Shown: positions 1 to 64,000 of the stretch, in pieces
Position numbering within the stretch: the stretch's first letter is position 1
Layout of the letters: each line of letters starts with the position of its first letter
From: Hyphomicrobiales bacterium
Lineage (GTDB): Bacteria > Pseudomonadota > Alphaproteobacteria > Rhizobiales > Rhizobiaceae
Reading direction: 5' to 3'
DNA length: 64,000 nt
NCBI GenBank assembly: GCA_900466575.1
Contig: UBMP01000017.1
Coordinates: 1 to 64,000 of the forward strand
Program-made: the position numbers and the translations under genes
Notes under the pieces: generated by a model
Database searches by the model: none
What the model was told of the DNA's origin: nothing
Seen by the model: the letters and a program-made list of their open reading frames with translations, nothing else

Positions 1-9
1 GAGTCGTTT

Positions 10-33
10 CGGTGGATGTTCTTTCATCCACCG
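10..33. repeat. Perfect 9-bp hairpin at the window edge
   Basis: CGGTGGATG (10-18) and CATCCACCG (25-33) form a perfect stem around a 6-nt loop. No T-run follows on the plus strand, so this is not a clear intrinsic terminator. It may be the 3' end signal of a gene left of the window or a small palindromic repeat. Positions 34-190 hold nothing else that I can recognise. Confidence 0.5.
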
Positions 34-190
34 CCGCCCGCGCCCCCTGATGGCATCCTCCGCACGTTACGAAGATTGCCACCAGGCTCTCCTCCCGCCT
101 GAGCCCGTCGTCGCGGGCCCATCCGGTGGCGGAAGATCTATAGAATACGGGAAGGTTCTGAGAGCGGGGAAATCAGAGAGGCTAGGTTAG

Positions 191-371
191 CCTCTCCCCT
201 TGTGGGAGAGGAAGGAAAATCAGCATCTTAGCCCACGGCTAAGTGCTAGATTTTCCAGGTGAGGGGGCAAACTCGTCCCCGATATTTGCCGCAAGCACCC
301 CCTCACCAAGCTCGCCAGGCCAATCGGCTTCGCCTCTTGGGGCGAGCTATCCTCTCCCACAAGGGGAGAGG
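191..371. repeat. Composite palindromic intergenic repeat (REP/BIME-like)
   Basis: The outer units at 191-211 and 351-371 are exact reverse complements of each other (21 bp), and each is itself a small hairpin of the form CCTCTCCC...GGGAGAGG. Between them lie three more dyads: GGAAAATC/GATTTTCC (214-221, 249-256) enclosing CTTAGCC/GGCTAAG (227-233, 237-243); GGTGAGGGGG/CCCCCTCACC (258-267, 298-307); and AGCTCGCC/GGCGAGCT near 309-349. Such mosaic palindromes are common between genes in Rhizobiales. It lies just beyond the stop codon of the gluconolactonase gene, so it could act in mRNA 3' end stability. Confidence 0.75.
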
Positions 372-405
372 AGGCCCCTTGGCCGATCCAGCCGTGCTCT
401 CACCG

Positions 406-1410
406 CTAGAGCAGCGGCAAGCCGGCGACGGGGCTGCGGAAATAGGGGATGCGGTCGCCGCGCAACGAGCCGAGATAGACGGTTTTGAGGTCCGGACCGC
501 CGAAGGTGAGGCTGGCCATCCAGGGGCAGAGCGTGCCGGCAGCCCCGGCCATCAGGTCGGGGGTCACGCGACCCTCCTCCCAGGCGCGGTCAAGGGCTGC
601 GGTCCCCGCAGGATCGCCGTCATCCAGGATCGTCAGGAGGTCGCCTTCCGGCGTGATCGCGATCAACCGGTCGGCCATGATCAGCGTCGACCAGAGATTG
701 CCATACGCGTCGAAGGCAATCCCGTCGCAGAAACCGCCGACATTGGTGGGACCGTAGATCTCGCGATGGGTCAGGTCGCCCTGCTCTGTGACGCGAAAAC
801 GCGTGATGTTGCGCGAGGTCGTCTCGGCGACATAGAGCCACTCTTCCTTCGCATCGAAGCGCAGTTCGTTCGTTCCGCACAGGTTGTCGGCAACGATGCG
901 GACGCCCCTGTCATCGATCAGGGCAATATAGCCGTCGCGGCTGTTGATCTTCACATGATCGGTCCATGGGATCGTCCGGGTCGTGACCGTCAGCCACAGA
1001 CGACCCTTGCTGTCACGGGTGACGAAATTCGCCTTGCCGATCGGCTGGCCGTCGATGCTGTCGAGGATCACGCGGCTTTCGCCGTTGCGCTTCATGTATT
1101 CCAGGCGGTCGGTGCCGAAATTGGCGATCAGGAAATTCCCCTCCGCATCAAATGCCAGACCATTGGGCAGACTGCCTTGCGTATTGACGTAACGGTCCTC
1201 GAAGGACCCGCCGCCGACCTGCTCCAGCCCTGTCTGGACGATGAGTTCCTGGCTGCCGTCCGGGGCGATCCGCATGACCCCTCCCCGCGCATCCGCGGAC
1301 CAGAGGGTGCCGTCCGGCTCGGCCAGAATGCATTCCGGACGCTGAAGATCATGGCCGATGAAACGAATCTCATCGCGGGTGACCGTAAAGCCTTTCAGGG
1401 GGTTCGACAT
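406..1410 (-). CDS. SMP-30/gluconolactonase/LRE family protein
   Basis: This 334-residue protein looks like a six-bladed propeller lactonase of the SMP-30 family, probably hydrolysing a sugar lactone in the cytoplasm. Residues that match the family's divalent-metal site are E26 (in RPEC), N181 (in GTNEL) and D229 (in CDGIAFD), with N83 (in LPNG) at the substrate position. There is no signal peptide. The ATG at 1410 opens onto the regulatory region shared with a divergent TetR gene, so the two are probably coregulated. The exact substrate cannot be read from sequence. Confidence 0.8.
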   Translation of the reverse strand: MSNPLKGFTVTRDEIRFIGHDLQRPECILAEPDGTLWSADARGGVMRIAPDGSQELIVQTGLEQVGGGSFEDRYVNTQGSLPNGLAFDAEGNFLIANFGTDRLEYMKRNGESRVILDSIDGQPIGKANFVTRDSKGRLWLTVTTRTIPWTDHVKINSRDGYIALIDDRGVRIVADNLCGTNELRFDAKEEWLYVAETTSRNITRFRVTEQGDLTHREIYGPTNVGGFCDGIAFDAYGNLWSTLIMADRLIAITPEGDLLTILDDGDPAGTAALDRAWEEGRVTPDLMAGAAGTLCPWMASLTFGGPDLKTVYLGSLRGDRIPYFRSPVAGLPLL

Positions 1411-1424
1411 CGGGAAGATTCCTT

Positions 1425-1466
1425 CGAAACGTTATTTAATTATACGATCAACCAAATAACGTTTCG
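1425..1466. promoter_or_regulatory. 13-bp inverted repeat, likely TetR operator
   Basis: The arms at 1425-1437 and 1454-1466 are perfect reverse complements (CGAAACGTTATTT and its mirror), separated by 16 bp. Each arm contains the self-complementary hexamer AACGTT. The dyad sits between the divergent start codons of the lactonase (1410) and the TetR gene (1574), where it could control both. That it is the operator of this TetR is inference from position. Confidence 0.65.
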
Positions 1467-1573
1467 GCTAACTTGTCAATCAGTTAGGATTTGCAAACGG
1501 ATCCTTTCCGTCGGCCTGCCATCCGGTTGATTTCCAGGTCTGAAACTGCTTGAAGTTTCAGAGGTGGGCGATC

Positions 1574-2254
1574 ATGAGGATCGACTGGGGTAACATGAAG
1601 AAGCGTGGCGCACAGTCCATTCAAACACGTTCCAACGGCGACCTGACGCGCGAGAAGATCATTGCTGCGGCTGAAAAGCTGTTCGGGCAGCATTCCTTCG
1701 ATGCGGTCTCGCTGCGCGACATCACCAATGCCGCGGAGGTGACGCTTGCATTGGCGAGCTATCATTTCGGCACGAAGGAAAATCTCTTCACCGAAGTGAT
1801 CGCGCGACGGGCTGACATTCTCAACCGCATTCGCCGCGAGCGGCTGGCGGCGCTTGTCGACCGTGGCGGGATGACGGTCGAGGCTCTTCTCGATACCTTC
1901 ATGCGACCGCTTTTCGAGCAGATGCAGAGTGAGGACGATGGCTGGCAGGCCTATCTCATGCTGCTGGCCAAGCTATCCTCCAATGAACGCTGGCTCGACC
2001 AGTTGCGGACCAATTTCGACGAGACGGCGAATCTCTTTATCGCACAGCTAAAACTGCTGTTGCCGAATCTCCCCGAGGAGAATCTGGTCCGCGGCTTCTC
2101 CTTCATCCTCATGCTGATGGTGCAAACCGTCTCGAAGAACCGCCGCGTCGATACGCTCTCCTCCGGCAAGTTCAAGGGTGAAGACCTCGATGTGACCTAT
2201 GAACTGCTGTTGAGATTTTCGCTTGCCGGGCTGAGGGCGCTCGAACCCGCCTGA
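1574..2254 (+). CDS. TetR/AcrR family transcriptional regulator
   Basis: This 226-residue protein has an N-terminal TetR helix-turn-helix: REKIIAAAEKLF, then DITNAAEVTLALASYHF and GTKENLF. The longer C-terminal helical region should bind a ligand. I chose the ATG at 1574 because a GAGGTGG ribosome site lies about 7 nt upstream; ATGs at 1550 and 1595 are alternatives. It is divergent from the SMP-30-type lactonase and shares a strong dyad with it, so it probably represses that gene and itself. The inducer is unknown. Confidence 0.85.
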   Translation: MRIDWGNMKKRGAQSIQTRSNGDLTREKIIAAAEKLFGQHSFDAVSLRDITNAAEVTLALASYHFGTKENLFTEVIARRADILNRIRRERLAALVDRGGMTVEALLDTFMRPLFEQMQSEDDGWQAYLMLLAKLSSNERWLDQLRTNFDETANLFIAQLKLLLPNLPEENLVRGFSFILMLMVQTVSKNRRVDTLSSGKFKGEDLDVTYELLLRFSLAGLRALEPA

Positions 2255-2350
2255 TAGCCCCTGGGAAACCCGAAGTCCGCGAGCGCGACCTCAATGGTGG
2301 GCAGGCACTGATGAAGATGGTCGGCGCAAGGCGTGAATCCATCCGCAGCG

Positions 2351-3295
2351 TCAGCCTGAAACCGCTTCGGCTCCGCCGAACGACTTTGCCACCAGATCGT
2401 CCGCATTGCTGTCACGGATGAAGCCGAGCGCGTCGGCGGCGTCGGTGAGAAGCGGTGGATAGGAGCCGAACAGCGCGACGAGATCCGCCTCGGGTTCGTA
2501 GGTGACCTTCGAACGGCTTTCCGGGAAACGGCGGTAGAGTGCAGCAACCAGTTCCTCGAAGGAGAGGCAGAGCGCCGGCAGAGTGAAGGCGCGGGTCTTG
2601 CCGAGCTTTTCCCGCGGCAATGTCGCACCATGGAGGAAGTTTCGAGCCGCCGCATCGACGGAGGTCAACCATGTCTGCGAATGCGGATGGACGGGCAGCA
2701 CGATGTCCTCGCCGCGCATCACCGCATAAAAGACCCGACTCATGAAGGCGGATTTCAGCCGGCTGTCGGCCCCATCGCGGGCTGTCACGCCGGCGGGTCG
2801 TAGCGACAGGCCGTCGAGCCAGCCGCGCGTGGTGAAGTTGCTGAGCGCCACTTCCATCATCAATTTCTGGGCGCCATAGATCATGGCCGGAGAGGTTGGC
2901 GTTTCGTCGGTCACAATGTCGGGCATTGGCTTGCCGTAGACCGCAATGGTCGAGGCGAAGACGACACGCGTCTTCGGATTGCGATCCCGCAGATGCTCGA
3001 ACAAGGTCAAGGTCGCGTCGACATTGACCTTGCGGGCCAGAGCGTAATTGCCCTCTGCCGCACCGCCGAGAATGGCAGCCAGCACGATGACGCTGTCGGC
3101 CCCCTCCGTCGCCCTTTCCATAAGCGCCGGATCGGAAAAGTCGCCTGAAAACAGGGTAACCCTGGGATCCGGGGAAGCCGTCGGAAGGGCCTGGTCGACG
3201 AGGACGAGTTCGCGAAGTGACCCGGTCTCGGCCAGCATGATCTCCACGAGCCGGCTTCCTACAAAGCCACCCGCCCCGATAATGACAGACTTCAT
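2351..3295 (-). CDS. NAD-dependent epimerase/dehydratase, D-erythronate dehydrogenase-like
   Basis: This 314-residue extended short-chain dehydrogenase has the nucleotide-binding motif GAGGFVG at residues 7-13 and a catalytic set S115 (FASTIAVYG), Y140 and K144 (YGAQK). The overall sequence, including the stretch around GLSLRPAGVTARDGAD, resembles DenD-type dehydrogenases that oxidise D-erythronate or similar four-carbon acids. No kinase or isomerase partner of the DenD pathway is in the window. A ribosome site AGAGGAAG precedes the ATG at 3295. It is divergent from a TetR gene across a paired inverted operator, which suggests induction by its substrate. Confidence 0.75.
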   Translation of the reverse strand: MKSVIIGAGGFVGSRLVEIMLAETGSLRELVLVDQALPTASPDPRVTLFSGDFSDPALMERATEGADSVIVLAAILGGAAEGNYALARKVNVDATLTLFEHLRDRNPKTRVVFASTIAVYGKPMPDIVTDETPTSPAMIYGAQKLMMEVALSNFTTRGWLDGLSLRPAGVTARDGADSRLKSAFMSRVFYAVMRGEDIVLPVHPHSQTWLTSVDAAARNFLHGATLPREKLGKTRAFTLPALCLSFEELVAALYRRFPESRSKVTYEPEADLVALFGSYPPLLTDAADALGFIRDSNADDLVAKSFGGAEAVSG

Positions 3296-3315
3296 CGGCC
3301 GTTCTTCCTCTCGTT

Positions 3316-3433
3316 AATTGGTCGGTTGTTCAGTTTTCGAATGTACCGCTGGGGCCGCGAATTGCAAGCGTCTGATCTGTTTTGAGATCCGACCGGGATA
3401 TCCCAAGCGAAAAAACTGAACGTTTGACCAATT
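3316..3433. promoter_or_regulatory. Pair of inverted 22-bp operator-like sites
   Basis: Site 1 (3316-3337) reads AATTGGTC, four bases, then GTTCAGTTTT. Site 2 (3412-3433) is its exact reverse complement except for the four central bases. Centres are 96 bp apart. They occupy the roughly 390-bp gap between the DenD-like gene (start 3295) and the TetR gene (start 3685). A repressor bound to both could loop the promoter region. The rest of the gap (3434-3622) shows no gene. Confidence 0.6.
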
Positions 3434-3622
3434 GCCACGATTCAGCAACCCTGTGTCAGGCCCAGGCAGGCTCCCCTCCTTCCGTCGGCCCAGGTCCTGC
3501 AGGAACATCTACGTCAGCATGGCCGTTAGACACAGGCTCTGTTTTAACGCAGGGTGGCCGATTGAAGGGTCAAATCGACGCAAGGTCATGGGGTTCCTCG
3601 CGATATCGTGAGAGGACGTCGG

Positions 3623-3651
3623 TTGCCGCCGATTTGCAAAATAGATATTCT
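3623..3651 (+). promoter_or_regulatory. Candidate sigma-70 promoter of the TetR gene
   Basis: TTGCCG (3623-3628) and TATTCT (3646-3651) are spaced by 17 bp. Transcription would begin near 3658, which fits the GTG start at 3685 and not the far-upstream ATG at 3382 in the same frame. Confidence 0.4.
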
Positions 3652-3684
3652 GCAGGTGCAGGGTTCGATCAAGGATATGTCCGT

Positions 3685-4290
3685 GTGACGCAAGAAGACG
3701 CCAAGAAGAAACTGATCTCCAACGCTGCCCGAAAACTGTTCTTCGAACGTGGATACGATAGCACGAGCATGGACGAAGTGTCGCGTCAGGCCGGCGTTTC
3801 GAAGGCAACGGTGTATGCGCATTTCGAGAGCAAGGAAAATCTCTTGCTGCAACTCATTGAGGACGAAGTCGCGGCGCTGCCGGCGACGACCCGCAATGAG
3901 CCGATCAAGACCTGCGAGGACCTGCGCGCGGCCTTGCAAGGTCTCGCGGGGCGATTTGCAGTCATGTTTCAGGATGAAGAAACGGTTTCCCTCCATCGCC
4001 TCGTGATTTCTCAGGCCTATATCTACGAAGGAATCGGCAAGGCTTTTTATGAAGCTGGACCGCTCCGGATGGAGCGGGAGGTTATCGCGCTGCTTCGGGA
4101 GGGCGTTGAGGCGGGGCTTCTTGAAATCGACGATCTGCATCTGGCGGCGTCTCAGCTTCTCAGCCTTGTCGTGGGAACGCTGCCTTTGCGGGCGATGCTG
4201 TCTTCCAGGCCGCCGACGCTGGAAAACTGGAACAAGTCCATGGAGTCCGGCCTCTCCATATTTCTGTCCGCCTATCTGGCTCACCACTAG
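3685..4290 (+). CDS. TetR/AcrR family regulator, likely of the adjacent RND pump
   Basis: This 201-residue protein starts with GTG at 3685, preceded by AAGGA at 3671-3675. The open frame extends upstream to 3382, but that part is not TetR-like and overlaps the operator sites. The HTH is clear: AARKLFFERGYDSTSMDEVSRQAGVS followed by KATVYAHFESKENLL (quoted as two pieces). The C-terminal part resembles the AcrR/CmeR-type ligand-binding domain. It lies upstream of, and on the same strand as, nodT-adaptor-pump genes, so repression of that efflux operon is likely; control of the divergent DenD-like gene is also possible. Confidence 0.85.
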   Translation: MTQEDAKKKLISNAARKLFFERGYDSTSMDEVSRQAGVSKATVYAHFESKENLLLQLIEDEVAALPATTRNEPIKTCEDLRAALQGLAGRFAVMFQDEETVSLHRLVISQAYIYEGIGKAFYEAGPLRMEREVIALLREGVEAGLLEIDDLHLAASQLLSLVVGTLPLRAMLSSRPPTLENWNKSMESGLSIFLSAYLAHH

Positions 4291-4386
4291 GCGCTTCGGC
4301 AGGGTTCTTGCCCTGCAAGGCGCTGCCCTGTCGCGCCTGGATTCCTCCCCGCAAGCTCCTTCGAAAAACGTGATCTCAAGCAAATC

Positions 4387-4453
4387 GAACCGAATGGTTC
4401 AATTTGCTCTTGACGTTTTGCAAGTGCGAAGATAACTAGACTGAACAGTTTAG
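4387..4453 (+). promoter_or_regulatory. Promoter and palindromes ahead of the RND operon
   Basis: A perfect dyad GAACC-GAAT-GGTTC lies at 4387-4400. A sigma-70 promoter follows: TTGACG (4410-4415), 17 bp, TAACTA (4433-4438). An imperfect palindrome CTGAACAGTTTAG (4441-4453) overlaps the likely start site. ACTGAAC is also a half of the paired sites at 3316-3433, so the TetR encoded between them may bind all of these. Confidence 0.55.
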
Positions 4454-4468
4454 TTTTGGCGAGCCTTC

Positions 4469-6064
4469 ATGATCCAGTCGCGTTCTCTTTCGTTAAATTC
4501 ACGCCGGGGAGCCGGCAAAGCTGGCGTGCTTGGTCTTGCTTGCGCGGTTCTGCTCGCAGGTTGCACCGTCGGCCCCGACTTCACGCCGCCGGCGGTCGAC
4601 GCGGGCGCCGGGTACGTTCCGGGAGGAAAGCTTCGTCCGGGCGCGGCCACGACAGGGATCCGCGGCGGCGGATCGCAGACATTCACCGCGGGCCGTGACG
4701 TCAGCGGCCAATGGTGGAAGATGTTCGGCTCGCCCCAGCTGAATGCGATGGTTGATGAGGCAATCCGCAATCATCCGAGCGTCGAGGCCGCGCAATATGC
4801 GCTTCGCTCCGCCCGGGAGACCGCCATTGCCTCCGGCGGCGCGCTTTATCCCCAGGTCGGCGTCAGCGACTCGCAAACAAGGGCGCGCAACGCGGCTTCC
4901 GGCCCGACGCCAGCCTATATCTACAATCTGAGCAACGCCTCGGTTTCGGTCTCCTACGGTCTTGATCTCTTTGGTGGCACGCGCCGGCAGATCGAAGCCA
5001 ACATGGCGGCGGCGGAATATCAACGCTTCCAGATGGAAGCGACCGTTCTCACGCTGACATCGAACGTGGTCACCACCGCGATCACAGAGGCCTCGCTTCG
5101 CGCGCAGATCAACGCGACCGAAAGCATCATCAAACTCCAGAAGGACCAGCTGGCCCGCATCCAGAAGCAGTTCGAACTGGGTGCCGTTCCGAATTCGGAT
5201 GTCCTTGCGCAGCAATCGAACCTCGCACAGACGCAAGCCTCCCTGCCCGCCCTACAGAAGCAGCTGGCGCAGCAGCGCACCGCGCTCATGGCTTACCTTG
5301 GACGGCTGCCGAACGAGGATCGTGGCGAAAGCGTCGAGATTTCCAGCCTGCGCCTGCCGCGTAACCTGCCGGTCAGCCTGCCGTCGGATCTGGTGCGGCA
5401 ACGCCCGGACATCCGCGCGGCCGAAGAAACGCTTCATCAGGCCTCTGCCAGCGTGGGTGTGTCGGTGGCCAGCATGCTGCCGCAGATCACCCTCTCGGGC
5501 CAGTATGGCGGCAGCGCCGCGACCTTTGCCGGAATGTTCACACCAAGCCAGGCTGTCTGGAGCGTCGCTGCCAGCGTCAGCCAGAAGCTTCTGGACGGGG
5601 GCTCGCTCTTCCACAACAAGGAAGCGACGGTCGCGAATTACGAACGCAATCTAGCGCTTTACAAGAGCACCGTTATCTCGGCCTTCCAGAACGTCGCGGA
5701 TTCGCTCCATGCGGTGCAGTATGACGCTGACGCATTGCAGGCTCAGAATGCGGCAGAGCAATCCGCCAAGGCAAGCCTCGCCATGGCGCAGAACCAGTAT
5801 GCCACCGGCGCGGTCAATTATGCGACTGTCCTGAATGCGTTGCAGACGTATCAGACGGCGGTCATCTCGCGGGTGAAGGCGCAGGCCGCCCGTTACACAG
5901 ATACTGTGGCTCTTTACCAGTCGCTGGGTGGCGGTTGGTGGAACCGCGACGACGAAACAGACAAGGCGTATCCCCGCAAGGATCCAGGTCATTTTGCCGG
6001 ACCCGACAGCGCGAAGCCTTCGCTGGAAGCCTCCAGCGCATCTCGGAACAAGAAGGACTTTTGA
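4469..6064 (+). CDS. NodT-family outer membrane efflux lipoprotein (RND system)
   Basis: This 531-residue protein is the outer membrane channel of a tripartite RND efflux pump. A signal peptide ends in a lipobox LLAGC, followed by TVGPDFTPP, which is the usual N-terminus of NodT/OprM-type factors. The duplicated OEP repeat follows, with long coiled-coil helices (for example DQLARIQKQFELGAVPNSDV and its second-half counterpart QNQYATGAVNYATVL). The conserved LPSDLVRQRPDIRAAEE segment is present. The C-terminus, after WNRDDE, is a longer variable tail than usual. The adaptor ATG follows 2 bp after this stop. Confidence 0.92.
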   Translation: MIQSRSLSLNSRRGAGKAGVLGLACAVLLAGCTVGPDFTPPAVDAGAGYVPGGKLRPGAATTGIRGGGSQTFTAGRDVSGQWWKMFGSPQLNAMVDEAIRNHPSVEAAQYALRSARETAIASGGALYPQVGVSDSQTRARNAASGPTPAYIYNLSNASVSVSYGLDLFGGTRRQIEANMAAAEYQRFQMEATVLTLTSNVVTTAITEASLRAQINATESIIKLQKDQLARIQKQFELGAVPNSDVLAQQSNLAQTQASLPALQKQLAQQRTALMAYLGRLPNEDRGESVEISSLRLPRNLPVSLPSDLVRQRPDIRAAEETLHQASASVGVSVASMLPQITLSGQYGGSAATFAGMFTPSQAVWSVAASVSQKLLDGGSLFHNKEATVANYERNLALYKSTVISAFQNVADSLHAVQYDADALQAQNAAEQSAKASLAMAQNQYATGAVNYATVLNALQTYQTAVISRVKAQAARYTDTVALYQSLGGGWWNRDDETDKAYPRKDPGHFAGPDSAKPSLEASSASRNKKDF

Positions 6065-6066
6065 CC

Positions 6067-7191
6067 ATGATCAAGCGTATGGTGATCATGCTGATAGCTG
6101 TCGGCATCGTACTGGGCGGCCTGTATGGATTTCAGGTCTTCAAGGCCGGCATCATCAAGCAGGTGATGGCAAGCATCGCCAATCCCGCCCAGACGGTCTC
6201 GACGACCGTTGCGCAGCAGAGCGAGTGGCAGGACAAGATCGAGGCTGTCGGCACGATGAAGGCTGTCAATGGCGCGGATCTCGCGCTGCAGGTTTCGGGC
6301 ATCGTCGACAAGATCGAGTTCCAGTCCGGCGACACGGTGAAGGAAGGTCAGCAGCTCCTGAAGCTGTCGGCAGACGATGATCTCGCCAAGCTCGATTCGC
6401 TGCGCGCCACGGCCGACAACCTGTCCATCACGCTGCACCGCGATGAAGAGCAGCTCAAGATCAAGGCAGTCAGCCAGGCGACCGTCGACAGCGACGCCGC
6501 CAACCTGAAGAATGCACAGGCGCTGGTCGCCCAGCAGATGGCCCTGGTCGACCAGAAGACGCTGCGCGCGCCGTTTTCCGGCCGTCTCGGCATCCGTGCG
6601 GTCGATCTCGGGCAATTCCTCACCGCCGGCACCTCAATCGTCACGCTGCAGGCACTCGATCAGCTTTACGTCGATATGAGCCTGCCGCAGAAGAACATCA
6701 GCAAGCTCAAGGTCGGCCAGTCGATCGACATGACGGTCGATGCCTATCCCGGCAAGGTGTTCAAGGGCGTGCTCAGCGCGATCAACTCGAAGGTGGACAG
6801 TTCGACCCGCAACGTGCAGGTCCGCGCAACCGTCGAGAACCTGGACGGCTCACTCCTGCCCGGCATGTTCGGCAAGGTCGAAATCTCGGCCGGCTCGACC
6901 CAGCAATTCGTGACGCTGCCGCAGACGGCCGTTGTCTACAACCCCTATGGCAGCCTGGTCTACATCATCGACAATACGCAGTCCGGTGACAGCAAGGAAA
7001 AGAAAGTGCGCCAGAGTTTCGTGAAGACGGGCAGCACCCGTGGCGACTTTGTCGCCGTCACGGACGGGATCAAGCCTGGCGATGAAGTGGTGACGGCCGG
7101 GCAGATCAAGCTCAGCAACGGCAGCCGCGTGCTGATCGACAACACCAAGGTGCCCCCGGCTGAAAATGCGCCGGTTATCGCAGACCACTAG
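6067..7191 (+). CDS. RND efflux periplasmic adaptor (MFP/HlyD-like)
   Basis: This 374-residue membrane fusion protein has an N-terminal membrane anchor (residues about 3-22), a lipoyl half-motif around GIVDKIEFQSGDTVKEGQ, an alpha-helical hairpin, the second lipoyl half around TLRAPFSGRLGIRAVDLGQF, then beta-barrel and membrane-proximal domains. It bridges the NodT channel and the inner membrane pump. The ATG at 6067 is 2 bp after the upstream stop. The frame is open upstream to 5935 but that part overlaps nodT. The pump gene begins 11 bp downstream. Confidence 0.93.
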   Translation: MIKRMVIMLIAVGIVLGGLYGFQVFKAGIIKQVMASIANPAQTVSTTVAQQSEWQDKIEAVGTMKAVNGADLALQVSGIVDKIEFQSGDTVKEGQQLLKLSADDDLAKLDSLRATADNLSITLHRDEEQLKIKAVSQATVDSDAANLKNAQALVAQQMALVDQKTLRAPFSGRLGIRAVDLGQFLTAGTSIVTLQALDQLYVDMSLPQKNISKLKVGQSIDMTVDAYPGKVFKGVLSAINSKVDSSTRNVQVRATVENLDGSLLPGMFGKVEISAGSTQQFVTLPQTAVVYNPYGSLVYIIDNTQSGDSKEKKVRQSFVKTGSTRGDFVAVTDGIKPGDEVVTAGQIKLSNGSRVLIDNTKVPPAENAPVIADH

Positions 7192-7202
7192 GATCCGGAC
7201 CC

Positions 7203-10200
7203 ATGAAGCGCTTTACCGATATCTTCGTTCACCGTCCGGTTCTCGCGCTTGTGGTGAGCGCATTCATTCTCGTGCTCGGCGTGCGGTCGATTTCCTCTCT
7301 GCCGATCCTGCAATATCCGCGGACGCAGAACGCCATCGTCACCGTCAGCACGGCCTATGCGGGCGCGGATTCCGACATCATTGCCGGCTTCGTCACCACG
7401 CCGCTGGAAAATGCCATCGCCCAGGCGAATGGTATTGACTACATGACCTCGACCAGCATGACCGGGGTCAGCACGATTACGGTCAACCTTCGCCTGAACT
7501 ACGATTCAGGCAAGGCGCTGACGGAAATCAGCACCAAGGTCAATTCGGTCCTGAACCAGTTGCCGACAGGCGCTCAGCAGCCGACCTTGAGTCTCAAGGT
7601 CGGGCAGACGCTCGATGCCATGTATATCGGCTTTTCGAGCACGGTCATCGACCCGAACCAGGTGACGGACTACCTGACCCGCGTGGTTCAACCGAAGCTG
7701 CAGGCGATCAACGGCGTGCAGACAGCCGAATTGCTCGGCGGCAAGAAATTCGCGCTGCGCGCATGGCTGGATCCCATCAAGCTTGCCGCCTACGGCCTGA
7801 GCGCGACGGATGTGTCCAAGGCGCTGACCAGCAATGACTACATTTCCGGCCTCGGCACGACGAAGGGTAATCTGATCCAGATCAACCTGACCTCGTCCTC
7901 CAACCTCCATTCGCTCGCGGAATACCGCGATCTGGTGGTCAAGCAGAGCGACAACGCGATAATCCGTCTCAGCGATGTGGCCAATGTCACGCTTGGCAAT
8001 GACGATTATGACTCCGCAACGAGCTTCAATGGCAAGCAGGCGGTCTATATCGGCATACAGGTCGCGCCGTCGGCCAATCTTCTGACGACGGTCAGCGCCG
8101 TCAAGGAGGCGTTTCCCGCCATCGTGGCCCAGTTGCCGGAAGGCGTCGAGGGCCGTGTCCTCTACGACTCGACGGAATTCGTGAACAGCTCGATCGATGA
8201 AGTGGTGCATACGCTTCTCGAGGCCGGGGCGATCGTGACCGTGGTTGTCTTCCTGTTCCTCGGATCGTGGCGCGCGGTGCTGATCCCGATCGTTGCCATT
8301 CCGCTGTCTCTGATCGGCACCTTCGCCGTGATGCTCATGCTCGGCTTCTCGATCAACCTCCTGACGCTGCTGGCCCTCGTCCTGGCCATCGGCCTCGTCG
8401 TCGATGACGCCATCATCGTCGTCGAGGGGGTGAACAGGCATATGGAAGAAGGCATGAAGCCGCTGGATGCGGCGCTCGAAGCCGCGCGTTCCCTTGCCAA
8501 CCCGATCCTTGCCATGACGGTCGTGCTGATCGCCGTCTATGTTCCAGTCGGTTTCCAGGGCGGTCTCACGGGCGCTCTCTTCACCGAGTTCGCCTTCACA
8601 CTGGCCTCGGCCGTGACGGTTTCGGCCGTCGTTGCGCTCACGCTGTCGCCCATGGCCTGCGCCTATCTGCTACGTCCCATCCCGCGCGACGGGAAGGGTT
8701 TTGAGGCCCGCTTCGTACATCTGATCGACCGCACGATGGAGCGTCTGAGCAGAGGTTACCGGCGCTGGCTGGAAGGCAGCCTCAATTCACTGCCGGTGGT
8801 TGCCACCTTCGGCCTGATCGTCATCGGTAGCCTCTACTGGCTCTACAACTCCTCGACATCGGAACTGGCTCCGGAAGAGGACCAGGGTGTGGTTCTCGGC
8901 CTGACGACATCGTCGCCAACGGCGACGCTGAACCAGCGGCAGTTCTATTCCAAGCTGACCTATGAAATGCTCGCTAAGCAGGCCGAAAACAATCTGGTCT
9001 TCCAGATCGACGCACCCGGCCAGGCGATCACCGGCTGGGTTCTGAAGCCATGGGATCAGAGAAAGAAGAGCGCCAAGACGCTTCAGACCGAAGTTCAGAA
9101 GGAATTCAATGGCTTGCCCGGCGTGAAGACCGTCGCGTTCCAGCCGGCGCCGCTTCCGGGCAGCAACGGTCTTCCGCTGCAGTTCGTGGTCGCGACAACA
9201 AAGGACTTTTCCGAACTCGACACGGTCTCCCAGAAGTTCATGGCGGATGCCCTGAAGACCGGAAAGTTCATTTTTCTCGACAACGATCTCAAGTTCAACC
9301 AGCCGCAGGCGCGCATCGTCTTCGACCGCGACAAGGCTGCCCAGCTCGGGCTGAACATGAATGACATCGGCGGATCGCTCGCGACCATGCTGGGCGGCAA
9401 CTATACGGGCTATTTCAGCCTGGACGGCCGCTCCTACAAGGTCATTCCGCAGGTCCAGCAGTCCTCCCGTCTCAATGTGGACGATGTGCTGAACTATTAC
9501 GTGAAGACGAGCAGTGGCGATACCGTGCAGCTCTCGACCTTCGCGCATGTCGAGACGGTCACCACGCCACAGTCGCGGAACCATTTCCAGCAGATCAATG
9601 CCGCGACGATCTCCGGCGTCGCCATGCCGGGCGTGTCGATGGGCGAGGCTCTGAAGACGCTTCAGGATCTTGCGGCATCAACCCTGCCGCCCGGCTATAC
9701 CATCGACTATGGTGGCCAGGCGCGTCAGCTGATTACGGAATCGGGCGGGTTCGTAACGACATTCGGGCTTGCGATCATCATCATCTTCCTGTCGCTGGCG
9801 GCGCTGTTCAACAGCTTCCGTGACCCGGTCGTGATCCTGATCTCGGTTCCGATGTCGCTGGCAGGCGCCCTGATCTTCATCAGCATCGGCATCGGCGGCG
9901 CCAGCCTCAACATCTACACGCAGGTGGGACTGGTGACGCTCATGGGTCTCATCAGCAAGCACGGCATCCTGATGCTCGAGGTGGCCAACGAACTCCGGAT
10001 GCATGGCAAATCGAAGCGTGAGGCTATCGCCGAGGCTGCCGAAATCCGGCTTCGCCCGATCCTGATGACCACCGCCGCCATGGTGCTGGGGGTTATCCCC
10101 CTGATTACAGCGGCCGGCGCTGGCGCGTCCTCGCGCTTCAACATGGGCCTGGTGATCGCCAGCGGCCTGTCGATTGGAACCCTCTTCACGCTCTTCGTCG

Positions 10201-10283
10201 TGCCGGCGATGTACCTCATGATCGCCAAGGAGGGAGAGCGGAAGCCGGTAGAGGGAGAGCTCGAACCGGAGCCCGCACACTAA
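7203..10283 (+). CDS. RND efflux inner membrane transporter, HAE1 family
   Basis: This 1026-residue protein has normal AcrB/MexB-family length and architecture: TM1, large periplasmic loop, TM2-6, an internal linker, TM7, second loop and TM8-12. TM4 carries the proton-relay acidic pair in IGLVVDDAIIVVE, and the HAE1 signature is intact. It exports hydrophobic or amphiphilic compounds using proton motive force. It is the last gene of the operon with nodT and the adaptor. Substrates cannot be predicted; the neighbouring TetR is the likely regulator. Confidence 0.93.
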   Translation: MKRFTDIFVHRPVLALVVSAFILVLGVRSISSLPILQYPRTQNAIVTVSTAYAGADSDIIAGFVTTPLENAIAQANGIDYMTSTSMTGVSTITVNLRLNYDSGKALTEISTKVNSVLNQLPTGAQQPTLSLKVGQTLDAMYIGFSSTVIDPNQVTDYLTRVVQPKLQAINGVQTAELLGGKKFALRAWLDPIKLAAYGLSATDVSKALTSNDYISGLGTTKGNLIQINLTSSSNLHSLAEYRDLVVKQSDNAIIRLSDVANVTLGNDDYDSATSFNGKQAVYIGIQVAPSANLLTTVSAVKEAFPAIVAQLPEGVEGRVLYDSTEFVNSSIDEVVHTLLEAGAIVTVVVFLFLGSWRAVLIPIVAIPLSLIGTFAVMLMLGFSINLLTLLALVLAIGLVVDDAIIVVEGVNRHMEEGMKPLDAALEAARSLANPILAMTVVLIAVYVPVGFQGGLTGALFTEFAFTLASAVTVSAVVALTLSPMACAYLLRPIPRDGKGFEARFVHLIDRTMERLSRGYRRWLEGSLNSLPVVATFGLIVIGSLYWLYNSSTSELAPEEDQGVVLGLTTSSPTATLNQRQFYSKLTYEMLAKQAENNLVFQIDAPGQAITGWVLKPWDQRKKSAKTLQTEVQKEFNGLPGVKTVAFQPAPLPGSNGLPLQFVVATTKDFSELDTVSQKFMADALKTGKFIFLDNDLKFNQPQARIVFDRDKAAQLGLNMNDIGGSLATMLGGNYTGYFSLDGRSYKVIPQVQQSSRLNVDDVLNYYVKTSSGDTVQLSTFAHVETVTTPQSRNHFQQINAATISGVAMPGVSMGEALKTLQDLAASTLPPGYTIDYGGQARQLITESGGFVTTFGLAIIIIFLSLAALFNSFRDPVVILISVPMSLAGALIFISIGIGGASLNIYTQVGLVTLMGLISKHGILMLEVANELRMHGKSKREAIAEAAEIRLRPILMTTAAMVLGVIPLITAAGAGASSRFNMGLVIASGLSIGTLFTLFVVPAMYLMIAKEGERKPVEGELEPEPAH

Positions 10284-10323
10284 CCGAATTGCCGCTTTAC
10301 GGATTCAATCCGCGGAGTTTGCA

Positions 10324-10361
10324 AAGGGCGGGCCCGGGTTCTCGAACCCCGGTCCGCCCTT
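10324..10361. terminator. Long GC-rich hairpin between convergent genes
   Basis: Arms 10324-10341 and 10344-10361 pair at 16 of 18 positions (AAGGGCGG... with ...CCGCCCTT). It sits between the stop of the RND pump (10283, plus) and the stop of catalase (10495, minus). On the minus strand it is followed by only a short T-run (CCCTTTGC), so it may be a bidirectional terminator or an mRNA 3' end stabiliser. Confidence 0.5.
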
Positions 10362-10494
10362 CTGCGCAAGATGAGACTGCCCTGCTGATGGTCGCCCGCG
10401 GCCCCTTCGTGACAGTTGGAACGGCGCTTTCGCGTTCCTGCGGCCGATCCGTCTCGGAAATCGTCGCCGAGCCGAACCATTCCGTCGGGCGCTA

Positions 10495-12645
10495 TCAAGC
10501 CGCCGGGGGCGGTGCCTTCCCCAGCTTGAGGGAGGGCTCGCGACCCCACACGCGGAGTTTGCCGAGTTCTTCGACAAAACCGGACACGTCCATATCGCCC
10601 GGCAGGGAGACGATGCCTTCATCGAGTGCGTTCGCCACCCCGGCCTTTTCGAGAAGCGACATTGCGGATTCATGATAACCGATGAACTTGCAGTGCTGGA
10701 ACGCATCCGCGACAAAGTCGCGGGCCGTTGCTTCCTTGACGAGATCGTCCATGGCCTCCGGAGAAGTCAGGAGCGCGACCGCATCGAACAGGACCGAGGG
10801 TCCGCCGTCGATCATGTGATGGGCTTCGACGAATTTGCCATCCGATGCCGTAACGCCGCCGACCTTCGGTGCGATGATCTCGACCACCGCGTTGGCCTTG
10901 CTGATTGCCTGCACCAGGCTCTTCAGCAGCTTGGCGTCGACCCCATCCGTCACGAGGATACCGAGCTTGCGGCCTTCGAAGCGTTTGGGGCCCTTTTCGA
11001 CGATGCTCAAGGCCGGTGAAGGTTCCAGATCCTGTCGTGTCGGCACCGCAGCATCGGCGGGCTTCGGCATCGACTGGATGCCAAGCTTCTGCGCGACCGT
11101 CGTTGCCAGGGTCTCATCGATATTCAGCAGATGTGACACCATGCGCTCGCGGATTGCGGGCGTTTCCACCTTGCTGAGTTCAAAGGTGAGCGCCATGGCG
11201 ATATGCATTTGCTCGGGCGCCGTCTGGCTGATGTAGAACTGACGGGCCTGACTGTAATGGTCGGCGAAACTCTCGGGCCGCAGGCGGACCTTCTGACCCT
11301 GTTCTTCCGCAGGAAAGTGACGATAGCCGCGCGTTGGCGATTCCCGGGGGCCTTCGCCGAAGGAGTTCGGCTGGTAATTGGCGCGGCCCACCGGGTTGCG
11401 CATGGCCATATGCCCATCCTGCTGGAAATGCGCGAAGGGACATTTCGGCGCGTTGATCGGCAGATGGGTGAAGTTGGGCCCGCCCAGACGCTTCAGCTGC
11501 GTATCGAGATAGGAGAAGTTGCGGCCCTGCAGCAGCGGATCATTGCTGAAGTCGATGCCCGGCGGCACGTTCTGCGTCATGAACGCCACCTGCTCGGTTT
11601 CCGCGAAGAAATTGTCCGGCATGCGGTCGAGTACCATTCGGCCGATGGGGCGAACCGGCAGGATTTCTTCGGGAATGATTTTCGTGGGATCGAGGATATC
11701 GAAGTCGAAACTGTCGGCGAAATCCTGGTCGAACAGTTGCACGCACAGTTCCCATTCCGGAAAGTTGCCTGACTGGATCGATTGCCACAGGTCGCGGCGA
11801 TGGAAATCCGGATCGGCCCCGTTGATCTTGACGGCCTCGTTCCAGGCCACCGACTGCAGACCCAGCTTCGGCTTCCAGTGGAACTTGACGAAGGTGGACT
11901 CGTCATTCGCGTTGACGAAGCGGAATGTGTGGACGCCGAAACCTTCCATGAAGCGTAAGGACCGCGGAATGGTCCGGTCCGACATGATCCACATGACCAT
12001 GTTCATGCTTTCCGGCGTCAGACTGATGAAATCCCAGAAGGTGTCATGCGCCGTCTGTGCCTGCGGAAATGCCCGGTCAGGCTCCGGCTTGGCAGCGTGA
12101 ATGAGGTCGGGAAACTTGATCGCGTCCTGGATGAAGAAGACGGGAATGTTGTTTCCGACAAGATCCCAGTTGCCTTCCTTCGTATACATCTTGACCGCAA
12201 AGCCGCGGACATCGCGCGCGAGGTCGGCAGATCCCTTGTTTCCTGCCACCGTCGAGAAGCGGACGAAGACCGGCGTCTTCTCCCCTGCCCTCTGGAACAC
12301 GTCGGCACGCGTCAGATCGGACAGCGACTCGTATGTTTCAAAGAAACCGTGGGCGCCATAGCCGCGCGCGTGGACCACGCGTTCCGGGATCCGCTCGTGG
12401 TCGAAGTGAAAGAGCTTCTCTCTGAAATGAAAGTCGTCGATCAGCGCGGGGCCACGTGCCCCCACCCTCAGCGTATTCTGATCATCGGCAACCGGACCAC
12501 CTTGGGCGGTGGTCAAGATGTCGTTGCCGTCGTCGGCAATCTGATGAAGCTCGCCGCCCGCGCCGCGATGAAGTTGCTGGTCATGGATCATGACAGTGTC
12601 TTTTGCGGAAGATTTGCTTGCGGATTTTGACGTGGGCTTGGCCAT
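10495..12645 (-). CDS. katE: Large-subunit (clade 2) catalase, HPII type
   Basis: This 716-residue monofunctional haem catalase splits hydrogen peroxide. H92 (RVVHARG) and N165 ([11 protein letters not shown]) are the distal catalytic residues, and the proximal haem segment [12 protein letters not shown] is present. A C-terminal class I glutamine amidotransferase/PfpI-like domain (from about residue 570, [16 protein letters not shown]) marks the large-subunit clade. I chose ATG 12645, 8 nt after a GGAG ribosome site; the frame is open to 13005 but that extension is not catalase-like. The N-terminus is low-complexity and rich in lysine and serine ([13 protein letters not shown]), as in many HPII proteins. 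Confidence 0.95.
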
Positions 12646-13025
12646 CGAGTGTCTCCAAGATGAGGGGTCAGTGTTATTCCAGGGTCGCCTGGAGGCGGCG
12701 CTAAACAGTCGGTTGGCACGTGGCGTCGGCACGTTGCTGCCGAAACCGTGACTTGCTTTCCTCGACGGTCTTCGTGCCGGCCATGGCGTCGTTAAAGGCT
12801 CCCTGTCTGTCAGGCGGAGGAGGTGCGGACCGCTGTCGCAGGGATGGTCGCGCGGATACTGAACTTGCAGGATACGGCATTGTTCCACCCGCCGGCGGTC
12901 ACGCGACGGATGGCTTCCGACAGTGCCAAGAGATCGGACCCGGAAACGCAGCCTGCCTGCAGGCTGGTGGTCGGATCTGCGCTTGAGCCCGTGGAACCAA
13001 ACCATCCCTGCCCGGTTAGGTGCTC
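12646..13025. promoter_or_regulatory. katE upstream region with EcfG-like promoter motifs
   Basis: This 380-bp gap has no convincing gene. Two matches to the alphaproteobacterial general-stress promoter pattern (GGAAC, 16-17 bp, GTT) occur. On the plus strand GGAAC is at 12993-12997 with GGTT at 13014-13017, directly before the small ORF. On the minus strand GGAAC is at 12886-12882 with AGTT at 12865-12862, facing katE but about 215 bp from its start. Both are short motif matches and could be chance. Confidence 0.3.
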
Positions 13026-13229
13026 ATGACACAATCTCCACCTGAGCCCGGCAAATTCCTTTTCGCTGCTGCAGCCGACGAGCAGTTCTCACGGCAGTTG
13101 CAGAGACTGCCGATATTTGCTGTTCCTTGCGAAGCAGATGACCGTCTTGCTGCTCTTATGGACACGCTCGCGATGACGGAGGGGGCTCTCGGCACCCCTG
13201 AAGACGCCGAAACGCCTCTCTCGAAGTGA
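13026..13229 (+). CDS. Small hypothetical protein (67 aa)
   Basis: ATG 13026 opens a 67-codon frame (MTQSPPEPGKFLF... to ...TPLSK). I recognise no domain. It is acidic in its C-terminal half. Support is limited to reasonable codon use, an EcfG-like motif just upstream and a bulged hairpin followed by a T-run at 13234-13275. The motif would place the transcription start almost on the ATG. It could be spurious. Confidence 0.35.
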   Translation: MTQSPPEPGKFLFAAAADEQFSRQLQRLPIFAVPCEADDRLAALMDTLAMTEGALGTPEDAETPLSK

Positions 13230-13298
13230 TCATCAAGCCGCGTCGAAAAGCGACGGCTCGGGTGTCTTATTTTTCCGCACTTGCGTGCGCGATGGCGC

Positions 13299-14597
13299 CT
13301 ATATGAACAGCTGCACCAACATCATCACGGCTGCCGCAGCCATCACGATGGTGGCAAGCCACCCGATACCGCGCATGACGGAAGGGATACCGATCTCGCC
13401 CATCACGTCTCGGCGGGCGGTCATCAGCATCATCATTGCCATAATCGGTACGGCAGCGATGCCGTTGATGATGGCGCTCCAGTAGAGGGCCTTGACCGGG
13501 TTGACCGGCGTGAAGTTGAGCATCACACCCAGCGCCGTTGCGACTGCAATCGTACCATAGAAGGCACGCGCCTCCAGAGGCTTCCGATCAAGCCCGACCG
13601 GCCACTTGCGAGCCTCACCCAGAGCATAGGCCGCCGACCCAGCCAGAACCGGGATGGCCAGCAATCCCGTCCCGATGATCCCGAGCGCGAAGATGGCGAA
13701 AGCGAAGCTGCCAGCGACCGGCTTCAGCGCTTCCGCGGCCTGGCTGGAGGATTCAATCGCGGTCTTGCCGCTGCTGTGCAACGTGGCCGCAGTGGTGAGG
13801 ATGATGGCGATGGCAACGAGATTGGAGAATCCCATCCCGATATAGGTGTCGAGGCGAATTCGGTCGTTGGCCGGCTTTGCCTGTTCCGGCGCCTGCTTCA
13901 GGGGCTCCTTGGCCGGTTTGGCCTTGAGATCCTCAACCTCTTCGGAAGCCTGCCAGAAGAAGAGATAGGGGCTGATGGTCGTACCAAAGATCGCCACCAC
14001 CGTTTTCCAGAAATCCGCGTCGGAGGACAGGGTCGGGATGAAGAAGCCCTTGGCGGCCTCCATCCACGGCACTTTGACGACCAGGACGGTGGCAAAATAG
14101 GTAAAGAGCGACAATGTCAGCCATTTCAGGACGGAGACATACCGCTTGTATTTCAGGAATACCTGCAGCGCGATCGACACAACCCCGAATGCGATCACGT
14201 AAAGCAGCGCCGGCCCTCCGATGATGAGTTTCAGCGCGTCGCCCATGGCACCGATATCGGCGCCGATGTTGATGACATTGGCGACCAGAAGCAGGGCGAT
14301 CAGCGCCTGGAGCAGCCAGTTGGGGTAATGCTTTCGCAGATTGCCGGCGATGCCGCGGCCTGTGGTTCTGCCGATCCGCCCGCTGATCTCCTGGACCACG
14401 GCCATGAGCGGATAGCTGAACAGCATTGTCCACGTAATGGTGTAGCCAAATTGCGCGCCGGCCTGGGAATAGGTCGCAATCCCGCTTGGATCGTCATCCG
14501 ATGCCCCGGTTATCAGCCCGGGCCCGAGCACTTGCAGCAGTCGGGGCTTGGTAGGTTCGACGACGGGATTCTGATTGAGGTCGGTGCCGGTTGTCAT
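13299..14597 (-). CDS. NRAMP-related metal ion transporter with altered metal-site motifs
   Basis: This 432-residue membrane protein has the NRAMP/LeuT-fold pattern of about 11 TM helices. The TM1 motif, DPGN in classical manganese/iron transporters, reads DDDPSG here (residues 34-39). The TM6 motif (classical A-T-V-M-P-H) reads FGTTISPYLFFW, replacing the metal-binding methionine with serine. This variant subgroup is widespread in proteobacteria, but ion choice may differ from MntH, for example magnesium-type ions. The long cytosolic loop after TM6 is charged (SEEVEDLKAKPAKEPLKQ). There is no obvious operon partner; the hydrolase gene upstream ends 130 bp away. Confidence 0.85.
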   Translation of the reverse strand: MTTGTDLNQNPVVEPTKPRLLQVLGPGLITGASDDDPSGIATYSQAGAQFGYTITWTMLFSYPLMAVVQEISGRIGRTTGRGIAGNLRKHYPNWLLQALIALLLVANVINIGADIGAMGDALKLIIGGPALLYVIAFGVVSIALQVFLKYKRYVSVLKWLTLSLFTYFATVLVVKVPWMEAAKGFFIPTLSSDADFWKTVVAIFGTTISPYLFFWQASEEVEDLKAKPAKEPLKQAPEQAKPANDRIRLDTYIGMGFSNLVAIAIILTTAATLHSSGKTAIESSSQAAEALKPVAGSFAFAIFALGIIGTGLLAIPVLAGSAAYALGEARKWPVGLDRKPLEARAFYGTIAVATALGVMLNFTPVNPVKALYWSAIINGIAAVPIMAMMMLMTARRDVMGEIGIPSVMRGIGWLATIVMAAAAVMMLVQLFI

Positions 14598-14727
14598 GGG
14601 ACACGAGAGACTACGTTGTTTCGCAGCCTAACCGACAAACGGAGGCAAGGTTCCCAGAAGCAGAGAGCCGTCGAGATCGCGGTCTGCAAGGACCAGAAAG
14701 CTGAGCGGGCTTCGACCCCTGGACGCG

Positions 14728-15669
14728 CTAGAGGAAGTGCGTCCGGGCCAGCCAGGCCTCCAGTGCGTCCGGCCATCCTGCCGTCGAAGTGTCAGAACTT
14801 CCCATCCCGAAGCCGTGTCCTCCAGACTGAAGCAACAGTCTTTCGACGGGAACGCCAGCCCGGTCACAGGCTTGCTGCATGATGGCCGTGTTTGCGGGGT
14901 TGGAAATCGGATCGTCCGCGGCCTGCACGAGAAAGGTGGGAGGACAACCGGCTCGCACATGGGTCTCTACAGACCACTCCGCACTTTGCTTCGGGGTCGG
15001 ATGCTTGCCGACAAGACTGCGTCGAGTGGAGGTTTGATCGTATGGCGGCTCCAGCGTGATAACCGGATAGGCAAGCACCATCCGATCGGCGCGTGCAGAC
15101 TTCTCATCAATGGCATCAACAGGCGGATAGGCCTGAAATGCCGACCGGGTCGCGGCGAGACCCAGCAGATGACCGCCCGCTGAAAATCCGAAAACGCCGA
15201 CCCTGGCGGGATCAAGCCGTTCGGTGGCTGCCATCGACCGGATCATGCGCAGAGCGCGCTGGGCGTCCTGTAGCGGTGCAAGCGGCCCGGCCACCCATCC
15301 TTCCACCGGCAGGCGGTAGGTCAGCACAAAAGCGGTGATCCCGCGCTCTGCGAGCCAACGCGCCGCCGGTTGTGCCTCCTTGGCCTGTTCGATCCGCTTG
15401 TAGCCGCCGCCCGCGGCAATCAGCATCGCGGCTCCGTTCGGGCGAGCTGGGCGAATGACTTCGATCGTCGGCATCGCCACATGGGTTACAGCGCCCTTGC
15501 CGTTGACCTCTGCCTGTCCGGAGGGGCCGCCACCGCCGGGTGGGGCCGACGTCCAGAGTGGAAAAATCGTCTCTGCGCGCTTTGCGTCTACGGCCATCCC
15601 GTAGCGCGGAAGCAGGGCCGCGACGGCACCGGCAGACGTGGCAAGAAGAGAACGGCGGTTCAGCATCAT
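14728..15669 (-). CDS. Alpha/beta hydrolase, exported esterase (acetyl-xylan-esterase-like)
   Basis: The protein is 313 residues from ATG 15669 (or 15666). The N-terminus MMLNRRSLLATSAGAVAALLP looks like a twin-arginine signal peptide, so export to the periplasm is likely. The catalytic set is visible: nucleophile in GFSAGG, acid in AADDPIS and histidine in GGHGFGMG, with an AAGGGY oxyanion segment. The family (BD-FAE/sugar esterase type) removes acyl groups from polysaccharide fragments, which suits a neighbour of a sugar operon, but specificity is unproven. An ATG at 15726 in frame would bury the signal peptide and is less likely. Confidence 0.8.
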   Translation of the reverse strand: MMLNRRSLLATSAGAVAALLPRYGMAVDAKRAETIFPLWTSAPPGGGGPSGQAEVNGKGAVTHVAMPTIEVIRPARPNGAAMLIAAGGGYKRIEQAKEAQPAARWLAERGITAFVLTYRLPVEGWVAGPLAPLQDAQRALRMIRSMAATERLDPARVGVFGFSAGGHLLGLAATRSAFQAYPPVDAIDEKSARADRMVLAYPVITLEPPYDQTSTRRSLVGKHPTPKQSAEWSVETHVRAGCPPTFLVQAADDPISNPANTAIMQQACDRAGVPVERLLLQSGGHGFGMGSSDTSTAGWPDALEAWLARTHFL

Positions 15670-15717
15670 CTCGTTTAGGCAAGGATTTGCGTGTGCGGGC
15701 GCGGGGTCGTCGGATAT

Positions 15718-15789
15718 CGGTCGCAATTGTCTGAACTGGCAGACGGTCTGGACGATATCATGACAGCGTTCGCGGTCGCAAATTGTCTG
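15718..15789. promoter_or_regulatory. Direct repeats and dyad upstream of the esterase gene
   Basis: CGGTCGCAATTGTCTG (15718-15733) recurs almost exactly at 15773-15789 with one extra A. Between them lies CAGACGGTCTG (15740-15750), a dyad with the same GTCTG half-site. The spacing and position, 50-120 bp upstream of the esterase start, suggest operators for an unidentified regulator. Confidence 0.45.
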
Positions 15790-15837
15790 CGTGCTTCGAG
15801 AGCCTCAGGACACGCGGAGAGAAATACGCGTAAGCGC

Positions 15838-16857
15838 TCACCCGTGCTCGATCACGATCTTCAGGGCATCCGGGCTGGCGCGCCAGTATGGAAAAGCAGC
15901 TTCGGCCTCATCGAAGGGAAAGGTCTTCGAAATCAGCAGATCGGCCGTGTCCCCGATCTTTTCCAGATGCGCGATCACGGCGCTGAAGTCTTCCATCGTG
16001 GCATTCCGGGAGCCCATGATATCAAGTTCCTTCAGATTGAAGAACTTGGTGTCGTAGGTCACCGGCGCTTTCGAATAACCGATATAGACGACCCTGCCGG
16101 CAAAGCAGGCGAGATCGATGGCCTGCACAAAGGTTTCGGGCAGACCGACAGCTTCCACGGCGACATCGACGCCATCGCCATTCGTCCATTCCGCCACCCG
16201 CGCCGCGACATCCTCGCTGCGGCCATTGACCGTGACGCTTGCACCGAAGCGGCGGGCGACCTCCAGCTTGTGTTCGCTCATGTCGATGGCGAGCACGTCC
16301 GCACCCTTGGCGACCGCGCCGATAAGCGCACCCATGCCGATCATGCCGCAGCCGATCACGGCGACCTTGTCACCCTTTTCGATGCGCCCGCGTGCCACCG
16401 CATGAAAACCAACCGAGAGCGGCTCGACCAAGGCAAGACGGTGAGGTGCGAGCGTGTCGTTCAGGATCAGCTTTTCCGCCGGCAGCACGATATCGTCGGC
16501 CAGTCCGCCATCCTGCTGGACGCCAAGCGTACGATTGTAGCGGCATGCGTTGAGACGACCCTTGCGGCAGGAACTGCAGGTTCCGCAGTTGGTATAGGGC
16601 ATGACGATGACACGTGCGCCGGGCTTCATGGCCGGGCTCACGCCCTCGCCAGCCTCGAGAATTTCCCCGCCGATCTCGTGGCCAGGAATGCGCGGCAGGG
16701 CGACGAGCGGATTAAGCCCGCGATAGGTGTTGAGGTCGCTGCCGCAGAGCCCGACATGGCGGACGCCGACGCGTACCTCGCCCGGCCCGAGCGGCTGGCT
16801 TTCGACCGTGCGGAAACGAGCCGTGTTCTCGGCCTCAATGGCAAGCGCTTTTCTCAT
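15838..16857 (-). CDS. Zinc-dependent alcohol dehydrogenase, L-galactonate 5-dehydrogenase-like
   Basis: This 339-residue medium-chain dehydrogenase has catalytic zinc ligands in GLCGSD and GHEIGGE, structural-zinc cysteines in CGTCSSCRKGRLNAC, and the NAD site GCGMIGMG. It resembles the sugar-acid dehydrogenases LgoD/IdnD. It is the last gene of the sugar operon, 10 bp after the tagaturonate reductase-like gene. In that context oxidation of L-galactonate to D-tagaturonate is the best fit. L-fuconate or L-idonate oxidation remain alternatives. Confidence 0.85.
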   Translation of the reverse strand: MRKALAIEAENTARFRTVESQPLGPGEVRVGVRHVGLCGSDLNTYRGLNPLVALPRIPGHEIGGEILEAGEGVSPAMKPGARVIVMPYTNCGTCSSCRKGRLNACRYNRTLGVQQDGGLADDIVLPAEKLILNDTLAPHRLALVEPLSVGFHAVARGRIEKGDKVAVIGCGMIGMGALIGAVAKGADVLAIDMSEHKLEVARRFGASVTVNGRSEDVAARVAEWTNGDGVDVAVEAVGLPETFVQAIDLACFAGRVVYIGYSKAPVTYDTKFFNLKELDIMGSRNATMEDFSAVIAHLEKIGDTADLLISKTFPFDEAEAAFPYWRASPDALKIVIEHG

Positions 16858-16867
16858 GGTCAGCTCC

Positions 16868-18010
16868 TTACGCTGTCTCTTCCAGCATCGCCGCGAGCCG
16901 CGGCTGGTTCAGGCCCAGTGACCGGCCCGCCTCGACCATGGGCCGGATGCGTCGATTGATCTTTTCGAGATGGTTGTTGGCGATGTCCGACAGCCGGTGC
17001 ACCAGGAAGGGGTTGAGGAAACGGTCCAGAACCTGCGCCATGTAGGGCACAGCCTCCTCCCCCAGGCCCCGCGCGGTCATCACCGGCAGAACCTCCTCGC
17101 GCCACACTGCCTCGAGATCGGCGCGCACTGCGCTATCGCCGAGAATTTCCCGCACGGTCTCCGTCGCCGGTCTTCCCTCTTTCCGCCACCGGTCCGCCAG
17201 GTAGGTATGGCCGAGATTGAGGATGTGAAGCTTCAGCGTTTCATAACGTTGAAGATCGGCAGTGACGACGATGGCGGGATGCTTGCAGGGCAGAACGAGC
17301 CCATCCTGCTCACCGATGGCCCAGAGCGCATAGGGCTCGGCAACAGCACCCACGGGTTCGATCGGTTCGGACACGATCCGGTCGACCAGACTGTTGGCAA
17401 AACGGCAATGTGTCTCGAGATAGACGAAAAACGTCTCCGGAAAGCTCCACTCTCGGCCGAGACCGATCACGAGTTCGCGCAGCCGCTCACCGTTCTTCTC
17501 GATCAGCTCACAGGGGAAGAGCGACACCGGTTGCTGCGGATTTGCTTCCGACCGCTCCAGCAGAAGTGCGGCGATCTTGGCCGGGAAGCTGCGCGGCGCA
17601 ACCGCCCGATCGGCGACGCTTTCTCGCGTGTCCGCCGGGTCTAGGACGAAGCCGCGATCGCCTGTATTGGACATGATGACACGGGCTGCCAGCGCAGCCT
17701 GGCGCACGGCCGGCCAGTCGCGGCCCGCGAACAGCGCCTTGCCGATGGCATTGCCCTGCAACTCTTCGTCCACGACCTTGCCATCGGCAAGACCGCGCAC
17801 GCGCACGGGGTAGCTCGCACCCGACGCCAGCGCCGCCACACGCTTTGCGCTCTCCTCGCTGCCGGTCGTCTGCACCAGCGTTATCTTGCCGAGCGCTTCA
17901 CCTTGGGCCAGCGCCTCAGAGATGAAGAGATCGGCATGCGCCAGCAGGAAGCGGCTGGTGCCGAACTGCAGGATCGGATTTTCGCCGCTGTCTTGAGAAG
18001 TGGACTGCAT
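16868..18010 (-). CDS. Mannitol dehydrogenase family, tagaturonate reductase (UxaB)-like
   Basis: This 380-residue protein starts at ATG 18010 (MQSTSQDSGENPILQFGTSRF); the frame is open to 18127 but that part overlaps the lactonase gene. The polyol-dehydrogenase fold is shown by ILQFGTSRFLLAHAD at the N-terminus, VIMSNTGDRGF, and the catalytic region LKLHILNLGHTYLAD. Length and sequence fit altronate oxidoreductases that reduce D-tagaturonate to D-altronate with NADH. It is short compared with E. coli UxaB (about 480 residues). It lies 22 bp after the lactonase stop. Confidence 0.8.
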   Translation of the reverse strand: MQSTSQDSGENPILQFGTSRFLLAHADLFISEALAQGEALGKITLVQTTGSEESAKRVAALASGASYPVRVRGLADGKVVDEELQGNAIGKALFAGRDWPAVRQAALAARVIMSNTGDRGFVLDPADTRESVADRAVAPRSFPAKIAALLLERSEANPQQPVSLFPCELIEKNGERLRELVIGLGREWSFPETFFVYLETHCRFANSLVDRIVSEPIEPVGAVAEPYALWAIGEQDGLVLPCKHPAIVVTADLQRYETLKLHILNLGHTYLADRWRKEGRPATETVREILGDSAVRADLEAVWREEVLPVMTARGLGEEAVPYMAQVLDRFLNPFLVHRLSDIANNHLEKINRRIRPMVEAGRSLGLNQPRLAAMLEETA

Positions 18011-18032
18011 GTTCGGGTTTCCTGTATCGGGC

Positions 18033-18857
18033 TCAATGACCCGGCTCGAGCCGGTAGAAGTCGATGGCATTGCCGCCAAAGACGGCGTCGTGATGGTGGG
18101 CCGGCACGATATCGAGGCACTGGTCAAGCCAGGTCCGGTAGTCGCTCACGAGCTTGACCACCGGCCAGTCGCTGCCCCAGATCGTCCGCGTCTCGCCGAA
18201 GAGTTCGAGGATCGTTTCGGCATAGGGGCGTACCGCTTCCGGCCGCTGGTCGCCGGCTTCGACGAGAAGACCGGAAAGCTTGCAGGAGACGTTCGGCAAA
18301 GCCGCAAGTGCTGCGAGCCGGTGCCGCCAAGCAACATATTTCCCTTCGGCGATCAGAGGCTTCGCGCCGTGATCGATTACGATCCGCAACTCCGGAAAGC
18401 GTTCGGCAAAGCGGGTCAGGGGCGCCATGTGGCGCGGGAGGATCAGGCCGTCAAAGGCGAGATCATGCTCGATCATGACAGCAACGGCAGGCACAAGCGC
18501 CGGATCGTCGATCCAGTCGGTCTCTTCGATGCCCTGAAGCATCGGCCGGATGCCTTTAAGCTTTTCATGCTTGGCGAGCATGGCGATCATCTCGGGCGCA
18601 TTCGCCGCCTTCATGTCCACCCAGCCGACGACGCCGAGAATGAAGTCATTCTTCGCGGCCAGATCGAGAAGAAAGAGCGTATCGTCCACCTCAGGCAATG
18701 ATTGCACGACAACCGTTCCATCCACACCCGCCGCTTTCAGGTGCGGCTCAAGATCTGGTGGCAGGAAGTCGTGGCGGATGGCGGCAAGCTCGGGCGGCGG
18801 CCATTGGCCTTGCCTGCGCTCCATCAGCCAGAAATGCTGGTGGGAATCGATCCGCAT
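18033..18857 (-). CDS. COG3618 amidohydrolase, sugar lactonase
   Basis: This 274-residue TIM-barrel amidohydrolase begins MRIDSHQHFW, giving the HxH metal-binding motif at residues 6-8, and ends with GSDWPV, carrying the catalytic aspartate. COG3618 members include L-fucono-1,5-lactonase and L-galactono-1,5-lactonase, which act on the direct products of aldose 1-dehydrogenases. Its start lies 2 bp after the stop of just such a dehydrogenase, which strongly supports lactonase function. 2-pyrone-dicarboxylate lactonases share the fold but do not fit the neighbours. Confidence 0.87.
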   Translation of the reverse strand: MRIDSHQHFWLMERRQGQWPPPELAAIRHDFLPPDLEPHLKAAGVDGTVVVQSLPEVDDTLFLLDLAAKNDFILGVVGWVDMKAANAPEMIAMLAKHEKLKGIRPMLQGIEETDWIDDPALVPAVAVMIEHDLAFDGLILPRHMAPLTRFAERFPELRIVIDHGAKPLIAEGKYVAWRHRLAALAALPNVSCKLSGLLVEAGDQRPEAVRPYAETILELFGETRTIWGSDWPVVKLVSDYRTWLDQCLDIVPAHHHDAVFGGNAIDFYRLEPGH

Positions 18858-18859
18858 GG

Positions 18860-19867
18860 TCAGGCCCCGTGCGGGAGGGGAACGCCCTCGCCCACCAGAC
18901 CGCGCGTGCGCAGTTCCGCCCAGAAGGCGGCGGGGATGGCTTCTTCAAACGATGAAACGTTGGACGAAATCTGCGACGCGTTGCGCGCGCCCGATACAAC
19001 GCTGACAACGGCCTTGTGGGCCATCGGAAACTGCATGGCTGCGGCCTGAAGGCTGACATTCATCTCGCGGCAGACAGCATCGAGCCGGCCCAGATGCGCA
19101 AGCACATCTTGCGGCGCATCCTGATAGTTGAATTTGCGGTTTCCGGCCAGCAGACCCGAATTGAAGACGCCGGCCGCAACGATGCCGACACCGGCGGCAG
19201 CGCATTCGTCCATGAAGGACAGGCTTTCCTGCTCCAGAAGCGTATAGCGCCCGGCCAGCATCGCGACGTCGATATCGAAAACCTGCATCGCGTCGCGGAT
19301 GACTTCGAATTCGTTGACACCGAGGCCAACGGCCTTCACCAGTCCCTGATCGCGCAATTCGCCCAGCGCCCTGAACCCGCCGCCGGTGAGTTGCGACCAG
19401 TAATGTCCGTTCTTCTCGCCATGGGTCACTGCGCCGATATCGTGGATGAAGAGAATGTCGGGCGCATAGATGCCCAGGCGCTGCCGGCTGTCCTCGAAGG
19501 AGCGCATGACGCCATCATAGGTGTAGTCATAGACCGGGCGGAAGGGGAGCGGTGCGGCATAGCTGTCTTCTTCAGCACCCACGGAGACATCCGGGTGCAT
19601 GACGCGTCCGACCTTGGTGCTGACGACGTAGTCCTGGCGGTCGAGATCGGTCAGCATGGTCCCGAGCCGGCGCTCGGAGCGGGTATATCCGTAAAAGGGA
19701 GCGGTATCGAAATAGCGGATGCCGGCGTCCCAGGCGGCCGAAAATGCGCCTCTGGCCTCGTCATATGGCGTGACCCGGTAGAGATTTCCCATCTGCGCAC
19801 AGCCGAGACCGATCACGGAGAGGCTCAGGTCGCGGCGTGGGAGTTTGCGCGTTTCGGACGCTTTCAT
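18860..19867 (-). CDS. Aldo/keto reductase, L-galactose/L-fucose (D-threo-aldose) 1-dehydrogenase
   Basis: This 335-residue AKR has DTAPFYGYTRSERRLG carrying the catalytic tyrosine, STKVGR with the lysine, and DILFIHDIG with the histidine. This is the D-threo-aldose 1-dehydrogenase subgroup, which oxidises L-fucose, L-galactose or D-arabinose to the lactone. I chose ATG 19867 because AAGGA lies 9 nt upstream; the ATG at 19873 is too close to it. The gene follows the binding protein by 58 bp and feeds the lactonase. Confidence 0.87.
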   Translation of the reverse strand: MKASETRKLPRRDLSLSVIGLGCAQMGNLYRVTPYDEARGAFSAAWDAGIRYFDTAPFYGYTRSERRLGTMLTDLDRQDYVVSTKVGRVMHPDVSVGAEEDSYAAPLPFRPVYDYTYDGVMRSFEDSRQRLGIYAPDILFIHDIGAVTHGEKNGHYWSQLTGGGFRALGELRDQGLVKAVGLGVNEFEVIRDAMQVFDIDVAMLAGRYTLLEQESLSFMDECAAAGVGIVAAGVFNSGLLAGNRKFNYQDAPQDVLAHLGRLDAVCREMNVSLQAAAMQFPMAHKAVVSVVSGARNASQISSNVSSFEEAIPAAFWAELRTRGLVGEGVPLPHGA

Positions 19868-19925
19868 CGACATCAATCCTTGGAAAGGGACGCGCGCCGG
19901 ACAAGCCCGGCGCGCGCAATGCTGC

Positions 19926-20870
19926 TTAGTAGAGAACGTTCTTGGCTTCCGGCTTGTCGATGTTTTCCTTGGTGACAAGGACGACGCCCGTATCGATGAA
20001 CTTCTCGACCTTTTCCTTCTTAAGGACCTTCTCGAGCGTTTCGATACCCTTTTCGCCCATCTGGTAGGAACTCTGAACGACGATGGCGTTCAGCGTGCCG
20101 TCCTTGACGAAGTTCTGCAGGTCGGTATTGCCGTCGAAGCCGATGGCGGTGATCTTGCCGGCCTTGCCAGCCTGCACGATCGCGCGGCCCATGCCGATGG
20201 CGGTCGGCTCATTGGCGCCGAAAATACCCTTCAGATCCGGATTGGCGGCGAGCACGTCGGTCGTCTGGTTCAGAGCCGTTGCCATCTGGGACTGCGAGTA
20301 ATACGGACCGACAACCTGAAGCTTGGAATGCGCCTTCAGATATTCGACGAAGCCGCCGACGCGACCGATTTCGGAACCGGCGCCTGCCACGTAGGACATG
20401 ACGGCGATCTTGCCTTCCTTGCCAACCTTGTCGATCATCGCCTGCGCGGCGAGTTCACCGGCCTTCTTGTTGTCCGTGGACAGGAAGGCCTGGTAGTACT
20501 TGTCGGAGTCCTTGGCGAGCATCGAGTCGATGATCACGACCGGGATATGCGCTTCCCAGGCCTTCTTGACGGCGGGAACCAGAGCGTCCGGATCGGACGG
20601 CGCGAGAACGATGCCCGCAACCTTACGGTTTACGGCGTTCTCGACCATGTTCACTTCGTCGGCAATGGCCGATTCCGAAGCCGGGCCCTGGAACGTCATC
20701 GTATATTTGCCGTTCGTCTTCTTGACTGCGGCGTCTGCGCCCTTCTGGACGTTCTGCCAGTAGTTCGAGTTGACTGTCTTGACGATGACGGCGATTTCAT
20801 CGGCGGCGCTGGCCGGTGCGACCCAGAACGCTGCTGCGCTTGCCAGAGCGGCGAACACTATCTTCTTCAT
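19926..20870 (-). CDS. Ribose-type ABC transporter sugar-binding protein
   Basis: This 314-residue periplasmic protein has a clear signal peptide (MKKIVFAALASAAAFWVAPASA) and a peripla_BP_4 fold, shown by AVIVKTVNSNYWQNVQKGAD, GIVLAPSDPDALVPAV, and ITAIGFDGNTDLQNFV. It captures a monosaccharide for the CUT2 importer encoded upstream. GGAGG is spaced 5 nt before ATG 20870. An in-frame TTG at 20969 would hide the signal peptide. A hexose such as L-galactose is inferred from downstream enzymes. Confidence 0.93.
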   Translation of the reverse strand: MKKIVFAALASAAAFWVAPASAADEIAVIVKTVNSNYWQNVQKGADAAVKKTNGKYTMTFQGPASESAIADEVNMVENAVNRKVAGIVLAPSDPDALVPAVKKAWEAHIPVVIIDSMLAKDSDKYYQAFLSTDNKKAGELAAQAMIDKVGKEGKIAVMSYVAGAGSEIGRVGGFVEYLKAHSKLQVVGPYYSQSQMATALNQTTDVLAANPDLKGIFGANEPTAIGMGRAIVQAGKAGKITAIGFDGNTDLQNFVKDGTLNAIVVQSSYQMGEKGIETLEKVLKKEKVEKFIDTGVVLVTKENIDKPEAKNVLY

Positions 20871-20965
20871 GTATTCCTCCCAGTAATACGTGGCTTGGTA
20901 GCCGGTTGCGACAAGGAGCGACCGTCGCCCCCTGATTGATCGGCCGATGGCCGAATTCCGAAATA

Positions 20966-21978
20966 TCAACGGCGGTTACGCAGCTGATCGATCCACACGG
21001 TTCCGAGAATGACGAAGCCGATAATGATTTGCTGGATGAAGGCAGAGACACCGTTCATGTTGAGACCGTTGCGCAGGATGCCGATGACGAAGGCGCCGAT
21101 CGCCGTCCCCGAGATCGTACCCACGCCACCGATCAGCGACGTTCCGCCGATGACCGCGCTGGCAATGGCGTCGAGTTCGTACATCACGCCTTCATTCGGC
21201 TGACCGGTCACGAGACGCGACATCAGCACGCAGCCCGTCAGGCCTGCCAGGGTTCCGGACAGAATGTAGGTGAAGATGGTGACGCGATCGACATTCACAC
21301 CGGAAAGGCGCGCCGCATCCGCATTCGAGCCGACCGCATAGATGTGGCGGCCGAGGACCGAGCGGTTCAGCATATAGGCAACGGCAATTGCGATCACGAC
21401 CATCAAAATGACCGGATAGGGAATCCCCGGAAACGTCACGTTCGGAAAGCCGTCGTCGCCGATGCTCTCGATCCGGAACAGCGCGCCGTTGCCGAGTTCG
21501 CCGAAGGCGTCACCCAGGCCCGACACCGCGCGGGCGCCGGTGATCTGGAGTGCAAAGCCGCGGGCAATCAGCATCATGCCGAGCGTCGCGATGAACGGCG
21601 GCAGCTTCAGCCGCGTGACGGCAATGCCGTTCAGCAGGCCGCAGATGGTTCCGGTCAGGATGCCGGCCAGCATGGCGAGCCAGATCGGGAAATTATAGTC
21701 CTTGACCGCGAGCGCCGCGACGACCCCGCTGAGCGCGAGCACCGACCCGACCGAGAGGTCAATACCGCCCGTGATGATGACGCAGGTCGCGCCGATGCCC
21801 AGAAGACCGATGGACGTGACCTGCAAGGCGATGGTCATTGCATTGTCGATGCTGAAAAACGCATTGCTCGTCAGCGAGAAGACGGCAGTCAGCGCAACAA
21901 GGCTGCCGAGCGCGGCAAATTTCTGCACCAGATCCTTCTGGCGGTCGCTCATGCGGGAGGATATTTTCCCGGTCTCAC

Positions 21979-21982
<4 letters not shown>
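20966..21982 (-). CDS. Ribose-type ABC transporter permease
   Basis: This 338-residue RbsC-family permease has 8-10 hydrophobic helices and the conserved segments TGGIDLSVGS, LPPFIATLGMM and GGTSLIGGVGTISGT. Its ATG at 21982 overlaps the ATPase stop in an ATGA arrangement, indicating translational coupling. The upstream in-frame extension to 22267 runs through the ATPase gene and is not real. It forms the membrane channel of the sugar importer. Confidence 0.93.
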
Positions 21983-23556
<1,574 letters not shown>

Positions 23557-23634
23557 ATTTCCTCTCAAACCGTTCTGCGTCAGACGCAGTTTCCTCACGG
23601 CCTCATGACAGGAAGAAGTAACGACCCTACCGAA

Positions 23635-23775
23635 ATTGGTCAAGCCAATTTTCAGAGAAAAGGCTTTCCAGAACCGAAGATAATGTTCAAAACCCTGCTA
23701 AAGGCCGATTTTTTAAGAGATAAAACTTTTTGCTCTCATGGGCGCTTGACTAAACAAGACATTGGCTTGACCAAT
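23635..23775. promoter_or_regulatory. Two mirror-image FadR/GntR operators flanking the divergent promoters
   Basis: ATTGGTCAAGCCAAT (23635-23649) and ATTGGCTTGACCAAT (23761-23775) are exact reverse complements, with centres 126 bp apart (12 helical turns at 10.5 bp). On the minus strand TTGACC inside the first site is a plausible -35, with TACTTC 17 bp on as -10 for the sugar operon. A TTGACT (23746-23751) just before the second site may serve the regulator. The dyad ATTGG...CCAAT fits the short palindromes bound by FCD-type GntR proteins. Confidence 0.75.
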
Positions 23776-23797
23776 ATGAAAATGGGGAGGATGCGAG

Positions 23798-24529
23798 ATG
23801 AGCAAGATTGAAGAGCCGCGGCGGCTTTACCAGCAGGTCGCAGACAAGATCAGATTGTCGATCGGTGCGAAGGGCCTGAAGAACGGCGCGCGCCTGCCGA
23901 GCGAGCGTGATCTTGCCCAGGAACTCGGCGTTTCGAGACCCTCCTTGCGCGAGGCTCTGATCGCGCTGGAAATCGAGGGGACTGTCGAAATCCGTGGCGG
24001 TTCCGGCATCTACCTGACGGCCGATGCTCCGAAAAATACGCAAACATCCTCGATTTACGGGGAAAGCCCCTCGGAATTGATGCAAGCCCGTTCAATGGTG
24101 GAGGGGAGTGCCGTGCTGGTCGCCGCCGGCAGGATTACCGAGGAGGCTCTGGCCGATTTGCAGCGGATTTTGTCGGAGATGGCGGAGGCCATCGCGGCCG
24201 GCAACGTCCCGCTCGAGCAGGACAAGGCCTTTCACCTGCGCATCGCCAGCGAAACCGGCAACTCGGTCATCGAAAAAATCATCGCCGGTCTTTTCGAAGA
24301 GCGTCACAACCCCATTGCCAAGCGCCTTCAGGACCGCTTCGGCGGCGGGAAATCCTGGGCGCTTGCCCTGCAGGAGCATCAGGCCATCTTCGATGCACTC
24401 AGTGCCCGCGATCCGCTGTTGGCGCAGGCCGAGATGCATCGCCATCTTGACGCTTCCCGGCGGCGCTGGCTGGAGACCAAGGCTCTCGATGGCCGCGCGG
24501 CAGCAAAATCACCGCCAAACTTTTCCTGA
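23798..24529 (+). CDS. FadR/GntR family regulator (FCD domain) of the sugar operon
   Basis: This 243-residue regulator has an N-terminal winged helix (LYQQVADKIRLSI, LPSERDLAQELGVSRPSLREAL, IRGGSGIYL) and a C-terminal FCD domain with the metal-ligand histidines in DKAFHLRIA, EHQAIFDAL and MHRHLD. It is divergent from the sugar operon, and two mirror-image operator palindromes lie between them. Release by a sugar-acid intermediate such as L-galactonate is the likely induction mechanism, by analogy with ExuR/UxuR-type FCD proteins. Confidence 0.9.
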   Translation: MSKIEEPRRLYQQVADKIRLSIGAKGLKNGARLPSERDLAQELGVSRPSLREALIALEIEGTVEIRGGSGIYLTADAPKNTQTSSIYGESPSELMQARSMVEGSAVLVAAGRITEEALADLQRILSEMAEAIAAGNVPLEQDKAFHLRIASETGNSVIEKIIAGLFEERHNPIAKRLQDRFGGGKSWALALQEHQAIFDALSARDPLLAQAEMHRHLDASRRRWLETKALDGRAAAKSPPNFS

Positions 24530-24698
24530 CCCGCATGTCGATCACGACTTGATCCACTGTCGCACGGCTTTGGCGACGCTTGGCTTCGTAATCCTAAAGA
24601 CGGTCTTCCGGACTTCGCAGATTGATCTCTGTCAAGGCGAGCCGCTGGAAGGAGGCGGATAGAAGGCACATCCCGACGTGATAAGGTGGGAGTGTGAC

Positions 24699-25769
24699 TT
24701 GAACCGCTATTGGAAAATCGCCGGCGGCGTGGCGGCCATCGCGGCCGTGCTCTATTTCGGTTGGCAATATCGCGCCGCCCAGATTGCTGCGGAAGCGATG
24801 AAGGGAATTGCCAGTGGCAACGGCCGCATCGAGGCAGTGGAAATCGACCTTGCGGCACGCACGGCGGGTCGCCTCAAGGAGGTGCTGGTTCGGGAGGGCG
24901 ATTATGTCGAGACCGATCAGGTCGTCGCCCGCATGGATATCGAACAGCTCGAAGCACAGAGGCGCGAAGCCGAGGCCCAACTGACGCGCGCCCGGATCGG
25001 GATCGAAACGGCGCAAAGCCTTGTTGCCCAGCGGCAGGCAGAGAAGAATGCTGCAGTCGCGACCGTCGCGCAGGATCAGGTTCTCCTCCAGTCAGCGCAG
25101 AAACGACTCGGGCGGAGCACGCAACTTTCTACATCGGGTTCCGTGTCCGACCAGACCGTCGATGACGACCGCGCCCGCGTCGATGGGGCTGCCGCCACGC
25201 TGGATGCCGGAACAGCCCATGTTGCGGCGAGCGAGGCTGCCGTGACCACATCGCAGGCGCAGGTGATGGATGCGAAGGCCGTGGTCCAGGCGGCTGAGGC
25301 AACACTTGCCCGCATCAACGCGGATTTGCGCGACAGCGACCTGAAAGCGCCGCGCAACGGGCGCGTCCAGTATCTGGTCGCACAGCCGGGCGAGATCGTC
25401 GCGGCCGGTGGACGCGTTCTGAACATGCTGGATGTCGGCGACGTTTACATGACCTTCTTTCTCTCCACCGAAAACGCCGGCCGCATCGCCGTCGGCAGCG
25501 AAGCACGGATCGTTCTCGATGCGGCCCCGCAATATGTCATTCCCGCCCGCATATCCTTTATCTCCGATGTCGCCCAGTTCACACCGAAGACCGTGGAAAC
25601 GCAGGAGGAGCGCGCCAAGCTGATGTTCCGCATCCGGGCGCAGGTCTCGCGGGAGCTCCTCCAGAAATATCTGGCGCAGGTGAAGACAGGTCTTCCCGGC
25701 AGGGCTTACGTCAAGACCGATCCGGCGGCTCCATGGCCGGCGGATCTGGCAAAACCGCTGACGCCTTGA
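24699..25769 (+). CDS. HlyD-family membrane fusion protein (YhiI-like)
   Basis: The protein is about 356 residues. I prefer the TTG at 24699 because AAGGTGGGAG lies just upstream; a GTG at 24678 is the alternative. It has an N-terminal membrane anchor (IAGGVAAIAAVLYFGW), a lipoyl half (ARTAGRLKEVLVREGDYVETDQ), a long coiled-coil hairpin (about residues 75-195), a second lipoyl half (DLKAPRNGRVQYLVAQPGEIV) and a beta-barrel. It is followed by an RbbA-like ABC protein and an ABC-2 permease, the same order as E. coli yhiI-rbbA-yhhJ. Confidence 0.88.
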   Translation: MNRYWKIAGGVAAIAAVLYFGWQYRAAQIAAEAMKGIASGNGRIEAVEIDLAARTAGRLKEVLVREGDYVETDQVVARMDIEQLEAQRREAEAQLTRARIGIETAQSLVAQRQAEKNAAVATVAQDQVLLQSAQKRLGRSTQLSTSGSVSDQTVDDDRARVDGAAATLDAGTAHVAASEAAVTTSQAQVMDAKAVVQAAEATLARINADLRDSDLKAPRNGRVQYLVAQPGEIVAAGGRVLNMLDVGDVYMTFFLSTENAGRIAVGSEARIVLDAAPQYVIPARISFISDVAQFTPKTVETQEERAKLMFRIRAQVSRELLQKYLAQVKTGLPGRAYVKTDPAAPWPADLAKPLTP

Positions 25770-25787
25770 GGGTGGAGACATCCTGTC

Positions 25788-28532
25788 ATGGTCGAAGCGA
25801 GTGAACCGCCCCTTGTCGTCCAATTGGAAAACCTGAGCCATTCCTATGGCAAGACGAGCGCGCTCGAAAACGTCTCGCTCGACATCAGGCAAGGGGCGAT
25901 GGTTGCACTCATCGGGCCGGACGGCGTCGGGAAATCGACGCTGCTGTCGATTGTGGCGGGTGCTCGCACCATTCAGCACGGTGACGTGACCGTGCTCGGC
26001 GGCGATATGAGGCGTTCCAGCCACCGCGGCCGCGTCTGCCCGACCATTGCCTATATGCCGCAAGGGCTGGGCCGCAATCTCTACCCCACGCTTTCGGTTT
26101 TCGAGAACATCGATTTCTTCGGCAGCCTCTTCGGGGTGCCCGGCGACCGGCGCCGCAAGCGTATCAGCGAACTTCTGCAATGGACGGGGCTTGCGTCTTT
26201 CGAGGATCGTCCCGCGGGCAAGCTCTCCGGCGGCATGAAGCAGAAGCTGGGGCTTTGCTGCGCGCTGCTTCACAATCCGGATCTGCTGATCCTGGATGAG
26301 CCGACAACGGGCGTGGATCCTTTGTCGCGTCAGCAGTTCTGGAAGCTCATCGAGGAAATCCGGTCAGACCGGCCGCAGATGACCGTGATCGTCGCCACGG
26401 CCTATATGGAGGAGGCCGCACGGTTCGAGCATCTCGTGGCCATGAAGGCCGGCAGGATACGGGCGCAGGGGTCGCTTGCCGAAATACTCTCGCAGACGGC
26501 CACCGATACGCTTGATGCTGCCTATCTGGCCCTGATGTCGGAGGATCGACAAAGCCGGCAGCGTGTGGCCTTACCACCGGCTCCCTCCTTTGACGACGCC
26601 GAGATCGCCATCCGGGCGGAGCATCTGAGGGCGAAGTTCGGTGACTTTGTCGCGGTGGACGATGTCAGCTTCGAGATCCGGCGTGGCGAGATCTTTGGCT
26701 TCATCGGCTCCAACGGCTGCGGAAAGACCACGACGATGAAGATGCTGACGGGCCTGCTCCCCTCCGATCGGGGAACAGCCTACCTCTTCGGTAACGCAGT
26801 CGATCCGCGCGACATGGAAACACGCCGTCGCGTCGGTTACATGGCGCAGTCCTTCTCGCTGTATTCCGAACTCACGGTTCGGCAGAATCTCGATCTCCAC
26901 GCGCGGCTCCTGCGCATGCCGGGGGCAGCCATCCCTGATCGCATTGCGCAGATCGCAAGCCGGTTCGATCTGACCAATATCATGGACACGCTGCCCGGAT
27001 CGTTGCCGCTGGGCATCCGGCAGAGGCTTTCGCTGGCAGCAGCGCTGGTTCATTCGCCCGAAATCCTCATTCTCGACGAGCCGACGTCAGGCGTCGATCC
27101 CGCGGCCCGCGATGATTTCTGGGACATGCTGACCGCGCTGTCGCGGCAGGATAACGTCACCATCTTCATCTCCACCCATTTCATGGACGAAGCGGAACGC
27201 TGCGATCGCGTCGCTCTCATGCATGAAGGGCGCGTCCTGGCAACCGACACGCCCGCGGCCATTCGTGCCAGCCATGACGCGGCAACGCTGGAGGAAGCCT
27301 TCGTCGCGTATCTCAGGAACGAGTCGGGAGAGGAATTGCCGACGCGTCTTTCGCGCGAAGCCGGTTCCATGGATGCTCACTCTTCTGTCCCGACGAGACA
27401 GCGCCGCTTCTTCGACCCGCGCCGCGCGGCAAGTTACAGCTACCGCGAGATGCTGGAATTGCGCCGCGACCCGATCCGGGCGGCGCTCGCGCTCATCGGC
27501 AGCGTCCTTCTCATGTTCGTCTTCGGCTATGGCATCAACACAGATGTCAAGGACATGACATTCGCGGTTCTGGACGGCGACAACACCGCTGTCAGCAGGG
27601 ATTATGTCGCAGCTCTCTCCGGCTCGCCCTACTTCATCCAGCAGAGCCCCTTGACCGATTACGCCGATCTTGATCGGCGGATGCGCGACGGTTCGCTTCA
27701 GCTCGCCATCGACATTCCCGCTGGCTTTGCCACCCGTCTCGCACACGGGCGAGACGTGGAAATCGGCGCCTGGGTGGATGGGGCAATGCCGCAAAGAGCC
27801 GAAACCCTGGTTGGCTACGTGAACGGAATGCATGCCCACTGGCTTGCCCAGCGCGCCCGCGATCTCTACGGCGACGCTGCATCAGCCGGGTTAACCATCG
27901 AGACGCGGTTTCGCTACAACCCCAATCTCGAGAGCCTGATTTCCATGGCGCCAGCGGTTATTCCGCTTCTGCTCCTGCTGATCCCCGCAATCCTGTCGAC
28001 GCTTTCCGTCGTGCGCGAAAAGGACCTTGGCTCCATCGTCAATTTCTACGTGACGCCCGTCACCCGGCTGGAATTCCTGCTGGGCAAACAAATGCCCTAT
28101 CTGGCGCTCGGGGTCGTCAATGCGCTGCTCCTGTGGCTGTTCGCCCTGCTGGTGTTTCGCGTCCCGTTTACCGGGAGTTTCAGCGCTTTCGCGGTGGCAG
28201 CCGTGCTCTATGTGGGCTTTTCGACCGCCTTTGGTCTTCTGGTCTCCACCTTCATGTCGAGCCAGATCGCCGCCATCTTCGGCACGACGCTCATGACGAT
28301 CATTCCGGCGGTGCAGTTTTCCGGGATGATCGACCCGGTTTCATCGCTACAAGGCGTCGGCGCGTGGATCGGTAACATCTACCCGACGACATATTTCAAC
28401 ATCATCGCGCGCGGGACGTTCTCGAAAGGTCTGATGCTCGACCAGCTCGGCAGCACGCTGGTTCCGCTGCTGCTTGCCGGCCCGTTGCTGATCTTCATTG
28501 CCGCCCTGCTTCTCAAGAAACAGGCGGCATGA
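25788..28532 (+). CDS. rbbA: RbbA-like ABC transporter: two ATPase domains fused to a permease
   Basis: This 914-residue protein matches E. coli RbbA (YhiH) in length and layout. NBD1 has [20 protein letters not shown] and [13 protein letters not shown]2 (from about residue 270) has GSNGCGKTT, a weaker signature [11 protein letters not shown] and [10 protein letters not shown]. The C-terminal ABC-2 membrane domain runs from about 550 to the end, with TM helices near [15 protein letters not shown] and [15 protein letters not shown]. RbbA has been described as ribosome-associated, but its operon context suggests export with the adaptor and the next permease. The following ATG is 1 bp after its stop. 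Confidence 0.9.
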
Positions 28533-28533
28533 G

Positions 28534-29646
28534 ATGAGATTGGCGACCGTCTTCCACCTCGGTGTCAAGGAATTGCGCGGTCTCATGCGCGACCCGGCCC
28601 TGATCGCCTTTATCATCTACGCCTTCACCGTTGCCGTGTATGTGGAAGCAAAGGCAGTCCCCGAAACACTGCGCAATGCGCCGATCGCGATTGCCGATGA
28701 AGACGACTCTCCGCTTTCCCGCCGCATTGCCGATGCGTTTGCCGCGCCTTATTTCAAGGCCCCGGTCATGATCGCCCCGCGCGACGCAGATGCGCGTCTG
28801 GACAAGGGGATCGACACATTTGCACTCGATATTCCACCAAATTTCCAGAGCGACCTGATCAACGGAAAATCCCCCTCCGTGCAAGTCAATGTCGATGCGA
28901 CCCGCATGACGCAGGCCTTCTCCGGATCCGGCTATGTGCAGTCCATCGTGACGTCCGAGGTCAACAGCTTCCTGGCAGCGGGTAACGCCACTCGGCCAGC
29001 AAATGCAGACCTCGTGCTGCGGGCCCGCTTCAATCCGGAACTGAACCAGGGTTGGTTCGGCTCCGTCATGCATGTCATCGACAGCGTGACCATGCTGTCG
29101 ATCATTCTGAGCGGTACAGCTCTCATTCGCGAACGCGAGCGCGGAACACTCGAGCATCTGCTTGTCATGCCGGTTAAACCCAGCGAGATCATGGCTGCCA
29201 AAGTGATATCCATGGGGCTGGTGGTCTTTGGAGCGACCTGGCTTTCGCTCGCATTCGTCGTTCAAGGCTTGCTCAAGGTGCCGATCGAGGGGTCGGTGGC
29301 GCTTTTCATGGCGGGAGCGGTTCTTCATCTGCTGGCGACGACGGCGATGGGGATCGCGCTTGCCATCCTCGCGGGGTCCATGCCGCAGTTCGGCCTTTTG
29401 CTCATGCTGGTGCTGATGCCGCTCGAAATCCTGTCCGGCGCGACCACGCCGCGCGAAAGCATGCCCTCAGCCATCCAGACCATCATGCTCGCGGCGCCCA
29501 ATACACATTTTATCGCCATGGCCCAGGCCATCCTTTATCGAGGCGCGGGTCTCTCGGTGGTATGGCCGCAATTCCTGTGGCTCGCGGGGATCTCGACCGC
29601 TCTCTTCACCTTTTCGCTGCGACGGTTCCAGCAGTCACTCAGGTGA
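28534..29646 (+). CDS. ABC-2 type permease (YhhJ-like)
   Basis: This 370-residue permease begins at ATG 28534, immediately after the rbbA-like stop. It has TM1 (LIAFIIYAFTVAVYV), a large extracytoplasmic domain and about five C-terminal helices (for example DSVTMLSIILSGTALIRERE). The conserved ERERGTLEHLLVMPV segment of ABC-2 permeases is present. It probably dimerises with the membrane half of the RbbA-like protein. The exported substrate is unknown. Confidence 0.88.
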   Translation: MRLATVFHLGVKELRGLMRDPALIAFIIYAFTVAVYVEAKAVPETLRNAPIAIADEDDSPLSRRIADAFAAPYFKAPVMIAPRDADARLDKGIDTFALDIPPNFQSDLINGKSPSVQVNVDATRMTQAFSGSGYVQSIVTSEVNSFLAAGNATRPANADLVLRARFNPELNQGWFGSVMHVIDSVTMLSIILSGTALIRERERGTLEHLLVMPVKPSEIMAAKVISMGLVVFGATWLSLAFVVQGLLKVPIEGSVALFMAGAVLHLLATTAMGIALAILAGSMPQFGLLLMLVLMPLEILSGATTPRESMPSAIQTIMLAAPNTHFIAMAQAILYRGAGLSVVWPQFLWLAGISTALFTFSLRRFQQSLR

Positions 29647-29752
29647 TGAGGACCGAGGTCTGAACTGGTTGCCGATCCTGTGCCGCCTCGAACCGGCCAG
29701 GAACGAACGGGCAAAGACGGAGTTTGGTGGCTGCCCCACAGAGGAGGATGCC

Positions 29753-29908
29753 ATGCAGGACCTGTCAGAACTCAATGATCTCTTGCGGGTCTTGCAATCG
29801 CGCCGCGCAAGAACAGGGCAAAAGGCTCGCCATATTCCCGCGCTCTTGAGCCCGTTGGAACCGAGCTCCGCTGTCCGGCATGAAGCGGCCTTGGATGCCT
29901 GGTGTTGA
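29753..29908 (+). CDS. Small hypothetical protein (51 aa)
   Basis: ATG 29753 is preceded by a strong AGAGGAGGAT ribosome site at 29740-29749, which is the main support. The 51-residue product (MQDLSELNDLLRVLQSRRAR...) has no recognised domain or membrane segment, and it ends 9 bp before the cytochrome c gene. It may be a short translated leader for that gene or a spurious frame. Confidence 0.4.
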   Translation: MQDLSELNDLLRVLQSRRARTGQKARHIPALLSPLEPSSAVRHEAALDAWC

Positions 29909-29917
29909 GGGACATCC

Positions 29918-30832
29918 ATGGAACTCCGAAGGACGCTGATTGGCGGCGCGGGTCTTGTTCTCGCTGCGGGGCTTTCGACCCTCTGGGTCCTGAGCGACGC
30001 CACGCCACGATTCAACGCCGAGGACAACCGGATACCTGCGGGGGATGCGGCGCGGGGCAAACTCGTCTTCATCGCGGCCGACTGCGCCTCGTGTCATGCG
30101 CGCCCCGGTCAGCCGGATCGATTGCGCCTCGGCGGCGGCCTCTCCCTCGCCTCTCCCTTCGGCACGTTCCGCGTGCCCAATATCTCGCCCGACCCGGTGG
30201 ACGGCATCGGCACGTGGTCGGTCACCGATCTCGCCAATGCGCTGATCGCGGGCGTCTCGCCCGAGCATAAACACTACTATCCGGCCTTTCCCTATCCGAG
30301 TTACACGGGCATGGCGCTTCAGGATGTGGCCGATCTCTATGCCTATCTGCGAACGCTGCCGCCAGTTGCGGGTCGCGCGCCACCGCATGACCTGCCGCTG
30401 ATTTTCCGCTATCGTCGAATGATTGCAGGATGGAAATGGCTGTTCTTTCGCGAAGGCCGGTCGGCTGCCAGTTTGACCGGTGAGCCAGTGCACGATCGCG
30501 GTGCCTATCTCGTTGAGGTGCTCGGGCATTGTGCCGACTGCCATTCGACCCGCAATGTGCTTGGCGCGATCAAGCCGAAAACGCGTTTTGCCGGTGGCCC
30601 CGACCCCGAAGGCACCGGTTTCGTCCCCAATATAACGCCCGACGGCATTGGAGATTGGTCTGAAGATGACATCGTCAGGGCCCTGACGACGGGAGACACG
30701 CCTAATCACGGACGGCTTGGATCGTCGATGACCGACGTCGTCGCCAATACGGCATCCCTCCCCGAAAGCGATCGACGGGCCATCGCACGCTACATCAAAT
30801 CGCTTCCCGCACGGCCGACACCGAAACCTTGA
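29918..30832 (+). CDS. Dihaem cytochrome c
   Basis: This 304-residue protein has an N-terminal signal or anchor (GGAGLVLAAGLSTLWVL) and two c-type haem sites, CASCH (about residues 56-60) and CADCH (about 206-210). Each is followed by a PNITPD/PNISPD segment and a distal methionine region, as in cytochrome subunits of periplasmic alcohol dehydrogenases. It converges with the oxidase operon, 7 bp apart at the 3' ends. It is probably an electron donor towards that oxidase, but a direct partner dehydrogenase is not in the window. Confidence 0.88.
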   Translation: MELRRTLIGGAGLVLAAGLSTLWVLSDATPRFNAEDNRIPAGDAARGKLVFIAADCASCHARPGQPDRLRLGGGLSLASPFGTFRVPNISPDPVDGIGTWSVTDLANALIAGVSPEHKHYYPAFPYPSYTGMALQDVADLYAYLRTLPPVAGRAPPHDLPLIFRYRRMIAGWKWLFFREGRSAASLTGEPVHDRGAYLVEVLGHCADCHSTRNVLGAIKPKTRFAGGPDPEGTGFVPNITPDGIGDWSEDDIVRALTTGDTPNHGRLGSSMTDVVANTASLPESDRRAIARYIKSLPARPTPKP

Positions 30833-30839
30833 CCGACAT

Positions 30840-31244
30840 TCAGCGGCTATAAAGATAAGCGGCAAGGTGCCGGGCTTCAGTCGGCGTGATACCGGTCGCA
30901 GGCATCGCCGAGTGCGGCGAGAATGTCTGCGGAGCGACAATCCAGATGACGAGGTTTTCAGCCGAGTTATTGGCGACGCCCGCGATATAGACCCGATCCC
31001 GTAGACCCGACAGCGAGCCGCCGACCCTCCCGTCAGCACCCGCGACACCGGGGATGGTGTGACAACCGGTGCATCCGTAGCGCCGGAAAACAGGCGGGGC
31101 CAAAGCCGGATCGCCGCCGGTGAGCGCCTCTGCAATGGCAACACGCCGGCTCTGCTCACGCAGTCGGTCGCCCGCGATGCCGACCAACATCATAGCAGCG
31201 CTAAGGAGCACAAGCATGAATAACGGTTTAGGCGGGATCGGCAT
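30840..31244 (-). CDS. Small monohaem cytochrome c
   Basis: This 134-residue protein has an N-terminal hydrophobic anchor (LFMLVLLSAAMMLVGIAG), one haem site CTGCH (about residues 58-62) and a likely methionine ligand in SAMPATGITP. The fold matches the small cytochrome domain at the end of oxidase subunit II. It overlaps the CtaG-like gene by 17 bp and closes the oxidase operon. It probably delivers electrons to the oxidase from the periplasmic face. Confidence 0.85.
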   Translation of the reverse strand: MPIPPKPLFMLVLLSAAMMLVGIAGDRLREQSRRVAIAEALTGGDPALAPPVFRRYGCTGCHTIPGVAGADGRVGGSLSGLRDRVYIAGVANNSAENLVIWIVAPQTFSPHSAMPATGITPTEARHLAAYLYSR

Positions 31245-32112
31245 GCAGCCCTCCCCTGCCCGACCGCCCGATCCAGATCATCAGCATCCAGAGGGCCGCG
31301 CCCGCATACACGATGCCGCCGGGAACCCACATCAAGAGCCCGGCCAATTGCTGGTCCTCGAGAGGCGTCATTCCCCATTCCGGCGCAAACCGCGTCTGTG
31401 TGACGAACAACACGCGTGGGCTGAGTGCGATCAACGCCCCCAGTGCGCTCGTGTGCATCATGGTGATGAAGAGATGCCAGGCTGCAGTGCCACGTCCCGC
31501 GCGCCAGATCATCGCCCACCAGAAGAAGATGGCGGTCGCCAGAAAACTCACATGCTGCAGCCGATGAAGCATCAGACTGTCCAACGTGGAATCGAAGAGC
31601 GGCGGCGCGTGCCATGTCCAGATGGCAAGCCCATGCAACGTCGTGGCCAGTGTCGGGGAGGTCAGCCACCACCATCCCCGCCGCAGGAGACCTTCCGCCA
31701 AAAGCGGTGCGATGGCTCTGCGTGTCCGCTCCGGAAAGGCCCAGAGCATGAGCCCGCCGGGGCGCGCCATGACCAGAAGCGGCGCGGCGACGGTCATGAC
31801 CAGTTCATGCTCGATCATGTGGACGGTGAAAAGATGCTCCCCGAGTTCATGGACCGGCGAGACAAGCGCCAGGACAAGCGTCAGCATTGCGGCAAGGAAG
31901 AAGAGCGCCGGACGTGCCTGCCGCCCCGCAAAGCCGCGCCGTCTGAATGCCAGTCGTTCGAAACCCAAGCCATAAAGGATCGAGGTCAGGCCGATCGGAA
32001 CGACGATGATCGGATCGAATGCCCAGCCGACAGCGTCATGGCTCTCGCCCGCATGCGCCCAGGCATTGAGGGGAAACGCGGCCCAGAGCAGAACGAGTGT
32101 CAATGCGCGCAT
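31228..32112 (-). CDS. CtaG-type (caa3_CtaG) cytochrome oxidase assembly protein
   Basis: This 294-residue membrane protein starts at ATG 32112 with a signal-like segment (MRALTLVLLWAAFPLNAWAHAGE), followed by about seven TM helices. The conserved histidine-rich segments SPVHELGEHLFTVHMIEHELVM and MLHRLQHVSF fit the caa3_CtaG family, implicated in copper delivery or oxidase assembly. It overlaps the preceding small membrane gene by 13 bp. The in-frame extension to 32289 lies inside that gene and is rejected. Confidence 0.85.
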   Translation of the reverse strand: MRALTLVLLWAAFPLNAWAHAGESHDAVGWAFDPIIVVPIGLTSILYGLGFERLAFRRRGFAGRQARPALFFLAAMLTLVLALVSPVHELGEHLFTVHMIEHELVMTVAAPLLVMARPGGLMLWAFPERTRRAIAPLLAEGLLRRGWWWLTSPTLATTLHGLAIWTWHAPPLFDSTLDSLMLHRLQHVSFLATAIFFWWAMIWRAGRGTAAWHLFITMMHTSALGALIALSPRVLFVTQTRFAPEWGMTPLEDQQLAGLLMWVPGGIVYAGAALWMLMIWIGRSGRGGLHADPA

Positions 32113-32411
32113 GGATCGATCAGCAAGGCTGCCGCTCCCTGCATCAAGAGCGCGAAGGTGAAGACCGGACCGGTGATCAGACCGACATGATCCACAAAGC
32201 GTGCATTTGTGTTCAGTGACCGGGTCCGAACCAGCCAGAGCATGCAGCATCCCAGGGCAGCGAAAGTCGCCGCCGCGAACGCAATCCATCCCGTGAGGCT
32301 GCTCCCTCGGCCACAGTCCGCATAGGGCATGATCTCGCCCATCTGGAGGCTCACGGCCCAGACGAGCGGTGGCAGAACGAGGCTGGAGTTTCGCAGCAAC
32401 TGGCCCATCAT
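32100..32411 (-). CDS. Small membrane protein of the oxidase operon (CoxP-like position)
   Basis: This 103-residue protein (ATG 32411 or 32408) has three hydrophobic helices (LVLPPLVWAVSLQMGEIMPY, GWIAFAAATFAALGCCMLW, TGPVFTFALLMQGAAALLI). Its start overlaps the subunit III stop as ATGA, so it is translationally coupled. By position it corresponds to coxP of the bradyrhizobial coxMNOP set. I see no metal-binding motif. It may complete the short subunit III. Confidence 0.7.
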   Translation of the reverse strand: MMGQLLRNSSLVLPPLVWAVSLQMGEIMPYADCGRGSSLTGWIAFAAATFAALGCCMLWLVRTRSLNTNARFVDHVGLITGPVFTFALLMQGAAALLIDPCAH

Positions 32412-33010
32412 AGCCGTGGCACCCAATAGAGGCAGACGTAAAGCGGTAGCCAGGTCAGGACGACGAAGTTCCAGTACATGGCGTTGTCCTGCACATCGCC
32501 GTAGCGACGCGGATTGTCGGCGTGACGAGTGAACATGAGGCAGGTCAGCACGACGGTATCGACCAGGTCGGTCAGGATATGGGTCGTGTGGAGGCCGAGG
32601 ATCGTCCACGTAATCGAGCCATAGGCGTTATCGTCCCACCAGACATGCAGCGCCGGGAACTCGTAGACGCGGAAAGCAAGCGGCGCGATCCCCAGGAGCG
32701 TCATGATGACGAGGCCGATCTGCACCCGGCGCAACTGCCGGCGCTTCGCCCAGCGCGAGATCAGCATGTTAGGCACCACGCTTGCAACAAGGATCGCCGT
32801 GAGCCAGGTTCCCGGCGCCAGATCCGGCGCCGGCGCATCGATCGGCCACGTCTCAGCAAGAGACATCAGATAGAAATAGACGGCAACGGCCAGTGCGAAA
32901 CCAGAACCCTCGATCAGCATGAAAGCCGCCGTTCCCCACCAGGTGGGACTTGCCGCGCCCATCCCGTGAAGCGGCAGACGCGAGACGTCGAGAACAGCCT
33001 GCTCCTTCAT
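32408..33010 (-). CDS. Cytochrome c oxidase subunit III (short form)
   Basis: This 200-residue protein starts at ATG 33010, overlapping the subunit I stop (ATGA). About five TM helices are visible, including WWGTAAFMLIEGSGFALAV, and GLHTTHILTDLVDTVVLTCL carries the conserved subunit III histidine region (HTTHILTD). It is shorter than the classical seven-helix form of about 260-290 residues. The in-frame reading up to 34840 is antiparallel noise within subunit I. It is part of the inner membrane oxidase complex. Confidence 0.88.
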   Translation of the reverse strand: MKEQAVLDVSRLPLHGMGAASPTWWGTAAFMLIEGSGFALAVAVYFYLMSLAETWPIDAPAPDLAPGTWLTAILVASVVPNMLISRWAKRRQLRRVQIGLVIMTLLGIAPLAFRVYEFPALHVWWDDNAYGSITWTILGLHTTHILTDLVDTVVLTCLMFTRHADNPRRYGDVQDNAMYWNFVVLTWLPLYVCLYWVPRL

Positions 33011-34920
33011 GACATCTCCTCCTTCGTGCCCTTCGGCCAGAACCAGCCGATCAGCGTGACAGCCATGGGAAACGCGCCCCAGACCACAGCCCAGGGTGTG
33101 AAGATCGAACCGATAAGCATGGCCGAGGTTGCAAGGGCGGCGAAGAACGGCCACAGCGAGTCCTCCGGGACGGATTCCCGGGCTTGCGGAATTGCCGCTG
33201 CAAGGCTGGTGACAAGCAGTTCGCGCCGGTCCGTTCGCAGGCCCGAGGTGACGGGCAACGCATCCTTCTCGTCCCAGAGCGGCTCGCGGCTGAACACGAC
33301 CGGAATATGGGCGAAATTGTAAGCTGGTGGCGGCGAGGCCGTGGCCCATTCCAGCGTCGAAGCACCCCACGGGTTCCGGCCGGCCGGAAGCCCGCTCCGC
33401 CTGCTTCTGACCACGTCGATGAAGAAGACGAGGAATCCCGCCGCCAGCACGAGGGAACTGAGGCTGACGAAGAGGTTGAGCCCCGCCCAGGGCAGTTCCG
33501 GCTGGTAGGTGTAGATGCGCCGAGGCATGCCGATCAGCCCCAGAATGTGCATGGGGAAGAAGGTCAGATGGAAGCCGGCGAAGATCAGCCAGAAGGACAG
33601 CTTGCCCAGCCGCTCGCTCATCATCCGTCCTGTCATTTTGGGAAACCAGTAGTAGACGGCGCCCAGAAGCGGAAACACCGCGCCGCCGACCAGCACGTAA
33701 TGGAAATGTGCGACGACGAAATAGGTGTCGTGGACCTGCGTGTCGAAAGGCAACGAGGCGACCATGACGCCGGTCAGCCCGCCGAGCACGAAGGTGACGA
33801 TGAAGCCGAGCACGAAGAGAAAGGGCACCCTGAAGACAGGCTTTCCAGCCCAGATCGTCGCCAGCCAGCAGAAGATCTGAGCGCCCGCCGGCAACGCGAT
33901 GGCCATGCTGGAGGCGGTAAAGAAACTTTCCCCCACGCGCGGCAGGCCGGTCACGAACATGTGGTGGACCCAGAGCCCGAAGGAGAGGATGCCCGTCGCA
34001 ATGAGGGCGCCGACCAGCAGCATGTAGCCGAAGAGTGGTCGCCGGACGAAGGTGGGCAGGATGGTCGAGACCATGCCGACCGCCGGCAGGAAGATGATGT
34101 AGACCTCCGGATGGCCGAAGAACCAGAAGAGATGCTGCCACAAGAGCGCGTCGCCGCCCTTCGCCGGGTTGTAGAACTGGGTTCCAACGAGACGGTCGAG
34201 GATCAGCGTCGAGCTGGCGAACATGATGGCCGGCATGGCGAAGATGACGAGGAAGGCCATGACCAGCATGGCCCAGACGAGAACGGGAACGCGGTCGAGC
34301 GACATGCCGGGCGCGCGCTGCTTGAAGACCGTCACGACGATTTCGACCGCGACGGCAAGGGCCGCGATCTCGGTGAAGGTGATCATCTGAGCCCAGAGAT
34401 CGGCGCGCTTGCCCGGACCATATTCCGGGCCGGACAGCGGCACATAGGCAAACCAGCCGACGTCGGGCGCGGTATCGAGCGCGAAAGAGAGCCAGAGAAG
34501 CAACCCGCCGCCCAGGAACATCCAGTAGGAAAAGGCATTCAGCCGCGGAAACGCGATATTGCGCGTCCCGACCATCAGCGGCACGAGATAGACCGCCATC
34601 GCCTCCATCACCGGCACGGCAAACAGAAACATCATGTTCGTGCCATGCATGGTGAAGATCTGATTGTAGCGGTCGGGCGAGATGTAGCGCGCCTCGGGCC
34701 GCGACAATTGCAGCCGCATGGCGAGCGCAAGAATTCCGCCGAGAATCAGAAACACAAAGGCGGTGGCGATATAGCGGCGGGCAATCACCTTGTGATCGAC
34801 AGTTGCGATCGCGGCCCAGAGGCCGGGCGGCGAGGTCCATGTCCGCATCAGCCTTGCGTGAAGCTCTGCGTCCGCGATGTCCGTGTCACGCGGCGTGAGG
34901 ATGGGATCGTCCTTCGTCAT
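33007..34920 (-). CDS. Haem-copper oxidase subunit I with C-terminal extension
   Basis: This 637-residue protein has all metal ligands: H92 (TMHGTN), H270 with E272 and Y274 (GHPEVY), H319/H320 (WVHHMF), and H405/H407 (VAHFHYVL). It reduces oxygen to water. Two proton-path residues of classical A-type oxidases differ. The K-channel lysine position is Q348 (LPAGAQIF), and the D-channel entry aspartate position is N121 (GTRNIAFPR). After the core (about residue 560) two extra helices are fused (SLWPFFAALATSAMLIGSIF and the following one). The start ATG 34920 overlaps the subunit II stop. Confidence 0.92.
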   Translation of the reverse strand: MTKDDPILTPRDTDIADAELHARLMRTWTSPPGLWAAIATVDHKVIARRYIATAFVFLILGGILALAMRLQLSRPEARYISPDRYNQIFTMHGTNMMFLFAVPVMEAMAVYLVPLMVGTRNIAFPRLNAFSYWMFLGGGLLLWLSFALDTAPDVGWFAYVPLSGPEYGPGKRADLWAQMITFTEIAALAVAVEIVVTVFKQRAPGMSLDRVPVLVWAMLVMAFLVIFAMPAIMFASSTLILDRLVGTQFYNPAKGGDALLWQHLFWFFGHPEVYIIFLPAVGMVSTILPTFVRRPLFGYMLLVGALIATGILSFGLWVHHMFVTGLPRVGESFFTASSMAIALPAGAQIFCWLATIWAGKPVFRVPFLFVLGFIVTFVLGGLTGVMVASLPFDTQVHDTYFVVAHFHYVLVGGAVFPLLGAVYYWFPKMTGRMMSERLGKLSFWLIFAGFHLTFFPMHILGLIGMPRRIYTYQPELPWAGLNLFVSLSSLVLAAGFLVFFIDVVRSRRSGLPAGRNPWGASTLEWATASPPPAYNFAHIPVVFSREPLWDEKDALPVTSGLRTDRRELLVTSLAAAIPQARESVPEDSLWPFFAALATSAMLIGSIFTPWAVVWGAFPMAVTLIGWFWPKGTKEEMS

Positions 34921-35921
34921 CGCAGGCCCTCCAGATAGGCGGAAACCTGTCGCACCTCGTCGCTGGAAAGCGGCACGAGCGGCATGTTGTTGCCGGGCTT
35001 CAGCGTCTGCGGATCGGCAATCCAGGCGGCGAGCGATCCGCGCGTGACGGGAAGCAACCCGGCGCCCAGGGTCTGACGGCTGCCGATATGCGTGAGATCG
35101 GGCCCGGTGGAGCCTTTGGCAGCCGTGCCGCGGATGGTGTGACAGGCCGCGCAGGGTTTGCCGAGAAAGACCGCCCTGCCCGCCTCCGCTTCGGCGGTGA
35201 TGGGGTCCGCCGCAGGCTTCTGCTGTTCCGCAAGCCATGCGGCATAATCGTCCTCATCCTCCGCCACGACGACAAGCGCCATGTGACTGTGCTGGATGCC
35301 GCAGAACTCAGCGCATTGGCCGCGATAGATACCCTGGCGTTCCGCATGCAGCCGCTGTTCGTTGCGGCGGCCGGGGATCATGTCCTGCTTGCCGGCAAGT
35401 GCCGGTATCCAGAGCGAATGAATGACATCGAGCGCTTCCAGGGTGATCAGGACATCCTTGCCGACCGGAATATGCAGCTCGTTTGCGGTCTGAAAGAGCG
35501 GACGATTTTCGCTATCCGCGTAGGTAAATTGCCACCACCATTGCTGCGCCTTGGCCTGGACGATGACGTCAGGCGGATGCGAGCTGTAAAGAGCCCGGGT
35601 CGCGTAGAAGCTGGCAACGGTCAGGCCGGCCACGATGATCGCAGTGGCCGCAAGCGCACTATAGACGGCAAGCCGAAGGCGGTGATCATGGATCTTGTTG
35701 CCGGCCGCAAACTCGGTACGCCGGCGAAGGAGCGCCCAGAAGAGGACACCGACCACGGCGATCCACACAAGGGCGCAGACCAGCACGATGAGAAGGATAA
35801 GCCCTTTCAAGGCGGTTGCCGCCTGACCTTCTGCATGCAGCGCCGACTGCGTGCCGTTGCAGCCGCAAAGCGGCAGAGCGAGCAGGAGACCGCCGGCGCG
35901 CAGGTTCAGTTTCGACCTCAT
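34917..35921 (-). CDS. Cytochrome c oxidase subunit II fused to cytochrome c
   Basis: This 334-residue protein has a lipoprotein-like signal (LPLCGC, cysteine at 21), two TM helices (about 39-64 and 84-106), and a cupredoxin domain with the CuA set H168, C203, E205, C207, H211 and M214. A C-terminal cytochrome c domain has CAACH at 257-261 and a methionine in NNMPLVPL. It takes electrons from soluble cytochrome c and passes them to subunit I. Start and stop both overlap neighbours by ATGA. The domain order equals caa3-type and bradyrhizobial CoxM. Confidence 0.92.
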   Translation of the reverse strand: MRSKLNLRAGGLLLALPLCGCNGTQSALHAEGQAATALKGLILLIVLVCALVWIAVVGVLFWALLRRRTEFAAGNKIHDHRLRLAVYSALAATAIIVAGLTVASFYATRALYSSHPPDVIVQAKAQQWWWQFTYADSENRPLFQTANELHIPVGKDVLITLEALDVIHSLWIPALAGKQDMIPGRRNEQRLHAERQGIYRGQCAEFCGIQHSHMALVVVAEDEDDYAAWLAEQQKPAADPITAEAEAGRAVFLGKPCAACHTIRGTAAKGSTGPDLTHIGSRQTLGAGLLPVTRGSLAAWIADPQTLKPGNNMPLVPLSSDEVRQVSAYLEGLR

Positions 35922-36514
35922 GGCGTCGGCCCCTGATCGGGATGGTGCGGCGTCGGGCCCGGGTCGAACAGGATTTCCGCCGGCGCTCGGTTTTCAGCGG
36001 GGATCGGGCTCTTGTCATCGTTTCGGCCAGGGGCTGAAAGATGTGCGGAATAGGCCCCAAGCGACTTGATGTAACCTGCAAGCTGCCAAATTTCGTCCGC
36101 CGTCATCTTGTCGCGGAAGGCTGGCATGCCGTGGGGGCGCCCGTCACGGATCGAGGCGACAATGGAAACAAGCCCGGGTCCGTAAAGCCACCATCCGTCG
36201 ATGAAGGAGGGTCCCTTTCCGCCCTGACCGTCGCCATGGCAGGCGGCACATCCGAACCAGCTGTAGAGCCGCTTGCCCTGACTGAGTTCGAAGCTTCCGG
36301 CCTCGTAGGGTTTTCCCATTGCGAAGAACGCTTCCGGAGGTGCGCCGCCAATTCCGCTGGCCATGAGCTTGATATCGTTGAGGCCAGCTTGCAGCGGTGG
36401 CGGCAGGCGGAACGTTCGCGGCTCACGCGCCCATCCGACATAGGCAGCCATGGCCAGAACGACCACTGCACCCGCTGCCGACGCCAACCTTACCGCGACC
36501 GGATACTGCTTCAC
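35918..36514 (-). CDS. Membrane-anchored cytochrome c, first gene of the oxidase operon
   Basis: This 198-residue protein has an N-terminal anchor (LASAAGAVVVLAMAAYVGW), one haem site CAACH (about residues 90-94) and a likely methionine ligand in HGMPAFRDKM. The C-terminal tail is proline-rich and disordered (PGPTPHHPDQGPTP). Its stop overlaps the subunit II start by ATGA. It is probably the proximal electron carrier for the oxidase. The promoter should lie in the 190-bp gap shared with the divergent YdeP-like gene. Confidence 0.87.
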   Translation of the reverse strand: MKQYPVAVRLASAAGAVVVLAMAAYVGWAREPRTFRLPPPLQAGLNDIKLMASGIGGAPPEAFFAMGKPYEAGSFELSQGKRLYSWFGCAACHGDGQGGKGPSFIDGWWLYGPGLVSIVASIRDGRPHGMPAFRDKMTADEIWQLAGYIKSLGAYSAHLSAPGRNDDKSPIPAENRAPAEILFDPGPTPHHPDQGPTP

Positions 36515-36704
36515 ATTTCACGACCTGACGATGAGACACCCAAGGCCGGGCCCGCACGGCAGAGCCCGATCGCACCGAACCGCGACAAGATGTGGAAGTT
36601 CCCCACATGCGGTACGCGCGGGCGGGAACTTTCGCCTCAAGCCCTCGTTCGAAGTCCATCGGTTCACCTGCGGCAAGCAGCGCGCGGACATCAGGGAGAG
36701 AATG

Positions 36705-38975
36705 ATGGCAGACGAGGAAACGGTTCATTACGACGGCCCGGCAGGTGGGTGGGGCTCGCTCACAGGGATCGCCCGAATCTTCGGAAAGGAGTGGAATACG
36801 CCGGCCGTGCTCGAGACGCTCGCCCGCCAGAACAAGCCGGGCGGCTTCATGTGCGTCTCCTGCGCCTGGACGAAGCCAGCCAATTACCACGCCTTCGAAT
36901 TCTGCGAGAACGGCGCCAAGGCCACTCTCTGGGAACTGACGACGCGCCGCTGCACGCCGGAGTTCTTTGCCAACCATACCGTCACGGAGTTGCAGGGCTG
37001 GACGGACTACGATCTCGAGCAGCAGGGTCGCCTGACGCATCCGCTGCGCTACGATCCCGTCAGCGACCGCTATCTTCCCTGTTCCTGGCAGGAGGCCTTT
37101 GCCGGCATCGGCCGCGAATTGCAGGCGCTCGATCCCGAAGGCGTCGTCTTCTACGCATCGGGCCGCGCAAGCCTGGAGACGGCCTATTGCTACGCCCTCT
37201 TCGCCCGGCTCTACGGTACGAACAATCTCCCTGACAGTTCCAACATGTGCCACGAGACGACCTCCGTGGCCCTGAAATCGGTCATCGGCGCGCCGGTGGG
37301 CACCTGCATCCACGAAGATTTTTCAAAGTGTGACGCGATCTTCTTCTTCGGCCAGAACACCGGTACCAACAGCCCGCGCTTCCTGCATGACCTGGAGGAT
37401 GCCGTCAAACGCGGCTGTCGCATCGTCACCTTCAACCCCGTTCGTGAAAAAGGGCTCGAAGCCTTCATCAATCCGCAGAACCCGGTGGAAATGTTGACCG
37501 GTAGCGAAGTGCGGATTTCGGAGCTTTATCTGCAGGTCCGTGCGGGGGGCGATATTGCCGCGCTGATGGGTCTGGTCAAGCATGTGCTTGCAAAAGACGA
37601 CGAAGCCAAGGTTGCCGGACGCTCGGTGCTCGACCGGGCCTTCATCAAGCAGCATACGACGGGGTTTGAGGAATTCGAGGCCCGTGCCCGGTCGACGTCC
37701 TGGGAGGAGATCGAGGCGGAGTCCGGTCTTGCGCGCGCAGATATCGAAGCGGCCGCCCAGGTCTATGTCGAGGCAGAGCGCACCATCGGCATCTACGGCA
37801 TGGGCCTCACCCAGCAGGTCAACGGCTTTGAAAACATTGCCATGTTCGTTAATTTCCTGCTTTTGAAGGGCAATATCGGCCGGGAGGGGGCGGGCATTTC
37901 GCCGGTCCGAGGACATTCCAACGTGCAGGGCCAGCGCACGGTGGGCATTTCTGAAAAGCCTGAGCTTGTGCCGCTCGACAAGCTTGCCGCGATGTTCGGC
38001 TTCGAGCCGCCGCGCAAGAAGGGCATGAACACGGTCGAGGCCTGCGAAGGCATTCTGCAAGGCAAGGTCAAGGCTTTCTTCGGCCTCGGCGGCAATTTCG
38101 TCCGCGCCATACCCGAACGCGGAGCCATGGAAGCGGCATGGCGCAGCATGCGCCTGACCGTCCAGATTGCGACGAAGCTTAATCGCAGCCACCTGATCAA
38201 CGGCGAGGTCGCCTATCTCCTGCCTTGCCTTGGCCGCTCGGAAAAGGACGAACAGGCCGGTGGACCGCAGACGGTGACGATGGAAGACAGCCTCAGCTGC
38301 ATTCACGGTTCGGTCGGTCACAGGTCGCCGGCAAGCGACCATCTGCTCTCCGAGCTGGCCATCGTCGCCGGCATCGCCAAAGCCACCCTTCCGCCCAATC
38401 CGAAAGTCGACTGGGACGGATGGACTGCCGACTATGGACGCGTCCGTGATCTGATCGAGGAGACCTATCCAGAGCAGTTTCACGACTTCAACAAACGGCT
38501 TTTCACACCCGGCGGCTTCTATCGTGGCAACAGTGCGCGCGAGCGAATCTGGAAGACGAAAAGCGGCAAGGCCGAGTTCACAACACCCGCCATGTTGTCG
38601 GCCACCGGCTTTGAGGATCGTCCGGACCGCTACCGGCTTATCACGCTGCGCAGCAACGACCAGTTCAATACGACTATTTACGGCTTTGACGATCGCCTTC
38701 GTGGTGTGAACGGAACCCGGGACGTTCTGCTGATCAGTCCCGAGGAAATGCAGCATGCGGGATTGCAGAAGGACCAGATCGTCTCACTCGTCAGCGACGC
38801 GGACGATGGTGTGGAGCGAGTGGTCACGGGCCTGAAGGTTCTGCCCTTCTCACTCCCGCGTGGCTGCATCGCGGGATATTACCCCGAGCTGAACCCGCTG
38901 GTTCCGCTTTCCCATCACGACAGGAAATCGAAGACGCCTGCGACGAAGGCTGTGCCAGTCAGGATTGTTATCTGA
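36705..38975 (+). CDS. FdhF/YdeP-family molybdopterin oxidoreductase
   Basis: This 756-residue protein is close in length to E. coli YdeP. The N-terminal iron-sulphur region is reduced: C50 and C53 (FMCVSCAW) and C67 are seen, rather than a full four-cysteine set. The probable molybdenum ligand is C182 (SNMCHET). The C-terminal bis-MGD-binding domain has YRLITLRSNDQFNTTIYG. ATG 36705 is preferred, 6 nt after GGGAG; 36702 is possible. The substrate is unknown; formate-like activity has been suggested for the family, and YdeP is linked to acid resistance. It is divergent from the oxidase operon. Confidence 0.88.
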   Translation: MADEETVHYDGPAGGWGSLTGIARIFGKEWNTPAVLETLARQNKPGGFMCVSCAWTKPANYHAFEFCENGAKATLWELTTRRCTPEFFANHTVTELQGWTDYDLEQQGRLTHPLRYDPVSDRYLPCSWQEAFAGIGRELQALDPEGVVFYASGRASLETAYCYALFARLYGTNNLPDSSNMCHETTSVALKSVIGAPVGTCIHEDFSKCDAIFFFGQNTGTNSPRFLHDLEDAVKRGCRIVTFNPVREKGLEAFINPQNPVEMLTGSEVRISELYLQVRAGGDIAALMGLVKHVLAKDDEAKVAGRSVLDRAFIKQHTTGFEEFEARARSTSWEEIEAESGLARADIEAAAQVYVEAERTIGIYGMGLTQQVNGFENIAMFVNFLLLKGNIGREGAGISPVRGHSNVQGQRTVGISEKPELVPLDKLAAMFGFEPPRKKGMNTVEACEGILQGKVKAFFGLGGNFVRAIPERGAMEAAWRSMRLTVQIATKLNRSHLINGEVAYLLPCLGRSEKDEQAGGPQTVTMEDSLSCIHGSVGHRSPASDHLLSELAIVAGIAKATLPPNPKVDWDGWTADYGRVRDLIEETYPEQFHDFNKRLFTPGGFYRGNSARERIWKTKSGKAEFTTPAMLSATGFEDRPDRYRLITLRSNDQFNTTIYGFDDRLRGVNGTRDVLLISPEEMQHAGLQKDQIVSLVSDADDGVERVVTGLKVLPFSLPRGCIAGYYPELNPLVPLSHHDRKSKTPATKAVPVRIVI

Positions 38976-39002
38976 GTTTGAATGGCAGGCTTGTTGATCT
39001 GC

Positions 39003-39062
39003 GTTTGGAAAGGGATGACCGAAGGAGAGTGCGGGGACGCGCTCCCTAAGGCCATTCCAAAC
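39003..39062. terminator. Nested hairpin between convergent genes
   Basis: GTTTGGAA (39003-39010) pairs with TTCCAAAC (39055-39062) and the stem continues after one mismatch. An inner dyad GAG-GCG/CGC-CTC lies around 39026-39044. It sits between the stops of the YdeP-like gene (38975) and the kinase (39066). No long T-run is present, so its role as a bidirectional terminator is tentative. Confidence 0.4.
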
Positions 39063-39065
39063 CGA

Positions 39066-42000
39066 TCACGACGTCTTGTCGATCACATCCCTGACGCGCG
39101 TTGCCAGTTGCTCGAACGTGAAGGGCTTTGAAATGAGCTCCAGACCGGCATCAAGACGACCGTGGTGGACAATGGCGTTTCGCGAATAGCCGGTCGTGAA
39201 CAAGACTTTCAAACCCGGACGTAACTTCTCGGCTTCGTCGGCGAGCTGTTTCCCCGTCCGACCCGGCAGGACGACATCGGTGAAGAGAAGATCGATGCGC
39301 TGTTCCGTCTTGAGGATGGCCAGCGCCTCTTCGCATTCGGATGCCTGGAGTATCGTGTATCCGAGTTCGGACAGGATCATGGTGCTGTAGGCCCTGACGT
39401 CGTCATTATCCTCGACCACGAGGATGACTTCACCATCGCTGCTGGCCGGAATTGCTGGATTGCCCTCCAGCATCGTGGCGTCGGATTGCCCGCGATAGCG
39501 AGGGAAATACAGCTTGATCGTGGTTCCCTGCCCTTCTTCGCTGCAGATCGTGACATGGCCCCCCGATTGCTTGACGAACCCGTAGACCATGCTCAGACCA
39601 AGCCCCGTTCCGCGACCGACCTCCTTAGTCGTGTAGAAGGGTTCGAAGGCGCGACTTAAGGTTTCCGGGGACATCCCGGTACCGGAATCGCGGACGGCGA
39701 TCATGACATATTGCCCCGGCACGACCTCGGCATCGGTGGCCGTGTAACTCTCGTCAAGCGCGGTATTGGCTGTTTCGAGCGTCAGCTTCCCGCCTTCCGG
39801 CATGGCGTCGCGCGCATTGACGGCCAAGTTGATGATGGCGCTTTCCAGCTGGTTTTGATCGACTTCTATGGTCCAGACCCCGGGAACCAGCACGCCTTCG
39901 AGTTCGATATGCTCCCCAATGCTGCGATGAAGCAGCTCGTTCATGTCGCGCACGAGAATGTTGGGGTCGACAGGTTTGGGGTTCAGCGGCTGGCGGCGGG
40001 AGAAAGCGAGCAGGCGGCCGGTCAGACTTGCCGCGCGATGTGCGCCCTGGAGCGCCATGTCGGCAGCCCGGGCGATCCTCGCGTCGTCACCGGGCTTGCT
40101 GCGCTTGATCGTGTCGAGCCCCCCGATGATGACCGTCAGAAGATTGTTGAAATCATGCGCCACACCCCCGGTCAGCTGGCCCACGGCCTCCATTTTCTGC
40201 GCTTGGCGAAGGGCGTCTTCCGCCTTCGTGCGCTGCGCGATTTCATCGGCAACGCGCTGTTCGAGCGTGGCGTTGAGCGCCTGCAGTTCCTCTTCTGCAA
40301 TTCGACGCTGCGCAAGTTCGCGTTCTGCGGCTTGAAACAGCTGCGCATTGTCGATCGCCACGGCAGCCTGACTTGCCAGCGCTGCCACGCGTTCCTCTGC
40401 GCGGTCATCGAACATGTTTGCTTTGGAATGCCCGAAGAACAAGCCGCCGATCACCGCGCCGGTTCGTGACTTGACCGGAACGGCCATATAGCTTCGGACC
40501 GGCAGATGGCCTTCAGGCATGCCATAATGCGGAGCCGACTTGCCATAGCGGGGGTCGGCGGTGATGTCGGGCGAGCGCACGATTTCCTTGCCTGCAAACG
40601 TCGGATGGAAGACCTCCGTATTACGCGGCATCGGAAACCGCGCGAAGGCCTCGCGCGGGGCTCCGGAGAGGCTGTAGAGCGTGTATCGCTCGCCTTTTTC
40701 ATCGACCACATTGTGGAAGAACGCCCCGAATTCGGCACCACTCAGCTCCACGCTCGCATCGGTGATGGCCTGCACCAGCCTTTCCCGGTCGAGATTGCCC
40801 GAGATCGCATTGGCGGTGTGGTTGAGGATGGAGAGCGCCCGCATCTGCTCCTCGAGTTCGTGCGTCGCCTGCTTTTCCGCCGTGATATCGATGACCACAC
40901 CGGACATGTTCTTCTGGCCATCAACGGTTTTCTCGACGCTGCCGCGGACCACGACCACCCGCTCTTCGCCGCTTCCGTGAACCCGGTACTCCGCCTCATA
41001 CGGCTCTCCCGTCTCGACGGAACGGTTGAGGACCGACAGAACCCGTTCGACATCCCGGTTATCGATTCCGCCCACGAAATCCTGCAGCGGAAGCCCTGCC
41101 TCGGCATCGGATGGATTGACGCCGAACACTTCGGCGAGCGGCCCCTGGATCGCGAGGCGGTTGCTGTCGACGGCCCAGTCGAACACCGCAACGCGCCCTG
41201 TCGAAAGCGCGAGCCCCAGGCGCTCCTGCGTCATGAGAAAACGCTGCTCGCTCCTGAAAACGGCACGCGCCGCCTCGCGCCGGATCTCGGCCATCTGGAT
41301 ATTCGAATGAACACGCGCGACCAGTTCGCGCGCGGCGAAGGGCTTGATGAGGTAGTCATCGGCGCCCGCGTCCAGTCCCTCGACCTTGGCCTCTTCGCCC
41401 GCGCGTGCCGACAGCATGATGACCGGCACTTCGGCAAGGCCGCTCTCGGCGCGCACTGCCCTCAGCAGGCCAAAGCCGTCGAGTTTCGGCATCATGACGT
41501 CCGTCAGGATCAGGTCAGGCTTGCGTTCACGCGCAAGATGAAGCGCTGTCTCGCCATCCGGAGCGACGACCACGTCGTAGCCCTGCGCTTCGAGAAGACG
41601 GCCGACATAGGAGCGCATGTCGGCATTGTCGTCTGCCAGAAGTACCCTCTTGTCCGCTTTCGGAACCGGGCCTCCCTGTAGGGCCAGCGCATTCAATCCC
41701 GAAGCGGAAATCTCCGCGCCTGCTTCCGGGTCCTGGCCGTCGGGCAACCAGCGTAGAGCCTCTTCAACGAATTCATGCGACCGGGAAACGACGGCGCCCG
41801 TTTGGGCGCTGTCGTCAATAATCTTCTCCTGTCGGAGATGCGCCCTTCCTAGGGGGAGCGACACGCTAAAGGTCGTACCCTCGCCCTCGGTGCTCCTTGC
41901 CGAGATCGTGCCACCATGCAGAGTGACCAGCTCATGCACCAGTGCGAGACCGATGCCGCTGCCTTCAAAACTACGCCCCCTGGTGGCCTCGATGCGATGG

Positions 42001-43559
42001 AAGCGCTCAAACAGCCTGGGCATTTCCTCCGCCGGAATGCCAACGCCGGTGTCGCGTACCTCGACGATCGCGTCGCGACCATCCTCCGCCAGCCGAACCG
42101 AGACCGCGATCTCGCCTTCCAAGGTGAACTTGAAGGCGTTGGACAGGAGGTTGAGGATCACCTTCTCCCACATTTCGCGGTCGATGAAGACGGGCTCGGG
42201 AAGTGGCCGGCAGTCTATCTCGAGCTTGAGCCCCGCCTTCTCGATGGCAGAGCGGAAGCTGGCAGCGATGTCCGCAGTAAACACGCTGATGTCTGTCGCC
42301 TGATGCCTGGCGCTGACACGTCCCGCCTCGATCCGCGAAAAATCGAGGAGGCTGTTGACCAGCCGCAGAAGACGCGTGCCATTGCGATGGGCAAGTTCCA
42401 CATGGGACAGTATCCGCTCGGTTGGCAGCTGTCCTGCCAGCGCATCTTCAAGCGGCCCCAGCATAAGGGTCAACGGGGTCCGAAATTCGTGAGAAACATT
42501 GGAAAAGAAGGCCGTTTTTGCACGGTCGAGTTCGGCTAGCGCCGCCACGCGCCGCCTCTCCTCTTCATAAGCATCGGCATTTGCTATGGCGGAGGCGATC
42601 TGACCGGCCGCGAGCTGAAGGAAGCCACGATAGTTCTCGTCGAACTTCCGATAGGGGCTGAGACCGACCACCAGAATGCCCGCCCTGCCCGTGTCCCCGG
42701 AGGGCGGCACAAAAAGGATCGCTGCCTGCGTACTTTCGCGATCCCATGCGCCCCTGGGCGGGGCGCCAGGCAGGAAATCCGTGATATCGTCGACCAGCGC
42801 CGGCTGGTGATCGTTCAGGACTTTGGCAATCGGCCAGGCATGGAGACCTTCCGTCGACTGGACCTCCCCCACTCCGAACGAGGCGGCGAGACTGACGTCC
42901 GAGCCGTGTGCGGGGGCCATGAAAAGCTGAGCAAATGTAATGTCGTGCTGATCGGTCGAGAGCGCGTGGATACTCCGTTCACAGGCCTCCTGCCACGTTC
43001 GCGCGTCCACCGTGCGAGCGGCCAGTTCCCGCAAAAGTCTCAGCTGCCGGTCTCCGATGACCCTTCGCGTATCGTCGGTATTGGCGCAGATGATGCCGCC
43101 CGGCATGCCATCATCGGTCGGGATGGGGCTGTAGGAAAAGGTATAATACGTTTCCTCCGGATATCCGTACCGCTCCATGATGAGCAGCTGTTCCTCGACA
43201 TAGGTCCCCTCGATGCCGCCCATCGCCGTCGTCAGCATGGGGCCGATTTCCGGCCAGATTTCCCTCCAGATCTCGGCCGTGGGGCGGCCCAGCGCCCAGG
43301 GGTGCTTGCCCCCGATAATGGACATGTAGGCATCATTGTAGAGATAGATCAGCTGGTTGCCCCAGCCGATCCAGATCGGCTGCCTCGACGTCAGCATGAT
43401 TCGGACTGCGGTCTTCAGGCTTTGCGGCCAGTGCTCCGGCGCCCCTAAAGCCGTCCTGCTCCAGTCGTGAGCGCGAATGAGAGCGCCCATTTCGCCGCCG
43501 CCTGCGAGGAAGTTCAGATTGGGACTTGCGTTGGCGGTCCCGACATCAGCGACACTCAT
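39066..43559 (-). CDS. Hybrid sensor histidine kinase with two kinase and two receiver modules
   Basis: This 1497-residue protein starts at ATG 43559. In order it has a PAS-like domain (about 20-170), a GAF domain (180-330), HisKA with SHEFRTPLTLMLGPLEDAL (His near 353) and HATPase, and a receiver (from about 640, LLADDNADMRS, phospho-Asp in LTDVMMPKLDG). Then come a PAS domain (about 775-895), a second GAF (910-1075), a second HisKA with VAHDFNNLLTVIIGGL (near 1135) and HATPase, and a final receiver (from about 1380, Asp in LFTDVVLPGRTG). No TM helix is seen, so it senses a cytoplasmic signal. It lies 39 bp downstream of a single-domain response regulator. Confidence 0.9.
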   Translation of the reverse strand: MSVADVGTANASPNLNFLAGGGEMGALIRAHDWSRTALGAPEHWPQSLKTAVRIMLTSRQPIWIGWGNQLIYLYNDAYMSIIGGKHPWALGRPTAEIWREIWPEIGPMLTTAMGGIEGTYVEEQLLIMERYGYPEETYYTFSYSPIPTDDGMPGGIICANTDDTRRVIGDRQLRLLRELAARTVDARTWQEACERSIHALSTDQHDITFAQLFMAPAHGSDVSLAASFGVGEVQSTEGLHAWPIAKVLNDHQPALVDDITDFLPGAPPRGAWDRESTQAAILFVPPSGDTGRAGILVVGLSPYRKFDENYRGFLQLAAGQIASAIANADAYEEERRRVAALAELDRAKTAFFSNVSHEFRTPLTLMLGPLEDALAGQLPTERILSHVELAHRNGTRLLRLVNSLLDFSRIEAGRVSARHQATDISVFTADIAASFRSAIEKAGLKLEIDCRPLPEPVFIDREMWEKVILNLLSNAFKFTLEGEIAVSVRLAEDGRDAIVEVRDTGVGIPAEEMPRLFERFHRIEATRGRSFEGSGIGLALVHELVTLHGGTISARSTEGEGTTFSVSLPLGRAHLRQEKIIDDSAQTGAVVSRSHEFVEEALRWLPDGQDPEAGAEISASGLNALALQGGPVPKADKRVLLADDNADMRSYVGRLLEAQGYDVVVAPDGETALHLARERKPDLILTDVMMPKLDGFGLLRAVRAESGLAEVPVIMLSARAGEEAKVEGLDAGADDYLIKPFAARELVARVHSNIQMAEIRREAARAVFRSEQRFLMTQERLGLALSTGRVAVFDWAVDSNRLAIQGPLAEVFGVNPSDAEAGLPLQDFVGGIDNRDVERVLSVLNRSVETGEPYEAEYRVHGSGEERVVVVRGSVEKTVDGQKNMSGVVIDITAEKQATHELEEQMRALSILNHTANAISGNLDRERLVQAITDASVELSGAEFGAFFHNVVDEKGERYTLYSLSGAPREAFARFPMPRNTEVFHPTFAGKEIVRSPDITADPRYGKSAPHYGMPEGHLPVRSYMAVPVKSRTGAVIGGLFFGHSKANMFDDRAEERVAALASQAAVAIDNAQLFQAAERELAQRRIAEEELQALNATLEQRVADEIAQRTKAEDALRQAQKMEAVGQLTGGVAHDFNNLLTVIIGGLDTIKRSKPGDDARIARAADMALQGAHRAASLTGRLLAFSRRQPLNPKPVDPNILVRDMNELLHRSIGEHIELEGVLVPGVWTIEVDQNQLESAIINLAVNARDAMPEGGKLTLETANTALDESYTATDAEVVPGQYVMIAVRDSGTGMSPETLSRAFEPFYTTKEVGRGTGLGLSMVYGFVKQSGGHVTICSEEGQGTTIKLYFPRYRGQSDATMLEGNPAIPASSDGEVILVVEDNDDVRAYSTMILSELGYTILQASECEEALAILKTEQRIDLLFTDVVLPGRTGKQLADEAEKLRPGLKVLFTTGYSRNAIVHHGRLDAGLELISKPFTFEQLATRVRDVIDKTS

Positions 43560-43598
43560 CGTGTTCTCTCGCAACCTGAAACATGAGGCATGGAAGGG

Positions 43599-43964
43599 TC
43601 AAGCCTTTGCGACTGCTTTGCGAATGGCTGCATCCAGCTCCTCGATCCGAAATGGCTTGGGAACTGTCGGTACGTGTCGGAAATTTTCGGGTATTGCGCT
43701 GGAGTCGTACCCGCTCGAAATGATGAAAGGCATTCCTTTGGCCGTCAAAGCGTCCGCGACGGGAAAAACCTTGGTTCCCGAAAGATTGAGATCCAGGAGG
43801 GCGACGTCAAAGGCTATGGTTTCAAGAGCGGCCAGCGCTTCGGGAACCGAATGTGCGGTCCCCGACATCGTACACCCCAACTCCTCCAACATTGATTCGA
43901 TCATCATGACAACAAGCTGTTCGTCTTCGACAACGAAGACACGAACATCCCCCGGACTACTCAT
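43599..43964 (-). CDS. Single-domain response regulator (CheY-like receiver)
   Basis: This 121-residue protein is a receiver domain only: VFVVEDEQLVVMM with the acidic pair, phospho-Asp in VALLDLNLSG, and lysine in VPKPFRIEEL. ATG 43964 is preceded by GAGG at 5 nt. The frame is open to 44405 but the extra part is antisense to another gene. It sits just upstream of the hybrid kinase, so it is probably a phosphoacceptor or modulator in that relay. No output domain is present. Confidence 0.87.
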   Translation of the reverse strand: MSSPGDVRVFVVEDEQLVVMMIESMLEELGCTMSGTAHSVPEALAALETIAFDVALLDLNLSGTKVFPVADALTAKGMPFIISSGYDSSAIPENFRHVPTVPKPFRIEELDAAIRKAVAKA

Positions 43965-44186
43965 CTGATCCTCAACAAAGTTGCCACAATTTGTCTTGAA
44001 CTTTTCAGGCGCGAGAAAGTTCCGGGGGAGTTGAAATATTTTAGTGCGAGCGAACATATTCCCGCGCCGCGGTCGAACGTTACGCCGTACTTCCCCTTGC
44101 TGCCCCCATTGACCCGCGCCAATTCCGCCGGTGAAATGGCCTCTTGCCAAGTGGCCACAGCGCCCAGCCAAGACAAGGAGATGATC

Positions 44187-44615
44187 ATGTCGCGATTCCC
44201 CCGCAATCTTCAGCCTGCGGTCGCGCGGTCCCTCGACCTCTGGCACAAGATGGTCGAGGAGAAAGATCTCGGTGAACTCCATACCATCGTGCACCCGGAT
44301 GCCGTGTTCCGCTCGCCCATGGCGTATACGGCCTATGGTCCTGCCCCGGCTCTGATCCTTGTCCTCACCACCGTCATCAGGGTCTTCGAGAACTTCACCT
44401 ATCACCGCGAGCTCACGTCCGACGACGGGCTGAATATAGTGCTGGAGTTCAGCGCCGAGATTGGCGACAGGAAGCTCAAGGGCATCGATCTCATCCGCTT
44501 CAACGAAGACGGGCAGATCATCGAATTTGAGGTCATGGTACGCCCGATGAGCGGCCTGCAGGCGCTCGGGGCGGAAATGGGCAAGCGGCTCGGCGACAAG
44601 CTGCCCGCAGGCTAG
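44187..44615 (+). CDS. NTF2/SnoaL-like protein
   Basis: This 142-residue protein has the small cone-shaped SnoaL/NTF2 fold, suggested by LDLWHKMVEEKDLGELHTIV, HPDAVFRSP and FNEDGQIIEFEVMVRP. ATG 44187 is 6 nt after AAGGAG (44175-44180); the ATG at 44181 abuts it. Members include small-molecule isomerases and binding proteins, and specific function cannot be assigned. The roughly 220 bp upstream, shared with the divergent response regulator, shows no clear operator. Confidence 0.75.
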   Translation: MSRFPRNLQPAVARSLDLWHKMVEEKDLGELHTIVHPDAVFRSPMAYTAYGPAPALILVLTTVIRVFENFTYHRELTSDDGLNIVLEFSAEIGDRKLKGIDLIRFNEDGQIIEFEVMVRPMSGLQALGAEMGKRLGDKLPAG

Positions 44616-44724
44616 GCCGAACCGGGAGCCGCCTTAAGTTGAAGAGCCTGAGCGGGGGGAGTGCACATACCGCTCCGTTTTCCCGGGAGGTGAAGCCTCC
44701 GGCAAACCGGGCCCGGTTCAGGCT

Positions 44725-46254
44725 TTACGGGGTGGAAACACTTGCCGCCCAGGCGCGAGCCTGTTCCAGATCGGCGGTCACAAGAGCATGTCCGGCCGCA
44801 ACCTCAGCCGCTTCCACGTTCGCACCGTTGCGCCGCAGCCAGTCATTGAGCACAGCCGCATGCGACGCGAAAGGATCGTCGCTTCCCGTGAGCGTGAGAA
44901 TGTCGATGCCCTGCATGTCGACCTCCGGCGGGTCTTCAAGCACGAGCATCGGCCGTATCAGGATGACCCGGCGGAACGAGCCGGGATAGAGCGCCATGAA
45001 AGCACCGGCGAAATTGGCTCCGTTGGAGAGGCCGAGAACGGTTGTCCGATCATGCGCAAGGCCATAGCTGGCGGACGCCTGGCGCCAGAAGGCGTCAAAA
45101 GCTTCCGCCTCGGCGCGAATGTCAGCCTGGTCGAAGACCGTCGCGGACCGGCGCCGGAACCATCGGGCATGGCCTTCCTCGGTCGATCGACCTCTCACGC
45201 CGAGCAGCGTTGCGCGCGGCGAGAAACGATGGGCAAAAGGCATCAGATCGGCTTCATGCCCGCCGCTTCCGTGCAGAAGCAGAACTGTCGAGCCGTCCGG
45301 GTCTTCAGGCACGAAAAAGCGATGGACGAACGGCAGGTCCCGGATGACGATCCGCTCCTCGCCCGGCAGGGAAAATTGCGGCAGCATGACGCGCAAATCC
45401 TCCGCCCGGGCGGCGTCAGCTTCGGGCACAAAAAGCCTGTCGCCGAGATGGGCCGCATCTTCATCGACCGTAAAGCCCGGTGCATCGGTGGCGTATTCGG
45501 TCAGTATGCCCGCCGGGTCGCGTGCATAGAGCGAGCGGAAATATTTCCGGTCGTGGACATTGGTCGGCGACCAGCGGGCAAGAACGTCTTGCATCGCCTG
45601 CACCGCTTCGAAATCGGGCGCGCGAAACGCGACGTGGTCGAAAACTCCGGTGCCCGGGATTCCTTCATAGAACCCGCTTGCGTCGCGGACATCGACCGCA
45701 TCGGTGTCAGACAGCAGGCGCCGGACATTGCCCTCCGAAGCGGCGGGCCGGTAGCCATAATGGGCGAGGAAATCGACCGTACCCTGCGTTTCATCCGTCA
45801 GGAGCGTCACGGCGCGCAGTCGGGTTGGCGCGCCAGGGCCGCCGAGCGGCGCCTGCGCCGGCATCTCGACCCCGACGAGCTTGACGATTACGCCATCGGG
45901 ATCCTTCAGGCGCAGCACCGGTTCGCCGAACTCGCGGGTGGGACCCGAGACCGCAACCTGCGCGGTAATGGCGCGTGTCAGCCATTCGCCCAGGCTCTGG
46001 GGCGGGACCGCAAAGGCAAGCTCGCTGACCTGACCGCGCCCGACGCGCCCCGGCGCCCCATCCTCCCAGACGAGGAAGGTGACGATCGACCCGGGACTGC
46101 CGAGCGCGTCGCCATAAAACAGATGTAGTTGCTCGGAATCCTCGAACCCGCCCGTCCGCTTGACCAAACGAAGCCCCAGAAAGCCGACGTAGAAATCGAC
46201 ATTTGCCTGCACCTTGCGCGTGATCAGCGTCACGTGGTGAATGCCGGTTCTCAT
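44725..46254 (-). CDS. Fusion of MhqO-like ring-cleaving dioxygenase and MhqD-like hydrolase
   Basis: This 509-residue protein has two parts. Residues 1-300 form a two-module VOC extradiol dioxygenase of the MhqA/MhqO type, with candidate iron ligands H7 (GIHHVTL), H207 (FDHVAF) and E253 (ILTEYA). Residues 310-509 form a carboxylesterase/phospholipase-like hydrolase with HGSGG (328-332), nucleophile S410 (GLSNG), D459/D460 (GSDDP) and H489 (AAGHAL). In Bacillus, MhqO and MhqD are separate products of quinone-responsive genes. The fusion suggests detoxification of hydroquinones or catechols. GGAG precedes ATG 46254. Confidence 0.87.
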   Translation of the reverse strand: MRTGIHHVTLITRKVQANVDFYVGFLGLRLVKRTGGFEDSEQLHLFYGDALGSPGSIVTFLVWEDGAPGRVGRGQVSELAFAVPPQSLGEWLTRAITAQVAVSGPTREFGEPVLRLKDPDGVIVKLVGVEMPAQAPLGGPGAPTRLRAVTLLTDETQGTVDFLAHYGYRPAASEGNVRRLLSDTDAVDVRDASGFYEGIPGTGVFDHVAFRAPDFEAVQAMQDVLARWSPTNVHDRKYFRSLYARDPAGILTEYATDAPGFTVDEDAAHLGDRLFVPEADAARAEDLRVMLPQFSLPGEERIVIRDLPFVHRFFVPEDPDGSTVLLLHGSGGHEADLMPFAHRFSPRATLLGVRGRSTEEGHARWFRRRSATVFDQADIRAEAEAFDAFWRQASASYGLAHDRTTVLGLSNGANFAGAFMALYPGSFRRVILIRPMLVLEDPPEVDMQGIDILTLTGSDDPFASHAAVLNDWLRRNGANVEAAEVAAGHALVTADLEQARAWAASVSTP

Positions 46255-47035
46255 GTCGTGGCTCCGGGTTTCGTTGTTTTGAATATGGTGATGGCTGGAG
46301 TTTGCTTCAGGAAGTTATTCTTCTCCGTCGCCAGCATCCAGGATCGACGCCAGCGTAAGCGATCGTCTTCATTAGATTTTGTCCTCAAAGTCTGTCAAAT
46401 CCGTCAGTGGCCTCGGCGTCTTTATCAACCGATATCCATAGACCGTGTCACACCATCATGGACCGCTCGGCCGGTGGTGAGAAGGAGCGACCCACCCGCT
46501 TCGCCAAATCTGTCTCGATCGCCGATGTGCCGGAAACTCGAGGCGCATCGCCAGCCGCGCCACCCTTGCGGCTTGCGATTCCATCGCCGCCAAAGGATCT
46601 GCGAGCGCCTGTCCAGCGAGTTCGATGCAACAAATGCATTATAAGCAGTCGCTAAAACTGTGTCGGCACTTTAGGATATAGTTAACCCTTATATTTTCTA
46701 ATCCAGGTTGTGCATCATCTTGTTGAGATGGTTTGTTCGCATGACGCGATCATTCATCACCTTCCAGATCTGAATCTTGGATAGCCGCTTCGTTTGGAAG
46801 TGGCGAGAGGCGACTACGTGCGTTTTCGTCATCGGCGAAGTGCGTCGACTGTCGTGGTCATGAAACGGACCTTGGGGGGAGCTCGCCACCTGGTTTGGTG
46901 CACGTGATTTCGCCCTGATGACGGGTGCGCGCCGTCGCGGACTACTGGCAAGTCCGTGATTTGAAGGCGGCAGTCGTCAACCCTCACGACTTGCCAGAGA
47001 TACCCATACAAGCAGTTTCTCATAGGGGAAAGAGA
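46255..47035. other. Long intergenic region ahead of the chemoreceptor gene
   Basis: No convincing gene lies in this 781-bp stretch. Short frames on both strands (for example minus 46698-46889, basic and low in complexity) lack ribosome sites and recognisable motifs. An AT-rich tract at about 46660-46710 is the most likely promoter area for the downstream receptor. The end of the gap (GGGGAAAGAGA, 47025-47035) is the receptor's ribosome site. Confidence 0.5.
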
Positions 47036-49366
47036 ATGTCCTTCTACACTGGATTGAAGAAGTCTTCCAAAACTCAGGTGGCTCTGGCTGAGATGAATCG
47101 TGTCTGCGCCGGCCTGTCAGGCGGAAACCTTGCGGAGCGCGCGAACCTCGACGTCGCGACCGGTGAAGCCCGAGAGATGCTGAAGGCCGTGAACGCTTTG
47201 CTGGACGCAGGCATGCAGCCGATGGTGAAGCTCAAGACCTCCCTGGCGCGCATGTCGGCCGAACACGACAAGGGCGACATCGACATCATCTTGCCGGCGG
47301 AAGAACTGAACGGCGATTTCGCAGTGATGGCCAACGACGTCAACACGATTGTCGGTAGCCATATCGCGGTGAAGAAGAAGGCGATGGCCTGCATCAAGGA
47401 ATTCAGCCATGGCAATTTCGACGCACCGCTTGACCAGTTTCCCGGCAAGAAGGCCTTCATCAATGAGACAATCGAGACGCTGCGGGCCAATCTGCGCGGC
47501 CTCATCGATGAAATGAACAAGATGTCCGCCGAGCACGACAAGGGCGACATCGATGTGTTCGTTCCGGTCGACCGCTTCAAGGGCAATTTCGGCGCCATGG
47601 CCAAGGGCATCAACGACATGGTTGCCGGCCATATCGCCGTCAAGAAAAAGGCCATGGCCTGCATCAAGGAACTGGGCGAAGGCAATTTCGAGGCGCCGCT
47701 GGAACAGTTTCCGGGCAAGAAGGCCTTCATCAACGAAACAATCGAGACGCTGCGGGCCAATCTGCGCGGCCTCATCGATGAAATGAACAAGATGTCCGCC
47801 GAGCACGACAGGGGCGACATCGACATCTTTGTTCCCGTCCAACGCTTCAAGGGCGATTTCGCTGTCATGGCCAAGGGCATCAACGACATGGTCGCCGGCC
47901 ATATCGCGGTGAAGAAGAAGGCCATGGCCTGCATCAAGGAACTGGGCGAAGGCAATTTCGAAGCGCCGCTGGAACAGTTTCCGGGCAAGAAGGCCTTCAT
48001 CAACGAAACAATCGAGACACTCCGTGGAAATCTGCGCGCGATTACCGCTGAACTGCAGCGCCTGATCGCCGCTTCCACGGCCGGGATGCTCTCCGAGCGA
48101 GGCGCTTCCGATCGTTTCGTCGGTGATTTCGCCAAGCTGGTTGCAGGGATCAACGGCATGCTGGACGCGATCATTCTTCCGATTTCGGAGGGCAACCGCG
48201 TGCTTCGTCAGGTGAGTGTCGGCGACCTGACGCAACGCGTGGAAATCGAATGCGAAGGCGATCACGAGCGCATGAAGAATGCGATCAACGGCCTGATAGA
48301 CAACTTGCGTGGCACCGCATCCATCGCCGACCAGATCGCCGGTGGCGACCTGACCGCCGAGCCCGAGCCGCTTTCCGAAAAGGATACGCTGGGCATTGCT
48401 CTTCTGTCGATGGTCGAGCGGCTTCGCGGTGTCGTCGCCGACGCCCTGACCGCCAGTGAGAACGTCTCCACGGGTTCGCAACAGCTCTCTTCCGGTTCCG
48501 AACAGCTTTCGCAAGGCGCCACCGAACAGGCTGCGTCGACCGAGGAAGCTGCCGCTTCGATGGAGCAGATGGCATCGAATATCAGGCAGAACGCTGACAA
48601 TGCCGCCCAGACCGAAAAGATCGCGCGCCAGTCGTCTAAAGACGCCGAAGCCTCTGGCGAGGCCGTCAACCGGGCGGTGGCCGCCATGCGCAAGATCGCC
48701 GAGAAGATCTCCATCGTCCAGGAAATCGCTCGCCAGACCGACCTTCTCGCCTTGAATGCCGCGGTGGAAGCGGCACGTGCAGGCGAGCACGGCCGAGGCT
48801 TTGCCGTCGTGGCCTCCGAAGTGCGCAAGCTGGCTGAACGCAGCCAGACTGCCGCCGCAGAAATCAGCGGCCTTTCGGGTGAAACCGTGAACGTTGCGAC
48901 GGAAGCGGGCGCTATGCTGACCCGTCTTGTGCCCGACATTCGCAAGACGGCGGAACTGGTCGCTGAAATCTCGGCTGCATGCCGCGAACAGGACATTGGT
49001 GCCGGCCAGATCAACGAAGCCATCCAGCAGCTCGACAAGGTGACCCAGCAAAACGCCGGCGCCGCCGAAGAGATGTCCGCAACCTCCGAAGAACTTGCCG
49101 CACAGGCCGACGAACTCCAGGCTTCAATGGCCTTCTTCAGGGTCGATAATACCGAATCGGGGAAATCGCGGGTGTTTGCTGAACAGTCCGCCAAGCCTCG
49201 GCCAAAGAACAACTCCGCCGGGCGGGCGACGGCCAGAGCCCACGCGCCTGCGCTCAATGCCGGACAGACGGTTGCAAGACAGCAAGCGCGTGTCAAAGGT
49301 CTGATGCTCGATATGACGATGGGAGGACCTGACTCCGATGATTCAGATTTCAAGGTGAGTGCCTGA
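47036..49366 (+). CDS. Soluble methyl-accepting chemotaxis protein with poly-HAMP repeats
   Basis: This 776-residue protein has no TM helix, so it is a cytoplasmic receptor. The N-terminal half is a chain of HAMP-like units. Three tandem 90-residue repeats begin at residues 73, 163 and 253 (each starting [11 protein letters not shown] or [11 protein letters not shown]), followed by a degenerate copy. The C-terminal half is a standard MCP signalling hairpin with tip [24 protein letters not shown] (near residue 566, quoted only as a guide), flanked by adaptation helices rich in E/Q and A. It couples to CheA/CheW. There is no CheR-tethering pentapeptide at the C-terminus. Confidence 0.92.
47252..48061 (+). 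repeat. Three tandem 270-bp repeats inside the receptor gene
   Basis: Units start at 47252, 47522 and 47792. The second and third are almost identical for long stretches, and long blocks such as that encoding [20 protein letters not shown] differ by only a few silent changes. The first is clearly related but more diverged. This indicates recent duplication or ongoing gene conversion within the poly-HAMP region. Confidence 0.9.
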
Positions 49367-49431
49367 CCACATTTCCAGACGGGTCGATTAAAGGCCCGCT
49401 GGAACTCCGGCGCCGCAATAGCATCACCCAT

Positions 49432-49459
49432 GTCTGCCTCAATTTCCGTTGAGGCAGAC
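49432..49459. terminator. Perfect 10-bp hairpin after the chemoreceptor gene
   Basis: GTCTGCCTCA (49432-49441) and TGAGGCAGAC (49450-49459) form a perfect stem with an 8-nt loop, 65 bp after the receptor stop. It is followed by TGTCATTGG, not a T-run, so factor-independent termination is uncertain. It could be a 3' end stabiliser. Confidence 0.5.
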
Positions 49460-49572
49460 TGTCATTGGACGGAGCAGGGCCGGGAAACGGACAATGCCGC
49501 TGGTGCCAGGCGGGCACCGAAACGAACCCGCAGGGCTGTTCCTCACCTGCCTCTCCCTCCCTGTCACCGTCG

Positions 49573-49626
49573 TATTTACAATATAAATATTAGTCATTCA
49601 TCAAAGCAATTTTGTAAACGTTTTGA
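49573..49626. promoter_or_regulatory. AT-rich dyad and LacI-like operator ahead of the catabolic operon
   Basis: TATTTA (49573-49578) and TAAATA (49584-49589) form a dyad. Further on, TGTAAACGTTTTGA (49613-49626) closely matches the LacI-family operator pattern TGwAAnCGnTTnCA, with AAACGTTT (49616-49623) as its perfect core. It lies 110 bp before the first gene of the operon. No LacI gene is in the window. The rest of the 49367-49735 gap holds no gene. Confidence 0.45.
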
Positions 49627-49735
49627 TCTTCGTTAAGTCTGCTCACGGGAGGTTTGAGACGCGCGGCTTACCGGTCGCATCGTGTTGCGGTCTCCCGACG
49701 ACCAAGGCCATAGCGGCCGGCCCCGAGGAGACTCC

Positions 49736-50908
49736 ATGTTCAAGTATTTTCCCACCAACTACGTCTGGAACCTTTCCGTCGATCTTTCGATCGAGATGGG
49801 CGCGCGCATGGGGGAAATTGAAGAGATGTGTGCGCCGCTTCAGGAGGCTGCGAAGGCCCCTGACGCTGCCGGCACGCAGGCTTTCCGTCAGACCTGGATC
49901 GACATGGCAGACAAGCTGGTCGGCCTTGCAGACGAAGACGAAGCGCGTGGGCGAATGCTTTCCGCGGGCGACAAGCTGATCCGCGCATCCAATTACATGC
50001 TCACCGCCGAGCGCATGCTCGCCCACGGCTCTGAGGGCCGCGTGGCACTCTACCAGCGATTTCTCACGACCTTCGAAAAGGGACTGAAGCTCTCCGGCTC
50101 AACCTGTCGCCGTGTGGAAATTCCCTATGAAGGCAAGCATCTCTCGGCGCTTTACGTGCCCGCCGAAGGCGTCACCGGCCCGCAGCCGATCCTCGTTCAG
50201 GTGAACGGCCTCGACAGCACGAAGGAAATGAAATTCCTTGTCGGCCTGCCCGTCTGGCTCGCCAAGCGCGGCGTCGCATCGCTGATCGTCGATCAACCCG
50301 GCACCGGCGAAGCACTGCGCCTCCACGATTTGAAGGCGCGCTTCGACAGCGAGCACTGGGCAAGCCGCGTGGTCGACTGGCTCGAAACGCAGCCGAACGT
50401 GGACACGAAGCGGATCGGGATGGAGGGCGTATCGCTCGGCGGCTACTATTGTCCGCGCGCCGTCGCCTTCGAGCCGCGCTTTGCCTGCGGCGTCGTCTGG
50501 GGCGCCAACCACGACTGGCGCGATGTGCAGAAGAAGCGGCTTGCCAAGGAGGGCAATTTCCCGGTCCCGCATTACTGGAGCCACGTCATGTGGGTCTGGG
50601 GCGCGAAGGACATGGATGACTTCATGCGCATCGCCGAAAACGTCCATCTCGACGGCGTGCTCGACCGCATCAAGGTGCCCTTCCTCGTCACCCATGGCGA
50701 GAAGGACAGCCAGATCCCGCTGCAATGGGCGCATGCGACCTATGACCAGCTGGTCAACAGCCCGAAGCGCGAACTGAAGATCTTCGACCCCCGCACGGGC
50801 GGTGTCCAGCATTCGAGCTTCGACAATTCCGCCAATGCCGGCGCCTATATTGCAGACTGGGTTGCCGAAACGCTGCGCGGCCGCACCGCTGCAGGAGAAG
50901 CAGCATGA
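49736..50908 (+). CDS. Alpha/beta hydrolase, dihydroxypseudooxynicotine hydrolase-like family
   Basis: This 390-residue protein has an N-terminal helical cap domain (about residues 1-130) and an alpha/beta hydrolase core with nucleophile in GVSLGG, an acid in HGEKDSQIP and a histidine in GGVQHSSF. This architecture is shared with 2,6-dihydroxypseudooxynicotine hydrolase, a C-C bond hydrolase, and with FrsA-like esterases. ATG 49736 follows GAGGAG; the frame is open to 49682. The stop overlaps the next start by ATGA. Cleavage of a ring-fission product is likely, given the downstream dioxygenase. Confidence 0.8.
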   Translation: MFKYFPTNYVWNLSVDLSIEMGARMGEIEEMCAPLQEAAKAPDAAGTQAFRQTWIDMADKLVGLADEDEARGRMLSAGDKLIRASNYMLTAERMLAHGSEGRVALYQRFLTTFEKGLKLSGSTCRRVEIPYEGKHLSALYVPAEGVTGPQPILVQVNGLDSTKEMKFLVGLPVWLAKRGVASLIVDQPGTGEALRLHDLKARFDSEHWASRVVDWLETQPNVDTKRIGMEGVSLGGYYCPRAVAFEPRFACGVVWGANHDWRDVQKKRLAKEGNFPVPHYWSHVMWVWGAKDMDDFMRIAENVHLDGVLDRIKVPFLVTHGEKDSQIPLQWAHATYDQLVNSPKRELKIFDPRTGGVQHSSFDNSANAGAYIADWVAETLRGRTAAGEAA

Positions 50909-51573
50909 GCTTCAAGGTCCTGATGGCAGGTCGCCGCACACGCGGCCAGACACTTTCCGAACATCGCCACCACATGAAGTCCATCCATGGGAAGCTCGTG
51001 CTGGACTATATCGCCGCAGACCCCGAAAACGCCCCGCGCCGCTATGTCCAGAACCATGTCTTCGACGGCATCTTTCCGGGTGGAGAAGGCCAGCCGGAGC
51101 CCTTTGCGCTCGGCCTCGACTTCGTCACCGAGATCTGGGCGGAGGACCTGGCAGGGCTGAAGGCGGGCCGCGAGACGGAGTTCTACAAGACGCATCTCCT
51201 GCCCGACGAGCCGCGCATGGTCGACCCCGAGCGCGTTGTCGGCATTCCGGTCGACGAAAAGATCATCACGCAGCCTGATCGGGAGGCGCCAGGCCGCGTC
51301 AAGGTCTTCGTCTTCTGGCACGGCGCTCTGCCGGCCCTACCCCCGCTGCGTGATGCATTGGGGGCGAGCGCTTTGGCCGTCCTCGGCCAGAGCCGCTGCA
51401 CGCCTGCCGTGCCGCATCCGGTCAAGGGCGTCGACATTTTCCGGCTGCCCGACGAAGCGGCGGGGCTCGCCTTTGCGCAAGGCGCCCGCGACGCCATCCG
51501 CGAGCGCCTGCCGGCGGAAAACGGCAATTTCTCCATTGCCATCGCCCACGAATACGTTCTGAATGCCGGTTGA
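50905..51573 (+). CDS. EthD domain protein
   Basis: This 222-residue protein has two ferredoxin-like alpha/beta units of the EthD/dimeric barrel type. The first is clear (FKVLMAGRRTRGQTLSEHRHH, MKSIHGKLVLDY, FVTEIWAEDLAGL). The second, from about residue 130 (VKVFVFWHG), is more diverged. Dimeric barrel proteins in degradation operons often act on unstable aromatic or quinone intermediates. It is coupled by ATGA to the hydrolase. No specific reaction can be assigned. Confidence 0.75.
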   Translation: MSFKVLMAGRRTRGQTLSEHRHHMKSIHGKLVLDYIAADPENAPRRYVQNHVFDGIFPGGEGQPEPFALGLDFVTEIWAEDLAGLKAGRETEFYKTHLLPDEPRMVDPERVVGIPVDEKIITQPDREAPGRVKVFVFWHGALPALPPLRDALGASALAVLGQSRCTPAVPHPVKGVDIFRLPDEAAGLAFAQGARDAIRERLPAENGNFSIAIAHEYVLNAG

Positions 51574-51601
51574 ACCGGTGATGACTTCAAGGAATCCAGC
51601 C

Positions 51602-52546
51602 ATGAACATTATTGGTCCTGACTATCTCGTCTTCGGCGTCGACGACGTCGCGGCCTCCAGCGAATATCTCACCGCCTTCGGCCTCAAGCCTATCGACGTC
51701 ACGGACAAGGGCGGTCTGTTCGAGGCGCTGGACGGATCCGGCATCATCATCCGACACAAGTCGGACCCGAGCCTGCCGCCGCCGCTGCCGACCTCCAACA
51801 TGCTGCGCCAGCAGGTCTATGGGGTGCGCGCCAGCGAGGACCTCGATGCCATCGAAGCGGAACTGTCGAAGGATCGCCGGGTGACGCGCCTCGCAGACGG
51901 GTCCATCGAGACGAAGGACGACCACGGCTTCGAGTTGAAATTTCAGATCTCGAAGCGCCGGGAGCTCAATATGCCGGCCGAGAAGATCAATGCGCCGGGC
52001 GCACCTGCACAGCGCAGGCCGAACGAAATCGGCGTCTGGGAAGAAATGCCCGCCGCGCCGCGCGTGCTCAGCCACGTGGTGCTCTTCGTCCCGGATATCG
52101 ACGTCGCGACGAACTTCTATTGCGGTCGTCTCGGCTTCGTCATCACCGATGTCCTGTCTGGCGCGGGCCCGTTCCTGCGGCCCAAGGCCAATGACGATCA
52201 CCACACGCTCTTCTTCATCCGCACGCCGGAATACATGAAGGGCTGCGAGCATTTGGCCTTCCACATGGGCGGCCCGACGGAACTGATGGTCGCCGGCACC
52301 CGCTTCGTGAAGAAGGGCTACCAGAGCTTCTGGGGCCCCGGTCGCCACAAGTTCGGTTCGAACTGGTTCTGGTATTTCAACAGCCCGCTCGGCTGTCACT
52401 TCGAATATGACGCCGACATGGACAAGCACGACGACGAATGGATCGCGCGCGAAGCCCAGATGGGGCCGGAAGCCTCCCAGATCGTACTCTTCGAAATGCG
52501 CGAGAAATGGGCTCCCGGCGGCCCGCCGCCCGGCGCGAAGCCCTGA
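51602..52546 (+). CDS. VOC-family extradiol ring-cleaving dioxygenase (putative)
   Basis: This 314-residue protein has two VOC modules, as in type I extradiol dioxygenases. Candidate iron ligands in the second module are H158 (LSHVVLFV), H217 or H221 (CEHLAFHMGG) and E268 (CHFEYDAD), giving the two-His one-carboxylate set. ATG 51602 is 8 nt after AAGGA. It lies between an EthD gene and a Rieske/FAD hydroxylase pair. Ring cleavage of a hydroxylated aromatic is the natural reading, but the ring substrate is unknown. Confidence 0.8.
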   Translation: MNIIGPDYLVFGVDDVAASSEYLTAFGLKPIDVTDKGGLFEALDGSGIIIRHKSDPSLPPPLPTSNMLRQQVYGVRASEDLDAIEAELSKDRRVTRLADGSIETKDDHGFELKFQISKRRELNMPAEKINAPGAPAQRRPNEIGVWEEMPAAPRVLSHVVLFVPDIDVATNFYCGRLGFVITDVLSGAGPFLRPKANDDHHTLFFIRTPEYMKGCEHLAFHMGGPTELMVAGTRFVKKGYQSFWGPGRHKFGSNWFWYFNSPLGCHFEYDADMDKHDDEWIAREAQMGPEASQIVLFEMREKWAPGGPPPGAKP

Positions 52547-52564
52547 ATCGCGAAGGCTGGGCGC

Positions 52565-52930
52565 ATGGTCACCCCACAGCTGCTTTGCCGCGTCGAAGAT
52601 GTCGCCGAAGGCGAGGCGCGCGGCTTCGGCCCGCTTGAAGGCTACAGGCGCAAGATCGTCATCCTGCGCCGCAACGGTGCGCTTCATGCCTGGCTGGATG
52701 CGTGTCCGCACTATCCCGGCGGCACGCCCATGGCGTGGAAGACAAACGCCTATCTCAACGGCGAAAAGACACATCTCGCATGCCATTCGCATGGCGCGCT
52801 GTTCGACATGGAAAGCGGCGAATGCGTCCTGGGCCCCTGCCTTGGACAACAACTGACACGCATCGCGCTGGCGATCAGCGACGAAGGGGAGATCTTCGTC
52901 GCCGCAGCGCAGGAGGAGAAACGAGCATGA
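52565..52930 (+). CDS. Rieske [2Fe-2S] ferredoxin
   Basis: This 121-residue stand-alone Rieske protein has cluster ligands C47/H49 (ACPHY) and C73/H76 (ACHSHG). It is probably an electron carrier in the cytoplasm. Its stop overlaps the start of the FAD monooxygenase by ATGA, which is unusual because class A flavin hydroxylases normally need no ferredoxin. No ferredoxin reductase or Rieske oxygenase is present in the window. Confidence 0.87.
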   Translation: MVTPQLLCRVEDVAEGEARGFGPLEGYRRKIVILRRNGALHAWLDACPHYPGGTPMAWKTNAYLNGEKTHLACHSHGALFDMESGECVLGPCLGQQLTRIALAISDEGEIFVAAAQEEKRA

Positions 52931-54057
52931 ATTCAGGTATCAAAAAGGTTCTGGTCATCGGTGGCGGCTTTGCCGGCATGACAGCCGCCCTGCAGCTTTC
53001 GCGCGGCGGGTTTGCCGTGGATCTCGTCGAGATCGATCCGCAATGGCGATCCTACGGCGCGGGCATCAGCCTGCACGGTTCGACGCTTCGGGTTTTGAAA
53101 CAGCTCGGTCTGATCGAGCGTTTTCTGGACGTCGGCTATGCAACTGACGGCGTCGAAATGCGCGGGCCGGACGATAGCGTTGTCGTGACGCTGCCAACAC
53201 CGCGCGTGGCCGGTCCCGAGCTTCCGGGCGGCGGCGCGATCATGCGCCCGGCACTGGCTAAAATGCTGTCCGAAGCCGTGCGGGCTTCCACCACGAACAT
53301 CCGCCTCGGCCTGACCTTCACCGATCTCAGCCAGGATGCGGATGGCGTATCGGCGACCTTTTCGGACGGATCCCGGGGCCGTTACGATCTCGTCATCGGC
53401 GCCGACGGTCTCAACTCCGCCGTCCGGGCGAAGGTTTTCCCGAACGCCCCGAAGCCTCGCTTCATCGGCCAGTCGGTCTGGCGCGCGGTCCTGCCGAAAC
53501 CGGAGGGCATCGAGACGGTGACGATGTGGATGGGGCCGAAGCTGAAGGTCGGCATGAACCGCGTGACCAAGGACACTGTCTATCTGTTCCTGACCGAAGA
53601 CCGCGCGACAAACGACCATGTGGCGCCGGAAAGCTTCGTGGCAACGCTGCGCGCGCTGCTGGAGCGTTTCCCCTCTCCGATCATCCGCAAGATTGCGTCC
53701 GAACTTTCGGCCGAGCACCAGATCGTATACCGGCCGCTGGAACAGATGCTGCTGCCGCGCCCCTGGTACGCAAATCGCGTCGTTCTGATCGGCGATGCCG
53801 TTCACGCCACCACCCCGCATCTGGCCGCCGGCGCCTGCATCGGCATCGAAGACGCCATGGTACTTGCCGAGGAGCTGTCTGCCGGAGCCGACCTCACATC
53901 GGCGCTGAGCGCGTTCGAGGAGCGCCGCTATGAGCGCTGCCGGATGGTGGTCGAGAATTCCGGCCGGCTCGCCGATATCGAAATCGAAGGCGGCAACCGT
54001 GAGGAGCACGCCTCCATCATGCAGGTTTCCATGAAGACGCTGGCCGGAGCAATCTAA
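52927..54057 (+). CDS. FAD-dependent monooxygenase (class A aromatic hydroxylase type)
   Basis: This 376-residue protein has the FAD-binding motif GGGFAG (residues 12-17), the mid-region DG motif in LVIGADGLNSAVR, and the GD motif in LIGDAVHATTPHLAAGACIG. This set is diagnostic of class A NAD(P)H-dependent flavin hydroxylases that hydroxylate aromatic rings. The start overlaps the Rieske stop. It probably makes the dihydroxylated substrate for the VOC dioxygenase upstream. The frame open to 52702 overlaps the ferredoxin and is rejected. Confidence 0.88.
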   Translation: MNSGIKKVLVIGGGFAGMTAALQLSRGGFAVDLVEIDPQWRSYGAGISLHGSTLRVLKQLGLIERFLDVGYATDGVEMRGPDDSVVVTLPTPRVAGPELPGGGAIMRPALAKMLSEAVRASTTNIRLGLTFTDLSQDADGVSATFSDGSRGRYDLVIGADGLNSAVRAKVFPNAPKPRFIGQSVWRAVLPKPEGIETVTMWMGPKLKVGMNRVTKDTVYLFLTEDRATNDHVAPESFVATLRALLERFPSPIIRKIASELSAEHQIVYRPLEQMLLPRPWYANRVVLIGDAVHATTPHLAAGACIGIEDAMVLAEELSAGADLTSALSAFEERRYERCRMVVENSGRLADIEIEGGNREEHASIMQVSMKTLAGAI

Positions 54058-54149
54058 GCCGGCCTCAAACCAGCAATAACAAGCGCTTGCGCTGCGATTG
54101 AGGAGATCGCGCGCACCAAGAGAGCGCGTGAGAGAACAGGGGAGAGAGC

Positions 54150-55289
54150 ATGTCTGGACAGAAATTCGGCAAAGGGGCGGTCTTCGCCCTTGTCATTGCT
54201 CATTGCTCAGGGATGCTTGATCTCATCGCCCTGCCTGTCTGGGTGGGCGCGCTTGTCGAACGTTTTGGCTTCAGTCCGCAGCAGGCAGGCGGGCTTGCCA
54301 CGCTCTTTCTCCTCGGCGCGGTGGCGGCGAGCGCCATTGCAGCCCATCGGTTCAACCGGTTCAATCAACGCGTCGTCGCGGCGAGCGGCTTTGCGCTTGC
54401 CGCGCTGTCCTTCTTCCTGGCTTCTACCCAGACGGGCTTTGTGCCTCTGGCCGTGCTCCACCTGACAGCCGGCATCTCCGTCGGCGCGGCGCTATCCATG
54501 GTCCACGGCACAATGGGACATGCCAGCAATCCCCATCGCCTCTTCGCCACAGCCGGGCTCGCCATCGGCCTGCTCGGCATCATCCTTCTCGGCGCGATCC
54601 CGCAATTGCTGATCAGCCGTGGCGGACCGGCCATGTTCCAGGTATTTGGCGGCGTGATGACGGTTGCGGCCGTCTCCTGCGCGATCTTTTTCCGCAATCC
54701 CGTTTCTGCTGAAGCCGAGACCCTGCCCACCTTCGGCCGCGCCACATGGTTCACGATCTTTGGCATCAGCGTGATGACCTTCAATCAGTCGATGGTCTTC
54801 TCCTTCGTCGAGGTCATCGGCAAGTCACGCGGCTTCGACCCTTCCCATGTACTCGGCGTTCTGATCGCGCTCGGCATCGTCAATTTCGTTCTCCCTGCGC
54901 CGCTGGCAACCGTCCTGCAGAACCGCGTTCCGGCAACGATGGTGGTGCAGGTCGGTCCGGCAGTGCAGGCAGTGCTCGCACTCATCGTCACGGGTGCGAC
55001 GGCCTTCGTCTTCTGGGCGCCTGCCGCCGCGATCTTCGTTGCAGTTCAGATCTTCACCCACACCTTCGCCTTCGGCCTGCTCGCCAGGCTCGACCCGTCG
55101 GGACGCGCGGTTGCCGCCACCCCGGCAACGCTGATGATCGGCGCGGCGCTCGGTCCCATCGTCGGCGGCGCGCTCGGCGAAAATCTCGGTTTCAGCGCGC
55201 TCGGCATCGCCGCCGTCCTCGTCGCGACCATCTCCATCGGCTTCTTCACCAAGGCAAGAACGGCAGACCAATCCTTTCCCACCCCCTGA
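54150..55289 (+). CDS. MFS transporter, likely uptake for the catabolic operon
   Basis: This 379-residue protein has about 12 hydrophobic helices (for example GGLATLFLLGAVAASAIAAH and FATAGLAIGLLGIILLGAI) typical of the major facilitator superfamily. A purine-rich ribosome site (GGGGAGAG) precedes ATG 54150. It is 92 bp after the FAD hydroxylase and on the same strand. Import of the aromatic substrate is likely, although efflux cannot be excluded. Confidence 0.85.
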   Translation: MSGQKFGKGAVFALVIAHCSGMLDLIALPVWVGALVERFGFSPQQAGGLATLFLLGAVAASAIAAHRFNRFNQRVVAASGFALAALSFFLASTQTGFVPLAVLHLTAGISVGAALSMVHGTMGHASNPHRLFATAGLAIGLLGIILLGAIPQLLISRGGPAMFQVFGGVMTVAAVSCAIFFRNPVSAEAETLPTFGRATWFTIFGISVMTFNQSMVFSFVEVIGKSRGFDPSHVLGVLIALGIVNFVLPAPLATVLQNRVPATMVVQVGPAVQAVLALIVTGATAFVFWAPAAAIFVAVQIFTHTFAFGLLARLDPSGRAVAATPATLMIGAALGPIVGGALGENLGFSALGIAAVLVATISIGFFTKARTADQSFPTP

Positions 55290-55351
55290 CCTGTATCGTC
55301 ACCGGCGACCGCCGCCTGGGCGGCATGATCCACGGTCGGGTGTTTTGAAGC

Positions 55352-55550
55352 TCAATCGGCGCCGTAGTCGTATATTTCGGCGGCGCGCTCGGGCGTGAGG
55401 TAGCGGTCCTTGATGTCGCGGGCGATGTCATCGCGGCTGCGCTTTTCCGGCGGACCGAAGCCGCCGCCATTGTCCCTCGCCGCCGGGCGCATCGCTCAGC
55501 ATCGCCTGATCGACCCGCAGACCGGAGCGCGCTTCGGCAATTTCATGGTA
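55352..55550 (-). pseudogene. Decayed hydantoinase B (HyuB) C-terminal remnant
   Basis: In one minus frame, 55487 down to 55352 encodes a C-terminus typical of HyuB/oxoprolinase B: NGGGFGPPEKRSRDD, then ARDIKDRYLTPERAAEIYDYG and stop. In another minus frame, 55550 to 55467 encodes EARSGLRVDQ and SDAPGGEGQW, resembling the earlier PGGxGxW region of the same family. In an intact protein these are about 80 residues apart. Frame change plus missing middle means deletion and decay. It lies beyond the flavin reductase, on the same strand as the amidase operon. Confidence 0.5.
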
Positions 55551-55666
55551 GGCTTAACCTCGAATGGTTCTGCTGAGAACGCCCGGTACACGCGATCATG
55601 GCGCCGGTCCAAGGGTCGGATCTCGAGCGTGCGGACGGATCGGCCGGCCGGACGCTCGAACAGTCG

Positions 55667-56203
55667 CTAGCTGGCAGCGCCGACGCCCACGCTGTGATAG
55701 CCACGCTTGAAGTAGATCAATGCGTCGGCACCCTCACCTTCAGAAACGGACAGGACCGAGCAGAAGAGAACGCGGTGTGTCCCCACATCCATCCCGTCCG
55801 TCACCATGCAATCGAACGAGACGACGGCATCGTCGAGGACTGGTGCACCGGATATGCCGCGATGCCAGCTGGCCGCGGCAAAGCGCTCCTCGACCGGCGT
55901 TTTGCCCCCGAAAAGGTTCGAGAGGCGGTCATGTGCGCTCGACAGCACATTCACGCAAAGCGCTTGGTTCTCCATCACGGCATTGAACACGGACGCGGAG
56001 CGATTGAGGCAAACAAGAAGCGTGGGCGGCGTGTCGGTGACGCTGCACACGGCCGTTGCGGCAAAGCCGGCCTTGCCGGCCGGGCCGTCGGAAGTCACGA
56101 TGTTGACGGCGGCGCCCATCTTGGACATCGCATCACGAAATATCTGCGGCGAGATGGCATCCGCGACGATTTCGGCATTGGCGAAAGACGGGTTCAAGGT
56201 CAT
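55667..56203 (-). CDS. Flavin reductase family (DIM6/NTAB) protein
   Basis: This 178-residue FMN-binding split-barrel protein has [41 protein letters not shown] and a C-terminal FKRGYHSVG. Such proteins reduce flavin with NAD(P)H for two-component monooxygenases. I chose ATG 56203 because AAGGA lies 8 nt upstream; the ATG at 56212 abuts it. It is 24 bp after the amidase stop and last intact gene of that operon. No obvious two-component oxygenase is nearby; the flavin hydroxylase on the other strand is class A. Confidence 0.87.
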
Positions 56204-56227
56204 CGGGGACATCCTTTCAAGGTGCAC

Positions 56228-57649
56228 TTATGCCGACTGCGCCAATGGCGCGTTCTGCGGCATGAAGGGTTTGAGGGAAAGTTCGCGTTCGAGACGTCGC
56301 GCGACGGAAGCGATTTCGGCTTCGCGCCAGGGACGCCCGACGATCTGGATCGCCACCGGCAGCCCTTCCGCCGAAACGGCAACCGGCAGCGTGACGACGG
56401 GCAAGCCGAGATAGGAAAACGGCCGCGTAAACGATGTCATGGCACTGACGACACGGTTCATCTCGGGGCTCGCCCCGATATCGACATCGGCCGAGCGGGG
56501 CGGCAGGAATGGCATGACCGGCGCAATCAGCACATCGGCGTCCGCGAAAGCCGTTTCCAGAAACTCCGCAAGCATGAGGCTGCGCGTCTGCAGTGCGCGG
56601 ATGTAGATCGGCGCGGGCATCGCGAGTGACTGAGACAGACGCATGCGGATCTGCGGACCGTAGTCCTCGGGCCGCTCGCGCATCCAGTCGAAATGTGCCG
56701 CACCCGCCTCGGCCATTGCCACGACGTTCGCAAGTTCGGCGACGGCCGATAGATCGGAAGGCTGCGCCTGCCGGACCGAACCGACATGCGGCGTAAGCGC
56801 CGACATCGCGGTTGCAACACCGTCGCCCACCACCGCCGCAATATCCTTCTCGAACAGGCCTCCGAGAACGCCTAACCGGATCGAGGAAATATCGCCGAGG
56901 AGGTCGCCGGGAGGAGAAAGGCTGGCACAGGTGGTATCGAGCGGGTCCGCCCCGCTGATGATCTTGAGCAGGCTATAGGCATCGTCGACATGAGCACCAA
57001 GTGGCCCGACGCAATCCTGTGAGAAGGAAAGCGGCATGGCGCCATGTCGGCTGACGCGTCCTTGCGTCGGCTTGATCCCGACGACGCCGCAGCAGGCGGC
57101 GGGCAGACGGATAGAGCCACCCGTGTCGGAGCCGAGCGCGGCCAGCACGACGCCGGCCCCGACGGCAGCGCCGGAGCCGCTGGAAGAACCGCCCGTAATA
57201 CGCTCGGGATCGATCGGGTTCCGCGCCCGCCCATGGTGGGCGTTGTGTCCAGTCGGCCCCATGGCGAATTCGCTCATGTTAAGGCGTCCGATGGAGATCG
57301 CTCCTGCAGCCTCCAGGCGCTGCATGACGGTTGAGGTCGAGCCTGCGACGTGCCCGGCACGGATCTTTGAGCCGCAACCAGTCACCATGCCCTTGCGGTC
57401 ATACATATCCTTGTGCGCCAGCGGCACGCCGTGAAGCTCCCCGAGCGGCTTGCCCTCCGCCTTCCAGCGGTCGGCGGCCTCCGCAGCGGCCAGTGCTGCC
57501 TCTTCCTCGATGGCGATGAAAGCATTGATGCGCGGCTGTTCCGCCCTGGCGCGGGCGATGGCAGCTTGCGTCAGCGCCACGGAAGTTGCCGCTCCGCTGC
57601 GGATCAGGCCAGCAGCATCTGCGAGGCTTCGGGGGTGGAGTTCGCTCAT
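56228..57649 (-). CDS. Amidase-signature hydrolase, AtzE-like
   Basis: This 473-residue amidase has the Ser-cisSer-Lys triad regions: lysine in LAHKDMYD, cis-serine in GGSSSGSGAAV, and nucleophile in GSDTGGSIRLPAA. The ATG at 57649 overlaps the stop of a 68-residue AtzG-like gene (ATGA). AtzG and AtzE form a GatC/GatA-like complex in cyanuric acid breakdown. The pairing here suggests hydrolysis of a carboxylated urea or amide, but 1-carboxybiuret itself is not implied by the neighbours. It is cytoplasmic. Confidence 0.9.
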   Translation of the reverse strand: MSELHPRSLADAAGLIRSGAATSVALTQAAIARARAEQPRINAFIAIEEEAALAAAEAADRWKAEGKPLGELHGVPLAHKDMYDRKGMVTGCGSKIRAGHVAGSTSTVMQRLEAAGAISIGRLNMSEFAMGPTGHNAHHGRARNPIDPERITGGSSSGSGAAVGAGVVLAALGSDTGGSIRLPAACCGVVGIKPTQGRVSRHGAMPLSFSQDCVGPLGAHVDDAYSLLKIISGADPLDTTCASLSPPGDLLGDISSIRLGVLGGLFEKDIAAVVGDGVATAMSALTPHVGSVRQAQPSDLSAVAELANVVAMAEAGAAHFDWMRERPEDYGPQIRMRLSQSLAMPAPIYIRALQTRSLMLAEFLETAFADADVLIAPVMPFLPPRSADVDIGASPEMNRVVSAMTSFTRPFSYLGLPVVTLPVAVSAEGLPVAIQIVGRPWREAEIASVARRLERELSLKPFMPQNAPLAQSA

Positions 57650-57852
57650 ACTTCCGCCTCCTTCTCCATCAGCGCATAATAGGTCGCAGGTTCTATTGCG
57701 AAGAAGACATTCCCCTCGCCCTTGCGCGGCGGGGCGATCGCGCCGCTGTCGCGCTGCATTTCGCCCGCCATGGCGACCATTTCCGCCTCGTTTGCCGGGC
57801 GCGCCCAATAAAGGCGCGCCAGCGTATCGGCAATCTCCTTGAGCTCGGCCAT
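57646..57852 (-). CDS. AtzG-like small amidase partner (DUF4089)
   Basis: This 68-residue protein (MAELKEIADTLARLYWARP...) has an N-terminal helix like GatC and a C-terminal tail ending FFAIEPATYYALMEKEAEV, which resembles AtzG/DUF4089 proteins that dock onto AtzE. It is coupled on both sides: its ATG shares a base with the permease stop (TGATG), and its stop overlaps the amidase start. Stabilisation of the amidase is the probable role. Confidence 0.75.
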   Translation of the reverse strand: MAELKEIADTLARLYWARPANEAEMVAMAGEMQRDSGAIAPPRKGEGNVFFAIEPATYYALMEKEAEV

Positions 57853-58862
57853 CAGCTGAAATCCTGTGGTTGGCGGTTGCGCACGAGCTGGCTGAGCGAC
57901 ACCGCAATGACCAGCGCGCCGCCATAAAAGAGGTTCTGCACATAGGCATGAGCGCCCATCATGGTGAGGCCCGTAATGCCGGTCACGAGGAAGTAGACGC
58001 TGATCACCGCGCCAAAAGCGTTGAAGCGGCCGGGCGCAATGGTCGTGGCGCCGAGGAAGGCTGCGGCAAAGGCCGGCAGCAGGAGGTTGAGGCCCGAGAG
58101 CGGATCGGCCGAGCCCGTCATGCCGGAATAAAGGATACCGGCAAAGGCGGAGATCAGCCCCGACAGGATGAAGGAGGTCGCCCGCACCCGCTCGACCGGA
58201 ATGCCGTTCAGCCGCGAGACCTCGCGACCGCGCCCGACAAAGAGCAGCTTGCGGCCGGGAATGGTGAATTCGAACGCGTACCAGATCACGGCAGCGAGGA
58301 TCAGCGCGTAGTAGAAGGCCAGCGGAATGCCCCAAAGCCGGCCCATGATGACCCAGGACACGAGGTCCATCGAGACGCCGGAGATCGTCTGCGATCCGCT
58401 CATCCAGAGGATTACGCCATTGACGAACGTGCCGACGCCGAGCGTCACGATCAGCGAATGGATGCGGAAATAGAGCACGAAGAAGGCGTTGATCGCCCCG
58501 ATCAGCGCGCCGACGGCAAGCGACATGAGCAGGACCGGCAGGATCGGCCAGCCCATTTGCGCGTTGAAGACGCCAATGACCATAGAGCTCATCGTGAGGA
58601 TGGAGGCGCCGGAAAGGTCGAAATCCCCTGAGGTCAGCGGAATGATGATGCCGAGCGTCAGCACGACAAGGACCGCCTGCGAGCCGAACATGGTGGAGAA
58701 GTTCCGCCAGCTTAAGAAGCTGTCCGGCATGAGAATGCCGAAGAGGATGATGAGAAAGAGCCAGGCCGCGACCAGCGCGAAGCGTTCCGCCTCGGTCTTG
58801 AGCGTGAAGCGCGACTTGAGCGCGGAAACGGGCTTCTGGATGGGCATGTCGATCGTCGTCAT
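57852..58862 (-). CDS. Ribose-type ABC transporter permease
   Basis: This 336-residue CUT2-type permease has about ten hydrophobic helices, with IIIPLTSGDFDLSGASIL (the counterpart of the GGIDLSVG motif), HSLIVTLGVGTFVNG and FLGATTIAPGRFNAFG. Its start ATG 58862 overlaps the ATPase stop (ATGA). In this operon it feeds an amidase, so the substrate is probably not a plain sugar; nucleobase- or amide-type compounds are possible. Confidence 0.9.
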   Translation of the reverse strand: MTTIDMPIQKPVSALKSRFTLKTEAERFALVAAWLFLIILFGILMPDSFLSWRNFSTMFGSQAVLVVLTLGIIIPLTSGDFDLSGASILTMSSMVIGVFNAQMGWPILPVLLMSLAVGALIGAINAFFVLYFRIHSLIVTLGVGTFVNGVILWMSGSQTISGVSMDLVSWVIMGRLWGIPLAFYYALILAAVIWYAFEFTIPGRKLLFVGRGREVSRLNGIPVERVRATSFILSGLISAFAGILYSGMTGSADPLSGLNLLLPAFAAAFLGATTIAPGRFNAFGAVISVYFLVTGITGLTMMGAHAYVQNLFYGGALVIAVSLSQLVRNRQPQDFS

Positions 58863-60421
58863 TCTGCGGCCTCCGCATCGGTGCTGTAGAAGCAGGCTTC
58901 GGTGATTGCCTTGCGGCTGATCTCGTCTCCCTTGAGCTCGACGACCGGTCGTCCGCGCGAGAAGACGAGGATGCGGTCGCAAATCTGCTCAAGCTGTTCA
59001 TTGTCGGTGGAGGCGCAGAGGATCGAGGTGCCTGCCCTTGCCGCCCCATCCAGCGCCTTGAAGATCTGCTGGCGCGCGCCGAAATCCACGCCTTGCGTCG
59101 GCTCGTCGAGAAGCAGCAGCTTCGGCTGGATACGCAGCCATTTGGCGAGCAGCACCTTCTGCTGGTTCCCTCCCGAGAGCGACCCGAGCGCGAGCGCCGG
59201 ATTATGCGGCCGCACATCGTGCATGGTGGAAAGGCGCCCCGCCTCCTTGACCATCGCGCCGCGATCGAGCCCCGCGAGATGCGAAAGCTCATCGAGGATC
59301 GGTAGCGTTATATTGTCGGTGACCGCGAGCGATCCGATGCCGGCAGCCCCCAGCCGGTCGCCGGGCAGAAGCGCAACGCCCATGCGCTGCGCCATCAAGG
59401 GAGTCATCGTCGCCAGATCGATCTTCCGGTCGGCCACGGTCAGCGTGCCAGCCCCGCGTCGCGCGCCGTAAAGCGTATAAGGCACGCTGGCAAAGCCGGA
59501 GCCGATCAGACCCGTCACGCCCAGAATCTCGCCTTCCTGCAAGGACAGGCTGAAGGGCGGCGTCTTGCCGTCGGTCAGGTTGTCGGCACGAATGGTGACA
59601 GGCGCGGCACCCGCAACCATGCGCTGCTTGGCAAAGGCATCGATGCGCGAGCCCACGATGGTATCGAGAATGGCCTGCCGGCTGGAGGTTTTGGTGTCGA
59701 GCACCTCCACCAGCTGCCCGTCGCGCAACACGGCCACGCGGTCGGTGATATCGCGCACCTCGTCGATGTCGTGGGTCACGATGATAACGGAGGCACCGGT
59801 CTTCACGATGGAACGGACAAGATCGAAGAGCCGCTTGACGTCTTCGCCCGGAAGGAAAGGCGTCGGCTCATCGAGCACCAGAATCCCCTCGCCGCCATAG
59901 CCGGCGTCGGAAGCGCGAAGATCCTCGAAGGCGCGGATGATGGCGACGAAGGCGCGCTCGACCGGCGGCAGGCTCGCCACCGTCGCCAGAGGGTCGATGT
60001 CGAGATTGAATTCGGCAAAGAGCGCCGAAAGCCGCTCCGCTTCCTTGCGCCAGGAGACGAACCACGGGTTCTTCTGTCCCAGCGACGTCACGCGCATGTT
60101 CTCGGCCACGGTGAGCGAAGGCACGAGGCCGAGATGCTGGTGGACGAAGGCAACGCCGCGCTTCTTGATCAGCATCGGGTCGAGCGGCAGGGCCATTTTC
60201 TCACCCCACAGGACGACCTCGCTGCCCTCTTCCGGCTGGTGAAAACCAGCCAGAACCTTGATGAGGGTCGACTTGCCAGAGCCGTTCTGCCCGAGCAGAC
60301 CGAAGACCTCGCCACGCCGGACCGCAACACTGACGCCCTTGAGCGCATAATTGCTGCCGAACTTCATCCTGATGTCGTTCATCACAAGGACGGCGTTATC
60401 GGTCATTGCGGTGTTGGACAT
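58859..60421 (-). CDS. Ribose-type ABC transporter ATP-binding protein (two NBDs)
   Basis: This 520-residue duplicated ATPase has Walker A GQNGSGKST in domain 1. The signature there is highly altered (SLPPVERAFVAIIRAF), and Walker B is ILVLDEPTPF. Domain 2 has the usual degenerate P-loop (GLIGSGFASVPYTLYG), an intact LGSLSGGNQQKVLLAKW and LLLLDEPTQGVDFG. It energises uptake through the coupled permease. The start ATG 60421 is 33 bp after the binding-protein stop. Confidence 0.92.
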   Translation of the reverse strand: MSNTAMTDNAVLVMNDIRMKFGSNYALKGVSVAVRRGEVFGLLGQNGSGKSTLIKVLAGFHQPEEGSEVVLWGEKMALPLDPMLIKKRGVAFVHQHLGLVPSLTVAENMRVTSLGQKNPWFVSWRKEAERLSALFAEFNLDIDPLATVASLPPVERAFVAIIRAFEDLRASDAGYGGEGILVLDEPTPFLPGEDVKRLFDLVRSIVKTGASVIIVTHDIDEVRDITDRVAVLRDGQLVEVLDTKTSSRQAILDTIVGSRIDAFAKQRMVAGAAPVTIRADNLTDGKTPPFSLSLQEGEILGVTGLIGSGFASVPYTLYGARRGAGTLTVADRKIDLATMTPLMAQRMGVALLPGDRLGAAGIGSLAVTDNITLPILDELSHLAGLDRGAMVKEAGRLSTMHDVRPHNPALALGSLSGGNQQKVLLAKWLRIQPKLLLLDEPTQGVDFGARQQIFKALDGAARAGTSILCASTDNEQLEQICDRILVFSRGRPVVELKGDEISRKAITEACFYSTDAEAAE

Positions 60422-60454
60422 GGGGGGCTCCCGTTCTGGTCGGCGTTGCTCAGA

Positions 60455-61555
60455 TCACTTCAGCTTCCAGAGCTTGCGGAAACCGTCGAGATGCGCGTCG
60501 CCATAGCCGTCGTTGAAGTTGGCCGGCACGCCCGCCGTCTTGATATTGTCCTTGTCGAAGATCAGCAGCGGCACGTTGAGCTTGGCCACTTCCGGCTTGC
60601 CGCAGATCATGCGCATGATGTTGTCGATCGCCGCATAGCCGGCCCAGCCGAGGCTTTCGCCGACATCCATGTTGACCTGGCCTTCGCGCAGCATGTCGAG
60701 AACGAAGGGCGTGCCGTTGAAACCTGCCACGCCGACGGAGCCAAGAGCGCCGGTGATGCGCAGCGCCGGGACGACGAATTGCGACATCGAGTCATAGATG
60801 GGGATGATGTAGTTGATGCCCGGATCGGCGAGCAGCGCCGACTGCGTGCCGGGCTGGATCTTCGTCGCCCAATCGGAGACTGGCACGTCGAGATGCTTCT
60901 GCTTGCATTCCGGGCAGAGCGCCGTCAGCTCTTCCTGGATCGCCTTGACGAAGGGAATGGACGGCAGGACGTCGGACGAACCGATGATCAGGACGTTCGG
61001 CTTCCCGCCCGTCTGCACATAGGCGTAAGCGGCGAGCACCTTGCCGGCGCCGGTGAAATCGACGCGGGAGGAGTAATCCACCGTCGGAGCTGATTTCTGC
61101 GTCACGTCATAGAGATGCGTTGTCGTGATCTTCAGGCCGGCATTGCGCGCTTCCGTGAGCTGCGGGCCGAGCCATTCGGGGTTCAAGCCACCGGCGATAT
61201 CCAGCACGTCGTATTTCTGGCTGATCGCCTGCGACACGCCCTGGATCCACTGGTCGGTCTTCAGCTGGTTGTCCCAGGTCGTGTAGGTGAAGCCCACTTC
61301 CTTCGCCGCGGTGGACATCGCCTTCTGCAGCTCGACATTGAAGGGGATCGTCATTGAAATCGGGATCGACAGCACCTTCTTGCCGGCCATGCAGGACTTC
61401 GCATCAAAGGGCTCGCCCGGCGGATCGAAGACGGGCATCTTCTTATGCTGTTCAAGGATCGCCTTGGCGTCGGCCATGGCATCAGCATGCGCGCCGGACG
61501 GCACTGCAGCAATCGCGGACGCGGCAAGGAAAGCGCTGAGTAGAAGCACACGCAT
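60455..61555 (-). CDS. ABC transporter periplasmic substrate-binding protein
   Basis: This 366-residue protein starts MRVLLLSAFLAASAIAAVP, an export signal cleaved near AHADA. The peripla_BP_4 fold is shown by VLSIPISMTIPFNVELQKAM, YDVLDIAGGLNPEWLG and GVAGFNGTPFVLDMLREG. Two cysteines (CPEC) may form a disulphide or metal site. ATG 61555 is preferred; 61564 is too close to the GGGG ribosome site. It is the first gene of the amidase operon, 76 bp from a perfect GTACGTAC operator. Confidence 0.9.
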   Translation of the reverse strand: MRVLLLSAFLAASAIAAVPSGAHADAMADAKAILEQHKKMPVFDPPGEPFDAKSCMAGKKVLSIPISMTIPFNVELQKAMSTAAKEVGFTYTTWDNQLKTDQWIQGVSQAISQKYDVLDIAGGLNPEWLGPQLTEARNAGLKITTTHLYDVTQKSAPTVDYSSRVDFTGAGKVLAAYAYVQTGGKPNVLIIGSSDVLPSIPFVKAIQEELTALCPECKQKHLDVPVSDWATKIQPGTQSALLADPGINYIIPIYDSMSQFVVPALRITGALGSVGVAGFNGTPFVLDMLREGQVNMDVGESLGWAGYAAIDNIMRMICGKPEVAKLNVPLLIFDKDNIKTAGVPANFNDGYGDAHLDGFRKLWKLK

Positions 61556-61605
61556 ATCTGACATTCCCCTGTTGGATGCCCCGATTTTCCGGGGTCTTGA
61601 TCGCA

Positions 61606-61642
61606 TCTCCGTCGCAACGGGACGGCCTTAATGTACGTACAT
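61606..61642 (-). promoter_or_regulatory. GntR-type operator overlapping the amidase-operon promoter
   Basis: ATGTACGTACAT (61631-61642) is a perfect 12-bp palindrome upstream of the binding-protein gene. On the minus strand TTGACG lies just before it (about 61660-61655) and TACATT follows 18 bp later, so the operator covers the -10. The same core recurs at 63111-63118 beside a GntR gene. Confidence 0.7.
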
Positions 61643-61779
61643 ATTCACGCCATCGTCAACGGTTTTGCGAGAAATTTTTGCAGTGCAAAATAAAAAGGCA
61701 AATGCCGGCTATCGGTCTAAAAACTGCAATTTCCTTATTCAATTTCAGTGCTCCGTTTCGTTCGGACGTGACGGTCCGG

Positions 61780-61817
61780 CAAAGAAAAACGGGGCCGCAG
61801 TCAAACTGCAGCCCCGT
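61780..61817 (-). terminator. Rho-independent terminator of the MFS gene
   Basis: On the minus strand a stem of 12 out of 13 pairs (61817-61805 with 61801-61789, ACGGGGC...GCCCCGT) is followed directly by TTTTTCTTT. It lies 24 bp after the MFS stop at 61841. This is the clearest intrinsic terminator in the window. Confidence 0.9.
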
Positions 61818-61840
61818 CAATTCACAGAATATGTCGGTAC

Positions 61841-63079
61841 TTAGTGGCTCAGGTCCGCGTCGCGATGGGAGCGCCAGGCAGCGACCATCCCGAGGAATCC
61901 CAGCAGCGAGAAGACAAGAAAACTTGCACCATAATGTCCGGTGAGCAGGTACAGGCTGGCGAAGCTGGACGGACCGACAATGACACCGATGAACGTGTAG
62001 ACAAGCACGCCGCCCGTAATGGCCCCGATGCGCCCATCCGGTGCGTTGTGCGCGACCTCGGCCAGCAAGACGCCATTCCAGCCTATCGTGGTCAGGCCGA
62101 GCACGATCAGGACGCCCACCTGCAGGTACGCGGGCATATCGACGACGAAGAAAAGGGATGCAAAGCCAAGCCCGATCAGCAGGCCCAGCAAGGCCAGGGT
62201 CTTGAAGCCGCCGCCCACCTTGTCGGCCACGACGCCCCAGAAGATACGCCCGAAGGCGCCGAAAAACTGCATCACGGCAGCAACCGATCCGGCAGCCAGA
62301 AGGGACCAGCCACCATCGTGAACCAGTGTCACGACCGCGAAGGCAGACAGTGACAGCTGCGTCGCCGAATAGGCGAATCCGAGAAAACTCAGCGCTCTCA
62401 ACTTGGCATTCTTCCAGATAATGCCCTGCTCATCGCGAAAGCCTTTCATCATCGAGCCCATCGGCACGCTGCGGTCGATCGGCTCCGTCACATGCGTGGC
62501 AGCCAGCAGCACCATCGTCGCCAGCGGTGCCGCCGCCCCGATCAGCAGGGCATATTGCCAGTCCATCTGTCGCGACAGGAAAGGAAAGGCGAAGCTTGCG
62601 AGAATGCCGCCCAATGGCACGCCGGACTGTTTTATGGAGAAAACGATGTTGCGCTTGCCGTGGGGCGTGATGCGCCCGAGCATTTCCGAAGAGGCCGGAT
62701 TGTTCAGCCCATAGCCGATGCCGATCAGAAGCGACGCCACGATGATCGGCAGGACATGCGCCATGGCGATGCCCACGAAGCCGAGAAAAAAGCAGATGAG
62801 CGCCAGCTGCTCGACCCTTACCGGGCCGAAGCGCTTGACGAGCGTGCCGGCCACGGCCGAGGAAAACATGCCCGAGGTATAGATGAGGCTGATCTGATAG
62901 CCGATCAGATAGGCGCCTATCCCAAGGTCGCCCGCCACCGTGGGCGCAATCGCAGTCAACGCCAGGACGCTGGCTGTCGCAACGATCTGGATCAGCGTGG
63001 CAGCACTCAGTGTGACCATCAGGGAATGGGATTTGCGCGCGCCCGAGCCCGAGGCGTCTTCGGCCGTAATGTCTGACAT
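61841..63079 (-). CDS. MFS transporter of the GntR regulon
   Basis: This 412-residue major facilitator protein has 12 predicted helices, with TLIQIVATASVLALTAIAP as TM1 and the loop GRITPHGKRNIVFSIKQSGVPLGG. ATG 63079 lacks a strong ribosome site, but its promoter (TTGGAA, 17 bp, TATACG at 63131-63103) places the transcript start close upstream. Uptake of the substrate of the amidase or aromatic operon is likely, given the shared operator. Confidence 0.87.
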   Translation of the reverse strand: MSDITAEDASGSGARKSHSLMVTLSAATLIQIVATASVLALTAIAPTVAGDLGIGAYLIGYQISLIYTSGMFSSAVAGTLVKRFGPVRVEQLALICFFLGFVGIAMAHVLPIIVASLLIGIGYGLNNPASSEMLGRITPHGKRNIVFSIKQSGVPLGGILASFAFPFLSRQMDWQYALLIGAAAPLATMVLLAATHVTEPIDRSVPMGSMMKGFRDEQGIIWKNAKLRALSFLGFAYSATQLSLSAFAVVTLVHDGGWSLLAAGSVAAVMQFFGAFGRIFWGVVADKVGGGFKTLALLGLLIGLGFASLFFVVDMPAYLQVGVLIVLGLTTIGWNGVLLAEVAHNAPDGRIGAITGGVLVYTFIGVIVGPSSFASLYLLTGHYGASFLVFSLLGFLGMVAAWRSHRDADLSH

Positions 63080-63102
63080 GTAAGGCAACAGTCCTGCATT
63101 TA

Positions 63103-63131
63103 TCGTATATGTACGTACTAATTGATTTCCA
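63103..63131. promoter_or_regulatory. GntR-type operator within the divergent MFS/GntR promoter
   Basis: ATGTACGTACTA (63109-63120) matches the perfect palindrome at 61631-61642 in 10 of 12 positions, with the core GTACGTAC intact. It lies in the spacer of the minus-strand promoter (TTGGAA/TATACG) for the MFS gene and upstream of the divergent GntR gene. Confidence 0.7.
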
Positions 63132-63228
63132 ATTTGAGCGCAAGGATGCGGCGTGAAATCGCATCCAGATGGAAATATGTTTGCTTTTACGAGAAAAAAC
63201 ATATTGATGTGCCGGGGGAGCGAAACAG

Positions 63229-64000
63229 ATGAGCAATGCGATTTCTCAGGAAATGACCGGCAGCACGCAGGAAATCAAGAACGGCTGGAAGCCTGAGATC
63301 GCGACCGCGCCGCTCTATTTGCAGGTGGCCCACCATCTGGAATCGCGGATTTCCAACGGGGATTTTGCCGTCGGCTCCCTCTTGCCGACTGAAAACGAAC
63401 TGGCCGAGGCGCTCGGCGTCAGCCGCCAAACGGTGCGGCAGGCGATTGGGCTCTTGCGCAACAAAGGCCGGCTTTCCGCGCGCAAGGGTGTCGGCACCCG
63501 GGTGGAGGCGATCGAGGCCAGCAGTGGCAGCACCCGCTTTATCGCGCATTCGCGCTCCGAACTGTTTGAGATCGCCGCAGAGACGGAATTCGTTATCGGC
63601 TTCCGCGAAATGGTCTCCGCGCAGGGCAAACTGGCTGTCGACCTCGGCTGCCGACCGGGGCGCAAATTTCTCCACATCACGGGGGTTCGCTATCCCGCCA
63701 ATCGCGGCAAGGCCTTCTCCTGGAACGAAGTTTACATCGATTCCCGGGTAGCCGCGGCCGTCAAGGACGTCACGGTCGCCCGGCGCGCCATCTTCCACTA
63801 CATCGAAGAATTCACCGGCGAAAAGATCCACGAGATCCAGCAGGATGTTCGCCCGATCGCCATGGACGAGGACATCGCGGAGAAGGTCGGCTGCAAAGGT
63901 GGGGACCTCGCGTTGATCGTCAACCGCCGCTATTACGGCTCCGGTCGGCGGCTGCTAGAATACGCGTTCCAGATACTCCCCGCAGACCGCTTCACCTATA
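63229..64000 (+). CDS. GntR family regulator with UTRA domain (truncated by the window end)
   Basis: An open frame from ATG 63229 runs off the window after 257 codons. The winged helix is clear: APLYLQVAHHLESRISNG, LLPTENELAEALGVSRQTVR and ARKGVGTRVEA. A UTRA effector domain (HutC subfamily) follows from about residue 100, with FREMVSAQGKLAVDLGC and FSWNEVYIDSRV. GGGGGAG precedes the start at about 9 nt. It is divergent from an MFS gene, and GTACGTAC palindromes nearby and at 61631 mark its probable targets. Confidence 0.88.
   Translation, partial: MSNAISQEMTGSTQEIKNGWKPEIATAPLYLQVAHHLESRISNGDFAVGSLLPTENELAEALGVSRQTVRQAIGLLRNKGRLSARKGVGTRVEAIEASSGSTRFIAHSRSELFEIAAETEFVIGFREMVSAQGKLAVDLGCRPGRKFLHITGVRYPANRGKAFSWNEVYIDSRVAAAVKDVTVARRAIFHYIEEFTGEKIHEIQQDVRPIAMDEDIAEKVGCKGGDLALIVNRRYYGSGRRLLEYAFQILPADRFTY

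What the first reader, a model, noticed from the sequence alone, without database searches (positions are those of the whole stretch)
15838..24529. Self-contained L-galactose catabolic operon with importer and regulator
Seven minus-strand genes encode a ribose-type importer, a D-threo-aldose 1-dehydrogenase, a COG3618 lactonase, an LgoD-like zinc dehydrogenase and a UxaB-like reductase. Together they give exactly the steps L-galactose, lactone, L-galactonate, D-tagaturonate, D-altronate. L-fucose pathways need no tagaturonate reductase, so its presence points to L-galactose. Seeing the sequence supports the families; the substrate is inference from pathway logic (known from work on Bacteroides L-galactose metabolism and E. 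coli L-galactonate use).
Basis: partly seen in the sequence, partly recalled or inferred. Interest (0 to 1): 0.75.

Follow-up and report, generated by a model that had tools for sequence, protein, structure and literature searches.

The report
Operon for eating L-galactose
A soil-type bacterium carries a set of genes that most likely imports the rare plant sugar L-galactose and turns it into a common sugar acid; the pathway is already known from other bacteria, but this version lacks its last steps and may borrow them from a second gene cluster used for a sister sugar.

Summary
The genes are real and at the stated place: seven minus-strand genes (ribose-type ABC importer, L-galactose/L-fucose-type aldo-keto reductase, COG3618 lactonase, short UxaB-like reductase, zinc dehydrogenase) plus a divergent ExuR-like regulator, with two conserved palindromes between regulator and importer. 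L-galactose -> L-galactonate -> D-tagaturonate -> D-altronate is the best reading (about 0.7), from gene context, not assay.

'Self-contained' is wrong. The genome's only altronate-dehydratase-family gene lies on another contig, in a cluster (SDR, FAH hydrolase, FucU, regulator) that in three of four sister species also has its own importer and dehydrogenase. At these two loci each of five species keeps an importer and a dehydrogenase in at least one: the loci may share one entry for L-galactose and L-fucose.

The zinc dehydrogenase is not in the LgoD clade; its clade is mostly linked to TRAP acid importers. The reductase belongs to a ~380-residue family distinct from full-length UxaB.

The pathway is published (E. 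coli, Bacteroides, Luteolibacter; mixed L-fucose/L-galactonate loci in Halomonas; Acidovorax, partly from recall). New member of a known kind, found in Rhizobiales, Burkholderiales and Pseudomonas. Against: five Pseudomonas loci hold the same two dehydrogenases with mannonate dehydratase, so an L-gulonate route is not excluded.

The parts
15838..16857 (-). Zinc-dependent dehydrogenase, proposed L-galactonate 5-dehydrogenase (to D-tagaturonate)
   Evidence: PF08240/PF00107; no NCBIfam equivalog passed; 73% to the enzyme of locus L093 (TRAP type), 34% to E. coli LgoD and to the Agrobacterium operon enzyme; in a 13-leaf clade, support 1.0
16868..18010 (-). Short mannitol-dehydrogenase-family reductase, proposed D-tagaturonate reductase (to D-altronate)
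   Evidence: Best NCBIfam tagaturonate reductase 196.8 bits, fructuronate reductase 27.3; K260, N265, H268 invariant in 11 family members, same K-x4-N-x2-H pattern in E. coli UxaB
18033..18857 (-). COG3618 amidohydrolase, proposed L-galactono/L-fucono-lactonase
   Evidence: Best NCBIfam L-fucono-1,5-lactonase 195.1 bits, under cut-off 400; best PDB match 4dlf, E 3e-37, with the DSHQHF and GSDWPV segments aligned
18860..19867 (-). Aldo-keto reductase, proposed L-galactose (L-fucose, D-arabinose) 1-dehydrogenase
   Evidence: The five best PDB matches are named L-galactose dehydrogenase, E 1e-25 to 5e-22; the FDT/FYG, STK-GR and HDI segments align
19926..20870 (-). CUT2 sugar-binding protein
   Evidence: 84% to 4wut, Agrobacterium vitis Avi_5133; PF13407
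20966..21982 (-). CUT2 permease
   Evidence: PF02653
21979..23556 (-). CUT2 ATPase with two ABC domains
   Evidence: PF00005, two stretches
23636..23648 (.). Operator-like palindrome TTGGTCAAGCCAA, nearer the importer gene
   Evidence: Two copies of the motif in 5 of 5 same-genus loci; 4 matches of TTGGTCRRGCCAA in the whole genome, 2 of them here
23762..23774 (.). Second operator-like palindrome, reverse orientation, nearer the regulator gene
   Evidence: Same as above; start-to-start spacing 126-129 bp in the five loci
23798..24529 (+). GntR/FCD regulator, divergently transcribed
   Evidence: PF00392 + PF07729; best NCBIfam ExuR 122.9 bits, under cut-off 396

Best explanation
The operon is the upper half of an oxidative L-galactose pathway. 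The CUT2 ABC transporter imports the sugar; the aldo-keto reductase oxidises it to the lactone; the COG3618 enzyme opens it to L-galactonate; the zinc dehydrogenase oxidises C5 to D-tagaturonate; the short reductase reduces C5 with opposite stereochemistry to D-altronate. The GntR/FCD protein represses both directions from two palindromic operators. D-altronate is then dehydrated by the single UxaA-family enzyme encoded on another contig (C28), and the product is finished either by the SDR and FAH hydrolase beside it or by KDG kinase and aldolase. Importer and aldose dehydrogenase probably also take L-fucose (and D-arabinose), whose acid is handled by the C28 cluster and perhaps a third cluster on C44. 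Shown here: gene families, order, conservation, conserved palindromes, location of the dehydratase, co-occurrence. Inferred: every substrate and reaction, repression, and sharing of the entry steps.
For: Families. Of 80 named loci encoding the short reductase (a capped list), 78 carry a zinc dehydrogenase of one of two clades and 49 a UxaA-family dehydratase within the locus, three of these 49 in a split form; UxaC, the galacturonate isomerase, is in 0 of 80. In 33 of 33 order-level genomes with the short family a UxaA-family gene is present, against 264 of 397 overall (hypergeometric 7e-7, not corrected for relatedness or genome size). In the genus, reductase and UxaA family share the same 5 of 6 genomes. 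The own C28 dehydratase is 55-61% identical to three operon-linked ones. Acid-importer loci lack a close aldose dehydrogenase and the lactonase (0 of 22). A Paraburkholderia mimosarum COG0667 enzyme oxidises D-arabinose, L-fucose and L-galactose (PMC6336799, passage). Palindromes in 5 of 5 genus loci.
Against: No assay. Five of 80 loci, all Pseudomonas, hold UxuA (mannonate dehydratase) and no UxaA. 31 of 80 loci show no UxaA within reach (some are short contigs); of 33 order-level loci fetched only 4 do. 14 of 44 sugar-importer loci lack a close aldo-keto reductase and 21 a close lactonase (cut at 45% and 40% identity, so the 32-33% lactonase-like genes of four Ralstonia-type loci are not counted). 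The C28 dehydratase sits in an L-fucose- or D-arabinose-type cluster, so its acting on D-altronate is an assumption; it scores 392 bits against galactarate dehydratase (cut-off 731) and is as close to E. coli GarD (39%) as to UxaA (37%). The operator motif was not found at C28. No KDG kinase passed the cut-off. I recall, from no call, that 4wut was solved with D-fucose, which does not match L-galactose.
Confidence: 0.7

Rival explanations
1. L-gulose/L-gulonate operon: the zinc dehydrogenase makes D-fructuronate and the short reductase D-mannonate, finished by UxuA (present on contig C44).
For: UxuA lies in the same locus as the enzyme pair in 5 of 80 loci; the genome has UxuA; the title of a paper on E. 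coli LgoD (YjjN) names L-gulonate beside L-galactonate (reference list seen).
Against: The reductase scores 196.8 bits to tagaturonate and 27.3 to fructuronate reductase; UxaA family in 49 of 80 loci against UxuA in 5; L-fuconate genes, whose sugar shares the L-galacto configuration, in 16 of 80; in this genome UxuA lies one gene away from another mannitol-dehydrogenase-family gene of 486 residues.
Confidence: 0.1
2. Primarily an L-fucose or D-arabinose operon; L-galactose is a minor side substrate.
For: Best lactonase model is L-fucono-1,5-lactonase; fuconate-branch genes in 16 of 80 related loci; a homologous enzyme takes L-fucose and D-arabinose.
Against: No fuconate dehydratase, SDR or FAH hydrolase in the window operon; the published L-fuconate routes use neither a C5 dehydrogenase nor a tagaturonate-type reductase (PMC11199699, passage).
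Confidence: 0.12
3. L-glucose (or mixed L-glucose/L-galactose) pathway as in Luteolibacter: the same enzymes take L-glucose and L-gluconate with a separate C4 epimerase.
For: LguA and LguD act on both sugars (PMC12632266, sections 18 and 26).
Against: No epimerase gene in the operon; LguA prefers L-galactose 40-fold. An epimerase elsewhere in the genome was not sought.
Confidence: 0.03

Closest known systems
Bacterial L-galactose pathway by C5 epimerisation of L-galactonate and D-altronate dehydratase (Acidovorax avenae; Watanabe 2019, Mol. Microbiol. 112:147; only the title seen, in reference lists; abstract recalled)
   Same: Same reaction sequence as recalled; altronate-dehydratase family shared with L-fucose and D-arabinose routes
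   Different: Window operon has a CUT2 importer, a lactonase and a zinc dehydrogenase of another clade than most operons; dehydratase unlinked. The A. avenae locus itself was not examined.
L-fucose/L-fuconate/L-galactonate loci of Halomonas and Chromohalobacter (PMC5507952, section 12 read)
   Same: lgoD-, uxaA- and uxaB/uxaF-type genes co-located with L-fucose genes; shared use proposed there
   Different: TRAP importer for the acids; here L-fucose-type genes are on other contigs
Luteolibacter lguABCDEF (PMC12632266: abstract, sections 18 and 26, passages)
   Same: Aldo-keto reductase type L-galactose dehydrogenase, L-galactonate dehydrogenase, NADPH tagaturonate reductase, altronate dehydratase
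   Different: No importer or lactonase gene named in the cluster legend; dehydratase and aldolase inside the cluster; regulator annotated Btr
Bacteroides vulgatus BVU_0219/BVU_0222 L-galactose genes (Hobbs 2014, not held; as discussed in PMC12632266)
   Same: L-galactose dehydrogenase then L-galactonate dehydrogenase
   Different: Sequences not compared here
E. coli LgoD/UxaB/UxaA L-galactonate route (records read)
   Same: Chemistry from L-galactonate on
   Different: No sugar import or aldose oxidation (known route); 34% and 28% identity for LgoD and UxaB

Membership tests
Oxidative L-galactose pathway | Aldose 1-dehydrogenase of the L-galactose/L-fucose dehydrogenase type | tested here: met
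   Five best PDB matches named L-galactose dehydrogenase; family level only
Oxidative L-galactose pathway | L-galactonate 5-dehydrogenase | tested here: inconclusive
   Zinc dehydrogenase present in 78 of 80 loci, but the window's is not in the LgoD-containing clade; activity not testable
Oxidative L-galactose pathway | Tagaturonate reductase | tested here: inconclusive
   Best model is tagaturonate reductase, below its cut-off; K/N/H pattern kept
Oxidative L-galactose pathway | Altronate dehydratase encoded in the same genome | tested here: inconclusive
   One family member, unlinked; as close to E. coli GarD as to UxaA
Oxidative L-galactose pathway | Growth on L-galactose, induction by it | not testable with these tools
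   No experiment
LgoD (E. coli L-galactonate oxidoreductase) orthologs | Shares the LgoD branch | tested here: not met
   Window clade of 13 leaves excludes LgoD; LgoD falls with the other 69 leaves, support 0.84, midpoint root
UxaB sensu stricto | Full length (483 residues in E. coli) and NCBIfam cut-off | tested here: not met
   380 residues, 196.8 bits against 359; E-values jump from 3e-86 to 6e-29 between the short family and the rest
Self-contained operon | All steps to central metabolism in the operon | tested here: not met
   No dehydratase, kinase or aldolase among the eight genes of 15838-24529

The most novel reading that the evidence does not exclude
Two unlinked loci form one shared catabolic unit in this genus: the window operon (L-galactose branch) and the C28 UxaA-SDR-FAH-FucU cluster (L-fucose/D-arabinose branch) once each had importer and aldose dehydrogenase, and species lose one copy or the other but never both. 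A window-type zinc dehydrogenase, shared with TRAP acid-import operons, replaced the usual one, and altronate is dehydrated by the promiscuous enzyme of the sister-sugar cluster rather than by a dedicated UxaA.
Probability: 0.4. Interest if true: 0.45.

Novelty: new member of a known kind. Interest (0 to 1): 0.3.

Why it matters
The short reductase family, called 'mannitol dehydrogenase family protein' or 'D-mannonate oxidoreductase' in plasmid records, would get a likely specific role, and so would a CUT2 importer found in many Rhizobiales and Burkholderiales. The two-locus pattern makes pathway sharing between L-fucose and L-galactose testable by deletions. It does not change the known chemistry.

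Tried and rejected
'Self-contained': rejected. LgoD orthology of the zinc dehydrogenase: rejected. uxaA sharing the operator: in locus L006 no site within 2 mismatches; the other two genome matches of the motif lie inside an SDR gene on C44 and 12 bp after an ORF on C37, and the reversed control also gave 2 matches. Importer ligand from the PDB: title cut before the ligand; paper searches for the entry codes and ligands gave nothing on them. KDG kinase: best own match 256 bits, under the 400 cut-off, so not settled; KDPG aldolase family has 2 members. Single-sequence fold of the binding protein was poor (pLDDT 41) and was replaced by an alignment fold (88). My first gene caller mis-called GC-rich loci and was replaced by a codon-usage version; the locus counts use tblastn instead. 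Its classes leave 14 of 80 loci as 'other'; these were not used in the 44-against-22 comparison. Five of the 22 acid-type loci are short contigs (L097, L109, L145, L149, L151; lengths).
Full report
OBSERVATION. The window contains, at 15838-24529, seven minus-strand genes and one divergent plus-strand gene. Pfam and NCBIfam give a CUT2-type importer (binding protein PF13407, permease PF02653, double ATPase), an aldo-keto reductase, an Amidohydro_2 protein whose best NCBIfam model is L-fucono-1,5-lactonase (195.1 bits, cut-off 400), a mannitol-dehydrogenase-family protein whose best model is tagaturonate reductase (196.8 bits, cut-off 359; fructuronate reductase 27.3), a zinc dehydrogenase that passes no cut-off among the 25 best models shown, and a GntR/FCD regulator nearest ExuR (122.9 bits, cut-off 396). 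Against PDB sequences the five best matches of the aldo-keto reductase are named L-galactose dehydrogenase (that they are mostly from plants is recalled); the lactonase matches 4dlf (that this is a Burkholderia L-fucono-lactonase structure is recalled); the binding protein matches 4wut, Agrobacterium vitis Avi_5133, at 84%.

REGULATION. The 241 bp between regulator and importer hold two copies of TTGGTCAAGCCAA in opposite orientation, at 23636 and 23762. The five genus genomes that have the locus each keep two copies of TTGGTCRRGCCAA in the corresponding stretch, 126-129 bp apart. The motif occurs four times in the 5.14 Mb genome, two of them here; the reversed control occurs twice. It was not found in the locus of the unlinked dehydratase, nor, as TTGG-N5-CCAA, in L051, the best match outside the genus in the order search. 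Repression by the neighbouring GntR protein is inference.

THE REDUCTASE FAMILY. In 397 genomes of the order, 33 genomes (own included) carry 34 matches at E 3e-86 or better, 43-63% identical apart from the own copy; the next match is at 6e-29. The family is about 380 residues (median 377 in 76 called genes, range 247-396, some calls partial) against 483 in E. coli UxaB, with K260, N265 and H268 invariant in 11 members and the same pattern in UxaB; that these are the catalytic residues is recalled. Plasmid records name it 'mannitol dehydrogenase family protein' or 'D-mannonate oxidoreductase' where annotated.

CONTEXT IN 80 NAMED LOCI. By tblastn with identity cut-offs: zinc dehydrogenase in 78 of 80; UxaA family in 49 of 80 (three of them split into two genes, L108, L121, L155); UxuA in 5 of 80, all Pseudomonas, on the opposite strand; UxaC in 0 of 80. 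Importer class: CUT2 44, TRAP 9, polar-type ABC 8, MFS 5, other 14. A close aldo-keto reductase (45% or more) is in 30 of 44 CUT2 loci and 0 of 22 TRAP/polar/MFS loci (L089 has one of 36-40% about 9.6 kb away); lactonase (40% or more) 23 of 44 and 0 of 22; UxaA 26 of 44 and 16 of 22 (Fisher 2e-8, 6e-6, 0.4; the loci are related, so these are descriptive). This is what an L-galactose pathway predicts: when the acid is imported, sugar oxidation and lactone opening are not needed. That TRAP, polar-type and MFS systems here carry the acid is inference. The converse is imperfect: 14 of 44 sugar-importer loci have no close aldo-keto reductase nearby. 21 of 80 loci hold aldo-keto reductase, lactonase, reductase, UxaA and binding protein together (19 with an unsplit UxaA). 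16 of 80 hold L-fuconate-branch genes (enolase-family dehydratase, or SDR plus FAH hydrolase); seven Agrobacterium/Rhizobium loci (L077-L080, L082, L084, L086) run UxaA, regulator, importer, aldo-keto reductase, lactonase, zinc dehydrogenase, reductase, RhaM-type mutarotase, enolase. Mixed L-fucose/L-galactose loci are therefore common in this set.

ZINC DEHYDROGENASE. The usual operon enzyme is 31-38% identical to the window's; that of the Brucella/Ochrobactrum/Falsochrobactrum/Phyllobacterium loci is 72-75%, and that of the sister species L076 94%. In a FastTree of 83 sequences the window falls in a 13-leaf clade (support 1.0) without LgoD; LgoD lies with the other 69 (support 0.84; midpoint rooting). 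Of the 12 other leaves of the window clade 8 come from loci with a TRAP importer; L076, L102, L105 and L106 do not show one. So two clades of zinc dehydrogenase occupy the same place, a likely non-orthologous replacement.

DOWNSTREAM AND THE SECOND LOCUS. The genome has one UxaA/GarD-family gene, on contig C28, and UxuA on C44, one gene from a 486-residue mannitol-dehydrogenase-family gene. The C28 protein is 55-61% identical to three operon-linked UxaA-family proteins, 39% to E. coli GarD and 37% to UxaA. C28 reads FAH hydrolase, SDR, UxaA-family, divergent GntR/FCD, a broken aldo-keto reductase, FucU-family protein, between rep genes. In three sister species (G398, G399, G401) the same locus also has a CUT2 importer between hydrolase and SDR, and an intact aldo-keto reductase after the regulator; in G397 the importer is missing but the aldo-keto reductase is intact. 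Inventory of the two loci: importer in the window-type operon: window genome, G397, G399; in the C28-type locus: G398, G399, G401. Aldo-keto reductase in the window-type operon: window genome, G397, G399; in the C28-type locus: G397, G398, G399, G401. At these two loci no species of the five lacks either function; the rest of their genomes was not searched for further importers or dehydrogenases (the window genome has a 40% identical aldo-keto reductase on C44). G400 has neither the short reductase nor the UxaA family. Five species are too few for a test. The two importers are 34% (binding protein), 43% (permease) and 52% (ATPase) identical, so they are not recent duplicates; shared specificity, and loss rather than gain, are inference. 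Across the order, all 33 genomes with the short family have a UxaA-family gene, against 264 of 397 overall (matched by eye; 7e-7; large genomes tend to have both). Own KDPG aldolase family: 2 members; no KDG kinase over the cut-off. A route through SDR and FAH to pyruvate and glycerate ('Route III') is my recollection of the Watanabe abstract.

A THIRD CLUSTER on C44 has a solute-binding protein of the SBP_bac_1 family, an enolase-family dehydratase nearest L-talarate/galactarate dehydratase (under its cut-off), RhaM (76%), SDR (79%), FAH (78%) and a short leftover (about 50 residues) of the enolase gene found in Agrobacterium: possibly the L-fucose-type branch.

LITERATURE. Ten full-text searches found the pathway in print. 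PMC12632266 (abstract, sections 18 and 26, passages): Luteolibacter L-glucose/L-galactose pathway with the same enzyme types, citing Bacteroides vulgatus. PMC6336799 (passages): an Acidovorax avenae UxaA-family gene, there called an L-galactonate dehydratase in '(unidentified) L-galactose metabolism', and a Paraburkholderia mimosarum COG0667 enzyme acting on D-arabinose, L-fucose and L-galactose. PMC5507952 (section 12, passages): L-fucose/L-fuconate/L-galactonate loci in Halomonas, with a non-orthologous 'UxaF' (whether this is the short family I could not check) and a TRAP system proposed for both acids. PMC13406643, PMC11199699, PMC12370193, PMC9007349: passages only. Watanabe 2019 Mol. Microbiol.: title only; its abstract, as I recall it, describes C5 epimerisation of L-galactonate by two dehydrogenases to D-altronate. 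In the listings of those searches I noticed no paper on a rhizobial version or on the two-locus pattern; I did not read the listed papers for it, and subscription papers are not covered.

VERDICT. Real operon, likely L-galactose (0.7), not self-contained, known pathway: new member of a known kind, interest 0.3.

Noticed in passing
L006 (own contig C28:284000-302000), 3190-14337: The UxaA-SDR-FAH-FucU cluster lies between replication/partition genes (repC on one side, repA-repB on the other, with a second RepB-like match upstream of repC), and repC, repA and repB matches flank it in all five genus genomes that have it.
   Followed up: partly
L006, 10480-11470: Aldo-keto reductase of the C28 locus is broken in the window genome (stops in all three frames printed) but full length in four sister species.
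   Followed up: partly
L175 and L177 (sister species G401, G398): The operon survives as lactonase, reductase and zinc dehydrogenase followed by a 1-phosphofructokinase-type kinase and, in L076, a PLP decarboxylase, without importer or aldose dehydrogenase.
   Followed up: partly
L087, L088, L089, L091, L100 (Pseudomonas): The same dehydrogenase pair shares its locus with UxuA and a galactonate-type MFS transporter (below its cut-off): possibly an L-gulonate version of the module.
   Followed up: partly
L108, L121, L155 (Janthinobacterium, Pseudoduganella): UxaA-family dehydratase appears split into a small (about 97-111 residues) and a large gene (407 in L108) near lactonase, mutarotase, SDR and FAH; resembles the heteromeric L-fuconate dehydratase mentioned in PMC6336799.
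   Followed up: no
L093, 5357-6331: TRAP binding protein of the acid-type locus matches solved structure 4ovt almost end to end (676 bits); I recall, from no call, that it holds L-fuconate.
   Followed up: no
own contig C44, 63846-63994: Short leftover of an enolase-family dehydratase beside the FAH gene, in a cluster with a different, complete enolase-family gene.
   Followed up: partly
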